Positions 1 to 56,069 of a stretch of 56,069 bases of DNA are shown piece by piece. The notes below the pieces were generated by a model, which was not told the DNA's origin, searched no databases, and saw nothing but the letters and a program-made list of their open reading frames with translations. Position 1 is the stretch's first letter, and each line of letters begins with the position of its first letter. The translations under genes were made by a program, and so were the position numbers. Origin of the DNA: Robiginitomaculum sp. (lineage in GTDB: Bacteria; Pseudomonadota; Alphaproteobacteria; Caulobacterales; Maricaulaceae); assembly GCA_015485155.1 (NCBI GenBank), contig WFUF01000024.1:1-56069 (forward strand), in the 5' to 3' direction.

Positions 1-2
1 CC

Positions 3-149
3 AACAATATCGCCCACCCGCACGACATCTGGCCGATATTGTGGGAGCTGGCCAATGATGGCAGGGACTCAGATGAATTTATGACCTCAGCCGAAAGAGC
101 AAAAAAAAGAGCCGAAGAAAAGGCTAAACGAAAAGCCGCCGGTTCTTAA
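3..149 (+). CDS. C-terminal end of an unidentified protein (partial)
   Basis: An open frame enters from the left edge and ends at TAA 147-149, giving 48 residues. The tail is rich in Lys, Arg, Glu and Ala (for example ERAKKRAEEKAKRKAAGS), which suggests a charged helical C-terminus. The upstream part contains HPHDIWPILWELANDG, which I do not recognise as a family signature. The gene is convergent with the NrtR-like gene, and the two stop codons overlap over 146-149. The absence of stop codons through the left edge and the helical composition support a real coding end. No function is proposed. Confidence 0.5.
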   Translation, partial: NNIAHPHDIWPILWELANDGRDSDEFMTSAERAKKRAEEKAKRKAAGS

Positions 150-1087
150 AAACAGGACTTTCTAGGAAGTGGGATACCAGATTGGTAATTGCTAAGATCA
201 GGCATTGAAGTCCATTTGAACATTTTTACCGGTTTTACCGGTGAATTACCCGATTGCTTCGTAACTGCGTCACATGGCTCTAATAGGCCAGTGCGCATCA
301 TATCACGGCGAAAATTCTGGGTATGCAGTCCAATTCCGCTAATGTGCTCAGCAGATTTTTGCAAATTACCAAGAGAAAATGGCCCGGGCAGCAAAGCCCT
401 TAACACCGGGCGCAATGTAAGGCTTTGGCGCAGGCTGGAAATGGCAAGCCCCAATTGTCTGCGGTCACGACCCTTCATGGTTTGTCCAAAAACAGAAACA
501 TGGCGGTGCCGCACTGAAACTTCTGCTCCTGAACGATCGCGCAAGGCTTCGGGCAATAATTCCGCCTGGTATAAAATATCATAACGCTTTACCAGATCCG
601 GGCTTTGCCAAAGCAAGTCATCCGCAGCAAACAATCTTGAAATTAGCATATGAGTGTCCGAAGCTGTGCCGGAAGTCCGCTGTGCCCAAAGCCGCAATTG
701 CGGCAATAAGGTTTCGGTCACAATTTTAGGCGCACATTTACGCCAATCCTCCCATGGAAACAGATCAAATAACGGCCACCAATCGCCATTTGGCAGGCGA
801 AATGATGTCCTGTCAGCAACCAGTCCCAAAACATCACATACCAGTTGGCCTGATTCAAAGCCGGTTTCTATTTGCTCAAAATAAGTAAGATGCCTGGCCA
901 ATGAAGAGCCCAGCTTGTTTCTGACAAAAGTTTCCAAATCGGCAAAGTCAACCGATCTGGCCCGTAACACTGGTAAAACCCTGATCCGACGGTTCATGTC
1001 CAGCGTGGTTAAAACCCTGGCGCTGCTATGATCACAGGCAACCAGCGAAAGCCGAACAATAATTACTGTGTCCGTTGCCATGCTCAT
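146..1087 (-). CDS. NrtR-like regulator (Nudix-related domain plus winged helix)
   Basis: A 313-residue protein. The N-terminal half has a Nudix-like layout (strand VIIVRLSLVAC, later LPNGDWWPLF) without an intact Nudix box. The C-terminal part, about residues 240-295, has the form typical of the NrtR winged helix: a helix ending in NFRRDMMRTGLLEP followed by a strand, KPVKMFKW. NrtR proteins are transcriptional regulators of NAD metabolism that sense ADP-ribose-type ligands; in this protein hydrolysis seems unlikely. Its ATG overlaps the stop of the HD phosphohydrolase gene by four bases (ATGA), so the two are probably co-translated. No NAD biosynthesis genes lie in the window. The family call rests on the C-terminal pattern and the neighbour. 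Confidence 0.55.
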   Translation of the reverse strand: MSMATDTVIIVRLSLVACDHSSARVLTTLDMNRRIRVLPVLRARSVDFADLETFVRNKLGSSLARHLTYFEQIETGFESGQLVCDVLGLVADRTSFRLPNGDWWPLFDLFPWEDWRKCAPKIVTETLLPQLRLWAQRTSGTASDTHMLISRLFAADDLLWQSPDLVKRYDILYQAELLPEALRDRSGAEVSVRHRHVSVFGQTMKGRDRRQLGLAISSLRQSLTLRPVLRALLPGPFSLGNLQKSAEHISGIGLHTQNFRRDMMRTGLLEPCDAVTKQSGNSPVKPVKMFKWTSMPDLSNYQSGIPLPRKSCF

Positions 1088-1710
1088 TTTTCTGTTGTTT
1101 TTTGCTGGCTTATTTCTTCTTGCAACTGGTTAAACCTGTTAAGAAATTGCGCCTGTGCCTTATGAGCAGAAAGCGGCTTTATCTCTATTTCAAGGTCTTT
1201 TGGCGGGTTTAGAAACCATTTTTTTGCCTCAGCACCTGTAAATTCAGCAATCTGCTGCGCCTCGAACCATGCACACATGCGATCAGAGCGCTTGATCAGC
1301 CTGCGAATGGTGACAGGTAATTCCGGCGGCAGGGAAAAGCGCAAATGTATGGCTCGCTCCAGACGGGCTTCAATGCGTTTATAACCATCACCAAGCATGG
1401 CCTTAAATGGGCTTATCATGTCGCCAATGACATATTCAGGAGCATCATGCAATAAAGCAGCTAATTGCCAATGGGGGGGCAAATCAGGTTTCAGGTGCCG
1501 GGCGATTTGCTCGACAATCACTGAGTGCTGGGCGACACTAAAGGCAAAGCGGCTATTGGTTTGTCCATTCCAGCGGGCAAGACGCGCCAGTCCATGAGCG
1601 ATATCTTCTATTTCAATATCAAATGGCGAAGGGTCAAGCAGATCAAGCCTGCGCCCTGAGAGCATTCTTTGCCATGCGCGTTGCGTGGGTTTGCCGGTTG
1701 CATCAGTCAT
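1084..1710 (-). CDS. HD-domain phosphohydrolase (YfbR-like)
   Basis: A metal-dependent phosphohydrolase of the HD superfamily; YfbR members act as 5'-deoxynucleotidases. The HD signature is clear: FSVAQHSVIV supplies the first His, ALLHDAPEY the His-Asp pair, and the later KRSDRMCAWFEA the final Asp. I chose ATG 1710 (MTDATGKPTQ..., 208 residues). A longer frame could start at GTG 1821, but that codon lies inside the rho-independent terminator of sppA at 1802-1834, so the extension cannot be right. The gene is followed by the NrtR-like regulator with an ATGA overlap. The exact substrate cannot be read from sequence. Confidence 0.85.
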   Translation of the reverse strand: MTDATGKPTQRAWQRMLSGRRLDLLDPSPFDIEIEDIAHGLARLARWNGQTNSRFAFSVAQHSVIVEQIARHLKPDLPPHWQLAALLHDAPEYVIGDMISPFKAMLGDGYKRIEARLERAIHLRFSLPPELPVTIRRLIKRSDRMCAWFEAQQIAEFTGAEAKKWFLNPPKDLEIEIKPLSAHKAQAQFLNRFNQLQEEISQQKTTEK

Positions 1711-1801
1711 TAGCGAGTAGTGTACGCCAACGGGCTTAAGGTATGAACCCACTTTTACACCCAGATTAAAAAGATCCACAAGATATGTGCCTGGCGCAAA
1801 T

Positions 1802-1834
1802 AAAACTCCCGGCTGATTCACCTCCGGGAGTTTT
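1802..1834 (-). terminator. Rho-independent terminator of sppA
   Basis: A perfect 11-bp inverted repeat, AAAACTCCCGG (1802-1812) and CCGGGAGTTTT (1824-1834), is separated by an 11-base loop. Read on the minus strand the second arm runs into TTTTATTT. It lies about 40 bases past the sppA stop and ahead of the HD gene start, so it separates these two same-strand genes. Confidence 0.85.
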
Positions 1835-1875
1835 GATCTGCATCTTTAGGGACGAACCTGTTAATCTGTGTAAAT

Positions 1876-3642
1876 TTATTGAATCTCCGGCAGGTTAGCC
1901 TCCAGCTCTGCCGGGCGGCTCTCAGACATTTCCTGAATTTTAATCAGGGTTTTGACCTGCTCCGAATTGATCAAGAACTGTAATTTTGCGAGGGTTTTGG
2001 TAGCTTCAGTTGACAGTCCAAACATCTCGTAAAACTGTTCAAGCTGGGTTTTTGGTTTTGGAAAGCGCTGGATGCGAACCTTGTCATCTGGCCCAAGACC
2101 AAGCAATTCCTTTGTCTTGGCAATGGCTGCACGATAACCACCTAATTCATCCACCAGACCATTTTCCAGAGCCTGATTGCCAGTCCATACCCGGCCCTTG
2201 GCAATTTCCAGAACCTGCTCTATGGGCATTTTGCGACCATCAGCCACCTTGCCGGTAAAGTCTTCATAGACCTTGGCCATGCTGGCTCGAAATGCTGCCC
2301 TCTGCGATTCGGTGAAACTCTGACTGGAGGTGTAGGCACCAGCAAACTCTCCGCCGACTTTTAATTGTTCAACATTATATCCAACCGAATCAAAGGTATC
2401 ATCCAGAACAATCTTTCCGCCCAAAACACCGATCGATCCGGTAATGGTGGTGGGATAAGCGACAATGGCATCTGCTCCGGCGGATATGTAATAACCGCCA
2501 GAAGCTGCAAGCTGGCCCATGGAAACAATGACCTTGATATCCTTGGCCTTTGCTCGCTCAATAGCATTCCATATCTGATCAGACGCAATGGCAGAGCCGC
2601 CAGGAGAATCCACCCGTAACAAAATCGCTTTTACTTTTTTATTCCTTGTTGCAGCAATAATAGCCTCGGCCATCTGATCGGAGTAAATTCCTTCATCTCC
2701 TGCAAACGGACTATCGCTTCCAACCCCGGTTGAAATAGCACCCTCCCCTTCCACAAGGGCGATTAACGTAGATGAGGATGCAGATGATTTATTGGGCGTG
2801 TAATCAGTAATTTCGACAATAATTCCATCACCAGCACGTGATAGAGCCGCTTCTTTTGCTTCTATGGCGTAACCTAGTTTATCAGCAAGGCCAAATTGCA
2901 CAGCCTTTTCCGCAGAAAATGGCGCCTGATCGGTAATGGCCCGCAGCTCGGCTTTGGCCAGACCGCGATCACTGGCGATTTGCTCCATGGCAGTATCAAA
3001 TATGTCGCTAATCCATGACATGGTGGCGCGGCGGTGCGCTTCGGTGAATGTTTGTTCGGTAAATGTGTTTGCTGAGTTTTTATATTCGTAAAACTGCTCA
3101 AATTCTGGTTTGGCTTTGATTTTCTCAAAAACCCCGCCTAAAAATGCCGTTTCAGAAGAAAGCCCAGTAGCCACAAAAGAAGATGTTCCTTGCAACCATA
3201 TCTCATCGGCGGCACTAACCGACAGGTAAGAAGTTATGGAAGTGCCTTCAAACCCTTGCGCATGAACCGTTACAAATTTTCCTGCATTTTTGAAATTCTG
3301 AATGGCAAGGCGCAATTGCTCGGCCTGAACCGGCCCCATTCCCATGGGATTTGCCCGAATGAACAGGCCCTTGACCCTGTCATCATTTTCAGCATCAGTC
3401 AGTTTCTCTACCAGACCGATTAGGGAAGGAACCTCACCAAAAAAGCCTTGTCGTGGCTGGTCGCTCATTGGCTGGCGCAGATCAATCTGCAAAACCTGTG
3501 ACTTGCCTTTGGCCGGATGCGGCTTGCTGGCGCCAGAGGTGGCGGCGCTTATGCCAACCATAACCAATAAAAACATCGGGATGAGGATAATCAGCAAAAA
3601 GCCAACTAATACTCCGGCAACGGTGATCAAAAACTGTTTCAT
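1876..3642 (-). CDS. sppA: Signal peptide peptidase SppA, 67 kDa type
   Basis: A 588-residue inner-membrane serine protease that digests cleaved signal peptides. It has one N-terminal membrane segment (about residues 5-32) and two tandem ClpP-like halves, as in the long enterobacterial SppA (about 618 residues) rather than the short form. The Ser-Lys dyad is visible: Lys188 in EYKNSAN in the first half and Ser381 in QLAASGGYY in the second, which matches the cross-repeat active site of this family. The start has the expected short positive N-terminus (MKQF). The downstream terminator suggests it is the last gene of its transcript. Nothing looks broken. Confidence 0.93.
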   Translation of the reverse strand: MKQFLITVAGVLVGFLLIILIPMFLLVMVGISAATSGASKPHPAKGKSQVLQIDLRQPMSDQPRQGFFGEVPSLIGLVEKLTDAENDDRVKGLFIRANPMGMGPVQAEQLRLAIQNFKNAGKFVTVHAQGFEGTSITSYLSVSAADEIWLQGTSSFVATGLSSETAFLGGVFEKIKAKPEFEQFYEYKNSANTFTEQTFTEAHRRATMSWISDIFDTAMEQIASDRGLAKAELRAITDQAPFSAEKAVQFGLADKLGYAIEAKEAALSRAGDGIIVEITDYTPNKSSASSSTLIALVEGEGAISTGVGSDSPFAGDEGIYSDQMAEAIIAATRNKKVKAILLRVDSPGGSAIASDQIWNAIERAKAKDIKVIVSMGQLAASGGYYISAGADAIVAYPTTITGSIGVLGGKIVLDDTFDSVGYNVEQLKVGGEFAGAYTSSQSFTESQRAAFRASMAKVYEDFTGKVADGRKMPIEQVLEIAKGRVWTGNQALENGLVDELGGYRAAIAKTKELLGLGPDDKVRIQRFPKPKTQLEQFYEMFGLSTEATKTLAKLQFLINSEQVKTLIKIQEMSESRPAELEANLPEIQ

Positions 3643-3776
3643 AATACTCTCTTATTTTCCTCAGCCCAGACGAGCCAACCTGCTTCCAGTATAACCAAAC
3701 CTTATCGAATATCAATAACAAATGCTGAGTATCAGGTTTGCAACCATTATTGGCCAGCCAAAATCACGGGCAATTA

Positions 3777-4241
3777 TTACGCGGGTCGCACTATTACTGT
3801 TGCGCCCTCAACCTGTTCGACAATTACCTTTTCGCCTTTGGCAAGGTTACTTTGATCAGAGGAAATCGCATTCCAGCGCGTGTCATCAATATTTACCCGG
3901 CCCCGGCCATTTACAAAATCAACCGTCACTTCTGCCACCTGCCCAATCATCCTCGAACCACGCTGGTTCAAGTGTTCCTTGTCGCCGCCTTTCATTCGCG
4001 GGCGGATATATACCTGCCCCACCCAGATTAAGACAGCGGTAGTGAGGGTAAAGACTACTAAATCAGCCTGCCAGTTCATAAACCCGCCAAGATTTAATAA
4101 GCCGACAACAAAACTTGCCGCAGCAGGCCACAATAAAAACGTGGTGCCACCAGTAACCAGTTCCAGAATCAACAGGCTGGCACCCAATATGACCCAATGC
4201 CAAAAGGTCATGGCCTGAAGAAAATCAATCAACTCTGCCAT
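3777..4241 (-). CDS. NfeD-family membrane protein
   Basis: A 154-residue protein with a hydrophobic N-terminal half (about residues 15-80, three predicted membrane segments) and a C-terminal OB-fold-like domain containing GRVNIDDTRWNAIS and a final VEGATVIVRP strand, the usual NfeD1b/YbbJ layout. NfeD proteins are encoded next to SPFH proteins and are thought to assist them in membrane microdomains. It follows qmcA with a two-base gap, so the pair is an operon. Confidence 0.88.
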   Translation of the reverse strand: MAELIDFLQAMTFWHWVILGASLLILELVTGGTTFLLWPAAASFVVGLLNLGGFMNWQADLVVFTLTTAVLIWVGQVYIRPRMKGGDKEHLNQRGSRMIGQVAEVTVDFVNGRGRVNIDDTRWNAISSDQSNLAKGEKVIVEQVEGATVIVRPA

Positions 4242-4243
4242 GA

Positions 4244-5161
4244 TTATTCTTCCTTTTTGCCGTTTGTAGCCTCAACCAAAGAGCTAATCCCGCCAAGGGT
4301 CGCAGCCAGAGATGAAAACTCAGCCGGAACAATTACGGTTTTTTGCTGATCGCTGCTGGCCAGTTTTTCAAACGCCGCCACATATTTTTGCGCAATAAAA
4401 TAATTAACTGCCTGCACATCACCCTTGGCAATAGCCTCTGAAACCATGTCTGTGGCTCTGGCCTCGGCTTCGGCCAGACGCTCTCTGGCTTCGGCATCGC
4501 GAAATGCTGCTTCTTTGCGCCCTTCTGCTTCCAGTACGGCAGATCGTTTTTCACCTTCTGCACGCAATATAGCTGATCGGCGGTCACCCTCCGCGTTTAA
4601 GATATCGGCACGTTTTTCGCGCTCCGCCTTCATCTGCTTGGCCATGGCATTGGTAATGTCTGGCGGCGGGGTCAAGTCGCGTATTTCAATTCTCGTGACC
4701 TTCACCCCCCATGGATTGGTCGCCTTGTCGATAACAGACAATAACATGGCATTGATTTCATCACGTCGCGAAAGCACCTCATCCAGATCCATAGAGCCAA
4801 CAACAGTACGAATATTGGTAAGACATAGATTGATGATCGAAAAATCCAGACTATCCACCTCATAGGCAGCACGCGCGGCATCCATGACTTGCACGAAAAC
4901 CACAGCGTCCACTGAAACCATGGCATTATCCTTGGTGATTACTTCCTGATTGGGAATATCCACCACCCGTTCACGAACGCTCATCTTATAGCCGATACGA
5001 TCAACAAACGGGACAATGATATGAAACCCCGGTGGCAGGGTTTTGGTATATTTTCCAAAACGCTCCACAGTCCATTCCTGACCCTGTTGTACAGTTTTAA
5101 GACCGGCAATTAAAAATGCCAGCACCAAAAATATCAGTACGCCGATTGTAATTAAATCCAT
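4244..5161 (-). CDS. qmcA: SPFH/band 7 membrane protein (QmcA-like)
   Basis: A 305-residue SPFH (stomatin/prohibitin/flotillin/HflK) protein. A single N-terminal membrane helix (residues 3-22) is followed by the band 7 domain (VQQGQEWTVERFGKY, then PFVDRIGYKMSVRERVVDIP). A long Ala/Glu/Arg-rich coiled coil occupies about residues 175-245, with repeats of the form ILRAEGEKRSAVLEAEG. QmcA-type proteins form oligomeric scaffolds in the inner membrane and pair with NfeD proteins, as here. Upstream lie about 160 bases and then hairpin repeat elements. Confidence 0.9.
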   Translation of the reverse strand: MDLITIGVLIFLVLAFLIAGLKTVQQGQEWTVERFGKYTKTLPPGFHIIVPFVDRIGYKMSVRERVVDIPNQEVITKDNAMVSVDAVVFVQVMDAARAAYEVDSLDFSIINLCLTNIRTVVGSMDLDEVLSRRDEINAMLLSVIDKATNPWGVKVTRIEIRDLTPPPDITNAMAKQMKAEREKRADILNAEGDRRSAILRAEGEKRSAVLEAEGRKEAAFRDAEARERLAEAEARATDMVSEAIAKGDVQAVNYFIAQKYVAAFEKLASSDQQKTVIVPAEFSSLAATLGGISSLVEATNGKKEE

Positions 5162-5320
5162 CAGAATTCCCTTACCTGTTCAAATATTGCCCCTGGCCAT
5201 CAAAACATAATACCAAGATCAGGGCCAAGTTCACAAGTCAGGAACTATAAAGCCATAAATGTAAAGTATTTTTAGAGCCAAAATAAACTAAGTCTTGCCC
5301 TAAAATCTTTATTTTATCAG

Positions 5321-5504
5321 ACTTTTTCCCGCAAAACCGCGCTCAAGTAGCCGCTAGGCGGTAGCGCAAATAAAGAGTCCTCAAGTAGCGAAGCGGTAGG
5401 ACATTAAAGACTCCTCAAGTAGCCGCTAGGCGATAGGACATTAAAGACTCCTCAAGTAGCGAAGCGGTAGCGCACAAAAACCTTCCCACTTTTGCTAAAA
5501 ATGC
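5321..5504 (+). repeat. Modular hairpin repeat, element A (four modules)
   Basis: The element opens with a tag (CCCGCAAAACCGCG) and closes with CCTTCCCACTTTTGC then AAAAATGC. Between them are four modules with a common core CTCAAGTAG plus either CCGCTAGGCG or CGAAGCG. Outer stems: 5339-5343 GCGCT with 5363-5367 AGCGC; 5377-5381 GTCCT with 5398-5402 AGGAC; 5412-5415 TCCT with 5435-5438 AGGA. The fourth module (5449-5474) is a hybrid whose arms do not pair. The left end is degenerate (GACTTTTTCC instead of GCATTTTTGG). The orientation given is that of the core CTCAAGTAG. Confidence 0.8.
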
Positions 5505-5520
5505 AAATCCTTTATCTGTC

Positions 5521-5645
5521 GCATTTTTGGCCGCAAAACCCGCGCTCAAGTAGCGAGGCTTGCCGTCGCGGTAGCGCACAAAGAGTCCTCAAGTAGCCGC
5601 TAGGCGATAGGACATTAAAAGAGCTCCCACTTTTGCTAAAAATGC
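5521..5645 (+). repeat. Modular hairpin repeat, element B (two modules, intact ends)
   Basis: A 125-base copy bounded by GCATTTTT (5521-5528) and AAAAATGC (5638-5645), a perfect 8-base inverted repeat. The modules are GCGCT 5542-5546 with AGCGC 5573-5577, enclosing an inner stem GCGAGGCTTGCCGTCGC, and GTCCT 5585-5589 with AGGAC 5609-5613, enclosing CCGCTAGGCG. It ends one base before the stop codon of the minus-strand peroxiredoxin gene. It lies 16 bases from element A in the same orientation. Confidence 0.85.
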
Positions 5646-5646
5646 T

Positions 5647-6129
5647 CTAAATCCGTTCCAGCAAGTATTCTGCGGAAGAAACGCGAAATTCGCCGGGTTC
5701 TTCCACATAAATATGTGTAACTATACCATCTTTTGCCAGCATGCTGAACCTTTGGCCCCGTATTCCCATGCCAAAAGCCGAGCCATCAAAATCCAGCCCT
5801 ATGGACTTTACAAAGCTTCCATTACCATCAGCCAACATCATAATATCATCACTTGTGCCTTGCTGTTTTTCCCATGCATGCAAAACAAAAATATCATTTA
5901 CCGAGGTGCAGATGATCTGATCCACCCCCTTGTCACGCAAGCTCGCAGCATATTTCTTATATCCCGGCAGGTGTTTGGCGCTGCATGTGGGGGTAAAGGC
6001 ACCAGGCAGTGAAAACAATGCCACGGTTTTTCCTGAAAATACTTCATCGCCGTTTATCGGCTTTGGCCCCTGCTTGCTCATAATCATAAAGCCGGTATTG
6101 GGCAGCTTGTCACCGGGTTTTAATGCCAT
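5647..6129 (-). CDS. Peroxiredoxin, Prx5/redoxin type
   Basis: A 160-residue thiol peroxidase that reduces hydroperoxides. The peroxidatic cysteine sits in LPGAFTPTCS, the Prx5 subfamily form of the active-site loop, and the later GIRGQRFSMLAKDG segment also fits. A longer frame from 6228 exists, but ATG 6129 (MALKPGDKLP) is preceded by an AAGGAGA ribosome site at good spacing and gives the normal family length. The stop codon abuts hairpin element B, which may form the 3' end of its message. The likely reductant is thioredoxin or glutathione/glutaredoxin. Confidence 0.92.
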   Translation of the reverse strand: MALKPGDKLPNTGFMIMSKQGPKPINGDEVFSGKTVALFSLPGAFTPTCSAKHLPGYKKYAASLRDKGVDQIICTSVNDIFVLHAWEKQQGTSDDIMMLADGNGSFVKSIGLDFDGSAFGMGIRGQRFSMLAKDGIVTHIYVEEPGEFRVSSAEYLLERI

Positions 6130-6325
6130 CTGATTCTCCTTTTGGTTTTGATCATTATAACCCAATTTGCAAAAGCCATGGGAAAATCTGGGCCGTGTCT
6201 CAGTTTGAATTATGAATAAGTTATCCACATATTGTAAACAGTTACTGGCTATGTTACATTAGCGAAGGAATGGTTTAGCGCTATAAAAATACAAAATTGG
6301 AGAAAGTAGCGGAAGCGAGGCGGGT

Positions 6326-6817
6326 ATGATGATAGAAAATACAAAAATTAGTCCAAAAACCATAGGAACATGGATAATCAACAATACTGAACGAGATTCT
6401 GGCGAAGCCATTACACACCTAAAACTTCAGAAATTACTCTACTATGTGGAAGCGTGGTTTCTTGCAAATTTTGATAAACCGTTATTTGAGATCAGCCCGC
6501 AAGCATGGACACACGGGCCTGTATATCGTCCCATTTTTGATAAGTATAAAAAGTATCGTTGGGAATCTTTACCTGCAGAGCGCAATGTGAGTATGAGCAA
6601 AGACCTAACTTCGTTTGTAAGAGCCGTTTATGATGAATACGGCCAATTTAGTGCTAAAAAACTTGAATTGATGACTCATTCAGAGGATCCATGGAAAAAT
6701 ACACGCGGATCACTTCCATTGGAGGCCCGTTGCGAAACTCCAATGGATAAACTATTCATTAGAAACTATTACGCTGAACGCCTTGGCAAGAAAAAAATCG
6801 AACAACTTCAGAATTGA
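6326..6817 (+). CDS. Panacea-domain (DUF4065) antitoxin
   Basis: A 163-residue protein with the Panacea/DUF4065 (SocA-like) pattern: LKLQKLLYYVEAWFLA near residue 35, then PQAWTHGPVYRPIFDKYK near residue 62, and a C-terminal helical part with MTHSEDPWKNTRG. Panacea proteins act as antitoxins in varied toxin-antitoxin pairs; SocA of Caulobacter is a related proteolytic adaptor. The next frame overlaps its 3' end by 35 bases and looks like an RNase-type toxin, which supports this role. The upstream 8-base palindrome TAGCGCTA (6276-6283) is a possible autoregulatory operator. The pair sits beside a transposase fragment, which suggests horizontal origin. Confidence 0.8.
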   Translation: MMIENTKISPKTIGTWIINNTERDSGEAITHLKLQKLLYYVEAWFLANFDKPLFEISPQAWTHGPVYRPIFDKYKKYRWESLPAERNVSMSKDLTSFVRAVYDEYGQFSAKKLELMTHSEDPWKNTRGSLPLEARCETPMDKLFIRNYYAERLGKKKIEQLQN

Positions 6818-7196
6818 AGCTAGAGAGTCGTCAAATCCGTCTCCAATTGCAGCACAGGATATTCCGAAAGCTCGCGATGGGATGGTTCATGTCAATTTGA
6901 GGTATTTTGAAAAAAAGCATGAGTGTTTTTCAACGTGGCAAAAAAAAGAACTAAAAGCCTTCTCATCTTGGCTCGAGAAAATGTCTAGAAATACCCCTAA
7001 TCAAGTTACGAGCATGACTAATACGTGTCATGCCCACATAGGAAAAACCAAATCACTCCCTAGATCAATTAGTAAAGAAGTACAAATGTATAGTTTTGAT
7101 GTTGCAAGAAAAGCTCGTGTACACGGTTTTTTTACCGGCGACGATTTGTTTTTGGTTTGGTTAGATAGAAACCATAAGGTATTAAGATCAACATAA
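6783..7196 (+). CDS. Putative toxin partner of the Panacea antitoxin
   Basis: Up to 137 residues if started at TTG 6783, which overlaps the antitoxin gene. An ATG at 6882 would give 104 residues (MVHVNLRYFEKK). The C-terminal segment KARVHGFFTGDDLFLVWLDRNHKVL resembles the final strands of many small mRNA-interferase-like toxins, where an HGF...LLWLD.dH pattern recurs. I cannot assign a Pfam family with certainty. Gene order (antitoxin first), overlap and isolation from neighbouring genes all fit a two-gene toxin-antitoxin unit. Confidence 0.6.
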   Translation: MARKKSNNFRIEARESSNPSPIAAQDIPKARDGMVHVNLRYFEKKHECFSTWQKKELKAFSSWLEKMSRNTPNQVTSMTNTCHAHIGKTKSLPRSISKEVQMYSFDVARKARVHGFFTGDDLFLVWLDRNHKVLRST

Positions 7197-7234
7197 TGCC
7201 TGTTATTGCCATTTAGTTAAGTTGCAACAATGGC

Positions 7235-7450
7235 ATGAGCAAGATGCCATTATATAAACGCGTCTATTTGCACATGCTTTCGCTGTATTTCCTGCATTAC
7301 AACTTTTGCCGGATACACAAAAGCCTTGGTGTATCGCCAGCTATGGCAACAGGTGTTTCGGATACGCTGCATGATACTGAATGGATTGTTGACCTTATAG
7401 ACGCAATGGAACCAGAACCAAAGAAACGTAGCCCTTACAAGAAAATTCAA
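7235..7450 (+). pseudogene. Transposase C-terminal fragment
   Basis: About 70 codons resemble the C-terminal end of a DDE-type transposase common in Alphaproteobacteria: SLYFLHYNFCRIHKSLGVSPAMATGVSD, followed by a short acidic linker and a basic tail KKRSPYKK. The catalytic core is absent, so this is a scrap of an insertion sequence. After the basic tail the frame runs on into unrelated sequence and overlaps yqgE in another frame. A 7-base inverted repeat TGCCATT/AATGGCA (about 7208-7235) precedes it. It marks a past insertion next to the toxin-antitoxin pair. Confidence 0.7.
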
Positions 7451-7514
7451 ACTGACACACTATCGAAAATCTGCCGGGTCTTGCCTGATTACTTATTTTG
7501 CGTACACTGTTCCT

Positions 7515-8087
7515 GTGACCAGAACTACAGGCTATCTTGCAGGAAAACTGTTGATTGCTGCGCCGGGCATGAGCGATCCTCGTTTTGCGCGCACCTTGAT
7601 ATTTATGTGCGCTCATGATGTCCGTCATGCCATTGGTCTGGTTATCAATCAACCGATGCATGCCCTTGAGTTTTCGGCATTATTGCGACAGTTAAACCTC
7701 AAAGCCAGCATTGATCCAATTCCAGACTATCCGGTATTAAGCGGTGGGCCGGTGGAGCCGGAACGCGGGTTTGCACTGCACTCTCTTGATTATAACAAAA
7801 AAGGAGAAACCTTAAAAATCTGCGATCGCTTTGGCATGTCTGCCTCTACCGAAATAGTGCAGGCCATGGCTTCGGCCAACCCCCCCGATAAATGCCTGCT
7901 GGCTCTTGGGCTTTCCAGTTGGGGGGCGGGACAGATTGAACAGGAAATTGAAGCCAATGCCTGGCTGGTCTGTGATGCAGATAATGAATTGGTGTTCGGG
8001 CGATCCTTTGACAAAAAGTGGGAACAGGCCATGGCTAAAATCGGCGTTGACCCCGACCGGTTTTCAGATACTGCCGGCCATGCCTAA
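7515..8087 (+). CDS. yqgE: YqgE/AlgH family protein (DUF179)
   Basis: A 190-residue protein with the family hallmarks: GKLLIAAPGMSDPRFARTLIFMCAHD at the N-terminus, VINQP, YPVLSGGPVEPERGF in the middle, and GLSSWGAGQIEQEIEANAWL near the end. The biochemical role is not established; AlgH in Pseudomonas influences alginate regulation. GTG 7515 is the start nearest the usual N-terminus (MTRTTGYLAGKLL); its ribosome site is weak. The gene is convergent with the GNAT gene, and hairpin element C lies between them. Confidence 0.9.
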   Translation: MTRTTGYLAGKLLIAAPGMSDPRFARTLIFMCAHDVRHAIGLVINQPMHALEFSALLRQLNLKASIDPIPDYPVLSGGPVEPERGFALHSLDYNKKGETLKICDRFGMSASTEIVQAMASANPPDKCLLALGLSSWGAGQIEQEIEANAWLVCDADNELVFGRSFDKKWEQAMAKIGVDPDRFSDTAGHA

Positions 8088-8088
8088 A

Positions 8089-8246
8089 GCATTTTGAACC
8101 GCAAAACCCGCGCTTAAACTAGCGAGGCTTGCCGTCGCGGTAGCGCAAGCAACGCGCTCAACTAGCCGATAGGCGGTAGCGCAAGCAAAGATTCCTCAAC
8201 TAGCGAAGCGATAGGACACAAAAACCTTCCCACTTTTGCTTGCAAA
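8089..8246 (+). repeat. Modular hairpin repeat, element C (three modules)
   Basis: It begins one base after the yqgE stop with GCATTTTGAACCGCAAAACCCG and ends with CTTCCCACTTTTGCTTGCAAATA, a diverged right end. Module stems: GCGCT 8110-8114 with AGCGC 8142-8146; GCGCT 8154-8158 with AGCGC 8178-8182; TCCT 8193-8196 with AGGA 8213-8216. It fills the gap between two convergent genes. Confidence 0.8.
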
Positions 8247-8254
8247 TACTTGTA

Positions 8255-8842
8255 TCACGATCCTTGCGGGGCAAGCCGGGCCAACAGGACATGGTCAGAC
8301 CACACATCATTTATTTTCAAATATTCCCTGGCCAGACCCTCTTCGATAAAATTGCATTTTTGCAATAGTCTTCTTGAAGCCGTATTATGCGGCAGGCACG
8401 CAGCTTCAAGGCGATGCAAATTCAAATCATCAAAACAAAAATTAGCTATTGCCTGCACAGCATCATGGGTAAATCCAAGGCGTTGATAGGGCCTGCCAAC
8501 CCAGTATCCAAGCGATGCTGTCTGCGCCACTCCACGGCGCACATTGGACACATTACAGCCGCCAACCAGCCTGTCATCGGACACCCTAAACACCAAAAAT
8601 GCATAAGCCAGTGAGCGCAAACGATCCTCATGATAGCGCCGCACCCGCCGCTTAAACGAAGAATGGGTTAACTCATCATTGGCCCATTTTGGCTCCCATG
8701 GCTGTAAAAAACCCTGACTGCATGCGCGCAGTCTGGCCCATTCGTGATAATCTGATAATTGCGGCGGACGCAAAGATACCTGACCAAAATGCAATTCATC
8801 ACCGCTATCAGCATAATCTGATCGAAATAAAGCCAAAACCAA
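8255..8842 (-). CDS. GNAT N-acetyltransferase, RimJ/RimL-like
   Basis: A 195-residue acetyltransferase using acetyl-CoA. The family pattern is visible: LRPPQLSDYHEWARLR at the N-terminus, LVGGCNVSNVRRG in the middle, GYWVGRPYQRLGFTHDAVQAI for the acetyl-CoA pyrophosphate loop region, and HRLEAACLPHNTASRRLLQKCNF for the C-terminal motif. This layout is typical of RimJ-type enzymes that acetylate ribosomal protein N-termini, but other substrates are possible. It lies 22 bases downstream of SURF1 on the same strand and may be read through from the oxidase operon. Confidence 0.88.
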   Translation of the reverse strand: MVLALFRSDYADSGDELHFGQVSLRPPQLSDYHEWARLRACSQGFLQPWEPKWANDELTHSSFKRRVRRYHEDRLRSLAYAFLVFRVSDDRLVGGCNVSNVRRGVAQTASLGYWVGRPYQRLGFTHDAVQAIANFCFDDLNLHRLEAACLPHNTASRRLLQKCNFIEEGLAREYLKINDVWSDHVLLARLAPQGS

Positions 8843-8864
8843 CCCCTCATACCCAAATATTATT

Positions 8865-9587
8865 TTACCCGAACCTTAGCCGCCCATTCTGCCGATGCCA
8901 AAGCAGATATATAATCAACAAAACCAAAGCCAAACCAAACCAGGTCAAGGCATAGTCCAGATGATTATTCACCGGTGTCGGAGGCGCTCCAGTCGGCATT
9001 GGCCACGGGCTATTGCTGTCACTTGCAATCAGATCCAGTGTAAATCTGGTTTCAAATTTTTCAGCAAAGCCCAAATCCTCCGCCATAGCCGGCAAATCCC
9101 GCCAAAACCAAAGCCCGTGCTCAATATCTGGAGACGGAACCATCCGCCGCCGCTCTCCCACCGGCCGCAGCAATCCTTGCAATAGTACCTTCTCTGATGG
9201 CGGAGGTGCAAAATTCTTTGCCTCACGATCAGGAACAAATCCCCTGACTACAAAAAACACCGGCCCTGTATCCGGTTTGAAGAGTCTAATCGGATAGAAC
9301 CCCGGCTTGCCATCACGCAGCCCATAAAGCTTGCGAGCATCAAAGTCTGCAAGATATTGACCCGACACAATTACTTTTTTCCATGCTGCGTTCTGGTCAA
9401 TATTTGTTTTGTCATCATAAAGGCTTGCAATCGCAACTGCCGGAGCGCTATTGCTGGCATTCAGCTTGGCAATTAAATCCTGCTTCCATTGCAATCGCTG
9501 TAATTGCCATGTTCCAAGAGAGCCCAATATTGCCAAAGACAACAACAAAAAAATACTCATCCACAAGGCCGGGCGAAAAAAAATCAT
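8865..9587 (-). CDS. SURF1 family cytochrome oxidase assembly protein
   Basis: A 240-residue SURF1 protein, involved in heme a insertion into subunit I of the aa3 oxidase. It has the two terminal membrane helices of the family: residues 8-27 (SIFLLLSLAILGSLGTWQLQRLQWK) and about 212-230, followed by a short basic tail. Family motifs GLRDGKPGFYPIRL and VVRGFVPD are in the periplasmic part. Its ATG overlaps the DUF983 stop by four bases, so translation is probably coupled. Confidence 0.92.
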   Translation of the reverse strand: MIFFRPALWMSIFLLLSLAILGSLGTWQLQRLQWKQDLIAKLNASNSAPAVAIASLYDDKTNIDQNAAWKKVIVSGQYLADFDARKLYGLRDGKPGFYPIRLFKPDTGPVFFVVRGFVPDREAKNFAPPPSEKVLLQGLLRPVGERRRMVPSPDIEHGLWFWRDLPAMAEDLGFAEKFETRFTLDLIASDSNSPWPMPTGAPPTPVNNHLDYALTWFGLALVLLIIYLLWHRQNGRLRFG

Positions 9588-9970
9588 TGATTATCTTCCT
9601 CTTCGGGCCTTGAGGTATCCAGTACCCCGGGCCTGGCATCATGTTTGAACATCAAGCCATACCAAAGCCCACGGAATGGGCGCAGCAGAACCACCACCAA
9701 TATGGTTGCAAGCGGCAGCCACAGCAAGGAATGAACCCAGATTGGCGGCTGGAATATTTTTTCCACCGCCAAAACAGGAACTATGATCAGAAAGCCGACA
9801 ACGCTCATCACCAGAACCGCCGGGCCATCGCCAGCATCATCCTGATTAAACTGGGTACTGCAGGACTCGCAGGCTTCTGCAAATGTCAGATAGCCTGCGA
9901 ATAATCTACCCTCACCACAGTTCGGGCATTTCCCAAGAAAACCCCGGCCAACTGGTGAATTTATCCTCAC
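9584..9970 (-). CDS. DUF983 membrane protein of the cytochrome oxidase operon
   Basis: A 128-residue protein starting at GTG 9970, whose GTGA overlaps the ctaE stop. The longer frame to 10039 overlaps ctaE for no reason. A zinc-ribbon-like CPNCGEG plus CESC pair lies near the N-terminus and two hydrophobic segments follow. DUF983 proteins sit in alphaproteobacterial oxidase operons between subunit III and SURF1; the function is presumed to be assembly but is not proven. The protein ends in an acidic tail. Confidence 0.87.
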
Positions 9971-10776
9971 CCTGCATATACGACATAGACAAAGACGAAC
10001 AGGAACAACCAGACCACGTCCACAAAGTGCCAATACCATGCAGCTGCCTCAAATCCAAAATGATGTTTTGGAGTAAAGGCACCAGCCATTAAGCGGAACA
10101 GACAAACTGCCAGAAAAATAGTACCGATGATCACATGAGCTCCGTGAAAGCCTGTGGCCATAAAGAAGGTAGCGCCATAGAGGTTTCCGGAGAAAGAAAA
10201 CCCTGCTTCGGCATATTCAATGGCTTGCAGTGTAGTAAACGCCATACCTAGCAAAACCGTCAACAACAGCCCGATCTTTGCATCTTTTCTCTTGCCTTCG
10301 ATCAAAGCATGGTGTGCCCAGGTGACAGTGGTACCAGATAACAGCAATACCATGGTATTGGCCAAAGGCAGATGCCATGGATTAAAGGTCTCAATACCTT
10401 CCGGCGGCCAAACTCCGGCACCGCGAATTTCTATAAACATTGCTCCTTCAAAGAACATCCAGAACCAGGCCACAAAGAACATAACCTCGGACATGATGAA
10501 CAAAACCATGCCATAGCGCATTCCCAGTTCAACAACCGGCGTATGATCGCCTTGTTTGCCTTCGCGGATCACATCGGCCCACCAGCCATACATGGTGATC
10601 AGAACGCCCACAAAGCCCAAAATCATTAAATAAGGTGAACCTTCCGGTATGCCGAAAAGCCCGGCCATATACGCAACCCCGCCAAATGTCAGCACAAATG
10701 CGGAAACAGCGCCTACAAGTGGCCAAGGACTCGGATTGACAATGTGATAGTCGTGCTCAACAGCATGATCTGACAT
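9967..10776 (-). CDS. ctaE: Cytochrome c oxidase subunit III
   Basis: A 269-residue subunit III of the aa3-type oxidase, with seven hydrophobic segments. Family signatures seen: [40 protein letters not shown] with the lipid-interacting Glu, and the C-terminal [20 protein letters not shown] chose ATG 10776 ([11 protein letters not shown]); the longer frame to 10803 has no support. A run of G's precedes the start and may serve as the ribosome site. A gap of about 90 bases separates it from ctaG. Confidence 0.96.
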
Positions 10777-10866
10777 GGGTACCCCCCCAATTTGCAAGCG
10801 CAAGCGCCTGTAACAATGTTTAGCCCGCCTTCGCAGGTTGCGGCAACATGCCGCTAATGCTCCATA

Positions 10867-11466
10867 CTAACGGAGCGAATTGGTTTCTTCTCTGCCCTTA
10901 TTGCTAAGAGCAGTAACAGTCTTGGGATTCTTCTTTTCGAAGAATGTGTAAGACAAGGTTAATGTGGTTACATCATTTAAGTGCCAGTCGTCTGCAATCG
11001 CAGGATCCACATAATACAAGACCGGCATGGATATGCTTTCACCAGGTTGCAGCAACTGCTCCGTGAAGCAAAAACACTCCAGTTTCACAAAATAACCAGC
11101 GGCCTTTAACGGTGTAATATTAAAAGTTGCGGTTCCGACCAGAGGCTTGTCAGAAATATTCTTGGCCTCATAATAAGCCATAACACTTTCGCCAATTTTG
11201 GTTTCCTGATCCAGTTGAACAGGACGAAATTCCCACTCCAGCTTCGGATCAACATTGGCATCAAAACGAACTGTCATTGAGCGGGCCAGAACCTCATCGG
11301 CAGCAACTTCAGATACTTTTGGCGTGCCACCAAATCCAGTAACCTGACAAAACAGCCTGTACAGGGGCACCGACGCATAAGCCAAGCCCAGCATGCCAAG
11401 CACAACCCCGCCCAACAGAAGCAAGGAACGCTGGTTTTTGTTGTCGGTTTTGTCCCTAAAGTACAC
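10867..11466 (-). CDS. ctaG: Cytochrome c oxidase assembly protein CtaG/Cox11
   Basis: A copper chaperone that delivers copper to the CuB site of subunit I. One membrane helix (SLLLLGGVVLGMLGLAYASVPLY) anchors a periplasmic beta domain with the copper-binding pair in LECFCFTEQ, and the typical N-terminal LFCQVTGFGGT. I chose GTG 11466 (199 residues), preceded by AAGGGGC; the longer frame to 11538 would run deep into coxF in another frame. It overlaps the end of coxF by 11 bases. Confidence 0.94.
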   Translation of the reverse strand: MYFRDKTDNKNQRSLLLLGGVVLGMLGLAYASVPLYRLFCQVTGFGGTPKVSEVAADEVLARSMTVRFDANVDPKLEWEFRPVQLDQETKIGESVMAYYEAKNISDKPLVGTATFNITPLKAAGYFVKLECFCFTEQLLQPGESISMPVLYYVDPAIADDWHLNDVTTLTLSYTFFEKKNPKTVTALSNKGREETNSLR

Positions 11467-11611
11467 CGTTTGCCGCCCCTTGAGCAATTTTGAAATAAGT
11501 GACCAGAAAGACCACAGCCACGAATGCAAACAATCCAATGCCGATCGCCGCCGAACGTCTCTTTTGGGATTTTTTCTGCTCCTCGGTTAGCAAGATACCA
11601 TCATCCATCAT
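11456..11611 (-). CDS. CoxF-like small membrane protein
   Basis: A 51-residue frame. The protein is [20 protein letters not shown], then one membrane helix [19 protein letters not shown] and a short tail. Position, size and topology match the small CoxF-like protein found between ctaB and ctaG in many alphaproteobacterial oxidase operons. Its ATG overlaps the ctaB stop by four bases (ATGA), and its 3' end overlaps the ctaG start. Small genes like this are easily missed by automatic annotation. Confidence 0.85.
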
Positions 11612-12597
11612 GCAGCTCCTGATATCAGGTTAAAAGGTATTGCAAAATATAATCCGGCTCCATACTCAACCAATAATGCCGCAAACAGGCAAAACAGATA
11701 AACAATGGAAAACGCAAACAAATCACGGGCGGCGCGGTCGCCTTTCACCACTTCGTACAAGTGTTCTTTTGACTGAGTGCGCTCGGAACCGGCCAAAGAG
11801 AAAAACACCCGCCCGGCCAAAATCAAAAACAACGCACCGGCACCAATAGAGACAATCGCGTACAAAACACCGCCAAGGCCGGTTAACACAGGCAATACCC
11901 CAGCTATGCTGACCAATATGGAATAAACCATGATGTGCCGCCGGGTGGTTGCTGCACCTTTTACAACCGGCAACATGGGCACGCCTGCGGCGGCATAATC
12001 GCCGCGTTTATAGAGCGCCAGTGCCCAGAAATGCGGCGGGGTCCACAGCATAATAATTGCAAACAGCAAAAAGGAATTAATATCAATCCCGCCAGTGCTG
12101 ACCGCCCAGCCAATCATCGGTGGAAATGCCCCTGCGGCGCCACCAATTACGATATTTTGCGGCGTGCGGCGCTTTAGGCCCATGGAATAAATCACTACAT
12201 AAAAGAATATGGTGAAGGCTAAAAACCCGGCAGCAAAATAATTTGCAGCGGCACCCAGTAACAAGACCGCAACCACCGACAAAAACAAGCCAAAACCCAA
12301 AGCATCAGAAGCCAGCAGCCTTCCGGCCGGTATTGGTCTGCGCCGGGTACGACTCATTTTGGCGTCAATATCAGCGTCAAACCACATATTAAGCGCACCT
12401 GCAGCTCCAGCACCAAGAGCAATGGCGAAAACAGCAATGGCACCAAGTACCGGATGCACACTGCCCGGAGCCGCCATCATGCCAACCAGCGCCGTAAATA
12501 CCACGAGCGACATCACCCGCGGCTTTAACAGGGCAAGATAATCTGCCGGTAAAGCCGCTGGCAATTTGAAGGTATCAGATGAACCAATGTCGCTCAT
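11608..12597 (-). CDS. ctaB: Protoheme IX farnesyltransferase (heme O synthase)
   Basis: A 329-residue UbiA-family prenyltransferase that makes heme O from heme B for the oxidase. The first aspartate motif is in [15 protein letters not shown] and the second region in [18 protein letters not shown]. Multiple membrane helices are predicted, as expected. It starts 18 bases after the ctaD stop and ends in an ATGA overlap with coxF. Confidence 0.96.
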
Positions 12598-12615
12598 AGC
12601 CGTTAGTTCCAGTTA

Positions 12616-14217
12616 TCACTTCACACGGGGAAGTTTCTCAAATGTGTGAAATGGCGGTGGTGAGGACACAGTCCACTCCAGCGTATTGGCACCCTCTCCC
12701 CATGGGTTGGCCTCGGCCTTGCGCTTGCGAACAAATGCATCAACCAGCACCAGAACAAATAACAGTGCGCCAAATACAGTTAAGGCAGTCCCGGCAGAAG
12801 ACACCATATTCCAGTAGGCATAGGCATCATTATAGTCTGGAATCCGGCGTGGCATCGCATTTAAGCCAAGGAAATGCTGCGGGAAGAAAGTTACATTCAC
12901 ACCCACAAATGTGACCCAGAAATGCGCTTTGCCAAGAAATTCATTATACTTATAGCCGGTCATTTTGCCAAACCAGTAATAAAATCCGGCAAAGATTCCA
13001 AACACAGCACCAAGACTTAAAGTATAGTGGAAGTGAGCGACCACATAATAGGTATCATGCACCGCAATATCCATACCGGCATTGGCCAGCAATACCCCGG
13101 TAACACCGCCCACGGTAAATAAGAAGATCAGCCCCAGGGCCCAAAGCATTGGCGTTTCAAAGGTAAGAGACCCACCCCACATGGTCGCCAGCCATGAGAA
13201 TATTTTAATTCCCGTTGGCACCGCAATCACCATGGTGGCCGCAACAAAATAAGCCTTCATATCAACCGGCATACCCACTGTGTACATATGGTGCGCCCAA
13301 ACGATAAACCCGACAAATCCGATTGCGATCATCGCATAGGCCATGCCCAGATAACCAAAGATCGGCTTACGCGAAAATGTCGAGACAACATGACTGATAA
13401 TACCAAAGGCCGGCAAAATCATAATATACACTTCCGGATGACCAAAGAACCAGAACAAGTGCTGGAACATTACCGGATCACCACCGCCAGAGGGATCAAA
13501 GAATGTGGTTCCAAACTGACGATCAGTAAGCAACATGGTAATGGCACCCGCCAGAACCGGCAGGGACAATAACAACAAGAATGCAGTTACCAGTATCGAC
13601 CACGCAAACAGCGGCATTTTATGCAAATTCATGCCAGGGGCACGCATATTCAAAATTGTGGTGATAAAATTAATAGCGCCCAAAATCGAACTGATACCAG
13701 CCAAATGCAATGAAAAAATTGCCAAATCCATACTCGGCCCCGGATGCCCGGCAGTAGAGGACAAAGGAGGATAAGCCGTCCAACCCCCGCCAAAACCGTT
13801 ACTTCCTGAGGCCCCTGGTACAAACAATGACAGCACAATAAGAATTAGAGCAAAAAACCACAGCCAGAAGGATATATTGTTCATACGCGGGAACGCCATA
13901 TCCGGTGCCCCGATCATTAAGGGAACAAACCAGTTGCCAAAACCGGCAATAATCACCGGCATAACAAAAAAGAACACCATTACCAGCCCGTGAGCGGTAA
14001 TAAACACATTAAACAATTGCTCGGAGGCAAAAATATCAAGCCCCGGTTCGGCCAATTCCAGGCGCATGGCCCAGGACAACACCGCCCCGACCAGACCGCC
14101 TAAAAAGCCGCCAATCAGATAAAGCGTGCCAATATCCTTGTGGTTGGTTGAAAACAGCCAGCGGGCCACAAAACCCGGCTTATGATCGTGTACTTCCTCA
14201 TGGGTCGCATCAGACAT
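12616..14217 (-). CDS. ctaD: Cytochrome c oxidase subunit I
   Basis: A 533-residue catalytic subunit holding heme a, heme a3 and CuB, with about twelve membrane helices. The CuB/heme motif [14 protein letters not shown], including the crosslinked His-Tyr pair, is intact. [10 protein letters not shown] and [12 protein letters not shown] (the axial and CuB histidines) are also present. I chose ATG 14217 (MSDATHEEV), preceded by AAGGGG; the frame extends to 14283 without support. It lies 16 bases after ctaC. Confidence 0.97.
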
Positions 14218-14233
14218 TCTATACCCCTTAAAA

Positions 14234-15088
14234 TCAGTTGGCAGCAGCAAACTGGACACCGTCCAGTTTCTGGATTTGCGCATAATCGGCCTGGGTTTTT
14301 AGCAACCAGGCATCAAACTCAGCTTGTGGTAAGACCTTAACTTCAATCGGCATAAAACCGTGTCGAGCGCCGCAAAGCTCTGCGCACTGTCCATAATAAA
14401 TGCCCGGCTCATCCACTTTGAACCAAATTTCGTTAAGCTTGCCCGGTATTGCATCAATTTTGACACCAAAGGCCGGAACGGTAAAGGCATGCAAAACATC
14501 GGCTGCGGTAACTACCACCCGAACCACCTTGCCTGCCGGAACCACCATCGGGTTATCCACGCCCAGCAATCTTGGCTTGCCCGCTGCAGCAGCAGCTTCA
14601 TCATCGAGCATGATCGAGGAATATGTGACGGTTTTTTCCGGATCACCGGCAGGATCAGTATACTCATAATCCCAATACCATTGGTAGCCGGTAGCCTTGA
14701 CCGTAATATCAGAAGGCGGGATCACGTCCTGCTTGTACATGAGCGGAAACGAGAAAAAGGCAATAAAGACCAAAATCAGAACCGGGATCAACGTCCAGGC
14801 TATTTCAAGCTTTACATTATGAGAAACCTTGCTGGGCACCGGATTGGCCTTGGCGTTGAACCTCAATACAATATAGGTCAGCAGCCCAAAAACCAGCAAG
14901 ACCACACCGACCATGATCGGCATTAAAATCACATTATGAAAAAAATGGATTTGCTCTGCAACCTCAGTAGCGGCTGGCTGAAATCCAATGGCTTTATCCG
15001 TAGGCCCGTATTGCTCCAGCTGGGCCAGCGCCGGCCCAGCAAACAAACTGCCCGACGCAACTGCGCCTAAAATTGACCGAGTTCGCAT
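14234..15088 (-). CDS. ctaC: Cytochrome c oxidase subunit II
   Basis: A 284-residue subunit II with a signal peptide (cleavage expected near ALAQ), two membrane helices (about residues 50-75 and 92-115) and a periplasmic CuA domain. CuA ligands are present: DVLHAF for the His and [12 protein letters not shown] for the two Cys, Glu, His and Met. The aromatic electron entry patch YQWYWDYEY is present. A strong GAGGGG ribosome site precedes the start. It is the first gene of the oxidase operon. Confidence 0.96.
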
Positions 15089-15317
15089 GTTTTCCCCTCA
15101 ATTTTCATTCTGCCCGGAGTAAAGCTCCGAACAACATTCATCGCAAGGGGCTACCGCTGACAAAATGTCGCAGAATCCAGCACCCCTGCCCACAAGTGCT
15201 TGTTGCAGTTTCCCCGGCAAAAAAGCAAGCAGATTTTACAAGGAAACCTGCTGTATATTGAAAAAAACCCAATTATGTGGTAGTTGATGGCATCAAGAGT
15301 TGCAGGAGCAATCACAT

Positions 15318-15893
15318 ATGAAATCCCAAACAACCCTTTTTATTGCTGGAGTTCTTGCCATAAGTGGACTTTCCTATTCTGGAACATCCTATGCCGGCAC
15401 AGTGGTTATTGGCGAAAACCTTGGCGCAAGTTGCTATAGGGAAGCCAAAAGCGGTCGCAGTGGCAAAACATCTCTTGATATTTGTGATTCGGCCCTGCGC
15501 GATGAGATGCTAACAGCAACAGACATGGCTGCTACTTATGTTAATCGCGGCATTGTCCGCTCGGCCAGCGGTGATATTAGCGGTGCCATTAAGGATTATG
15601 ATCGTGCTTTGAGCATAAACCCGCAACTGGCCGAAGCTTTTGCCAATCGTGGCACAGCCCTGATGCGTCAAACCAGATATGAGCAGGCACTTACAGAATT
15701 AAACCAGGCTTTATCCCTAAAACCAAAGGATCCCGGCAGTGTTTATTTCAACCGTGGCATTTTGTACGAGCATTTTGGCGATCTAAAGCAGGCCTATCTT
15801 GATTATACCAGAGCCTCGGAATTGCGCCCCGAATGGCGACAGCCAAAGCAGGAGCTTGAAAGATTTGCCGTTCACAAAAAAACAGTTGATTAA
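15318..15893 (+). CDS. Exported tetratricopeptide-repeat protein
   Basis: A 191-residue protein with a signal peptide (MKSQTTLFIAGVLAISGLSY, cut expected near SYA-G) and three TPR units at about residues 70-170 (YVNRGIVRSASGDISGAIKD, then FANRGTALMRQTRYEQALTE, then YFNRGILYEHFGDLKQAYLD). TPRs mediate protein-protein contact; the partner is unknown. ATG 15318 with AGGAG ten bases upstream is preferred over TTG 15300. It is transcribed divergently from the oxidase operon. Confidence 0.85.
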   Translation: MKSQTTLFIAGVLAISGLSYSGTSYAGTVVIGENLGASCYREAKSGRSGKTSLDICDSALRDEMLTATDMAATYVNRGIVRSASGDISGAIKDYDRALSINPQLAEAFANRGTALMRQTRYEQALTELNQALSLKPKDPGSVYFNRGILYEHFGDLKQAYLDYTRASELRPEWRQPKQELERFAVHKKTVD

Positions 15894-15949
15894 GGGCTTT
15901 GTAGCAAAAACTGATTGAGAACTTTTTTCATGCGGGCTAAGCCTGCGCC

Positions 15950-17368
15950 ATGACAAAAATTCAAAATCCATTTTCCGATACTGATCTCTCACTTGAAATT
16001 GCCCAAAACGAGACCGAACAGGCCTTGTCCGGGGCTGATGATGGTGAGCTTTATATAGAGCAAAGCTGTTCAGAAAGCTTTGGTTTTGATGACGGACGCC
16101 TGAAAAATGCCTCCTATGATGCCAGCCGAGGCTTTGGCTTGCGTCGGGTTATCGGTGATAGCAGCGGATTTGCCCACTCCACAGAAATGACACCGGCCGC
16201 CTTGCGACGTGCGGCTCTGGCTGTGCGCGGAGCAGACCGGGGCCGCACCGGCAACTGGGCCGACAATCCCCCACGCACCAATCAGCGCCTGTACGGTGAT
16301 TTTGACCCTACACTTTCTCCTGATTTTGCGACCAAATCAGCACTGCTCAAGGAAATAGATACATATTTACGCGAAAAGGACCCACGGGTGATTCAGGTTT
16401 CGGCCTCTTTGGCGGCAGAACAGTCAAATATCACTATTTTGCGCCCCTCAATGGATCCCATATTTGATTCGCGACCCCTTGTCCGCATTGGCATATCGGT
16501 GACGGTTGAACAAAATGGCCGCCGGGAAACTGGCTATATGGGTGCTGGCGGGCGTAGCTCCTATGACAAATGGATTGCCAGTTCCAGTTGGAAGTCGATG
16601 GCGGATGACGCTTTGCGTCAGGCTCTGATCAATCTGGAGGCTATTGATATTTCCGGCGGTGAAATGGATGTGGTTCTTGGCCCCGGATGGCCTGGAATTC
16701 TGTTTCATGAGGCCGTCGGCCACGGGCTGGAAGGAGATTTCAACCGCAAGGGCGAAAGCGCCTTTAGTGGAAAAACCGGCGAACGAGTAGCAGCAAAAGG
16801 CGTAACCCTAGTTGATGATGGCACGATTGCTGAACGCCGGGGCTCTTTGAGTGTCGATGATGAAGGCACCCCAACCCAGCGCACCGTATTGATCGAAGAC
16901 GGAATACTAAAGGGCTATATGCAGGATCGACAAAACGCCCGCTTGATGGGTGTAGCCTCTACGGGTAATGGCCGCCGGGAAAGTTTCTCCTGCCCGCCAA
17001 TGCCGCGCATGACCAACACGGTAATGCAGGCTGGTGATCTTGATCCAAAAGAAATTCTGGCATCATTAGAGAACGGTTTGTATGCGGTGAATTTCGGCGG
17101 CGGACAAGTAGATATAACTTCCGGCAAATTCGTATTCCAGTGCACTTTGGCCTATCTGGTCAAGAATGGTAAAATTGGCGCCCCGGTGAAAGGAGCCACC
17201 CTGATCGGTGACGGGCCAACGGCACTTACCAAAATTTCCATGATCGGTAATGATATGGCCCTTGACCCCGGAGTCGGAGTTTGCGGCAAAGCCGGACAAG
17301 GCGTACCGGTCGGGGTTGGTCAACCCACCTTGAAAATTGGCGGGCTTACGGTTGGCGGCGCTGGCTAA
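15950..17368 (+). CDS. tldD: Metalloprotease TldD
   Basis: A 472-residue TldD. With PmbA/TldE it forms a protease that trims peptides such as microcin B17 precursor and CcdA. The zinc motif HEAVGHGLEGD is intact, and the C-terminal barrel ends with GDMALDPGVGVCGKAGQG-type sequence. No pmbA lies nearby. TldD next to the cytochrome oxidase operon is a recurrent alphaproteobacterial arrangement. A repeat element follows the stop by about 30 bases. Confidence 0.95.
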   Translation: MTKIQNPFSDTDLSLEIAQNETEQALSGADDGELYIEQSCSESFGFDDGRLKNASYDASRGFGLRRVIGDSSGFAHSTEMTPAALRRAALAVRGADRGRTGNWADNPPRTNQRLYGDFDPTLSPDFATKSALLKEIDTYLREKDPRVIQVSASLAAEQSNITILRPSMDPIFDSRPLVRIGISVTVEQNGRRETGYMGAGGRSSYDKWIASSSWKSMADDALRQALINLEAIDISGGEMDVVLGPGWPGILFHEAVGHGLEGDFNRKGESAFSGKTGERVAAKGVTLVDDGTIAERRGSLSVDDEGTPTQRTVLIEDGILKGYMQDRQNARLMGVASTGNGRRESFSCPPMPRMTNTVMQAGDLDPKEILASLENGLYAVNFGGGQVDITSGKFVFQCTLAYLVKNGKIGAPVKGATLIGDGPTALTKISMIGNDMALDPGVGVCGKAGQGVPVGVGQPTLKIGGLTVGGAG

Positions 17369-17401
17369 ATCAACTATCAAACAGCCGCAGCAGGGTAGCC
17401 A

Positions 17402-17555
17402 TCAAGGGTCATTGCCAAGGGTCACTCTTAGGGTCAGTGCAAATTTCGCTGCCCCTTGAGTGATATTTGCGCTACCTTGCAATCATACAAAAGAAGCACT
17501 TTTTGGTAATAAAATAACCCTGAAATGACCCTTAAAGATACTGGCTGACCCTTGA
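17402..17555. repeat. AGGGTCA-rich element, copy 1
   Basis: A 154-base segment bounded by a perfect 10-base inverted repeat, TCAAGGGTCA (17402-17411) and TGACCCTTGA (17546-17555). The left half holds three direct AGGGTCA units (from about 17405, 17418 and 17430) and the right half two inverted ones. A related copy begins at 55972 and shares blocks such as GGGTCACTCTTA, GGGTCAGTGC and CCTTGAGTGATA. It looks like a small non-coding mobile or regulatory repeat and encodes no protein. Confidence 0.7.
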
Positions 17556-17600
17556 ATTACGGGGATAAGTACAAGAGGTGCCCGCACTTGCCAGAATTGT

Positions 17601-17727
17601 TATAATGTAAGAGTTGGGACCAAAATCCCAAAGCAAATGCTCTTTGACAAGTAAATATTTTTCTCAAACCCAATAAGTATCAAGGGCTCTGTGCGCTCGC
17701 ATCGCGCAAGCAATCCTGACGGTCAGG
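17601..17727 (+). promoter_or_regulatory. Candidate promoter and structured leader of the phosphatase gene
   Basis: A perfect TATAAT (17601-17606) lacks a good -35 box. It is followed by a TTGGGA/TCCCAA hairpin (17614-17631), a TGCGC/GCGCA hairpin (17692-17708) and the odd palindrome CCTGACGGTCAGG (17715-17727). The leader to the start codon is about 280 bases. It matches no riboswitch class I know. The rest of the gap from 17369 to 17884 holds the AGGGTCA element. Confidence 0.35.
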
Positions 17728-17884
17728 TGCATGGGTTTTGTTTGTCTTTGGCAGTTATCCTGTGGGGAAAACAAATACTCATTTTTCCCAAGATCAGAAA
17801 GGAGGCCAATCAAACACGCCCCAAATCATTTATTAACCCTCTGCCGGTTTGATGGAAAACCTTTTTTCAACCGGGGATGCGCGA

Positions 17885-19561
17885 ATGACTGACCGTCTTG
17901 TTATACATAAAGGTGCCTTGTTTTTGGCTCTGACTTTACTTGGCGGCTGCGCATCAATTGGGGATCGGGTAAAAAGCATTGCTTCACTGCCTGCAATATC
18001 CACAGCACAGGAAAAACCAGTCACTGATACTGCACCGGCATTACAGCAGACCCCAAAGCAAGTTGCTGACAGTTATTATCAAGGCGGTGCAGCACAGCTT
18101 GCAGCACTTAAAGCCGTCAGGAACCAGCGCGGTCAGGCCAAAAACATAATCTTGATGGTTGGCGATGGCATGGGAGTGTCAACCGTTACCGCCGGACGGA
18201 TTTATGCCGGGCAGGTTTTGGGTGTGGACGGCGAAAGTCATGTGCTGGAGATGGAAAAACTTCCCCATACCGCATTTGCCCGGCCCTATCCCAATGATTC
18301 GCAGGTTCCTGACTCCGCATCAACCATCACCGCCATATTAAGCGGCTCCAAAGCCAATCTACGCACTTTGGGCGTTGATCAGAGCGTTCCCTATGCCGAT
18401 TGTAAGGCTTCAAAGGGACGGGAGATGCAAAGCCTGTTTGAACTGGCCGAGATGGCAGGAAAATCCACCGGCCTTGTCAGCACCGCCCGGGTTACTCATG
18501 CTACACCTGCCGGGGTTTACGGTCATGCGGCCAACCGGGGTTGGGAGCTTGATAGTGTTATGTCACCAGAGGACATTGCCGAGGGATGTGTTGATCTGGC
18601 CCGGCAATTACTGGAATGGCCCTATGGCGATGGTCTGGAGGTTGCCCTTGGCGGAGGCCGGGAAAACTTCCTGCCCAAGGAACAGGCCGACCCTGAATAT
18701 GAGAACAAAACCGGCAAGCGCAGCGATGGCCGCAATCTGGCCAGACAATGGAGTTCCAAAGACGGTCACAGCTGGATCTGGAATATGGATCAGTTTGCAA
18801 AAACTGATTTCACGTCCCCGCAAAAAGTGCTGGGCCTGTTTGAGCCTTCGCACATGAACTATGATGCTGACCGGGCCAAGGATGGCGCTGGAGAGCCATC
18901 ACTGGCCGAAATGACCAGAGCCGCCATTACCCGCCTGCAACAGAACAATGATGGTTATATACTGCTGGTGGAATCCGGGCGGATTGATATGGCCAGCCAT
19001 GGCAATAACGCCGCCAGAATGGTGCAGGACATGGTGGCCTTTGACGAAGCGGTAAAAGTAGCAAGGGAAATGACCAGCTCCCATGAAACCCTTTTGATTG
19101 TAACTGCTGATCATAGTCATGGTCTTACCATTAACGGTTATCCAAAACGCAACCACCCTATCCTTGGCCTGACGGTTTCTCCTGATGGGAAGCCAATGAA
19201 AGGGGCTGATGGCAAGGCTTACACCACCTTGCTGTATTCCACCGGGCCCGGATCAAATTATGCACCGGCAGAACAATACAGAACTATTGTTCCAGGCACA
19301 TACTCCCTTAGTTCCGAAGCAAGACCAGACGATGACTACAAGGTCAGCCGCCCTGATCCCGAAGCAGGCAATACTGAGGACTTGAATTATCAACAACAGG
19401 CTCTGGTGCCGCTGCGCTTTTCCATGCACACTGGCGAGGATGTGCCAGTATTTGCCGAAGGGCCGTCCGCATGGCTGGTACGCGGTGCCATAGAGCAACA
19501 CACCCTGTTTCATATTATGGCCTATGCGGCGGGGCTGGCTGGCTATGCTGTGCCGGAATAG
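17885..19561 (+). CDS. Alkaline phosphatase, putative lipoprotein
   Basis: A 558-residue PhoA-superfamily phosphomonoesterase. Metal and active-site motifs: IILMVGDGMGVSTVTAGR (first metal Asp), PDSASTITAILSG (nucleophile Ser in DSAS), then VESGRIDMASHGNNA and VTADHSHGL for metal ligands. The N-terminus is a lipoprotein signal with lipobox LLGGC (MTDRLVIHKG...), so the enzyme is probably anchored in the outer membrane facing the periplasm. I chose ATG 17885; a frame from TTG 17849 would add twelve residues before the signal. It ends 11 bases from the convergent rnhA stop. Confidence 0.92.
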   Translation: MTDRLVIHKGALFLALTLLGGCASIGDRVKSIASLPAISTAQEKPVTDTAPALQQTPKQVADSYYQGGAAQLAALKAVRNQRGQAKNIILMVGDGMGVSTVTAGRIYAGQVLGVDGESHVLEMEKLPHTAFARPYPNDSQVPDSASTITAILSGSKANLRTLGVDQSVPYADCKASKGREMQSLFELAEMAGKSTGLVSTARVTHATPAGVYGHAANRGWELDSVMSPEDIAEGCVDLARQLLEWPYGDGLEVALGGGRENFLPKEQADPEYENKTGKRSDGRNLARQWSSKDGHSWIWNMDQFAKTDFTSPQKVLGLFEPSHMNYDADRAKDGAGEPSLAEMTRAAITRLQQNNDGYILLVESGRIDMASHGNNAARMVQDMVAFDEAVKVAREMTSSHETLLIVTADHSHGLTINGYPKRNHPILGLTVSPDGKPMKGADGKAYTTLLYSTGPGSNYAPAEQYRTIVPGTYSLSSEARPDDDYKVSRPDPEAGNTEDLNYQQQALVPLRFSMHTGEDVPVFAEGPSAWLVRGAIEQHTLFHIMAYAAGLAGYAVPE

Positions 19562-19572
19562 GGTAAAATGTC

Positions 19573-20019
19573 CTATTCACACTGCCAGTTTTGCAAACCC
19601 TGATTGGCAAGTTCATCAGCGCGCTCATTGCCATCATGGCCCGCATGCCCCTTGACCCAGTGCCAGACAATTTCATGACGACTGGCGGCAGCTTCCAGAG
19701 CTTCCCACAAATCACGGTTCTTTACAGGCTTCTTGCCAGCGGTTTTCCAGCCCCTTTTCTTCCAGCCGGGCAACCATTTGGTAATGCCATCGCGAACATA
19801 GGTGCTGTCAGTATGCAGATCGACCCTGCACGGACGCTTTAACTCATTCAGCGCACTGATTGCCGCCTGCAATTCCATACGGTTGTTAGTGGTATCATCC
19901 TCACCACCGCTGATCTCTTTCTCTATGTCACCAAACACAAGCAATGCACCCCAGCCGCCGGGGCCGGGATTCCCCCGACAGGCGCCATCTGTATATAAAA
20001 CAACGTGATCCTTGCTCAT
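19573..20019 (-). CDS. rnhA: Ribonuclease HI
   Basis: A 148-residue RNase H that cuts RNA in RNA-DNA hybrids. The catalytic acidic residues are visible: Asp in [17 protein letters not shown], Glu in NRMELQAAI, Asp in [12 protein letters not shown], and the last Asp in [10 protein letters not shown]. Length matches the bacterial type I enzyme. The ATG overlaps the ispH stop by four bases. The pairing of ispH with rnhA is common in Alphaproteobacteria. Confidence 0.96.
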
Positions 20020-20945
20020 GATTGCAGCACTTTTGGCAGTTTGAAAGAAATGTTCTCGGTGGCTGTGACCAGTGGCTCCAACGTCACCTCCATACGTTCA
20101 CGCAAAGCCTGCAACAATTCCTGCACCAGACTTTCCGGAGCCGAGGCCCCTGCTGTAAGACCCAGCACCTTAACCCCGTCAAGCTCTGACCAATCCAGAT
20201 CTGCTTTCGATTCAATCAAGCGGGCAGCTCCGGCACCTGATTTGCGGGCAACTTCCACCAGACGCATGGAATTAGAGGATGAAGAGGCACCAATTACCAG
20301 AACCAGATCACATTGGCTGGCCATGGCCTTTACGGCCTCTTGTCGATTGGTGGTGGCATAACAGATATCTTCCTTGCGCGGCCCGGCAATTGTCGGGAAC
20401 CTTCTGGTCAAAACCGCCACAATCTCCCTGGTATCATCAACGGAAAGTGTAGTCTGGGTAACAAAAGCAAGGTTTTGCGGATCATCAACCTCTATGTTCT
20501 TTGCATCTTCACAGGTTTCAACCAGCATAACCGCCCCCTTGGGCAATTGCCCCATAGTGCCTATCACTTCCGGATGACCTGAGTGGCCAATCAGAATAAT
20601 CTGCCGGTTATTGGCAAAATGCCGCTCGGCCTCCATATGAACCTTTGAGACCAGAGGGCATGTAGCATCCAGATAGGTCATTTGGCGGGCTTTTGCTGCG
20701 GCCGGTACTGATTTGGGCACACCATGGGCAGAGAATATTACCGGACGATCATCAGGGCATTCTGAGAGCTTTTGCACAAAAATGGCACCCAGGCTTCTTA
20801 AATGTTCAACCACATGACGATTGTGAACAATTTCATGGCGCACATAAACCGGAACCCCGAATTTCAAAATAGCCCGTTCGACAATCTGGATAGCCCGATC
20901 CACGCCGGCGCAAAATCCTCTGGGAGCTGCTAGAATAATCTTCAC
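20016..20945 (-). CDS. ispH: 4-hydroxy-3-methylbut-2-enyl diphosphate reductase
   Basis: A 309-residue iron-sulfur enzyme for the last step of the MEP isoprenoid pathway, making IPP and DMAPP. The three cluster cysteines are in [24 protein letters not shown] and [12 protein letters not shown]. The HGVPKS and [11 protein letters not shown] motifs are in place. It is complete and starts at the expected [12 protein letters not shown]. Confidence 0.96.
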
Positions 20946-21092
20946 TGATCTGCCTTACTCAATATTACTGTCACTACAAAGCGCTCTTTCATATTGCCGC
21001 GCCTTGCGCAACAGGGTACAGGTGCACCATCTAACAGAGGTTCTTGTCAGGCGAAAGCCTTGAAAAACGTTGAAGAAGGTTGATTTGATCCC

Positions 21093-21665
21093 ATGAAAAT
21101 CCCGGTTGTATTGATGAGCGCTGCATTTCTATTGGTTTCAGGATGCAAAAGTGCCGAAAAACTTTCCAATGCCATCAGCCAGAACAAACCCAATGAAGGC
21201 CCCTGCCCTCAGGCTCTTGTGTTGTGGGATGCTGCCAGAAAAGTACAGATCGGCCAGCCGGAAGTATTTGCCAATGTAGGCTTTACTGGAGAAATCCTGG
21301 CTGTTCGCTCATTCTGCACCTATGTGGGGGATGACCCGATCCGCGCCGATCTTGAAATTGATTTTGCATTTGGTCGTGGGCCTGCAGCTTCCGGTTTAGA
21401 CGCAGACTATCCATATTTTGTTGCAGTCACCCGCAAGGACAAAGCCGTAATCAAAAAAGAGATATTTCAGCAGAATATCAAATTCAAACCCGATAATAAT
21501 ATTGTATATAAAACTGAAAAATTTGCCCAGATTACCATTCCACGAAAACAGCGCGACACCAGTGGTGGCAATTTTGAAATAATTGTCGGGTTTGATCTGA
21601 ACGAAAAGGAACTGGAATTTGCTCGTTCAGGCAAGCGATTCCGGGTTGATGCGGGCTCCAGATAG
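21093..21665 (+). CDS. Putative lipoprotein upstream of argS
   Basis: A 190-residue protein with a lipoprotein signal peptide, lipobox VSGC (MKIPVVLMSAAFLLVSGCKS). The mature part has beta-rich sequence (FTGEILAVRSFCTY, ADLEIDFAFGRGP, FVAVTRKDKAVIKKE) and no known catalytic motif. It ends eight bases before argS, so the two are co-transcribed. I recognise no named family. Confidence 0.75.
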   Translation: MKIPVVLMSAAFLLVSGCKSAEKLSNAISQNKPNEGPCPQALVLWDAARKVQIGQPEVFANVGFTGEILAVRSFCTYVGDDPIRADLEIDFAFGRGPAASGLDADYPYFVAVTRKDKAVIKKEIFQQNIKFKPDNNIVYKTEKFAQITIPRKQRDTSGGNFEIIVGFDLNEKELEFARSGKRFRVDAGSR

Positions 21666-21673
21666 GTTTTGCA

Positions 21674-23440
21674 ATGACTGGATCCATTATCAAACAGCTT
21701 TCTGCTGAGACAGGTGCTGTCTTTTCCGAACTTTTGCTACCCGCTGAATATGGGAAAGTCATAACCTCCACCCGCGATGGCGGCGCGCCATTTCAGTGCA
21801 ATGGCTGCATGGCCGCAGCAAAACAGGCAGGACAGCCCCCACGGGTGCTGGCTGAAAAAATTCAGCAAAAACTGCAGAACAGCCCGCTATTTGCATCTGT
21901 AGAGGTGGCTGGCCCCGGCTTTCTTAATCTGACCCCTTCAGCAGAACTAATCCAGTCACAGGCCAACAGGCTGGCTGAAGACCCGCGAACCGGGGCGGCA
22001 GTTACCAATGACCCCAAAAAAATAGTAATTGATTTTGGCGGACCTAATGTGGCCAAGCCAATGCATGTGGGGCATTTGCGCTCTTCGGTAATTGGCGATT
22101 CTTTGCAACGTCTGTTACGTTTTTACGGCCACGAAGTGATCAGCGACATTCATCTTGGGGACTGGGGCCTGCAAATGGGGCAACTGATTACGGAGCTGGA
22201 GCTTGAGCAGCCTGATCTTTGCTATTTTGACCCGGACTTCACCGGCCCCTGGCCAACAGAGCCGCCAGTGACCATTCATGACCTGGCTCGTATGTATCCG
22301 GCAGCATCTGCAGCCTGCAAGGCTGATCTTGAGCGTATGGAAAAGGCTCGTTCGGCCACTGCCATGCTACAGGCTGGTCATCCCGGCTATCGCGCTTTGC
22401 TTGATCATTTCATTGCCGTATCCATTACCGCCTTGAAGAAAGATTTTAGTGCTTTGGGCGTGCATTTTGATCTGTGGAAAGGTGAGGCTGCGGTACATCC
22501 TCTGATCGGGCCCATGGTTGAAAAGTTCAAACAGGATGGCTTTGCCGAATCAAGTGATGGCGCACTTATAATCAAAGTCTCCGAGGAAACTGACAAGAAA
22601 GAACTGCCGCCCTTAATCCTGGTCTCCAGCGCCAAGGCTGCATTGTATGCAACCACTGATCTGGCCACCATATTGGATCGCCGGGACAATATCGCTCCTG
22701 ATATCATATTATACGTGGTTGATCTGGGACAATCCTCACACTTTGAACAGGTCTTTAGAGCCGCTGCCAAAACCGGCATATTTCCAAAAGAGAGGCTCGA
22801 GCACATAAAATTTGGTACGGTAAATGGTACTGATGGCAAAAGGTTTCGCACCAGAAGCGGCGGCACCATGCGATTATCAGACTTGCTAGCACAGGCCAAT
22901 GACGCAGCTCTTGCCCGAATGGCCGAAGCTGGAATTGCTGCAGACCTTTGTGAGGATGAACGCAAAGATATCGCGAGAATGGTTGGTTTGGCCGCCATAA
23001 AATTTGCTGATCTTAAAAATGTACGTACCACTAATTATGTATTTGATCTGGAACGCTTTACTTCGTTCGAAGGTAAAACCGGCCCATATCTTTTATATGC
23101 AGCAGTGCGGATGAAATCGATTTTGCGCAAGGCCAAAGACCAAGGCATTGTCAGCGGTAGAATTGACCCAAAAGAAACCACAGAAACCGAACTGGTTTTA
23201 CTGCTTGATGATTTTGACCGCGCATTGGAAAGCGCTGTATCGCACAGAGCTCCACACATTTTATGTGAACATGTCTATGATCTGGCGCAGGGATTTTCCA
23301 GATTTTACAGTAATTGCCAGGTATTGGCGGCAAAGGATTCGCAAACAACAGCATCCCGCCTTCGACTGGTTGAAACCAGCTTGCAACAATTGGAAACCGG
23401 TTTGGAACTGCTTGGCATTGAAACTCCGGATCGCATGTAG
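21674..23440 (+). CDS. argS: Arginyl-tRNA synthetase
   Basis: A 588-residue class I synthetase that charges tRNA-Arg. The ATP site motif HVGHLRSSVIGD (HIGH equivalent) follows PNVAKPMH. The arginine-specific N-terminal domain precedes it and the DALR anticodon domain ends the protein (VYDLAQGFSRFYSNCQV). No canonical KMSK is seen, which is common in ArgS; a GTVNGTDGKRFRTRSGG stretch occupies that place. The gene is complete. Confidence 0.96.
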   Translation: MTGSIIKQLSAETGAVFSELLLPAEYGKVITSTRDGGAPFQCNGCMAAAKQAGQPPRVLAEKIQQKLQNSPLFASVEVAGPGFLNLTPSAELIQSQANRLAEDPRTGAAVTNDPKKIVIDFGGPNVAKPMHVGHLRSSVIGDSLQRLLRFYGHEVISDIHLGDWGLQMGQLITELELEQPDLCYFDPDFTGPWPTEPPVTIHDLARMYPAASAACKADLERMEKARSATAMLQAGHPGYRALLDHFIAVSITALKKDFSALGVHFDLWKGEAAVHPLIGPMVEKFKQDGFAESSDGALIIKVSEETDKKELPPLILVSSAKAALYATTDLATILDRRDNIAPDIILYVVDLGQSSHFEQVFRAAAKTGIFPKERLEHIKFGTVNGTDGKRFRTRSGGTMRLSDLLAQANDAALARMAEAGIAADLCEDERKDIARMVGLAAIKFADLKNVRTTNYVFDLERFTSFEGKTGPYLLYAAVRMKSILRKAKDQGIVSGRIDPKETTETELVLLLDDFDRALESAVSHRAPHILCEHVYDLAQGFSRFYSNCQVLAAKDSQTTASRLRLVETSLQQLETGLELLGIETPDRM

Positions 23441-23550
23441 ATCAATGACCTCTCGGTATGGATCAGTATCCGGCTTGTCATCACTGACTGCCTTTGATAG
23501 AGAGAAAATGACTTGCCATGAATTTGCAAGTTCAATACTGCATATCTGTT

Positions 23551-23716
23551 TGCGGGAGAAACCAAAACTGGTACCGAAGGAGCAACCGCCCCGGAAACTC
23601 TCAGGTAAAGTGGACCGCAAACAGAAACTAAACGCTGGAAAGCGCCGGAACAGCGGCGCACCGAAGGAGTAAGCCGGACTTAGGTTCGTTGAATCTCTCA
23701 GGTTACAGGGACAGCG
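23551..23716 (+). promoter_or_regulatory. Tandem glycine riboswitch
   Basis: Two glycine aptamers lie in series before gcvT. Aptamer 1 has P1 TGCGG (23551-23555) with CCGCA (23615-23619) and the conserved CCGAAGGAGC and ACTCTCAGGTAAA segments. Aptamer 2 has P1 CGCTG (23633-23637) with CAGCG (23712-23716) and CCGAAGGAGTAA and ATCTCTCAGGTTACAG. The linker is short, as usual for the cooperative tandem form. Such riboswitches turn on the glycine cleavage operon when glycine is abundant. Confidence 0.95.
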
Positions 23717-23727
23717 GGGGCATGGAA

Positions 23728-23749
23728 AAGCAGCAGATATCTGCTGCTT
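23728..23749 (+). promoter_or_regulatory. Palindromic hairpin after the riboswitch (likely expression platform)
   Basis: A perfect palindrome centred at 23738/23739, with core AGCAGCAGATATCTGCTGCT (23729-23748), lies eleven bases after aptamer 2 and about 35 before gcvT. No T-run follows, so it is not a plain terminator; control of translation or of an alternative fold with aptamer 2 is more likely. Confidence 0.6.
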
Positions 23750-23782
23750 ACATCTGTGCGAGTAGAACCCCGAGTAGAGCCC

Positions 23783-24934
23783 ATGTCCAAAGAAACCACC
23801 GACGAAAAAAACAAAGAAAAGTCTGAAGCAGAACTGCTGACCACACCGCTGACTGACTTGATGCAAGAGCTCGGCGGCAAAATGGTGCCCTTTGCAGGTT
23901 ATCTAATGCCTGTGCAATTTGCCATGGGAGTACGCCGCGAACATTTATGGACGCGCGAAAGCTGCGGCCTGTTTGATGTATCACATATGGGACAGGCAAG
24001 ATTGCGTGCAAACAATCCGGCGCAGGCTTTGGAAAAAATCGTGCCCGGCAATATAAAGGGTTTAGACAGCCATCTGCAGCGCTACACACTGCTGTTGAAT
24101 GAGGATGGCGGAATTATAGATGATCTGATGGTTTCGCGCCCTGATGATGACGGCTTGATGCTGGTGGTTAATGCTGCCTGTAAAGACAAGGACTATGCAC
24201 GTATTGGCGAAGCTCTGCACAACATTGCCGAGTTGGAGACAATAGAGGATCGGGCCCTGATAGCGGTACAGGGGCCAAAAGCTGCTGAGGTTTTTGCTAA
24301 ATTCATGCCTGCTGCCTGTGACATGGTGTTCATGCAATGCGGCCATTTTTCACTATTTGGCCATGATGTGATTGCATCGCGCTCTGGTTATACCGGAGAA
24401 GACGGATTTGAAATTTCACTTCCCGGCAGACACGCCGAAGAAATAGTACGCGAAATACTGTCTGATCAACGGATCAAGCCAATCGGCCTTGGCGCCCGCG
24501 ACAGCTTGCGTCTTGAAGCGGGTTTATGTCTGTCCGGTCATGATTTTACCGAAGAACACACTCCCATAAGCGCCGGTCTGGCATGGGCAGTTCCAAAAAC
24601 ACGCCGCGAACGGGCCGACTTTCCAGGCGCAGAACGGATATTGTCCGAACTAAAGAGCCAGCCAACGAAAAAGCGCGTGGGCATTTGCCCCATTGGCAAG
24701 GCACCAGCCCGCGAGGGAACTGAGATTTTCGTCAATGGCAAAAGAATTGGAAAAATTACCTCAGGCGGGTTTGGGCCAAGTTTTGGCGGCCCTATTGCTA
24801 TGGGCTATGTAAAAGCTGAATACAGCGCAATTGACACAGAACTGGATTTAATAATACGCGGCAAACCCTATCCGGCCAAAGTTGTGGCCATGCCGTTTGT
24901 TCCACAAAACTATTACAGGGGAAAAGGAGCCTGA
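23783..24934 (+). CDS. gcvT: Glycine cleavage system T protein (aminomethyltransferase)
   Basis: A 383-residue tetrahydrofolate-dependent aminomethyltransferase. It releases ammonia from the lipoyl-bound aminomethyl group and makes methylene-THF. Motifs: GGKMVPFAGYLMPVQF, GLFDVSHMGQ, SRSGYTGEDGFEI and LGARDSLRLEAGLCLSGHD. I chose ATG 23783 (MSKETTDEK); a GTG at 23756 would add nine residues but crowds the hairpin. It is the first gene of the riboswitch-controlled gcv operon. Confidence 0.95.
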   Translation: MSKETTDEKNKEKSEAELLTTPLTDLMQELGGKMVPFAGYLMPVQFAMGVRREHLWTRESCGLFDVSHMGQARLRANNPAQALEKIVPGNIKGLDSHLQRYTLLLNEDGGIIDDLMVSRPDDDGLMLVVNAACKDKDYARIGEALHNIAELETIEDRALIAVQGPKAAEVFAKFMPAACDMVFMQCGHFSLFGHDVIASRSGYTGEDGFEISLPGRHAEEIVREILSDQRIKPIGLGARDSLRLEAGLCLSGHDFTEEHTPISAGLAWAVPKTRRERADFPGAERILSELKSQPTKKRVGICPIGKAPAREGTEIFVNGKRIGKITSGGFGPSFGGPIAMGYVKAEYSAIDTELDLIIRGKPYPAKVVAMPFVPQNYYRGKGA

Positions 24935-24935
24935 T

Positions 24936-25310
24936 ATGGCTGATTTATATTTTACCGAAGAGCACGAATGGGTATCGGTTAACGGCGATACCGCTATTGT
25001 TGGCATTACCTCTTATGCCACAGAACAATTGGGAGATATTGTATTTGTTGAGCTTCCTGACATTGGCAAAACCGTCAAAGCTGGTGACGAGACGGCGGTA
25101 GTCGAATCTGTAAAATCAGCAAGTGAACTGTTTGCCCCCCTTAGCGGTGAAATTATTTCTGCCAATGAAGCTTTGGAAGATGCCCCGGAAACCGTCAATG
25201 AAGACCCTCAAGATCGGGGCTGGTTTTTTTCCATAAAAATCGCTGATAAATCTGAATTGGCCTCCCTGATGGACAAAGAAGCCTATGACAGCTTCGTGCA
25301 AGGATTATAA
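24936..25310 (+). CDS. gcvH: Glycine cleavage system H protein
   Basis: A 124-residue lipoyl carrier that shuttles the aminomethyl group between P and T proteins. The lipoylated residue is Lys60 in [20 protein letters not shown]. The N-terminal FTEEHEWV and the C-terminal GWFFSIKI are typical. I chose ATG 24936, one base after the gcvT stop, with AAGGAG before it. Confidence 0.96.
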
Positions 25311-25312
25311 CC

Positions 25313-26665
25313 ATGCGGTACTTGCCATTGCTGGATGAAGATCGGGCCCACATGCTAAAGACCATTGGTGTGGACAGTGTGGATGATTTATTCACCGACA
25401 TTCCAAAATGCGCACGGCTTGAAAATGGACTTGATAAGCTGCCCGAACATGCCAGCGAGCCCTGTGTAGAGCAGCATTTTTCTGAGCTGGCGGCAAAAAA
25501 TATAAATGCCGGCTCGGTACCGTTCTTTTGTGGAGCCGGTGCTTATCGCCATCATATTCCAGCCAGCGTTGATCATCTTATTCAGCGCTCGGAATTTTTG
25601 ACTGCCTATACACCCTATCAGCCTGAAATAGCTCAAGGAACCTTGCAGACCTTATTTGAGTTTCAAACGCAAGTAGCACAAATTACCGGCATGGGCATTG
25701 CCAATGCCTCCATGTATGACGGCTCCACCGCCTGTGCCGAAGCGGTATTGATGGCAGCTCGCATCACCCGGCGATCAAAATGTATACTAGCACCAAATTT
25801 GCACCCTCATTATGCACAAACCACCAGAACATTGACCCATACTCTGGGCATAGGCATTGAACAGGCTGCCACTGCCATTGGTGCCGACACTGATGTTATG
25901 CAACAGATTGATGATGAAACTGCCTGTATAGTGGTGCAATCCCCCAATGTGTTTGGCGAAGTGATTGATCTGCGGGCGCTGGCCGATGCTGCCCATGCCA
26001 AAGGAGCATTACTGATCGCAGTAAACACGGAGATTGTATCACTTGGCCTGCTAAAAAGTCCGGGGGAAATGGGGGCGGATATTGTCGCCGCCGAAGGTCA
26101 GTCTATCGGCAACTCACTTAATTTTGGCGGGCCTTATGTAGGCTTGCTTGCCTGCCGTGATGATAAAAAGTTCATCCGTCAGGCACCGGGGCGCTTTGCT
26201 GGGCAAACTCTGGACGCCGCAGGAAAACGCGGGTTTGTGCTAACCCTGTCAACGCGCGAGCAGCATATTCGCCGCGAAAAAGCCACCTCAAACATTTGTA
26301 CAAATTCCGGACTTTGTACATTGGCCTTTACCATCCATATGGCATTGCTGGGTGATGTGGGCTTTCGCCATTTGGCCAAACTCAATCATCAAAAAGCCTG
26401 TGATTTGGCTGATCAGCTTTCCGCCATTGACAAGGTGGAATTGCTTACGCCCATGTTTTTTAATGAATTTACCTTGCGTCTGCCAAAAAGTGCCCATGAA
26501 GTAGTGGAAAACTTGGCTAAAAGGGGGATTTTAGCTGGCGTTCCGGCTTCAAGACTATTTGGTGAGGGCATAATGGATGATTTGCTGATCGTTGCTGCCA
26601 CCGAAACAAATTCGGATATACAATTAAGCCAATTTGCCACAGCACTGGCGGAGGAACTGTCATGA
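25313..26665 (+). CDS. gcvPA: Glycine decarboxylase P protein, subunit 1
   Basis: A 450-residue N-terminal-type half of a split P protein (GcvPA). It resembles PLP enzymes but carries no PLP lysine; that is in the partner. Motifs: [38 protein letters not shown] and [13 protein letters not shown]. The split form suits this lineage. It overlaps gcvPB by four bases (ATGA). Confidence 0.95.
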
Positions 26666-28206
26666 GCATGAACGCCAAGGGACGACCAACAAAACCAGAA
26701 ACAAGTAATATCTCCCCACAGTTTGGCAGTGCCTTATTACAAGAAGAGGGCCTGCTGCATGAAGTTGGCCATTGCGATAAAACCGGGGTGGATATGGAAA
26801 AACTCTCCGGAAGAAAAAGCCGCCTTGGGGATCTGGAGCGCTCTGAAGCAACCGGGCTGGTTGGCCTTAGCGAACCGGAAGCCTTGCGCCATTATGTGCG
26901 GTTGTCCGGACGCAACTATGCCATTGATCTGGGCCTGTATCCGCTGGGGTCATGTACAATGAAACATAACCCGCGCTTAAATGAAAAGCTGGCCCGCATT
27001 CCTGGATTTGCTGACATCCACCCCTTGCAGCCCACCTCCACCGTACAAGGGGCGCTGCAATTGATGGAAGAATTATCCCATTGGTTGCTGGAAATCACCG
27101 GCATGCAGACGGTGGCCCTTTCACCAAAGGCAGGCGCCCATGGTGAAATGTGCGGCATGCTCAGTATCCGGGAGGCCATTCTTGCCAGGGGCGAACTGGA
27201 ACAGCGAAGACGGGTGCTGGTTCCGCAAAGCGCCCACGGCACTAATCCTGCTACGGCTGCGGCGTGCGGTTTTGAAATTGATGAAATTCCAGCCAATGCT
27301 GAAGGACGAGTTGATTGGGACGTGTTTTGCTCCAGACTCGGCCCCGATGTAGCGGCGATAATGCTTACCAATCCCAATACTTGCGGCCTGTTTGAGCCCG
27401 ACATTCGTAAAATAGCCGATCTAATTCACGAACATGGCGGGTATTTTTACTGTGATGGGGCCAATTTGAACGCGATCATGGGTAAGTGCCGGGTAAATGA
27501 CCTTGGCGTCGATGCCATGCACATCAATCTGCACAAAACCTTTTCCACCCCTCATGGCGGCGGTGGTCCCGGAGCCGGGCCAACGGTTTTGTCTTCCCGA
27601 CTTGCAGACTTTGCGCCTGTTCCATTCGTCAAAACAGATAAGACCGGTAAATTACAACTGGTTGAGCAATTAAATGACGCGCCGGACTCTTTTGGTCGCA
27701 TGTGCGCCTTCCATGGTCAAATGGGAATGTTTGTCCGGGCGCTGGCATATATGATGAGCCATGGCGGCGATGGCTTGCGCCAGGTATCAGAAGATGCAGT
27801 ATTGAACGCTAATTACCTGCTCGCCCGTATTAAAAACCACCTTAGCCCGGCTTTTTCAGGCACCTGCATGCATGAGGCACTGTTTGATGATGAATTTCTA
27901 AAGGGTAGTGGCGTAACTACGCTGGATTTTGCCAAGGCATTGATTGATGAAGGCTATCATCCAATGACCATGTATTTTCCGCTGGTGGTTCATGGAGCCT
28001 TGCTGATAGAGCCTACGGAAACGGAATCCTTACAAAGCCTTGATGCCTTTGCCGATACCTTGTGCGAATTGGCAAATGCAGCCAAATCCGGCGATCAGGA
28101 ACGCTTCACCCAGGCACCTGTAAAAGCACCATTACGCCGACTTGACGAAACCAGAGCTGCCCGGCACCCGGTATTGCGTTTCCAGGAAAACTTGCAAAAC
28201 ACATGA
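26662..28206 (+). CDS. gcvPB: Glycine decarboxylase P protein, subunit 2
   Basis: A 514-residue C-terminal-type half that binds PLP and decarboxylates glycine. The PLP lysine is Lys292 in [19 protein letters not shown]. Other family signatures are [25 protein letters not shown] and [11 protein letters not shown]. It completes the gcvT-H-PA-PB set; the shared L protein (lipoamide dehydrogenase) is not in the window. Confidence 0.96.
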
Positions 28207-28255
28207 GTTTGCCTATGTTGAGCAATGCTGGGAGGTGTGGCTTTTAAGGAAAATA

Positions 28256-28549
28256 ATGAAGCGCCCTAAAATAAAACTATCCCGTAAAAACAACCGTCGC
28301 CTGAAAGCGGCAGGTGGCATTGGCCTGATTGCTGTAGGAATCCCATTGATCCCCCTCCCCATTCCCATTGGCTGGGCGGTAACCCTGTCAGGGGTGGCCG
28401 TTTTGACTAACAACTCGAAAACCGCAAAGCGCAAAGTCGATCAATTCGTGGAAAAATACCCTACAGTTCCGCGAAAATTTCGCGCTGTACAGAAAGTTGC
28501 ACAGGAAAAAGCAAAACAGATAAACCCCTTTGGCAGGAATAAACGCTAA
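28256..28549 (+). CDS. Small basic membrane protein (PGPGW-like)
   Basis: A 97-residue protein from ATG 28256 with TAAGGAAA before it; the open frame extends upstream into gcvPB without support. A basic N-terminus (MKRPKIKLSRKNNRRLK) leads to a hydrophobic hairpin (GGIGLIAVGIPLIPLPIPIG, then WAVTLSGVAVL) reminiscent of the PGPGW membrane family. A basic C-terminus follows. The function is unknown. It may be read through from the gcv operon, as it starts 50 bases after gcvPB. Confidence 0.65.
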   Translation: MKRPKIKLSRKNNRRLKAAGGIGLIAVGIPLIPLPIPIGWAVTLSGVAVLTNNSKTAKRKVDQFVEKYPTVPRKFRAVQKVAQEKAKQINPFGRNKR

Positions 28550-28603
28550 TCAGTACAGCCTGAAAGCAATAGCCTACATTGCGCGTGTTGTGACACATTG
28601 AGC

Positions 28604-28628
28604 TTGACGTTTACGTTAACTGTGATAA
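28604..28628 (+). promoter_or_regulatory. Candidate MerR/LiuR-type operator
   Basis: TTGACGTTTACGTTAAC (28604-28620) followed by TGTGATAA resembles the TTGACGTTTACGTAAACGTCAA-type sites bound by LiuR-like MerR regulators. It lies just upstream of the MerR start at 28640, consistent with autoregulation and control of the downstream acyl-CoA genes. The right half-site is imperfect. Confidence 0.45.
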
Positions 28629-28639
28629 GTGGTGTGCCC

Positions 28640-29101
28640 ATGGGGTATCAAGGCACTGAATCGCAGAAATACACGATAAGTGAGCTCGCCGCCGAATTTG
28701 GCGTAACCGCCCGTACTTTGCGATTTTATGAAGATAAGGGCCTGCTGCAGCCAATGCGCTCAGGACAAACCCGGGTGTATTCTGCCACTGATCGCGCCCG
28801 GCTTAGACTTATTCTACGGGGCAAACGGGTTGGATTCACCTTAGAAGAAATCCGCGAAATGATGGATTTGGAAACTCTGGAGTCCGATGGAACTATTCAT
28901 TTAAGTATATCCTTACAACGGTTTAGGGACAGAATAAAAGACCTTAAACAACAGCAGTCCGACATTAAATTATCCATTGCCGAGCTCGAGGCAGGGTGCG
29001 CATGGATAGAGGCCAGACTGGCCGCACGCGAACCATCTGAAACAATAAAACGCAATGCCCGCGCCTTTGAGGCTTTGGCGCTGGCGCGATTGGAAACATA
29101 G
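28640..29101 (+). CDS. MerR-family transcriptional regulator of acyl-CoA catabolism
   Basis: A 153-residue regulator. The MerR helix-turn-helix is clear (KYTISELAAEFGVTARTLRF, then YEDKGLLQP), with the wing RSGQTRVYSATDRARLRLI, followed by a dimerisation coiled coil (RFRDRIKDLKQQQSDIKLSI). No metal-binding cysteines are present, so this is not a metal sensor. In related bacteria LiuR-type MerR proteins control branched-chain amino acid or fatty acid breakdown, and the next genes are acyl-CoA dehydrogenases. ATG 28640 is chosen over a longer frame from 28598 that would cover the candidate operator. Confidence 0.88.
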   Translation: MGYQGTESQKYTISELAAEFGVTARTLRFYEDKGLLQPMRSGQTRVYSATDRARLRLILRGKRVGFTLEEIREMMDLETLESDGTIHLSISLQRFRDRIKDLKQQQSDIKLSIAELEAGCAWIEARLAAREPSETIKRNARAFEALALARLET

Positions 29102-29122
29102 AATCACTTAGGGGAGACCATT

Positions 29123-30907
29123 ATGCCAACTTACACAGCACCAATTCGGGATATGAAGTTCTTGTTAAATGAAGTCCTTGATATCAGTCAGTACAGTGAT
29201 TTACCAAAATTTGAAAATGCTCCGGAAGATCTGGTTGACGATATATTGGAGGCTGCTGCTAAATTTGCCTCCGGCGTCTTGCAACCCCTTAATATGGTTG
29301 GTGATATTGAAGGCTGTACCCGTCATGATGACGGCTCGGTCAGCACTCCCTCTGGCTTTAAGGATGCATTTGATCAATTTGTTGAAAATGGCTGGCCGTT
29401 ACTGGGTGCAGAACAAGAATATGGCGGTATGGATCTGCCACAGGTTTTAGGCATTGCCGTGTCGGAAATGATGAGCACTGCCAATATGTCCTTTGCCATG
29501 TATCCTGGTCTTACCCGTGGTGCGGTCGAGGCGATAACCGCTGGCGGCACTGATGAGCAAAAGGCCAAATACTTGCCAAAAATGTCATCATGTGAGTGGG
29601 GCGGCACTATGAATTTAACCGAGCCCCACTGTGGTACTGATCTGGGCCTGTTAAAAACCAAGGCAATTCCACAAGATGATGGCTCGTACAAAATTACCGG
29701 TGAAAAAATCTTTATTTCCTCTGGCGAACATGACCTTACGGAAAACATTATTCATATGGTTCTGGCCCGCATTGAAGGCGCCCCTGCTGGCACCAAAGGC
29801 ATATCCTTGTTCATTGTGCCAAAGGTTATGGTAAATGATGACGGCTCATTGGGTGAGCGCAATTCAATGATTTGCAGCTCTATCGAGCATAAAATGGGAA
29901 TTCACGGAAACTCCACCTGCACACTTAATTTTGATGGCGCTACCGGGTATTTGATTGGCGAAGAGAACAAAGGCTTGCGTCTGATGTTCGTGATGATGAA
30001 TGCCGCACGCCTTGGCACTGGCATGCAGGGGCTGTGTCAGGCGGAGGCTGCTTATCAAAACGCACTGGAATATGCCAAAGAGCGCTTGCAGGGACGATCC
30101 CTAACCGGCCCGAAAAACCCTGATGGAGTGGCCGACCCGATCATTGTTCATCCGGATGTGCGCCGAATGTTATTGGAGCAAAAAGCCTTTGCCGAAGGCG
30201 CGCGGGCATTTTTATACTGGCTGTCTTTGCACAACACGCTGGAGGACGTTGCCACCGACGAAGCGGTAAAGGAAAAGGCCGGTGACTATATGGCATTACT
30301 AACCCCGGTAGCCAAAGCCTATGTCACTGATGGCGGATATAAATCGGCCACCAATGCCCAGCAGATTTTTGGCGGCCACGGCTATATTGAAGAAACCGGC
30401 GCTTCGCAATTTGTTCGCGATGCCCGAATTGCCATGATCTATGAAGGCGCAAATGGTGTACAGGCTTTAGATCTGGTTGGGCGCAAGCTGGCCTTGCATG
30501 GCGGGCGGCCATTGTTCTCCCTTATTGCAGAGCTTGATGCTTTTATTGCTGAGCATGCGCAAAACAAAGAGCTTGCAGCGTTTCTTAATGGCCTAAAGGA
30601 GGCCAAAGAGAATTTAAGTGAAGCTACCACATGGCTGATGGAAAATGGTCTTAGTAATTTTGACAATGCTGGTGCCGGTTCTCATGATTTTCTGCAATTA
30701 TTAGGGTTAACCTCAATGGCTTATATGTGGGCAAAAATGGCCAAGGCGGCTTTGGAAAAAGCTGATAGTGATGATCCGTTTTATGCCAACAAATTACATA
30801 CTGGCAGGTTCTTTTTAGCCCGCATTCTACCCGACGCCAGTGCACATCTGGCAAAAATTAAGTCCGGTGCCGAGCCGCTAATGGCCATGAGTGAGGATGG
30901 ATTTTAG
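29123..30907 (+). CDS. Acyl-CoA dehydrogenase with C-terminal extension (DmdC-like)
   Basis: A 594-residue FAD enzyme, longer than the usual 380-400 residues. The core has GGMDLPQVLGIAVSEM, MNLTEPHCGTDLG and ITGEKIFISSGEHDLTE, then HGYIEETGASQFVRDARIAM. An extra C-terminal domain (about residues 460-594) is typical of the group with 3-methylmercaptopropionyl-CoA dehydrogenases and long-chain relatives. It probably makes the first alpha-beta double bond in beta-oxidation; the true substrate is unknown. GGGGAG precedes the start. Confidence 0.9.
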   Translation: MPTYTAPIRDMKFLLNEVLDISQYSDLPKFENAPEDLVDDILEAAAKFASGVLQPLNMVGDIEGCTRHDDGSVSTPSGFKDAFDQFVENGWPLLGAEQEYGGMDLPQVLGIAVSEMMSTANMSFAMYPGLTRGAVEAITAGGTDEQKAKYLPKMSSCEWGGTMNLTEPHCGTDLGLLKTKAIPQDDGSYKITGEKIFISSGEHDLTENIIHMVLARIEGAPAGTKGISLFIVPKVMVNDDGSLGERNSMICSSIEHKMGIHGNSTCTLNFDGATGYLIGEENKGLRLMFVMMNAARLGTGMQGLCQAEAAYQNALEYAKERLQGRSLTGPKNPDGVADPIIVHPDVRRMLLEQKAFAEGARAFLYWLSLHNTLEDVATDEAVKEKAGDYMALLTPVAKAYVTDGGYKSATNAQQIFGGHGYIEETGASQFVRDARIAMIYEGANGVQALDLVGRKLALHGGRPLFSLIAELDAFIAEHAQNKELAAFLNGLKEAKENLSEATTWLMENGLSNFDNAGAGSHDFLQLLGLTSMAYMWAKMAKAALEKADSDDPFYANKLHTGRFFLARILPDASAHLAKIKSGAEPLMAMSEDGF

Positions 30908-30909
30908 TC

Positions 30910-32073
30910 ATGGAACAAGCTCTTGATTTCAAAAACCCCGATTGGTTTGCCGAAGAAGACATAAATATATTTCGCGAGGCGGCATTTGAGTTTTATTCCC
31001 GCGAATGTGCGCCCCATTCTGAACGGTGGCGTGAACAGGGAATTGTTGATCGTGAAACCTGGAATATAGCCGGTAAAATGGGCATGTTATGCACATCTAT
31101 TCCAGAAGAATACGGCGGCGGCGGCGGTGATTATCGCCATGAAATGATCATCATGGAAGAAATGACCCGCGCAAAAGTTGATGGTTTTGGCATTTCGCTT
31201 CATAACGCAATTGTTGCCCCTTACATCCTGCATTACGGTACTGAGGAGCAAAAGCGCAACTGGCTGCCACGGCTCGCCACTGGTGAATTGGTCGGCGCAA
31301 TTGCCATGACTGAGCCAGGTACCGGTTCCGATTTGCAAGGGGTAAAAACCAGAGCTGATAAATCCGGCAATGGCTATGTATTAAATGGCTCTAAAACTTT
31401 CATCACCAATGGCGGTACTGCGAACCTTATCATTGTGGTGGCTAAAACCGGCGAAACAGAAGGCGCCAAAGGTATTTCCTTAATGGTGGTGGAAACCGAT
31501 GGCGCAAAAGGCTTTAGACGCGGGCGCAATCTGGACAAAATTGGTGGTCATGCTCAGGATACCTCCGAGCTGTTCTTTGAAGATGTGCAGCTTCCAGCGA
31601 CAAGCCTGCTTGGCACCGAGGAGGGTCAGGGCTTCATCCAATTGATGCAACAATTACCACAAGAACGCCTGAACATTGCTGTGCAGGGCGTAGCCGCCAT
31701 GGAATATGCCCTTAGGGAAACAATATCTTATGTCAAAGAGCGTCATGCCTTTGGCAAGCCGTTGATTGCCTTTCAAAACACCCAGTTCAAACTGGCCGAG
31801 TGTAAAACCAAGGCCACGATCGCCAAGGTCTTCACCTATGATTGCGCCGCAAAATTACTAAAGGGCGAATTGGACGCAGCTACCGCAAGCATGGCTAAAT
31901 ATTGGGTATCAGATACAGAAAATCAGGTCATTGACGAGTGCCTGCAATTATTTGGTGGCTATGGCTATATGAATGAATATCCTATTGCCCGCATGTGGGC
32001 CGATGCACGGGTACAGCGCATTTACGGTGGCACCAATGAGATCATGAAACTGCTCATCGCAAGGACATTGTGA
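30910..32073 (+). CDS. Acyl-CoA dehydrogenase
   Basis: A 387-residue acyl-CoA dehydrogenase of ordinary size. Motifs: [20 protein letters not shown] for the FAD and substrate loop, [13 protein letters not shown], and the C-terminal [18 protein letters not shown]. The glutamate in GGTNEIM is at the catalytic position. It starts two bases after the preceding dehydrogenase. It ends in TGATG overlap with the next small gene. Confidence 0.94.
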
Positions 32074-32465
32074 TGCTGAAAACTCTACTGTTTATTTTGA
32101 TTATTTTAGGTGCAAGTGTTAGTACCAAATTCGCAGCAAGCGCCCAAATCAGCCCTAATGAAGGCAAGGTGAATGTTTTGCTTGATATAATACTTACCAA
32201 TAAAATGAGCTTAGCGGAAGATTGTTCCGATTTAAAGAAAAAGGTGAGCTCTTCAGGGGGCGAGTTTCAGGTCGGTGATATGAGCTGTAAAACAGATGGC
32301 ATAAAAGTGTATTTAGGATCGGCAGAAATAGAATACAAACTAATAAACTGCCAAAAAAATGGCGTAGATATAGCAGATAGAGCGTATGTGTTTGGTGCTG
32401 TTTCCGAGAGTGAATTTCGACTTATTGACGAAGCTGAAAAGGCGCAACCGCTATACCAGTGTTAA
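32073..32465 (+). CDS. Small exported protein of unknown function
   Basis: A 130-residue protein starting at ATG 32073, sharing one base with the preceding stop (a GTG one codon earlier is possible). It has a signal peptide ([20 protein letters not shown], cut near ASA). Four cysteines (EDCSDL, DMSCKTD, INCQKN, YQC) could form disulfides. I do not recognise the family. It interrupts an otherwise enzymatic operon. Confidence 0.7.
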   Translation: MLKTLLFILIILGASVSTKFAASAQISPNEGKVNVLLDIILTNKMSLAEDCSDLKKKVSSSGGEFQVGDMSCKTDGIKVYLGSAEIEYKLINCQKNGVDIADRAYVFGAVSESEFRLIDEAEKAQPLYQC

Positions 32466-32500
32466 AATTAAACAAAATAATTTCCTAAGGAGTTAACATA

Positions 32501-33703
32501 ATGGAAGCCTATATTTTTGATGCCATTCGCACACCACGCGGCAAGAAGAAAAACGGTAGTTTAAACGAAATAACTGCTTTGTCCTTATTACAACAACAAC
32601 TCGAAGCGGTTCGTGATCGTAATGATCTGGACACTTCGCTGGTTGATGATGTGGTCATTGGCTGTGTTACTCCGGTGGGTGAAGAGGGCGCAAATATTGC
32701 CCGAACTGCGGTGATCACTGCTGATTATGCCGAAACTACTGCCGGTTATCAGATAAACCGGTTTTGTGCCTCTGGCCTGGAAGCAGTAAATGTTGCAGCG
32801 GCCAAGGTAATGTGCGGCGAAGCCGACATGGCCATTGGCGGCGGAGTGGAGGCCATGAGCCGGGTGGCTATGGGATCAGACGGCGGGGCCATGGGTGTTG
32901 ATCCGGTAATTGCCTTTGACCACATGATTGTACCGCAAGGAATTGGTGCTGATCTGATTGCCACCCTTTGGGGGTTCTCACGGGATGATGTTGATGCCTA
33001 TGCGGTGGAAAGCCAGCGTCGTTCGGCGCAAAGCTGGGAAGAGGGGCGGTTTGACAAGGCCGTGGTTGCAGTAAAGGATCAGCTTGGTCTGCCAATACTT
33101 GATCATGACGAACACATGCGCCCCGGCACTGATATGCAAAGCCTTGGCGGATTAAATTCAGCGTTTAAGGGACTGTCAGATTTTGTTGGGCTGGAGAATG
33201 TGGCTTTACAAAAATACCCGGAGATTGAAAAAATCAATTTTGTTCATACCGGCGGCAATTCCTCAGGGATTGTTGACGGCGCCTCAGTCGTTCTGATCGG
33301 TTCCAAAGAAGCAGGCATTCGCGCAGGATTAAAGCCTCGTGCCCGGATCAAGGCCATGGCCAGTATTGGATCAGAGCCGACCATAATGCTAACCGGCCCG
33401 ATGGCGGTGACTGAAAAAGTATTGAAAAAAGCCGGCATGAATTTGGCCGACATTGATCTGTTCGAGCTAAATGAGGCTTTTGCATCAGTGGTTTTGCGCT
33501 ACATGCAGGCGCTTGATCTTGATCACAGCAAAGTCAATGTGTGCGGCGGAGCAATTGCCATGGGACACCCGTTGGGCGCAACTGGCGCGATGATTTTGGG
33601 CACGGTTCTGGACGAAATGGAGCGCACTGGAAAATCCACGGCCTTGGCCACACTGTGTGTTGGCGGTGGCATGGGAACCGCAACAATTATCGAGGCGGTA
33701 TAA
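32501..33703 (+). CDS. Acetyl-CoA acetyltransferase / 3-ketoacyl-CoA thiolase
   Basis: A 400-residue thiolase. The nucleophile is Cys89 in [43 protein letters not shown] (His) and [11 protein letters not shown] (second Cys) complete the active site. It cleaves 3-ketoacyl-CoA in the last step of beta-oxidation, next to the FadJ-type enzyme. AAGGAG lies before the ATG. Confidence 0.95.
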
Positions 33704-33705
33704 GA

Positions 33706-33930
33706 ATGAGTGATGACAAGGAAAACACCGAAAAACAAACCGCCATGGCTGCAGGACTGCCTATTGGCATTGGGGCAGGAACTGCCATCGGTGCCGGTGT
33801 TGGCGCAGCTATAGGCAATATTGCCATTGGCATTGCCATTGGAATTGCAATTGGCGTGGCCATAGGCTTCAGCCTTGGTGCCACAATAAAACCATCAGAA
33901 GATAAACACTCTTCCGAAAAGGATAAATAA
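33706..33930 (+). CDS. Small glycine-zipper membrane protein
   Basis: A 74-residue protein starting two bases after the thiolase stop. After a polar N-terminus ([11 protein letters not shown]) comes a long stretch of Gly, Ala and Ile ([20 protein letters not shown], then [19 protein letters not shown]), which suggests two packed membrane helices or a glycine zipper. A charged tail follows. The function is unknown; it lies between thiolase and fadJ in the operon. Confidence 0.72.
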
Positions 33931-33955
33931 GGTGAACAGCCCTGACCTTGTATTA

Positions 33956-34004
33956 TTTCCCCCTCCGCTGACTTCGCCGCCACCTCCCCCGCCAGCAGGG
34001 GAAA
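33956..34004. repeat. GC-rich palindromic intergenic element
   Basis: This 49-base segment is bounded by TTTCCCC (33956-33962) and GGGGAAA (33998-34004), with an inner CCCC/GGGG stem. It resembles the short palindromic intergenic repeats rich in CTCCCCC and CGCCACC found in many alphaproteobacterial genomes. It lies between the glycine-zipper gene and fadJ. Confidence 0.45.
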
Positions 34005-34049
34005 ACCATAGGCAGAACCAAATTCTAATCCACAAGCAGGAACAATAAA

Positions 34050-36239
34050 ATGAAACACTTTAAACTTGAAATTGATGCGGACGGCATTGCGCTTATTACT
34101 TTTGACAGCCCTAATGTGACGATGAACCTGTTATCCAGTGAAGCTCTGGAGGAAATTGGCGAATGGACTGATGAGGTCGCCAGTAATGACAAGATCAAAG
34201 GTGTGGTGGTCACCGGCAAGCCCAATGCCTTTTGTGCAGGTGCTGATTTGTCTGGTCTTGGTTCGGTGTTTGGTGAAGCGCAAAAACTTCCCCGTGATGA
34301 ACGTGCTGCCATGTTATACCAGAACCTGTTCCGGATTAACGAAATTTTTCGTAAACTTGAGACTTGCGGCAAACCGGTAGCAGCGGCGATTAACGGTCTG
34401 GCCCTTGGCGGTGGGTTTGAAATAACTCTGGCCTGTCATTACCGTATAGCATCCAATGATAACCCAAAGATCAAACTTGGTCTGCCCGAAGCCATGGTTG
34501 GCGTATTGCCCGGCGGGGGGGGCACTCAAAGAATGCCGCGCCTGATCGGGGCGATGAACGCTTTTGATCTGATGCTGCAGGGTAAAATGATCAAGGTGGA
34601 ACAGGCCCATGCACTTGGGCTGTTGCATGATACCTGCCCAACATCCGATTTGATAGAAAAGGCAAAAGCATGGGTAAAGGCTAATCCAGATGTCAAACAG
34701 CCCTGGGATATGGACAAGTTCAAGATTCCCGGCGGTGGCCCTTATCATCCAGCCGGCTACCAGACTTTTGCTGCTGCAAATCCGATGTTGCGTAAGAACA
34801 CCAATGGCAATTATCCATCGCAGCGCTATATTCTGGCTGCTGTTTATGAGGGGCTGCAAGTGGATATTGACGCCGGGCTTCGCATTGAATGCCGGTATTT
34901 CACCAAATTGATGATGCGCCCCGAAAGTCGCAATATGATCCGCTCCATATTTTTATCCAAACAGGCACTGGATAAGGCTGATGCCCGTCCATCAGGCCAG
35001 CAAAAGGGGCAGATCAACAAGATAGCCGTCATCGGTGCCGGGTTTATGGGCGCTGGAGTTGCTTATGTTTCTGCCATGTCTGGTATAGATGTTTATTTGA
35101 TTGATGTGGATCAGAACGGAGCCGACAAGGGCAAGGAATTTGCGCAAAAAGAATTAGAAAAAAGAGTTTCTCGCAACAAGATGAGCCAGGAAAAGGCTGA
35201 TGGCATTTTGAGCCGCATTACGCCAACCACGGATTATTCGGTAATGAGCGATGTGGAACTGGTGGTTGAAGCGGTATTTGAAAACCGTGAGCTAAAAGCC
35301 AAAATCACTAAAATGGCCGAAGAGCATTTACCAAAGACGGCTGTGTTTGGCTCCAATACGTCAACTTTGCCAATATCCGGTCTGGCCGAAGCAAGTTCGC
35401 GCCCTGAAAACTTTATTGGTATTCATTTCTTCTCGCCTGTTCACAAGATGATGCTGGTTGAATTGATTGTTGGTGATAAAACTTCTGATTATGCCATCAG
35501 CCGCGCTCTGGATTTTGTTACCCGGATCAGAAAAACTCCGATTGTGGTTTCAGACACCAGAGGCTTTTATGCCAATCGTTGTGTGATGCGCTATATAGAA
35601 CAGGGCATGAGCCTGTTGTCCGAGGGGGTAAAACCTGCCCTGATCGAAAATGCCTCCCGCATGGCCGGAATGCCAGTGGGGCCGCTATCACTACAAGACG
35701 AGGTGGCTATTGATCTGGCCTATAAAATCTTAAAACAAACCGAAGAAGACCTTGGCCCCGAAGCCATCAAAGGCCCAACGGCGCCGATCATTCGCTCCAT
35801 GATCGAGAACCATGATCGAAAGGGTCGCAAGAACTCCAAAGGTTTTTACGATTATGATGGCCGAGAAAAAAGCCTGTGGCCGGGCCTGTCGGAATTTGCT
35901 CCGGCTTCTGGCCTGCAAGACCCACAACCAAGTCCTGCTTATATCAAGGACCGGATTTTGGTAGCAATGGCATTAGAAGCAGCACGATGTATGGAAGAGG
36001 GGATTGTTACCGACCCCAGAGAGGCCGATGTTGGCTCGATACTTGGCTGGGGCTTTGCTCCTTATACCGGCGGGGTATTATCTTATATCGACACCATGGG
36101 TGCCGCAGATTTTGTAAAACGTGCTGATGAACTTGCCGCCACATCCGGTGATGCTTACCTTGTTCCGGATCTGCTTCGTGAGATGGCCAAAAATAACGAG
36201 ACGTTTTACGGACGTTTTGGTAAAGCAGAAGCTGCGTAA
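34050..36239 (+). CDS. fadJ: Enoyl-CoA hydratase / 3-hydroxyacyl-CoA dehydrogenase fusion
   Basis: A 729-residue bifunctional beta-oxidation enzyme. The N-terminal crotonase domain (about 1-190) has CAGADLSGLG and NGLALGGGFEITLACHYRIA. The NAD domain begins near residue 325 with AVIGAGFMGAG, and the hydroxyacyl-CoA dehydrogenase part has GIHFFSPVHKM. It acts between the acyl-CoA dehydrogenases and thiolase of this cluster. AGGAAC precedes the start. Assignment to FadJ or FadB cannot be made firmly. Confidence 0.93.
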   Translation: MKHFKLEIDADGIALITFDSPNVTMNLLSSEALEEIGEWTDEVASNDKIKGVVVTGKPNAFCAGADLSGLGSVFGEAQKLPRDERAAMLYQNLFRINEIFRKLETCGKPVAAAINGLALGGGFEITLACHYRIASNDNPKIKLGLPEAMVGVLPGGGGTQRMPRLIGAMNAFDLMLQGKMIKVEQAHALGLLHDTCPTSDLIEKAKAWVKANPDVKQPWDMDKFKIPGGGPYHPAGYQTFAAANPMLRKNTNGNYPSQRYILAAVYEGLQVDIDAGLRIECRYFTKLMMRPESRNMIRSIFLSKQALDKADARPSGQQKGQINKIAVIGAGFMGAGVAYVSAMSGIDVYLIDVDQNGADKGKEFAQKELEKRVSRNKMSQEKADGILSRITPTTDYSVMSDVELVVEAVFENRELKAKITKMAEEHLPKTAVFGSNTSTLPISGLAEASSRPENFIGIHFFSPVHKMMLVELIVGDKTSDYAISRALDFVTRIRKTPIVVSDTRGFYANRCVMRYIEQGMSLLSEGVKPALIENASRMAGMPVGPLSLQDEVAIDLAYKILKQTEEDLGPEAIKGPTAPIIRSMIENHDRKGRKNSKGFYDYDGREKSLWPGLSEFAPASGLQDPQPSPAYIKDRILVAMALEAARCMEEGIVTDPREADVGSILGWGFAPYTGGVLSYIDTMGAADFVKRADELAATSGDAYLVPDLLREMAKNNETFYGRFGKAEAA

Positions 36240-36244
36240 GCAAT

Positions 36245-37333
36245 ATGCCATATCAGTTAATAGCCGCGCCCCTGTCACTTTATTCTGGCAAGGTTCGTGG
36301 CTATTTGCGCTGGAAGAATGTTGCTTTTACCGAAATTCTATCAACGGCAGAGGTCTATAAAAACACCATTTTACCACGGGTTGGCTGGCCGGTAGTACCG
36401 GTACTTATCACGCCGGACGATACTATTGTTCAAGACAGCTCTGATATTATTGATTATCTGGAAAAGTGCGAGCCAGGGCCATCTGTTTATCCAAAAACCC
36501 CGGTGCAAAAACTAGTTGCGTTAGTTATGGAATTGTTCGGTGATGAATGGCTGCTTATCTCGGCAATGCACTATCGCTGGACTTATAATGAAGACTTTGC
36601 CTATCAGCAGTTTGGCAATGCTTCTGCGCCTGGTCTGCCCAAAGAACAACGCTTTGAACTGGGTAAAAAGCTGGCCAGCCGTTTTAAGGGAAGCCTGCCG
36701 TTTTTAGGCATAACTCCAAAAACTGCACCAGCAATTGAAAAAACCTACAAAACCTTTTTAAGAGCCTTTGATAAGCATTTGGCAAATCATGATTTCTTGT
36801 TGGGTTCACGGCCAAGCATTGGCGATTATGGGCTTTTAGGCCCGCTTTATGCGCATAATTACCGTGATCCAGCTTCTGGTGAAATGATGGAGAGCATAGC
36901 GCCAAGAGTAGCCGATTGGTGCCGCCGTACCCATGCGCCGCAAGAAGCACTGTCTGGTGAGTTTCTACCCGATGATGAAATTCCTGAAACTTTATTGCCG
37001 ATTTTGCAGATGTTTGCCGGTGAGCAAATTCCTATTTTACTTGACACTTTGGCAGATTTGCAAAAATGGGCTAAGGACAACCCCGATACAAAAGAATTAC
37101 CGCGCATTATCGGCTTTCATAAATACCGCATTGATGATGCCGAAGAAGATCGTGCGGTTTTGCCGTTCTCACTTTGGATGTTGCAGCGGGTACTGGATCA
37201 TCTAAAAAGTCTGTCTGGCAATGAACAGCAGCAAGCTGAAGACTTCTTAACAAGAATTGGCGCACAGGAGCTTTTGCAAATGCAGGTTATTCCTCATTTG
37301 AAACGCGAAAATTTCAAACTTGTACGGGAATAA
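36245..37333 (+). CDS. Glutathione S-transferase family protein
   Basis: A 362-residue protein with an N-terminal thioredoxin-like GST domain (LSLYSGKVRGYLRWKNVAFTE, then VPVLITPDDTIVQDSSDIID) and a helical C-terminal part with GSRPSIGDYGLLGPLYAH. It is longer than ordinary GSTs (about 210 residues). Five bases separate it from fadJ, so it belongs to the same operon. The substrate is unknown; a role in detoxifying lipid intermediates is only a guess. Confidence 0.85.
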   Translation: MPYQLIAAPLSLYSGKVRGYLRWKNVAFTEILSTAEVYKNTILPRVGWPVVPVLITPDDTIVQDSSDIIDYLEKCEPGPSVYPKTPVQKLVALVMELFGDEWLLISAMHYRWTYNEDFAYQQFGNASAPGLPKEQRFELGKKLASRFKGSLPFLGITPKTAPAIEKTYKTFLRAFDKHLANHDFLLGSRPSIGDYGLLGPLYAHNYRDPASGEMMESIAPRVADWCRRTHAPQEALSGEFLPDDEIPETLLPILQMFAGEQIPILLDTLADLQKWAKDNPDTKELPRIIGFHKYRIDDAEEDRAVLPFSLWMLQRVLDHLKSLSGNEQQQAEDFLTRIGAQELLQMQVIPHLKRENFKLVRE

Positions 37334-37347
37334 TACTACAAAAAGCA

Positions 37348-37375
37348 AAGGCCGCCCTTAACTAAGAGCGGCCTT
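37348..37375 (-). terminator. Terminator between the GST-like gene and flp
   Basis: An 8-bp stem AAGGCCGC (37348-37355) and GCGGCCTT (37368-37375) with a 12-base loop. On the minus strand the hairpin is followed by TTTGCTTTTT-type sequence, so it should end the flp transcript. On the plus strand the T-tract is poorer, but it may also slow the operon ending at 37333. Confidence 0.75.
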
Positions 37376-37407
37376 CAAAAAAATTTTGGGAGATATCCCT
37401 TTAAGTT

Positions 37408-37572
37408 CTATTCCATTGCTGAGGCAACAGCGTCAAACTTGGTTGATGCGTTAGTGCCAAGGGCAGTAACGGCTGAAATGATCACAACTGCGATCAAAGC
37501 AGCAATCAAGCCATATTCAATAGCAGTTGCACCAGACTCGTCGTTCATAAAACGTGTAGCAAACTTTTTCAT
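37408..37572 (-). CDS. flp: Flp-type pilin
   Basis: A 54-residue pilin. Sequence features: short basic leader MKKFATRFMNDESG, the glutamate in GATAIEYGLIAA at the prepilin processing motif, and a hydrophobic helix of about 20 residues to a polar tail. This is the major pilin of Tad/Flp pili. It is divergent from the following Tad-like genes. GGAG lies six to nine bases before the start on the minus strand. Confidence 0.93.
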   Translation of the reverse strand: MKKFATRFMNDESGATAIEYGLIAALIAVVIISAVTALGTNASTKFDAVASAME

Positions 37573-37791
37573 TTTTTTTCTCCGTTTTTGCTAGCGATGG
37601 TTCGCCAAGGCTTCAAGGCCCTGCTTGCACCGAACCTGTGAACAAACTATGCCAAGCCCTTTAAAAAGCCGTGTAGAAGCATGGTAAATTTTTTCTTAGG
37701 CCTATTGCACTAAATCTTTAGGGCTCATTTACGTTTGGCAAAGTATTTTATCAGGAGAAAACCCATACTCTCTTTGGATTTGGCTTGTCAG

Positions 37792-38238
37792 ATGAAAAAC
37801 CGTCTTTTCATATTTTCCATTTTACTGTCTCTCTTTGCGGCCCCGGCCGTAAGCGAGCCGTTTCAAGTTGCCGTAGATCACGCAAAAGTATTACGCCTGT
37901 CCCGTCCTGCTGTTTCAGTAATTGTCGGTAATTCTGCGATAGCTGATGCTGCTGTTCATGATGGCCAGATGCTGTTCATCACCGGAAAGACATTTGGCTC
38001 CACTAATTTTATAGCCATCGACAAGGACGGAAAAACCATCATAAACCGCAGCCTGCAAGTATTACCCGCTGATAATCGCTTAACCCTGTTACGTGGCGGC
38101 TATCAGCGCACCTATTTATGCGGTGATGGCTGTGAGCCAGTTCCTGGCATTGGCGATGATGCGGAAACATTTGATCGCATTATGGCGCAGCAAAAAGAAA
38201 AGTCCGATGAGGGAAATGCGGCCGCCGAAAACGAATAG
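37792..38238 (+). CDS. CpaC-like secretin N-terminal domain protein
   Basis: A 148-residue protein with a signal peptide (MKNRLFIFSILLSLFAAPAV). The mature part has the short beta domain found at the N-terminus of CpaC/RcpA secretins: VLRLSRPAVSVIVGNSAIAD then LFITGKTFGSTNFIAIDKDG. The secretin channel domain is missing, so this is a stand-alone form as seen in other alphaproteobacterial Tad clusters. ATG 37792 is chosen for its signal peptide; the frame extends to TTG 37735. Confidence 0.82.
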   Translation: MKNRLFIFSILLSLFAAPAVSEPFQVAVDHAKVLRLSRPAVSVIVGNSAIADAAVHDGQMLFITGKTFGSTNFIAIDKDGKTIINRSLQVLPADNRLTLLRGGYQRTYLCGDGCEPVPGIGDDAETFDRIMAQQKEKSDEGNAAAENE

Positions 38239-38369
38239 GCCGCAACTTCAGTAATTTTCCCGATGGTTTCATTTTCAGTTAACCATTATCTTTATCGCTG
38301 ATTTAAATAATTTCTGCCCATAATTGCGCAACCACAACATCTAAATGGATCGCAAGGGGTGCGCCAAAT

Positions 38370-38924
38370 ATGGCCAGTCAGTTTGCCAGAATACGAACCA
38401 AAAACTTGCTAAAGAGGTTCTGCAAAGCCAAGCAAGGAGCAACGGCTGTTGAATTCGCCCTCATCGCAGCACCATTCTTCTTTTTGCTGTTTGCCATGCT
38501 GGAAATTGCAGTGGTGTTCTTTGTTACTGTTTCCATGGAACATGCCACCATGGAGGTTGCCAGAACTATCCGTACCGGGGAATCGCAAAAGGCCGGGCAA
38601 TCATCTGCCGAGTTCCTTGATAATATTTGTAATGAAATGACCTCATTGGTGCCGTGCAACGGTAAAGTCTACATTGACGTGCGCACATTTGAAGACTTTG
38701 ACAATATAAATATGAACAGTCCTATCAATGATGGTGAGTTGAATAACGGTGCCTTTTTATATGACTCTGGAGAAGCCGGAGACATTGTGGTGGTGCGTGT
38801 TTTTTATATCTGGGAATTATACACACCGATGATTTCAACAATTTTTGCCAATTTAAGCGACAAGCGCAGATTATTGGCTGCCAGTACTGCATTTCGCAAT
38901 GAACCTTTTGGTGAAATAGGATGA
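38370..38924 (+). CDS. TadE-like pilus assembly protein
   Basis: A 184-residue pseudopilin-type protein. The N-terminal hydrophobic helix follows a basic segment and bears the TadE signature GATAVEFALIAAPFFFLLFA, with Glu at the processing position. The periplasmic rest includes two cysteines (NICNEM, VPCNGK). It overlaps the next TadE-like gene by four bases (ATGA). Other Tad genes (cpaA, cpaB, cpaE, cpaF, tadB, tadC) are absent here. Confidence 0.87.
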   Translation: MASQFARIRTKNLLKRFCKAKQGATAVEFALIAAPFFFLLFAMLEIAVVFFVTVSMEHATMEVARTIRTGESQKAGQSSAEFLDNICNEMTSLVPCNGKVYIDVRTFEDFDNINMNSPINDGELNNGAFLYDSGEAGDIVVVRVFYIWELYTPMISTIFANLSDKRRLLAASTAFRNEPFGEIG

Positions 38925-39472
38925 TGCAAAATCTCGCCGAAAGACTTCGCAATGCCTTGTCCTTGTTCACACGCGAGGAGCGGGGCGTTTCTGCTGTGGA
39001 ATTTGCGCTTATTGCACCGGCAATGGTGGCCATTGTGCTTGGAACTGTTGAGGTAAACCTATTGCTTACTGCCGATCGTAAAGTAACCCAGGTCGCCAGC
39101 ACAATCGCAGATCTGGTGGCACAGGACGATGTGATAACCGCAGATGAAATGAGCGATATTTTTACAGCCGCCTCAACAATTCTAACCCCCTATAGCACGC
39201 AGCCCTTAAAAATGCGCGTAACCAGCGTCGTTATGGATGGAGGGGGAAATGTCAAAGTTGCGTGGTCACAAGGCAGTGGAATGAGTCCGCGCTCACCGGG
39301 ATCTTCGGTTTCAACTCCTGCCGGCATATTACAGGCAAACACCAGTATTATTATGGCTGAAGTCACCTATGATTACACCAGTTTGATTGACAGCTATGTC
39401 ACTACCAATTTGCAATTAGATGATACGTTTTACTTACGACCAAGACGTAGTCAGGAAGTAGCAGGGCCCTAA
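38921..39472 (+). CDS. Second TadE/TadF-like pilus assembly protein
   Basis: A 183-residue protein with the same helix, GVSAVEFALIAPAMVAIVLG, and a longer periplasmic part (KVTQVASTIADLVAQDD). The type fits a TadE or TadF minor pseudopilin. Its stop overlaps the convergent pabC stop over 39469-39472. Confidence 0.85.
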   Translation: MMQNLAERLRNALSLFTREERGVSAVEFALIAPAMVAIVLGTVEVNLLLTADRKVTQVASTIADLVAQDDVITADEMSDIFTAASTILTPYSTQPLKMRVTSVVMDGGGNVKVAWSQGSGMSPRSPGSSVSTPAGILQANTSIIMAEVTYDYTSLIDSYVTTNLQLDDTFYLRPRRSQEVAGP

Positions 39473-40317
39473 ACCTCACTGGCTGCCAGCTTGCAGATTG
39501 TTGGATGTTCTTTCACAAACTCAAAAACCTGCCCCTGCCCTAGATCAATACGGATAACAGGGCGAACCCCGATTAGCGCATTACAGATGAAAACCGCATC
39601 TGCCTTTGCGATTGATCTTGGCCAATAGCTGCCTGTTGCCACCTGCAAGCCCAGTTTTGGCGCCAATTCCAATAATCTGGCACGAGTGGTTCCCGGCAAA
39701 ATGCCACATGCTGCCGATGGCGTAAATAATCTCTCCCCATAGAGCCAAAACAAATTACCAGTACCAGCACAACAAAGCCTTGCCCGATGATCCAGAAGCA
39801 GACTCTCATTTCCCTTTGCACCACCAACCAAAAGCTTTCGCGACATGACCATATCAAGATGACTTATGGTTTTGTGTAACGATACTGGATTGGCTGCATT
39901 GCGTCGTATTTGTGACAATGCCAAAGTAACCAGCCTGGCATGTGTATCTGCTTTCTCAAATATCCTGATCAACCAATTGCATGCAGAGTCTTTTGGTATA
40001 TCAAGACCGCGAGGCCCCTGCCCGCGGCTAAGCAGTATACGGACTGATCCATTTCTGATTTTGGTCTTGTCACTTAACTGCCTGATTGCATCCAGAGCAA
40101 TATTTCCAGAGCCAATATCACCAAAACCCAGTGTTTTGGCTGAATTCCGCAGGCGTTGCCAATGATCGGCAAAATGACGTGGCTGCCCTGTTGTAAGCCG
40201 CACGGTTTCAAACAGGCCGTCGCCCAGGCCAAGCCCCCTGTCAGCAATTGGCCAGTGAGCTTCTGCAGCAGGAACAAGCTGTCCGTTTAGCCAGAGCATA
40301 TCTGCTTTTCCTGTCAT
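39469..40317 (-). CDS. pabC: Aminotransferase class IV, probable 4-amino-4-deoxychorismate lyase
   Basis: A 282-residue PLP enzyme of fold type IV. Its LFETVRL near residue 35 and the PLP lysine in VSLHKTISHLDMVM fit this family. It would convert aminodeoxychorismate to p-aminobenzoate and pyruvate for folate. The overlap with pabB (ATGA) supports this over a branched-chain or D-amino acid aminotransferase role. The gene is intact. Confidence 0.88.
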   Translation of the reverse strand: MTGKADMLWLNGQLVPAAEAHWPIADRGLGLGDGLFETVRLTTGQPRHFADHWQRLRNSAKTLGFGDIGSGNIALDAIRQLSDKTKIRNGSVRILLSRGQGPRGLDIPKDSACNWLIRIFEKADTHARLVTLALSQIRRNAANPVSLHKTISHLDMVMSRKLLVGGAKGNESLLLDHRARLCCAGTGNLFWLYGERLFTPSAACGILPGTTRARLLELAPKLGLQVATGSYWPRSIAKADAVFICNALIGVRPVIRIDLGQGQVFEFVKEHPTICKLAASEV

Positions 40318-41648
40318 ATGTCGCCACCTGCCAATTTGGTGAAAATACTGGCCTTGTCAGACATTTCCTGGGCTTCTGCCTGTGGCACTGAGTCAGCAAC
40401 TATCCCGCCTCCGGCCCGAAAATCCACTGCCCAGCCTCCTTGTTTTTTGTGCATCTGCAAGGTGCGGATCAATACGTTAAAATCCATAGCCCCATGTTTT
40501 GAAATAAATCCCAACGCACCACAATAGGCGCCTCTTGCCACCTGTTCCAACTCATTGATTATCTGCATGGCACGTATTTTAGGCGCACCGGTAATTGAAC
40601 CGGGAGGAAAACTGGCAGCCAACAGATCAACCGCATTGGCGTTTTCCTGCAATTGCCCGCGTATTGTCGAAACCAGATGATGAACATTGGAAAATGATTG
40701 GATGGCAAACAGTTCTGAAACTTTTACCGAGCCGGGCTTGCAGACCCGTGACAGGTCATTGCGCATTAAATCCACAATCATCAGATTCTCAGCTCGATCC
40801 TTAGCGCTATGCTGTAACTCCTTGCGCTGTATCATATCCTGCTGGCGGTTTGCGCCGCGCGCTCTGGTGCCCTTGATCGGCCGGGTTTCCACCTGTCCCT
40901 TGGGGGTTAGTTTTAAGAATCTCTCTGGCGAATTGGATAAAACCATTCGGCTTTCATCTAATCGAAAACTGGCACAAAACGGAGCCTGGCTCAGGCTGAT
41001 AATTTCCTGAAACAGGTGATATGGGTGAATTTCATCGCTCATCATAGCCGTAAATTTTCGGCTGATATTTGCCTGAAATATATCACCATTCTTAATGTAA
41101 TTAATAACCTTCAAAACTTTAGCTGCAATATGCTCATCAGTTTCATCAGCACAAAAACCAAATAAAACATCTCTGGGGCCTGGCTCGTGTGCTTCTGTAT
41201 CAGGCGCCCCCAGCTTGTGTGAAAACCGAGTGGCTTTTTCCATATCCGGCCCGATGACCCAGGCCTGTTGTTTTTTATGATCAAACACAGCGCAACAAGA
41301 ATATGAACCAAAGGCCAGGTCCGGCCAGATACTATCAGCATTGCTATTTATGTTTTGCAATCGCAGGCCAAAATCATAGCTAAGCATGCCGGCCAGCCCG
41401 CCGCAAAATGGCAGATCATCATGAACCGTGTCGACTTTAGCCGGTAATTCTAGTTTTTCTAAAGCATCAGGCCCATTGGCAATGATAACCTGTTCCGGAT
41501 CAGCGCATAATACTGACCAGCGAGCCAATGGGTGTTCTCCGGAAGAGAAGAATCCCAAAGACCACGGCTGTTCGGCAATCGGTGCAAAGGCGCGTACCGG
41601 ATCACGCCATGGTATTTCCAAACGGCATATGTCACGGGCAATGACCAC
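40314..41648 (-). CDS. pabB: Aminodeoxychorismate synthase component I
   Basis: A 444-residue chorismate-using enzyme. The PabB-type lysine is in TRPIKGTRARG, where anthranilate synthase TrpE has Ala. DIFQANISRKF and GSITGAPKIRAMQII are typical. With a glutaminase (PabA, not seen here) it makes 4-amino-4-deoxychorismate for folate. It starts four bases after the tyrosine phosphatase stop on the same strand. Confidence 0.93.
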   Translation of the reverse strand: MVIARDICRLEIPWRDPVRAFAPIAEQPWSLGFFSSGEHPLARWSVLCADPEQVIIANGPDALEKLELPAKVDTVHDDLPFCGGLAGMLSYDFGLRLQNINSNADSIWPDLAFGSYSCCAVFDHKKQQAWVIGPDMEKATRFSHKLGAPDTEAHEPGPRDVLFGFCADETDEHIAAKVLKVINYIKNGDIFQANISRKFTAMMSDEIHPYHLFQEIISLSQAPFCASFRLDESRMVLSNSPERFLKLTPKGQVETRPIKGTRARGANRQQDMIQRKELQHSAKDRAENLMIVDLMRNDLSRVCKPGSVKVSELFAIQSFSNVHHLVSTIRGQLQENANAVDLLAASFPPGSITGAPKIRAMQIINELEQVARGAYCGALGFISKHGAMDFNVLIRTLQMHKKQGGWAVDFRAGGGIVADSVPQAEAQEMSDKASIFTKLAGGDI

Positions 41649-41652
41649 TTAA

Positions 41653-42420
41653 TCAGTCCAGCAGGCTGGTTTTCAGCCGAACCAGGTCTTTTGGAAGTAA
41701 CCCAAGTTGTTCAAGCGCATATTTACGCGGATCACCAATAACCTTATAGGCTTCGGTCAAAAAACCCACCTCCACCCCCAGCATCGGAAATAGAACCGGT
41801 GGATCTATTTCCTGTTTGAACTGTTCAGATATGCGTTTGGCAATCTCAGGCAATAGTTCGTCAATATCTACGGCCTTGTTGGTCAGCATATAATCCTGAA
41901 AAATGAGATCCTTTGGCACCTCCAATATTCCCAGAATCAATGCTGCCAGAATTCCGGTTCTATCCTTGCCCGCCGCACAATGGATAAGAACGGTTTTGCC
42001 TTCGGATAAAGACAACAAAGCCTTTCGGAATAATTTTTGGTGATAATCCTCAGTTGGAATTCGCCGATATGCACCATGCATATACAGCCGAACACTGTCC
42101 TGTGTAAGGTTCCCACCGCGCAGGAATTTCACATGTGGTGGCTCTTCCATATCACCGCCATCAGATTCAATTACCTCAATACCCAGATCATCAGGAAGTA
42201 TATTGGGCTGATTTTTGCGCTCCAGCGGACGACGCAGGTCAACCAGCACCTCTATGGAGTTTTGCCTTAAATAATCGTGTGCTGCTTTTGAGGCCGAGGC
42301 CCAATGACCTGAGCGATAAAGACGGCCACGGGCAATGCGGTTTCCATTTGCTGTTCGCCAACCACCAAAGTCCCGAAAATTACGGACTTCTGTTGATTGA
42401 ATGATTCTCCCATCACTCAT
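41653..42420 (-). CDS. Tyrosine-protein phosphatase (Y_phosphatase3 type)
   Basis: A 255-residue phosphatase. The catalytic P-loop is VLIHCAAGKDRTG (HCxxGxxR), and the N-terminal RDFGGWRTANGNRIARGRLY is the family's second conserved block. Members dephosphorylate phosphotyrosine or phosphoinositide-like substrates; here the target is unknown. The ATG overlaps the amn stop (ATGA). Confidence 0.9.
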   Translation of the reverse strand: MSDGRIIQSTEVRNFRDFGGWRTANGNRIARGRLYRSGHWASASKAAHDYLRQNSIEVLVDLRRPLERKNQPNILPDDLGIEVIESDGGDMEEPPHVKFLRGGNLTQDSVRLYMHGAYRRIPTEDYHQKLFRKALLSLSEGKTVLIHCAAGKDRTGILAALILGILEVPKDLIFQDYMLTNKAVDIDELLPEIAKRISEQFKQEIDPPVLFPMLGVEVGFLTEAYKVIGDPRKYALEQLGLLPKDLVRLKTSLLD

Positions 42421-43877
42421 CGAAATGGCGGTTCCTCAAAAGCGCGCAGCTTTCTGCTGTGCAGGCCCATAGCTACATCGTTCTTCAGAATATTGACAGC
42501 TTCAAAACCGATTAGCATATGTTCACGTATTGACTGCTGATAAAACAGATTGGCAGCACCGGGAAGCTTGATTTCTCCGTGCAGCGGCTTGTCAGACACA
42601 CATAGCAATGTGCCATAAGGCACCCGGAATCGAAACCCGTTGGCCGCAATGGTCGCACTTTCCAGATCAACAGCGATTGCCCGGGAGCGGTTTATCATTC
42701 TTGCTTCTTGAGTATAACGCAACTCCCAATTCCGGTCGTCTTTTGAAACCACAGTTCCGGTTCGCAGTCTGGACTTTACCGCATCCATGCCCTTGCCGGA
42801 AACTCTGGCTGTGGCTTCAGCCAGAGCCACCTGAATTTCAGCTAGTGCCGGGATTGGGATATCCAAAGGCAGAACATCATCCAGAACATGATCATTTCGG
42901 TGATAAGCATGGGCCAGGACATAATCACCCAGCTTTTGCGACTGCCGCAAACCACCACAATGACCAATCATCAACCAGCATTGCGGACGCAACACCGCAA
43001 GATGTTCGGTAATGGTTTTGGCATTTGTCGGGCCGACACCAATATTGACCAATGTAATGCCGGCACCATCTTTTGCCCGCAAGTGATAAGCCGGCATTTG
43101 ATATTTCCGCCATGGCGCATCAGCAATTTTTTGTTCAGGGTTTTTGGTGTTTCTGTCCACAGTGACAAACCCGGATACCGATAGCTCTGTATATTTATCG
43201 GATTCACGTAATTGCTGCAAACTCCAGCGTACGAACTCGTCCACATATCGGTGGTAATTGGTAAACAGGATAAAGGGCTGAATATGCTCAAAAGGAGTGC
43301 CGCAATAATGGTATAGCCGATGCAATGACAGATCTGTGCGTGGTGCATCAAACAGGGCAAGGGGCAAGGTTCCATCATTTGAGACAAACTCACCATCGAC
43401 AATTTCATCACCGATTGCGCCAAGATCAGCAAACGGAAACACCCGTGCCAGCTCACTTGGATCAGCATCTTTCATGTTCAGATCGCTGGAGCCATCCAGC
43501 ACATAGGAATAGGGTATTTCAACTGATGACACGCCCACTTCGACTTCAATCTGATAATCATCCAGCAGCAAAGCCAGTTGTTCTTCCAGATATCCGCGAA
43601 ACAGCTCAGGCTCGGTAATGGTAGTGGTATAGACACCGGGGCTGGCAAATTTGCCAAAGGCCCGTGAAAAAACCGGAGGCTTGCCATCAGGTGCATAGGT
43701 GATTTTTAGTTCCGGATAGGCAAACACACCACAGAGTCTGGACTGCTGTTCCGGCGCAATACCTTTTTCCAGATACAAAACCAGAGCCGAACGCAAGCGC
43801 GCGGTAGCTTGCGTATATAATTCTGCCAGTTGGTCAACAATTTTGCTGGCGGCCTGTTCCGAACTTGCTTTTGGCAT
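42417..43877 (-). CDS. amn: AMP nucleosidase
   Basis: A 486-residue enzyme, close to the E. coli length of 484, which hydrolyses AMP to adenine and ribose 5-phosphate. The C-terminal nucleoside phosphorylase fold has NIGVGPTNAKTITEHLAVL, GHCGGLRQSQKLGDYVLAHA and AVDLESATIAANGFRF. The N-terminal domain precedes this. The start ATG 43877 shares one base with the stop of the small upstream gene. Confidence 0.94.
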   Translation of the reverse strand: MPKASSEQAASKIVDQLAELYTQATARLRSALVLYLEKGIAPEQQSRLCGVFAYPELKITYAPDGKPPVFSRAFGKFASPGVYTTTITEPELFRGYLEEQLALLLDDYQIEVEVGVSSVEIPYSYVLDGSSDLNMKDADPSELARVFPFADLGAIGDEIVDGEFVSNDGTLPLALFDAPRTDLSLHRLYHYCGTPFEHIQPFILFTNYHRYVDEFVRWSLQQLRESDKYTELSVSGFVTVDRNTKNPEQKIADAPWRKYQMPAYHLRAKDGAGITLVNIGVGPTNAKTITEHLAVLRPQCWLMIGHCGGLRQSQKLGDYVLAHAYHRNDHVLDDVLPLDIPIPALAEIQVALAEATARVSGKGMDAVKSRLRTGTVVSKDDRNWELRYTQEARMINRSRAIAVDLESATIAANGFRFRVPYGTLLCVSDKPLHGEIKLPGAANLFYQQSIREHMLIGFEAVNILKNDVAMGLHSRKLRAFEEPPFR

Positions 43878-44095
43878 CAAATATCTTTGCGAACAAAGGT
43901 CACGGCAAAGTGCGGCTCACCATCGAACAGATCCTGCGCCGGCTCCATACCATCAACAATCTGAAACAGATGTGGTTCAATTCTTCCCTCCATGCGGTAA
44001 CCTCGCTCAGACATTTTTGAACGATGGAACTCCATCGCAGCCTCGGTAAAGCTTTTGGCCAGTATTGTGACCCGATCTGGTCTATCCGTCATCAT
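43877..44095 (-). CDS. Small conserved-looking protein upstream of amn
   Basis: A 72-residue protein with an AAGGAG ribosome site before the ATGATG start; the open frame extends to 44281 but without a start signal. It is charged and has no membrane segment (MMTDRPDRVTILAKSFTEAA). The short C-terminal strand HFAVTFVRKDI suggests a small alpha/beta fold. It is the first gene of the amn-phosphatase-pabB-pabC operon. I do not recognise the family. Confidence 0.7.
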   Translation of the reverse strand: MMTDRPDRVTILAKSFTEAAMEFHRSKMSERGYRMEGRIEPHLFQIVDGMEPAQDLFDGEPHFAVTFVRKDI

Positions 44096-44210
44096 AATCT
44101 CCTTGGACTCCGGTTCGCTATTTAGCCTAAATTGAACCGAAGCGAAGCAGATGTCGAGTGGTACCGACAACACAAACACACAAATTGGTAAGTGTGAGCA
44201 AATCCCAAAG

Positions 44211-45989
44211 CTATTTGCCAGACACTGAGGCCCCCTCAGCAGCAGGAACAAGACCGCGCGCCACGTCCACAACATGGGCAATGGTTTTATAGAGCCTTTT
44301 GGGATCTATGGGCTTGGAGATATATTCGTTCATTCCCGCCGACAGGCAAGTCTCACGATCACCAAGCATGGCATTTGCAGTCATTGCGACAATGGGCACG
44401 CTTTTGTTGCGAGAATTACTTGCCCGCAAAGATTTTGTTGCCTCAAGGCCGTCCATTACCGGCATTTGAATATCCATCAACACCACATCAAAGTGCTCTT
44501 TTTCCAGTATGTCCAGCGCTTCCCTGCCATCACCTGCCCAAACTACATCGCCACCGATTGGACGCAGAAAAGCCGCCAATACCCGTTGATTGATCGGGTT
44601 ATCTTCCACGGCCAGAATTCGCAGGCTGTCATCATCAGGCGCCTTTGCAGATGGTGCAGTCATTGCCGGTGGCGCAGATGCAGGCTCCTTAGGCGGAGCT
44701 ACAGCTTCCTGCGGCGGCACTTCCGATTCTGCAGGTTGCGGCGCAGGCTGCTGTTTGTCACCAAAACCCTCTGATGAGCCCTCGACCTTGTCAAATTCGG
44801 CATAGAACCGAAATACCGAGCCAATTCCCGGCTTGGACTGCACCTTGATATCTCCGCCCATCAAATGCGCAAGACGACGTGAAATGGAAAGACCAAGCCC
44901 GGTGCCGCCAAACTTCCGGCCAGTACTGTCACTGGCCTGCTCATAATCGCTGAACAATCGTGACAACACTTCCTTGTTCATGCCGATACCGGTATCCCGA
45001 ACTGCAAATTCAACCCTGATCCTGTCACTTCCAACCGGCTCGGCATCCACCTCCAGAGTAACTGATCCGGTTTCAGTAAATTTAGCCGAATTTGATAACA
45101 GGTTGGACAATATCTGCCTGATACGAACCGAATCACCCTTAATAGCTGCTGGAACCTGGTCTGAGACCAGTAGCGCAAATGTCAGTCCCTTTTCCTCAAT
45201 ACTTGGTCGCCACAAGCGCTCCATCTTGTGCAGGGTGTGGCGCAAGTCCACACTCACCCGCTCAAGAGACAGCTTGTTGGCATCAATTTTGGACTTGTCG
45301 AGCAGATCATTAAGCAATGACATCATTACATCACCAGCATCAATGATCGTTTTGACTGATTCGTTTTGTTCCTCGCTCAACCCGCTTGCTAGCAAATGCT
45401 TGGCCATTCCCAAAACCGCATTCATTGGTGTGCGTAATTCGTGGCTCATCATCGCCAGGTATTTTTCCTGTGCCGCGCTGGTGGCAGTTGTGCAGTCACC
45501 AGGGTCTTTCGGGCAGAATTTGGCCCCATCCAGTCGCTGCAAGGCACAAATGCGTTTGCCGTTTTCACCCACATGCAATACGAACAGATCAAGCCGCACC
45601 ATAAAGGCCTGGCCGCTTTTATCCTGACAGGTAATGCCTTCCTTGCTTGCCAATATGGCACCCTGAGCGTGCTGCATGCTTTCATCAAGGTGTAAATCCG
45701 GCACAAAATCGGATAAGGTTAGTTTTTCCAGTGGCCCTTGTGCAATCTTAAGCAATTTGCGGGCTGCCGGGTTAGCCTCCAGCACGCCAAGATGCTCATC
45801 AAGAACCAGAATACTGTCCTGCAATCGATCAATTAGCATGTGCATCCGGCTATCACTTTCGCGATATCCGGTATCAACCAGCTTCACCAGCATATCAGGA
45901 TTAAAAGCCCCATCACGGACACACAGCCGGATTTGTTGTTCTAATTGCGGATGCATATGCAGAAATTTCCCCAAAATTTGCCAGAGCAT
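44211..45989 (-). CDS. Hybrid sensor histidine kinase / response regulator
   Basis: A 592-residue cytoplasmic kinase with no membrane segments. Order: helical N-terminus, PAS-like domain (about 50-155), HisKA with the phosphoacceptor His183 in MSHELRTPMN, HATPase_c with FAVRDTGIGMN and FGGTGLGLSISRRL, a Pro/Ala-rich linker (about 410-450), and a receiver domain with Asp506 in VVLMDIQMPVMDG. It lacks an Hpt domain, so a separate phosphotransfer protein is needed. The input signal is unknown. Confidence 0.93.
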   Translation of the reverse strand: MLWQILGKFLHMHPQLEQQIRLCVRDGAFNPDMLVKLVDTGYRESDSRMHMLIDRLQDSILVLDEHLGVLEANPAARKLLKIAQGPLEKLTLSDFVPDLHLDESMQHAQGAILASKEGITCQDKSGQAFMVRLDLFVLHVGENGKRICALQRLDGAKFCPKDPGDCTTATSAAQEKYLAMMSHELRTPMNAVLGMAKHLLASGLSEEQNESVKTIIDAGDVMMSLLNDLLDKSKIDANKLSLERVSVDLRHTLHKMERLWRPSIEEKGLTFALLVSDQVPAAIKGDSVRIRQILSNLLSNSAKFTETGSVTLEVDAEPVGSDRIRVEFAVRDTGIGMNKEVLSRLFSDYEQASDSTGRKFGGTGLGLSISRRLAHLMGGDIKVQSKPGIGSVFRFYAEFDKVEGSSEGFGDKQQPAPQPAESEVPPQEAVAPPKEPASAPPAMTAPSAKAPDDDSLRILAVEDNPINQRVLAAFLRPIGGDVVWAGDGREALDILEKEHFDVVLMDIQMPVMDGLEATKSLRASNSRNKSVPIVAMTANAMLGDRETCLSAGMNEYISKPIDPKRLYKTIAHVVDVARGLVPAAEGASVSGK

Positions 45990-46040
45990 GCCGCAAAGGA
46001 CTTGCCAGAGGGTTAAGGAAACTACTTAGGCAAAATTCTA

Positions 46041-47048
46041 TCAGCCAGCTTTTTTGTCAAACATTTCCCAAACGCCGCCTTCACCGTGCCATTCACCTTT
46101 GGTGGCACCTTTTGAGTATTCAGTAGCTCGTGCCTCAAAGAAATTGGCATGCTCAACACCGTTCAGTATTTCTGTCAGCCATGGAATTGGATGCTCGGAC
46201 ACTCCGTACACTTTTGGCAACTCAAGCTGTCCCAAACGCCAATCAGCAATATAGCGAATATATTGCTTGATGTCCGTTGGCTCCATGCCCTCAACCCCGC
46301 CCATCTCAAAGGCCAGGTCAATAAACTGATCCTCAAGTCCAACTACTGTCTTGCAGCAGTCAACAATATCATCAGCTACCGCCTGGCTAACACAACCGGT
46401 TTCACGGGCAAATTCATGATACATTTTAATCATGCCCTCACAGTGCAGGCTTTCATCGCGAACCGACCAGGATACGATCTGTCCCATGCCTTTCATCTTG
46501 TTAAAACGCGGGAAATTCATCAACATGGCAAAACTTGCGAATAATTGTAAGCCCTCGGTAAAGCCACCAAACATGGCCAAAGAGCGCGCAATATCTTCGT
46601 GAGTATCAGTGCCAAATTCGGCCATATAATTGTGTTTTGCTGCCATGCTTTCATATTCCATGAAGGCACTGAATTCACTATCTGGCATGCCGATGGTTTC
46701 AAGCAATAGCGCATAGGCTGCAATATGCACTGTTTCCATATTGGAAAACGCCGCCATCATCATTTTTACCTCGGTAGGCTTAAAGATACGGCAGTAATGC
46801 TCCATATAATTATTGTTTACCTCAATATCGCCCTGGGTAAAAAACCTAAAAATCTGTGTGAGCAAATTGCGCTCATTATCAGAGAGCTTATTCGCCCAGT
46901 CCTTGCAGTCTTCACCAAGGGGGATCTCTTCGGGCAGCCAGTGCACCTGTTGCTGTTTTTGCCAAAAGTCATAAGCCCATGGATAACGAAACGGTTTATA
47001 GCCGATATTGGGAGTTAACAGGCCGGGCACAGTGTTAGAATCGCTCAT
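46041..47048 (-). CDS. nrdB: Ribonucleotide reductase class I beta subunit
   Basis: A 335-residue R2 protein that houses the diiron-tyrosyl radical. Ligands are seen: Asp74 in TQGDIEV, Glu105 and His108 in NMETVHIAAY, radical Tyr112, and RDESLH later. The tyrosine is kept, so this is the standard class Ia form. nrdA is not adjacent. The upstream region has a CACAAGCCCTTGTG inverted repeat at 47122-47135. Confidence 0.95.
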   Translation of the reverse strand: MSDSNTVPGLLTPNIGYKPFRYPWAYDFWQKQQQVHWLPEEIPLGEDCKDWANKLSDNERNLLTQIFRFFTQGDIEVNNNYMEHYCRIFKPTEVKMMMAAFSNMETVHIAAYALLLETIGMPDSEFSAFMEYESMAAKHNYMAEFGTDTHEDIARSLAMFGGFTEGLQLFASFAMLMNFPRFNKMKGMGQIVSWSVRDESLHCEGMIKMYHEFARETGCVSQAVADDIVDCCKTVVGLEDQFIDLAFEMGGVEGMEPTDIKQYIRYIADWRLGQLELPKVYGVSEHPIPWLTEILNGVEHANFFEARATEYSKGATKGEWHGEGGVWEMFDKKAG

Positions 47049-47121
47049 TGGAGCCTCTTAATGGATCGAATCAAAAACTATATATGATCAGACCATATGA
47101 TGTGCCAAAACAACACCCCAC

Positions 47122-47135
47122 CACAAGCCCTTGTG
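47122..47135. promoter_or_regulatory. Inverted repeat upstream of nrdB
   Basis: CACAAG-CC-CTTGTG is a 6-bp inverted repeat in the gap between nrdB and the next minus-strand gene (47049-47387, otherwise empty to my reading). It could be an operator for nrdB. It is not a good match to the AT-rich NrdR box, so I do not name a regulator. Confidence 0.25.
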
Positions 47136-47387
47136 TTTCATTTGTTGTGAAAAGAGCCAGCGCCCTTATCTTCCAACATTGCTCTTAACCCCCGAAAAAC
47201 GCTTATCCGGTTTTCCCAGTGGAATAAGAGCCAGAGGCAAGGGCGCATTTGTGTGACTGCTCGCTAGAATCATTGACGCGTGATGAGCGCAAAAATCACA
47301 AGCAATAGAAACTGAAAATCAATGACTAATCTTGCATGAAAACCATGCGGACGGAAAATTCAACCCTACGTCTGGTGCAGGAATGGC

Positions 47388-48935
47388 CTAATTAACAGGC
47401 CTTGACCTTAAGCCCACTCCGCCGAAACTGATCCCGGACAGCTCTGCCATTTCACGCTTCCAGGTGCCAAGGTCATCATGGCAGAACCCCGACAAATGGT
47501 CGTGGCCACAGGCTCTGGCCATTACTTGCATGAGATGCGTGCAAGCCTCTAAAAACCTTTGTAATCGCCGGGCTGCTGCATCCACATCCAGCAAAGCCCG
47601 TAACTCAGGCTTCTGGGTGGCAATACCAGCCGGGCAGTTATTGGTATTGCACATGCGCGCTGCCACACAACCTATCGCCTGCAGGGCCGAATTTGACAAG
47701 GCAATGCCGTCTGCGCCCATCGCCATAGCCTTTATGAAGTCCTCTGGCATGCGTAAACCGCCAGTGATAATCAGCGTCACCTCACGCCCGGCTTTGGCAT
47801 CAAGATGTTTGCGCGCCCGGGCCAGTGCCGGTATTGTTGGCACACTAATATGATCTCGAAACAATAATGGCGCCGCTCCGGTGCCGCCACCACGGCCATC
47901 TAGAATGATATAATCTGCTCCGGCGTTTAAGGCAAAATCTATATCATCCTCTATGTGATTGGCTGATAGCTTATAACCAATGGGAACGCCACCTGAGCGC
48001 TCACGAACTTCATCGGAAAACCTGCGAAAATCTGCCACCGTTACCAGATCGGTAAAGGTTGATGGCGATATGGCATCTTCGCCAACCTGTAACCCTCTGG
48101 TTCTGGCAATACTGGCGGTGACCTTGTCCCCTGGCAAATGACCTCCGGTTCCAGTCTTTGCCCCCTGCCCTCCTTTGAAGTGAAATGCTTGTACATCCTG
48201 CATCATTTCCAAATCCCAGCCAAATTTTGCTGAGGCCAATTCGTAAAAATAGCGGCTATTGGCTTCTCTCTCCTCACCTAGCGAGCCACCCTCGCCGGAA
48301 CAAATACCGGTACCGGCTAACTCGGCACCTCTGGCCAAGGCGATTTTGGCTTCTTTTGATAACGCACCAAAGCTCATATCGGACACAAATAATGGTATTT
48401 TTAATACAAGCGGTTTTTTGGCCCGCGGCCCTATCAATAATTCAGCCGCCACCTTTGCATCATCACTTAGGGGTTTACGTGCAAATTGTGCGGGCAGAAT
48501 CTGAATATCATCCCAATGCGGCAGGTCTTTGCGCGGCACACCCATTGCGCCTAATTCCCCATGATGTCCGACCTTGGATAGACCATCGCGGGCCAGTTCA
48601 TGAATGCGGGCCACGGTTGGCTCCTCAGAAGTAGGCTCAGCCTTTGGCATGCCGCCATGAAATATTTCCGGAACAATATCGCCAACTTGAGCCGACCCAA
48701 GTCTGGTATGGCTACCATCACAAAACGGTGCATTGCCTGTGGCCTTGCACTGGCACAAATAAGCCGGGCCAGCTTTATCGGCGGTAAAGGCTTGTGGCAT
48801 AATGCCTGTTCCCTTGTGCGATCCATCGCAAAATGGCTGAGTTTTAGAGCGGCCACACTTGCACCAATAATAGGTTTTTTGGGCTTCTAATTCGATGCTG
48901 ATCGGTTTTTTATCAGCAATGACGGCTTTGCTCAT
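47388..48935 (-). CDS. Two CDGSH iron-sulfur domains fused to a glutamate synthase-like FMN domain
   Basis: A 515-residue protein. Residues 1-80 hold two CDGSH zinc-finger-type [2Fe-2S] motifs (YYWCKCGRSKTQPFCDGSH and YLCQCKATGNAPFCDGSH). The rest, from about residue 110, matches the FMN-binding central domain of glutamate synthase (GltB), with ILDGRGGGTGAAP and the cysteines CNTNNCPAGIATQ that hold a 3Fe-4S cluster. The glutaminase domain of GltB is absent. The protein probably carries out electron transfer and FMN chemistry; the substrate is unknown. Confidence 0.9.
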   Translation of the reverse strand: MSKAVIADKKPISIELEAQKTYYWCKCGRSKTQPFCDGSHKGTGIMPQAFTADKAGPAYLCQCKATGNAPFCDGSHTRLGSAQVGDIVPEIFHGGMPKAEPTSEEPTVARIHELARDGLSKVGHHGELGAMGVPRKDLPHWDDIQILPAQFARKPLSDDAKVAAELLIGPRAKKPLVLKIPLFVSDMSFGALSKEAKIALARGAELAGTGICSGEGGSLGEEREANSRYFYELASAKFGWDLEMMQDVQAFHFKGGQGAKTGTGGHLPGDKVTASIARTRGLQVGEDAISPSTFTDLVTVADFRRFSDEVRERSGGVPIGYKLSANHIEDDIDFALNAGADYIILDGRGGGTGAAPLLFRDHISVPTIPALARARKHLDAKAGREVTLIITGGLRMPEDFIKAMAMGADGIALSNSALQAIGCVAARMCNTNNCPAGIATQKPELRALLDVDAAARRLQRFLEACTHLMQVMARACGHDHLSGFCHDDLGTWKREMAELSGISFGGVGLRSRPVN

Positions 48936-49039
48936 TGTTTACTCCTGTTGAATTTTGCCCAGTAATCTATACATAAATTTCCCTGCTGGCTTAAATTATT
49001 ACTTATGCCTGCCCAACAGATTTTAGCAAAGGGTGGTTT

Positions 49040-50170
49040 ATGATCCATATCAGCTCCAATTTTGACAGTGGAAATATCGAAGTATTAGCAGCTAATGATC
49101 CTTCCGCTATCCGGCTGAATATCAAAAAAGATAACAATTCTGATTTTTATCAATGGTTTCACTTTCGTCTGTCAGGAGGCAAAAATACACCTTGTACCTT
49201 TGCAATAGAAAATGCAGGTGGCGCAGCCTATGTACAAGGATGGGAAAACTACCGGGTTGTAGCATCATATGACCGTGAACACTGGTTTCGCATTGATAGC
49301 AATTATCAGGACGGCATATTGAATTTTGAGCTAAACCCTGAATATGACGCTGTCTGGTTTGCTTATTTTGCACCGTTTTCTTTGGAGCGGCATCAGGATT
49401 TACTGGCCGAGGCACAAGGGTCAGAGCGGGCAAACTTATTACGCCTCGGTGCAACACTCGATGGCCGGGATCTGGATTTGCTTCACTTTACCGGTGATGG
49501 CGAGACTGCGCGCAAAAAGATATGGTGTATTGCACGCCAGCACCCCGGCGAAAGCATGGCCGAATGGTGGATGGAAGGATTTTTGTCCCGGATCATGGAT
49601 GATACCGACCCGGTGGTGCGCGAAATATTCCGCCGGGCTGATTTTTACATAGTGCCCAATATGAATCCCGATGGCTCGTTTCGTGGACATTTGCGCACCA
49701 ATGCCTGTGGCGCCAATTTGAACCGTGAATGGCTAAACCCCAGTATGGAGCGATCACCGGAAGTGTTTCTGGTGCGACAAAAAATGCAGGCAACCGGTGT
49801 GGACTTTTGTCTTGATGTTCATGGCGATGAGGCTCTGGCATATAACTTTATTGCCGGAGCTGAAGGCACAAAAAGCTGGAACACTGATCGAGCCAGACAA
49901 TTGGCAGATTTCACCAAAGCTTACGAGAGAATATGTCCTGATTTTCAAACCAAAATCGGCTATCCAATTGCTGCTGAGGGAACTGCCAATATGTCCATGT
50001 GTACCAATTGGGTGGCCGAGGAATTCAAATGCCTGTCCATGACACTGGAAATGCCGTTCAAGGATACAGAGCTTAGCCCCGATGAGGAACAAGGCTGGTC
50101 ACCGGAACGATGCCGGCATCTGGGCGCAGCAGTAATTGATGCGATATGGGCACGATTTGAGGATCTGTAA
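49040..50170 (+). CDS. M14-type metallocarboxypeptidase (cytosolic carboxypeptidase-like)
   Basis: A 376-residue protein without a signal peptide. An N-terminal beta domain (1-125) of the CCP type precedes the peptidase domain. Zinc ligands: His and Glu in ARQHPGESMAEW, His in CLDVHGDEAL. The catalytic Glu is in MTLEMPFKD. NMNPDGSFRGHLRTNACGAN with NLNREW is typical of the CCP/Nna group, which removes acidic C-terminal residues in eukaryotes. The bacterial target is unknown. Confidence 0.88.
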   Translation: MIHISSNFDSGNIEVLAANDPSAIRLNIKKDNNSDFYQWFHFRLSGGKNTPCTFAIENAGGAAYVQGWENYRVVASYDREHWFRIDSNYQDGILNFELNPEYDAVWFAYFAPFSLERHQDLLAEAQGSERANLLRLGATLDGRDLDLLHFTGDGETARKKIWCIARQHPGESMAEWWMEGFLSRIMDDTDPVVREIFRRADFYIVPNMNPDGSFRGHLRTNACGANLNREWLNPSMERSPEVFLVRQKMQATGVDFCLDVHGDEALAYNFIAGAEGTKSWNTDRARQLADFTKAYERICPDFQTKIGYPIAAEGTANMSMCTNWVAEEFKCLSMTLEMPFKDTELSPDEEQGWSPERCRHLGAAVIDAIWARFEDL

Positions 50171-50204
50171 CCTGATCTTTTATTTTCGATAATAGGTTTT
50201 GAAA

Positions 50205-51029
50205 CTAGTGCCCGCCATGGTTTTCGCCATTTTGCGGCGCAGTTGTTTTATGCGGCTTAGGTTCGGTTTTTTCCAGCCCGTCATCAATCTCTTGCACTTG
50301 CCTGGGCGCAGCTAAATCAGAATCTTGTTTTAAGGGGCGCTTGCCAAGCAAACGATCACAATCATGATTGCGCGAGGGCTCGGCCAGAAACTCAACGGGA
50401 AACCATTGGCTGCCTCCGGCGCCGGAACGCGGAACTGTTTTTAAGGTCTTTCTGATATCAACTGGAATTTCATTGCCGCCATAAATTTTACGCCGGGCAT
50501 TTTTATCATACTGTTCCATCCAGTGCCGGGCTTCGGCCAGATCCTTGCCGCCAGCGCTGTATAATTGGATGGCCAGTTCAGCCTGTGCTTCTGGCCAATT
50601 GGCATTGGCCGCCCGGCGCAACTGGCGCAAGCCCTCTGCTAAAATGGCCTTAGGGCTAGATTGCCAGGCAAAGGGCTGTTGCAGTTTCAGTGTTGTCTTG
50701 TGCCGCTTGTTTTCTTCGCTGTCAGCAGTATGGGCCTTATCCAGATCATCTTCCTGCCAGAGGCGGGCTGCGATGGGTGCGCACTGCCCTGCCCGTTGCG
50801 CAGCTACCTCCCAGCCAGGACCCTGCCCGGCCAGACAGACAAAAACCGGCATTGCTGTGGCACAATAGCCCTGATCGGCAAGCCTGGTTGCCATCTGATA
50901 TGCCAGTTCAGCCCTGGTGCCCCCGGCAGGCGGATTTTTCTTGTCAAATTTTGGCCCGGCACTGCCACAAGCCGCCAGCACAAGAACGCTTGCAAACAGA
51001 CCATAAGAAACAAACCGCAAACCGTTCAT
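50205..51029 (-). CDS. Putative lipoprotein with helical repeats
   Basis: A 274-residue protein with a lipoprotein signal (SVLVLAACGSAG; lipobox LAAC). The mature part has helix-rich stretches (ELAYQMATRLADQGYC, LAEGLRQLRRAANAN, AQAELAIQLYSAGGKDLAEA) that look Sel1/TPR-like, then a proline-lysine-rich, disordered tail. It has four cysteines in the mature middle. Its start overlaps the DUF6460-like gene stop by four bases. The function is unknown. Confidence 0.7.
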   Translation of the reverse strand: MNGLRFVSYGLFASVLVLAACGSAGPKFDKKNPPAGGTRAELAYQMATRLADQGYCATAMPVFVCLAGQGPGWEVAAQRAGQCAPIAARLWQEDDLDKAHTADSEENKRHKTTLKLQQPFAWQSSPKAILAEGLRQLRRAANANWPEAQAELAIQLYSAGGKDLAEARHWMEQYDKNARRKIYGGNEIPVDIRKTLKTVPRSGAGGSQWFPVEFLAEPSRNHDCDRLLGKRPLKQDSDLAAPRQVQEIDDGLEKTEPKPHKTTAPQNGENHGGH

Positions 51030-51328
51030 TTTTTACTCACCGCATTAAGCACGCGCAATAACAAGAATATGGGAACCACCAAAATTGCCCCAAGCAGGAA
51101 GTATTCAAATGCCCAGTCCAGTAACTCCCAGCCCTTAGCCCAGGCATCGGCTATGGTGCCCAGAAAATCACTCCAGACCCGGGTCGGATCAATATCCAGA
51201 ATTGCCAGTAAAATTCCAACTCCAAGACTGATCAGAATTAGTTTGAAAAGCCCCGAGGGACTAATTGCAAACAGCTTTTGCCAAAATGTGCGCTTGGACT
51301 TTGATTGTAGTGACTGCTCATCATTCAT
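51026..51328 (-). CDS. Small membrane protein, DUF6460-like
   Basis: A 100-residue protein with two membrane helices: about 28-47 (GLFKLILISLGVGILLAILD) and 76-95. The motif IDP between helices and the closing WAFEYFLLGAILVVPIFLLL recall the DUF6460 family of Alphaproteobacteria. The basic N-terminus is cytoplasmic by the positive-inside rule. It forms a two-gene unit with the downstream lipoprotein. Confidence 0.6.
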   Translation of the reverse strand: MNDEQSLQSKSKRTFWQKLFAISPSGLFKLILISLGVGILLAILDIDPTRVWSDFLGTIADAWAKGWELLDWAFEYFLLGAILVVPIFLLLRVLNAVSKK

Positions 51329-51395
51329 GGCAAAACTCCTGTTTACTCAAGACCTCACCCTAACAAGGCTGGGCTGGTACAGGCAAGTCTTACAA

Positions 51396-51515
51396 GCATT
51401 TTTAGCAAAAGTGGGAAGCTCTTTTAATGTCCTATCGCCTAGCGGCTACTTGAGGAGTCTTTTAATGTCCTACCGCCTAGCGGCTACTTGAGGACGGGTT
51501 TTGCGGCCAAAATGC
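51396..51515 (-). repeat. Modular hairpin repeat, element D (two modules)
   Basis: A 120-base copy, bounded by GCATTTTT (51396-51403) and AAAATGC (51509-51515), in the opposite orientation to A-C. Two modules: TCCT 51430-51433 with AGGA 51453-51456, and GTCCT 51467-51471 with AGGAC 51491-51495, both enclosing CGCCTAGCGG. It lies 58 bases past the tipF-like stop. Confidence 0.85.
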
Positions 51516-51573
51516 GATTGAACAAAGGCTTTTTGAATAATCATAGATCAGAAGAAGGCACGAATAAGACCAG

Positions 51574-52812
51574 CTAACCTGTCATCTTTAATGGCTCGTC
51601 GGCCTCTGCTAAAAATTCCTCGCGAATGGGTCGCGGCGCACCAAATAAATGACCTTGCGCATAGCCGGTATTTATTTCCAGCAATTCAACCACGCTGGCC
51701 TCATCCTCAATTTTTTCACCGATCAGTTCAATGCCAAAACGTGCCAGATAAGGAACTATATCCTCAACCCGGATATCGGGGGCTGATGGCAAGGCCCCGC
51801 CAGTGGCAGAATGAACAGCCGTTAACAGCATTTCAGCATCAATTTTCAAAAACTTGACCCCGGCACGCTGCATATCTGCCAGATCAAAATCCATGGTCTC
51901 GACCTTGTCGATGGAAAAGCGGAACCCAAAATCGGCCAATCTCGACATGTTTCTGGCTTCGGTTACTGAGCGTTTGACAAAATCAGCCTGTCCCATTTCA
52001 AATATCAAAGAACCAGACAGATCCGAATTCTGCCGCATAAAGTCTAGAAACTGCGGGAAAAACTCCTCATCACCCAAAGAATCCGGTGAAATATTACAAA
52101 CTACGCCAACCCGCCGGTCTTTTTGTGTCAGACGGCGGACAATCTGCACACAACGAAACAGCAATAAATTATCAACCACCGACACCAGCCCTGCCGGCTC
52201 TGCCACCCGCAGGAAATCACCGGGCATTATCACCTTGTTTTCATGATCGCGGAGACGTGTAAAGCTCTCATAATAATATACTTTACGCTGTGGCAGGGAT
52301 ACAATAGGTTGCAAGTGGAGCTCAACCCGTCCTGCCTCCAGAGCCTCGCGCACCAGTGTCAGCATTAAGTGCCGATCATCTGCCATTTGCACATCGTCCA
52401 CCTTTACCGCTGCAATGCGCGCAGTTTCAGCCAGACGCGAGGAAAAATCATCTTCCAGTTTCTCGATCAGGCTTTCAATGACCTGTACCTCTGAAACAAT
52501 TGCCTGATTACGGTGAATTGCCTCTTCTTCCACTGAGCGAGAAAGTTCTGCCAGTTGGTTTTGTGCCGCGTCCAGTTTGCCGGCAAGATCCCTGGTGGTA
52601 TTGCGCAAGGTCTCAATGCTTTGGCGCATCTCAGCACTTTCAAATTTGCGTACAGCAAAAACATGGGCCTGCACTGCCGCCAGAAACACTATGGCTCCCA
52701 TCAGGCTGGCATAACCGATACTGGTTTCCATAAGTCGCACAAGAGCCAGTGCCGAAACCATGGCCAGCAACGCATAAATCGCAACAAACATAAACCCTGT
52801 TGTTCGACCCAT
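51574..52812 (-). CDS. TipF-like protein with degenerate EAL domain
   Basis: A 412-residue protein from ATG 52812 (a TTG at 52851 is possible). Two membrane helices (about residues 7-28 and 36-55) precede a coiled coil (about 60-140) and a C-terminal EAL fold. The catalytic motifs are altered: EAL reads ESF near residue 182, and the usual DDFG reads DKVE, so it is unlikely to hydrolyse c-di-GMP. This layout matches TipF of Caulobacter, a c-di-GMP effector that positions the flagellum. No flagellar genes are seen here. Confidence 0.78.
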   Translation of the reverse strand: MGRTTGFMFVAIYALLAMVSALALVRLMETSIGYASLMGAIVFLAAVQAHVFAVRKFESAEMRQSIETLRNTTRDLAGKLDAAQNQLAELSRSVEEEAIHRNQAIVSEVQVIESLIEKLEDDFSSRLAETARIAAVKVDDVQMADDRHLMLTLVREALEAGRVELHLQPIVSLPQRKVYYYESFTRLRDHENKVIMPGDFLRVAEPAGLVSVVDNLLLFRCVQIVRRLTQKDRRVGVVCNISPDSLGDEEFFPQFLDFMRQNSDLSGSLIFEMGQADFVKRSVTEARNMSRLADFGFRFSIDKVETMDFDLADMQRAGVKFLKIDAEMLLTAVHSATGGALPSAPDIRVEDIVPYLARFGIELIGEKIEDEASVVELLEINTGYAQGHLFGAPRPIREEFLAEADEPLKMTG

Positions 52813-52911
52813 TACATTTTTCCAAGCGTGATAAATAAATAAGAGTTGCAAGTTCGCCCAATCATGGTTTCCAAGATATTAATTTTTAACTCAAAACCCA
52901 AGATTGCTGTA

Positions 52912-52946
52912 GGTCAGAAACCCTAAATCCCAGAGGTTTCTTGACC
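52912..52946 (+). promoter_or_regulatory. Hairpin in the lysK leader
   Basis: GGTCAGAAACC (52912-52922) pairs with GGTTTCTTGACC (52935-52946) apart from one bulged T. It ends 51 bases before the lysK start. It could be a leader control hairpin or a terminator-like block; no T-run follows. Confidence 0.4.
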
Positions 52947-52997
52947 AGCACCCCGGACTTGGGCTAGCGAAGTTCGCCACAGAAGAAGAAACACATC

Positions 52998-54584
52998 ATG
53001 AGCGAACAAGCACAAATTTCTGCAACACACAAAGCATGGCCATTTGAACAGGCCAGGCTACTTGTCAAGCGTCTGTCCCGGCAGGGGCGAACCAGTGGTG
53101 AGGTTTTGTTTCAAACCGGGTACGGGCCTTCTGGCCTGCCGCATATTGGCACTTTTGGTGAAGTGGCCCGCACCTCAATGGTGCGTCATGCCTTTGAAGT
53201 GATGACTGATGGCGCCTTTACCACCCGCCTGATTGCTTTTTCTGATGATATGGACGGGTTTCGCAAAGTTCCCTCCAATCTTCCAGAACAGGAAATGCTA
53301 CAGGCCCACCTTGGCCTGCCCCTGTCAAAAGTTCCTGATCCTTTTGGCACTCATGAAAGTTTTTCGGCTCATAACAATGCAAGATTATGTGCATTTTTAG
53401 ATCAGTTTGGCTTTGATTATGAATTTATCTCATCAACCCAAACCTATACCAGTGGTCGTTTTGATAAAACCCTGCTCCTGATGCTGGAGCGGTTCGACAA
53501 GATAATGGACATTATACTGCCAACCCTGGGCAAAGAGCGCCAGGAGACTTATTCACCATTTTTGCCAATTTCGCCGGTTTCAGGACAGGTATTGCAGGTT
53601 CCAACCCTGTCCCGTGACATAGCAACAGGAACCATCACATTTGAAGATGTGGATGGTAAGGAAAAACAGGTTCCGGTAACTGGAGGTAATGTAAAAATAC
53701 AATGGAAGCCGGACTGGGCCCTGCGCTGGGCAGCGCTGGGAATTGATTATGAAATGTCGGGCAAGGATCTGATTGAATCAGTACATCAATCATCCAAAAT
53801 TTGCCGGGTGTTGGACGGAGTCCCGCCGGCTGGCTTTAATTACGAGCTATTCCTGGATGAAAATGCCGAAAAAATTTCCAAATCAAAGGGCAATGGTCTT
53901 TCGGTGGAGGAATGGCTAAGTTATGGCCTTCCCGAAAGCCTGTCGCACTTCATGTATCAAAAACCTAAAACTGCCAAGCGGCTGTTTTTTGATGTAATTC
54001 CCAAAAATACCGATGAATATTTGCAACATTTGGCGGCCTATCCTGATCAGACCACCAAAGAGCGCCTGAACAATCCGGTTTGGCATATCCATAACGGTAA
54101 GCCACCTGCAGACAGTGTCCCTATATCATTCTCCCTGTTGCTTAATCTGGCTTCTGCGGCTTCGGTTGAGACCAAACAGCAAATGTGGGGCTTTATTTCA
54201 CGCTATGTGGAAGGCGCCAGCGCCAGCAGTCATCCGCTTCTTGATCGGCTGGCCGGATATGCCATTACCTATTTTCGTGATTTTATCCTGCCGACAAAAG
54301 AATTTCGGCTCCCCAACGACAGGGAACGCGCAGCATTGGAGGATTTGCTAAACAGGCTAAAGGCGCTGGATAGGGATGAACGTGATGCGCAAATATTGCA
54401 AACAGAGGTGTTTGCCGCTGGAAAAGCAGCCGGATTTGACAATTTACGCCTCTGGTTTTCAGCAATTTACGAAGTTTTGCTTGGGCAAAAAACCGGGCCG
54501 AGATTCGGCTCATTCATAGCCGTTTTTGGCAATCAGGAAACAATCAGGCTGATCGAGCGCGCCTTGAACGGAGAATTAGTATAA
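52998..54584 (+). CDS. lysK: Lysyl-tRNA synthetase, class I
   Basis: A 528-residue class I LysRS, the archaeal-type enzyme found in many Alphaproteobacteria in place of class II LysS. HIGH motif PHIGTFGE at residues 49-55 and KMSKS motif EKISKSKGNG near residue 294. It charges tRNA-Lys. The gene is complete. Its place beside a TipF-like gene is the usual context. Confidence 0.95.
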   Translation: MSEQAQISATHKAWPFEQARLLVKRLSRQGRTSGEVLFQTGYGPSGLPHIGTFGEVARTSMVRHAFEVMTDGAFTTRLIAFSDDMDGFRKVPSNLPEQEMLQAHLGLPLSKVPDPFGTHESFSAHNNARLCAFLDQFGFDYEFISSTQTYTSGRFDKTLLLMLERFDKIMDIILPTLGKERQETYSPFLPISPVSGQVLQVPTLSRDIATGTITFEDVDGKEKQVPVTGGNVKIQWKPDWALRWAALGIDYEMSGKDLIESVHQSSKICRVLDGVPPAGFNYELFLDENAEKISKSKGNGLSVEEWLSYGLPESLSHFMYQKPKTAKRLFFDVIPKNTDEYLQHLAAYPDQTTKERLNNPVWHIHNGKPPADSVPISFSLLLNLASAASVETKQQMWGFISRYVEGASASSHPLLDRLAGYAITYFRDFILPTKEFRLPNDRERAALEDLLNRLKALDRDERDAQILQTEVFAAGKAAGFDNLRLWFSAIYEVLLGQKTGPRFGSFIAVFGNQETIRLIERALNGELV

Positions 54585-54616
54585 CAGGCCCGGCCCTATT
54601 CTGCAAATATGTGGGC

Positions 54617-54644
54617 TTGCATACAATATTATTGATTGTAGAAT
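54617..54644 (+). promoter_or_regulatory. Candidate promoter for the small secreted protein and cyclodipeptide synthase
   Basis: TTGCAT (54617-54622) and TAGAAT (54639-54644) are spaced by 16 bases, a fair sigma-70-type match. A start of transcription near 54651 would leave a leader of about 18 bases before ATG 54669. This would make the two following genes a unit separate from lysK. Confidence 0.45.
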
Positions 54645-54668
54645 GGATTATGCTATTTCGATGGTTTC

Positions 54669-55019
54669 ATGCGTAATTTTATAACAATTTTTGTGATGCT
54701 GGCTTTTGGTGCGCCTATGGTGGCACCGGCAGTTCAAAATACGTTTATGAAATCGGCACAGATTGCATATGAGCAGAATATGCAAATTTTATCAGATGGC
54801 GTTCCTGAAATGCAGTGCGGTGAACATGACGAAAGTCAGGGTGACGGCACTGCCTGTGAGCAGTTGTCATATATAATGATGAAACTGCCCAAGGGCATAT
54901 TAAACAGGCAATACAATCACAATCAGCAATTTGTGCGACAGCATTTACAAGAACGTCTACTGGTCGTTTATGGCCTTTTATCAAAACCAGTTCCCAAACC
55001 TCCGCCTCATTTGATCTGA
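54669..55019 (+). CDS. Small exported protein of unknown function upstream of the cyclodipeptide synthase
   Basis: A 116-residue protein with a signal peptide (MRNFITIFVMLAFGAPMVAP). The mature part has two cysteines 16 residues apart in an acidic stretch (QCGEHDESQGDGTACEQLSY), a helical region and a proline-rich end (KPVPKPPPHLI). I recognise no family. It ends 55 bases before the cyclodipeptide synthase start on the same strand and may be co-transcribed with it. Confidence 0.6.
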   Translation: MRNFITIFVMLAFGAPMVAPAVQNTFMKSAQIAYEQNMQILSDGVPEMQCGEHDESQGDGTACEQLSYIMMKLPKGILNRQYNHNQQFVRQHLQERLLVVYGLLSKPVPKPPPHLI

Positions 55020-55074
55020 AATCAAGGTTCGGCTTGTGCCGGGCCCTCATTATTTTGGTTTTGGAGGTTTTATT

Positions 55075-55758
55075 ATGTTCACCAAACCGGTGACCGGGCA
55101 GTGCGCACGTGTGCTTTGTGCCCGTGAACATGCAATTTTGGGCATTAGCCCATTTAATTCATTTTTTTCCCGTGAACGCCTGAGCTGGCTTGTGCAATGG
55201 GCTGATACCAGCTTTGACGGGTTTCATATATATATCCCGGATGGGCCAGTTATTCATACCCTGCTGGCCTGTGGTTATGAGCCCAAAAAGGCCCGTAAAA
55301 AAGCAAGAAGGCAGATAAATTATTTGTCCAACAAGCTCAAGAAAGCTTTACAGGAGGGGACAAATGGTCGTCTACAGTATTCAGAATGTGTTTTATGCAC
55401 ACAGAATTTGCAAACCAATCAGGTCTATCAGGAAACTCTAGACAAGGTGTTATCGAGATTTGAAGATGATCCTGATTTTAGGCAAGGGTGCATAAAAACC
55501 AGTCGCTGGGTGCTGGCCATGCAAGAAGATCATGAAGACAAAAACCGGCCAGCAAATGCAGACCTTATTGCAGCGCAGTATTTTCTAGAGGAATTACCAC
55601 TGTTCATGAAGGGGGCGCAGATAGCCGGGGTTAAAAGCTCGGTTTTTTGCTATCCGTCATGTCCTGATTTTCTGCGCGAGCTGTTTAACCGGGAGCGGGA
55701 TGGGTTTATTTCTGCAGAACAGGGTTTTGTGGAGATCACTCCCCGTGAGAAATTTTAG
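55075..55758 (+). CDS. Cyclodipeptide synthase (CDPS)
   Basis: A 227-residue enzyme that uses two aminoacyl-tRNAs to form a cyclic dipeptide (diketopiperazine). By hand alignment to AlbC the catalytic Ser37 is Ser25 in LGISPFNSFFS, Tyr178 is Tyr169 and Glu182 is Glu173 in AAQYFLEELPLF, and Tyr202 is Tyr193 in SSVFCYP. The basic helix KKARKKARRQINYLSNKLKK matches the tRNA-binding helix of the family. Pro194 stands where AlbC has His, as in the XYP subfamily, while Asn28 is kept as in the NYH group. ATG 55075 with GGAGG eight bases upstream is chosen; the frame extends to 55036. No tailoring enzyme lies in the 311 bases to the edge. The amino acids used cannot be read from sequence. Confidence 0.92.
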   Translation: MFTKPVTGQCARVLCAREHAILGISPFNSFFSRERLSWLVQWADTSFDGFHIYIPDGPVIHTLLACGYEPKKARKKARRQINYLSNKLKKALQEGTNGRLQYSECVLCTQNLQTNQVYQETLDKVLSRFEDDPDFRQGCIKTSRWVLAMQEDHEDKNRPANADLIAAQYFLEELPLFMKGAQIAGVKSSVFCYPSCPDFLRELFNRERDGFISAEQGFVEITPREKF

Positions 55759-55815
55759 CAAAAGCGCGAAGGTTTTATTTGTTCTACCGCTTCGTACTTT
55801 AGGGACGGGTTTTGC
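55753..55815 (-). repeat. Modular hairpin repeat, element E (degenerate), overlapping the CDPS stop
   Basis: TTTTAGCAAAAGCGCGAAGG at 55753-55772 matches the right-end tag of the other copies, and GACGGGTTTTGC (about 55804-55815) matches the left-end tag. Between them one decayed module (GTTCTACCGCTTCGTACTTT then AGGGAC) remains. The TAG stop of the cyclodipeptide synthase (55756-55758) is part of the tag. Confidence 0.7.
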
Positions 55816-55971
55816 ATATCACGATCGTCATTGCGGGCTCGATCCGTAAATCCATACATTTGGTTTTGCGATAAGAATGGTTGGTAAAATTATCTACTAT
55901 CCCCGCGCCAAGTGCAAGGATGGACTTAAAGGTCAAAGTTGCAAGTGACGGTTTGGGCTGAAGTCATTTGC

Positions 55972-56069
55972 CAGGGTCGGTGACGAGGGTCACTCTTAAG
56001 GGTCACTTATAGGGTCAGTGCCATTCTTCGCTGTCCCTTGAGTGATACTTGATATCCCCTGCAATTATA
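55972..56069. repeat. AGGGTCA-rich element, copy 2 (cut by the window edge)
   Basis: It shares blocks in order with copy 1 at 17402: CAGGGTCGGTGACGAGGGTC, GGGTCACTCTTA, GGGTCAGTGC, TTCGCTG, CCCTTGAGTGATA and CTGCAAT. One extra GGGTCACTTAT unit is inserted. The remainder lies beyond the window. The stretch 55816-55971 before it shows nothing I can name. Confidence 0.7.

Follow-up and report, generated by a model that had tools for sequence, protein, structure and literature searches.

Cyclodipeptide synthases (CDPSs) are enzymes that join two tRNA-borne amino acids into a small ring. The window analyzed here, a stretch of 56,069 nucleotides, is one complete contig of a genome that totals 2.39 Mb in 27 contigs. 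The gene studied is close to the end of the window; the initial annotation described it as a CDPS of an alphaproteobacterium with a mixed signature, in which Asn, Tyr, and Pro at positions 40, 202, and 203 of AlbC would combine the NYH and XYP subfamilies. Taxonomic placement in the genus Robiginitomaculum agreed with the proposed host. The locus raises the question of whether this enzyme works, what it makes and in which genetic company, and whether it is a hybrid of two subfamilies. The gene and the codons discussed below are as follows, in window coordinates:

55075..55758, + strand: CDPS gene, 227 aa from an ATG start; NYH lineage, with Pro at AlbC position 203
55147..55149, + strand: codon of Ser25, corresponding by alignment to the catalytic S37 of AlbC
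55156..55158, + strand: codon of Asn28, corresponding by alignment to N40 of AlbC
55279..55359, + strand: basic helix, residues 69-95, regarded as the counterpart of NYH helix alpha4
55579..55593, + strand: codons of Tyr169 to Glu173, the two corresponding by alignment to Y178 and E182 of AlbC
55651..55656, + strand: codons of Tyr193-Pro194 (TAT CCG), corresponding to Y202 and position 203 of AlbC

The family assignment was upheld by the profile search that had been named as its check: the window protein scored 184.5 bits with the Pfam CDPS profile PF16715 (cut-off, 27) and 215.8 bits with NCBIfam TIGR04539, tRNA-dependent cyclodipeptide synthase (cut-off, 45), and the CDPS profile search gave matches in none of 14 control genomes. 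An alternative GTG start at 55036 would give a protein of 240 aa; the ATG start has GGAGG upstream and is aligned with the listed start of the Robiginitomaculum relative. In an alignment with AlbC, residues S25, N28, Y169, E173, Y193, and P194 of the window protein correspond to S37, N40, Y178, E182, Y202, and P203 in AlbC numbering. All four catalytic residues (Ser37, Tyr178, Glu182, and Tyr202) are kept, as had been claimed, and the letters Asn-Tyr-Pro at 40/202/203 had been read correctly. The basic helix was also confirmed, with 10 Lys/Arg and 2 Asp/Glu among the 27 residues 69-95 by sequence count, and we take it as the putative tRNA-binding counterpart of helix alpha4, which is positively charged and binds tRNA in NYH enzymes (PMC13062777). 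Pro203 is encoded by CCG in the window and by CCT in a relative with a 93% identical protein; since the relative encodes Pro with another codon, this residue is no sequencing slip. Judged by its sequence, the window gene encodes a real CDPS, and the enzyme is very probably catalytically active. By analogy with AlbC, a first aminoacyl group would pass from its tRNA to an ester on Ser25, a second aminoacyl-tRNA would yield a dipeptidyl enzyme on Ser25, and Tyr193 would act as a proton relay in the ring closure that releases the cyclic dipeptide.

A CDPS is encoded in 2 of the 18 genomes of the genus that were searched, that of the window included. The CDPS of the second Robiginitomaculum genome (locus L002) has 93% protein identity to that of the window, and the surroundings of the window gene include a block shared with this locus:

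54601..55776, no strand assigned: shared block of 1,176 bp, 91.5% identical to L002 5683-6856
54669..55019, + strand: 116-codon open reading frame (ORF) with a signal-peptide-like start (by eye), conserved with the CDPS gene in L002; putative coding
55826..56069, no strand assigned: copy of an interspersed repeat, inside which the contig ends; 45 match rows in the genome itself with a 311-base query, self included

The order in the window is lysS (PF01921), the 116-codon ORF, and the CDPS gene. Because the gene upstream of the block is lysS in the window and lepA (named by eye) in L002, the 1.18-kb block, made up of the 116-codon ORF and the CDPS gene, sits at two loci. Compared with L002, the 116-codon ORF showed a dN/dS of 0.46 with a nonsignificant excess of silent changes (p 0.077), and it matched no Pfam family at 0.001. 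A terminator-like stem lies at 55026-55045, between this ORF and the CDPS gene (six such stems in the stretch versus 1.9 expected), and a promoter scan yielded one promoter-like site, on the minus strand, versus 3.1 expected. As the coding status of the ORF is uncertain and a terminator-like stem intervenes, we refrain from treating them as an operon. No oxidase, methyltransferase, or P450 for diketopiperazine tailoring was seen by eye among the ORFs of 48000-56069, which agrees with the initial annotation; the contig ends 311 bases past the CDPS stop. The proposal to look beyond 56069 was settled in part: no tailoring enzyme was seen by eye in the first 7.5 kb of contig C19, whose start equals the last 104 bases of the window, but the final 151 bases of the window are identical to the end of contig C3, so that the join to C3 or C19 is ambiguous; both contig ends lie in the repeat. 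A related stretch of the interspersed repeat occurs at 17405-17487. Short repeats in common with L002, including the stretch right after the L002 CDPS gene, were seen at 5337-5647, 8151-8247, and 51395-51499 and are possibly a second dispersed element. The window CDPS had no match in phage records.

The product had been considered unpredictable by eye. We agree as to the second amino acid; for the first, the pocket letters suggest cysteine. As first-pocket positions we took AlbC 33, 35, 65, 67, 119, 185, 186, and 200. PMC5816076 names 65, 119, and 200 as the third, fourth, and eighth pocket positions, and the DmtB1 study names 65, 186, and 200 among its pocket positions (PMC6173783). The order 67 then 119 is our own choice, made because it fits the printed motifs and the present sequences, in which position 67 is Pro and position 119 is Ser or Thr in the window pair and in its relatives from another family of the same order (family f5). 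Compared by BLOSUM62 with the 32 motifs of PMC5816076 Table 2, a set that lacks the older cCC group of Jacques et al. 2015, the window pocket IGYPTLFF had its top score, 38, with VGYPSIFF, the only one of the 32 that the table assigns to cysteine; the next motif scored 28. By count of identical letters alone, IGYPTLFF ties at 5 of 8 between the cysteine motif and the proline motif LGLPWLFF, and the conservative changes alone favor cysteine. In the same scoring, the control AlbC found a Phe motif, and the four f5 relatives matched VGYPSIFF at 7 of 8 positions (VGYPSLFF or VGYPSFFF). From Table 1 of PMC5816076 we infer that VGYPSIFF belongs to CDPS 102 of Algicola sagamiensis, for which that table gives 72.8% cCG and 27.2% cCC. 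The likeness of the window enzyme to CDPS 102 is one of motif letters in the first pocket alone, since the second pockets differ (SAIKDPT in CDPS 102 and TWVMSPD in the window; PMC5816076). Prediction of both aminoacyl pockets, as had been advised, thus gave a nearest motif for the first and no good match for the second among the published motifs. These comparisons leave cysteine in the first pocket evenly poised, and because it is the most likely occupant, the predicted product is cyclo(Cys-X).

In the tree described below, the nearest relatives outside the genus are the four CDPSs of family f5; by identity, the window CDPS stands at 43% to that of genome G066 and at 42% to that of contig L030. 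Three of the f5 enzymes are encoded in mercury-resistance loci, each with a convergent merB 43-94 bp away:

L006 9546-15316: CDPS gene in a mercury-resistance locus
L033 3983-9525: CDPS gene in a mercury-resistance locus
L034 8536-13060: CDPS gene in a mercury-resistance locus

The gap between the convergent CDPS and merB genes is 43 bp in genome G848, 60 bp in G1031, and 94 bp in G066. In all three, MerB scored over the Pfam cut-off and MerA over the NCBIfam cut-off within about 4 kb, and MerT matches lie near the CDPS gene; the MerR-family genes of G066 and G1031 scored under the cut-off of the MerR model, and the MerP-like genes were named by eye. Set beside mer operons (MerR/T/P/A/B), the CDPS gene adjoins merB, with merA near, in three of the four closest CDPS genomes outside the genus, whereas no mer gene stands beside it in L002 or in the window, where lysS lies upstream and the contig end downstream. 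The window genome carries a mer cluster on another contig (C19:37135-39892, MerA over cut-off), and no MerT was found in the second Robiginitomaculum genome (77% complete). Among the 62 genomes of family f5, merB is present in 6, a CDPS in 4, and both in 3 (hypergeometric probability of 0.002, with relatedness ignored), and the three mer-linked loci, which have a common arrangement, are counted as a single origin. In G959 (96% complete), the CDPS gene lies on a 4.2-kb contig that extends 1.66 kb past it and encodes two other proteins there: one is small and of membrane type, and the other is glutathione-reductase-like, scores below the MerA cut-off, and is similar in kind to one encoded after merA in G066. 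No MerB was found in the G959 genome, and its MerT matches are on contigs other than that of the CDPS.

Small exported Cys/His proteins are encoded upstream of the four f5 CDPSs, and the 116-codon ORF of the window, which agrees with them in position and a few letters, was considered as their ortholog. Profile searches spoke against this: in one direction E was 9.3 among 1,382 ORFs, 19 of which scored better, and in the other the ORF was the best match but at an E of 0.61 among 688, with an hhalign probability of 0.6%. One of the four Cys/His proteins matched CopL, at 18.3 bits, under the cut-off of 40.

CDPS matches were also present in 23 plasmid records, of which 10 were opened: four from Streptomyces, one from Legionella lytica, four P450-linked, and one unannotated. 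The surroundings of XYP genes were outside the scope of the neighborhood survey. Among the opened records, the four Streptomyces CDPSs are the most similar by identity, and all four are encoded in metal-resistance regions. For two of them, H1 and H2, the regions are as follows:

L054 4096-7888: CDPS gene flanked by divergent genes for metal regulators and by a heavy-metal P-type ATPase gene
L055 4097-7888: CDPS gene flanked by divergent genes for metal regulators and by a heavy-metal P-type ATPase gene

In both, the P-type ATPase gene starts 21 bp after the CDPS gene on the same strand. On the third Streptomyces plasmid, the CDPS gene follows those for a cysteine synthase and an MFS transporter, and on the fourth it precedes CopY/M56/CopC. 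The first pocket of three of these enzymes is CGFPWLFF, nearest to proline and leucine motifs of PMC5816076 (SF12 by identical letters); that of the fourth, CGFPGLFF, put the cysteine motif first but weakly (29 versus 26).

We consider it probable that the window encodes a working CDPS of the NYH lineage that tolerates Pro203, is predicted to make cyclo(Cys-X), and belongs to a lineage of which several members lie in metal loci. Thiol diketopiperazines are expected to bind soft metals well, which would explain the metal-gene company of several relatives. Since the lineage has members in mercury and other metal loci, the product may serve, or may have served, metal or thiol chemistry. Such a metal role is nevertheless a tentative proposal that we judge unlikely, and our confidence in it was reduced by G959, which has no mer gene proper beside its CDPS gene. 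A serious competitor, which we put somewhat short of an even chance, is that the enzyme makes an ordinary signal- or antibiotic-type diketopiperazine and that the mer and metal genes beside its relatives are there by hitchhiking in resistance islands. Plasmid metal islands gather unrelated genes, the block occurs alone and away from mer in the window and L002, the G959 CDPS gene has no mer gene proper next to it, and the pocket case amounts to similarity to a single cysteine motif. Against hitchhiking, related CDPS genes are found with metal genes in two phyla and in various arrangements, on H1 and H2 immediately before a P-type ATPase gene of the same strand, and the four P450-linked plasmid CDPSs have no metal gene listed adjoining them, within flanks of 2-3 kb versus 4-5 kb for the metal-linked ones.

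The favored reading places the enzyme within the NYH lineage, and the alignment and tree with NYH and XYP members that had been recommended were run. The tree comprised 27 rows, 21 on the NYH side (the window included) and 6 XYP, one of them labeled 'Cglo', which is F. dumoffii; it left out the weak matches L011 and L015, the plasmid match H6, the G1124 and G1125 enzymes, and 13 of the 23 plasmid matches. The NYH/XYP split was supported at 100/100 with the window on the NYH side, and the window pair grouped with the four f5 CDPSs at 99/98. In a phmmer search with the window protein as the query, the XYP entry 7qat, which we take to be ParcuCDPS, appeared only at an E of 0.07. The same search returned seven distinct CDPS sequences at E values of 1e-23 to 2e-17, all of them NYH according to PMC7613923 or the tree. 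Foldseek, run with a poor model (built from three sequences, pLDDT 59.8, with residues 185-227, including position 203, under 50), ranked only CDPS chains at 1-41 (best E, 3e-10) and chains of NYH enzymes at 1-19, ahead of any other. With AlbC, YvmC, Rv2275, BtCDPS, and the Staphylococcus haemolyticus (S. haemolyticus) CDPS, the window enzyme has in common the fold, the catalytic Ser/Tyr/Glu/Tyr, Asn40, the basic helix, and the tree branch (in rows without YvmC and Rv2275); it differs from the solved NYH enzymes in having Pro, not His, at 203 and shares 21-29% identity with them in fold alignments. Of the NYH signature it thus has Asn40 and Tyr202 and lacks His203, and of the XYP features it has Pro203, whereas in the tree it branches apart from the XYP enzymes.

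Of the 21 NYH-side rows, 14 carry His at position 203, three carry Lys, two Pro, and one each Gln and Asn; at position 40, 20 rows carry Asn and one carries Thr. DmtB1, like the window enzyme, is an NYH enzyme without His203; it is active with Gln203 and differs in its tryptophan-containing products and in the prenylation genes at its locus (PMC6173783). Because position 203 varies in the clade and DmtB1 is active with Gln203, we regard N-Y-P as a local change within the NYH lineage, in which His203 would have become Pro on the Robiginitomaculum branch with Asn40 retained. The claim that the enzyme combines two subfamilies is therefore not supported: the tree, the sequence search, and the fold ranking all speak against a hybrid identity, which we reject, and the word "mixed" misleads, as the residues are right but position 203 drifts among His, Gln, Pro, Lys, and Asn. 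The related possibility that Asn40 and Pro203 stand in an XYP-like active-site arrangement fits the letters N, Y, and P and draws on AlbC simulations, which suggest that positions 40 and 203 (N40/H203) act as a pair with few pairs allowed (PMC5935735). It is highly improbable in view of the NYH placement, and relatives that keep Asn40 also carry Gln, Lys, or Asn at 203, while Thr40 occurs together with His203 in the structurally solved S. haemolyticus enzyme. By analogy with the H203A change, which strongly impairs AlbC (PMC5935735), Pro203 could lower activity.

Between the window and L002, the CDPS genes differ by 42 silent and 21 replacement changes, giving a dN/dS of 0.114; this is far from neutral (42 of 63 changes silent, p 3e-14 versus no selection), so the gene is maintained, and it is under purifying selection. 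Given this selection and the looseness of position 203 in the clade, Pro203 is most likely tolerated. That the CDPS is decaying or inactive, its loss of His203 reflecting relaxed selection, is the least likely reading given these values and the four retained catalytic residues, even though AlbC needs His203 (PMC5935735), a long branch (0.96 in the tree) leads to the Robiginitomaculum pair, and a related CDPS on contig 16 of G1125 is broken.

A second branch of related CDPSs is linked to kinases. In all eight such genes examined, the CDPS is fused to or encoded directly before a PAS/HATPase kinase-type protein, at the following loci:

L024 8640-10880: CDPS-kinase fusion
L025 9333-11247: CDPS gene and kinase gene
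L035 7953-10187: CDPS gene and kinase gene
L070 5071-7011: CDPS gene and kinase gene
L071 4962-6909: CDPS gene and kinase gene
L072 5323-7308: CDPS gene and kinase gene
L030 4965-7217: CDPS gene and kinase gene
L031 7980-10734: CDPS gene and kinase gene

They come from the alphaproteobacteria G153 (the fusion), G1064, G118, G1124, and G1125 (twice), whose genomes measure 1.0 to 2.8 Mb, from contig L030, and from the L. lytica plasmid, on which the CDPS is followed by a PAS/HisKA/HATPase/receiver protein. PAS_4 and HATPase_c scored over their Pfam cut-offs in all eight and HisKA in only two. The five kinase-linked enzymes in the tree form one branch (81/82), and position 203 is Lys in six of the eight, Asn in one, and His in one. 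By its gene order, the pair looks like a synthase-sensor module, and the obvious reading would be that the kinase is tuned to the product of its neighbor. On contig 16 of G1125 (L072 5323-6092), the CDPS gene is split into two ORFs next to an uninterrupted PAS/HATPase gene; this genome also carries an unbroken CDPS-kinase pair. In L030 (1-10630), a 55-kb contig filed as viral, the CDPS gene is one of three consecutive genes, the others encoding a PAS kinase and a receiver protein, and nearby genes look by eye like those for ParA and single-strand binding protein; in two scans, this was the only viral contig with a relative of the CDPS. PMC2922099 (2010) reports a CDPS in Legionella and no fusions in its set, and the CDPS fusions named in PMC5816076 are to methyltransferase, P450, and ABC-transporter domains. 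Open-access titles and abstract openings, together with the CDPS passages of PMC13220807, PMC10132079, and PMC11828895, yielded no linkage of a CDPS to mercury or metal genes or to a histidine kinase, and an earlier description is possible.

The enzyme itself is a variant within a known subfamily, and what is notable about it is its lineage, with a probable cysteine pocket and mercury or metal loci beside several relatives. The enzyme's natural Asn40-Pro203 pair allows the published proposal of a paired action of positions 40 and 203 to be tested directly (PMC5935735). As a conjecture to which we give little credence, enzymes of this CDPS branch might make a Cys diketopiperazine to bind or carry mercury or copper, so that a small molecule would take part in metal resistance in alphaproteobacterial mer loci and Streptomyces islands; the window gene would be a detached copy in which Asn40-His203 was relaxed to Asn40-Pro203, and a sister branch would feed a PAS histidine kinase located in the cytosol. 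Should the product contain cysteine and bind metal, a function in metal resistance would be added to CDPS chemistry, and a small-molecule thiol component to mercury resistance.
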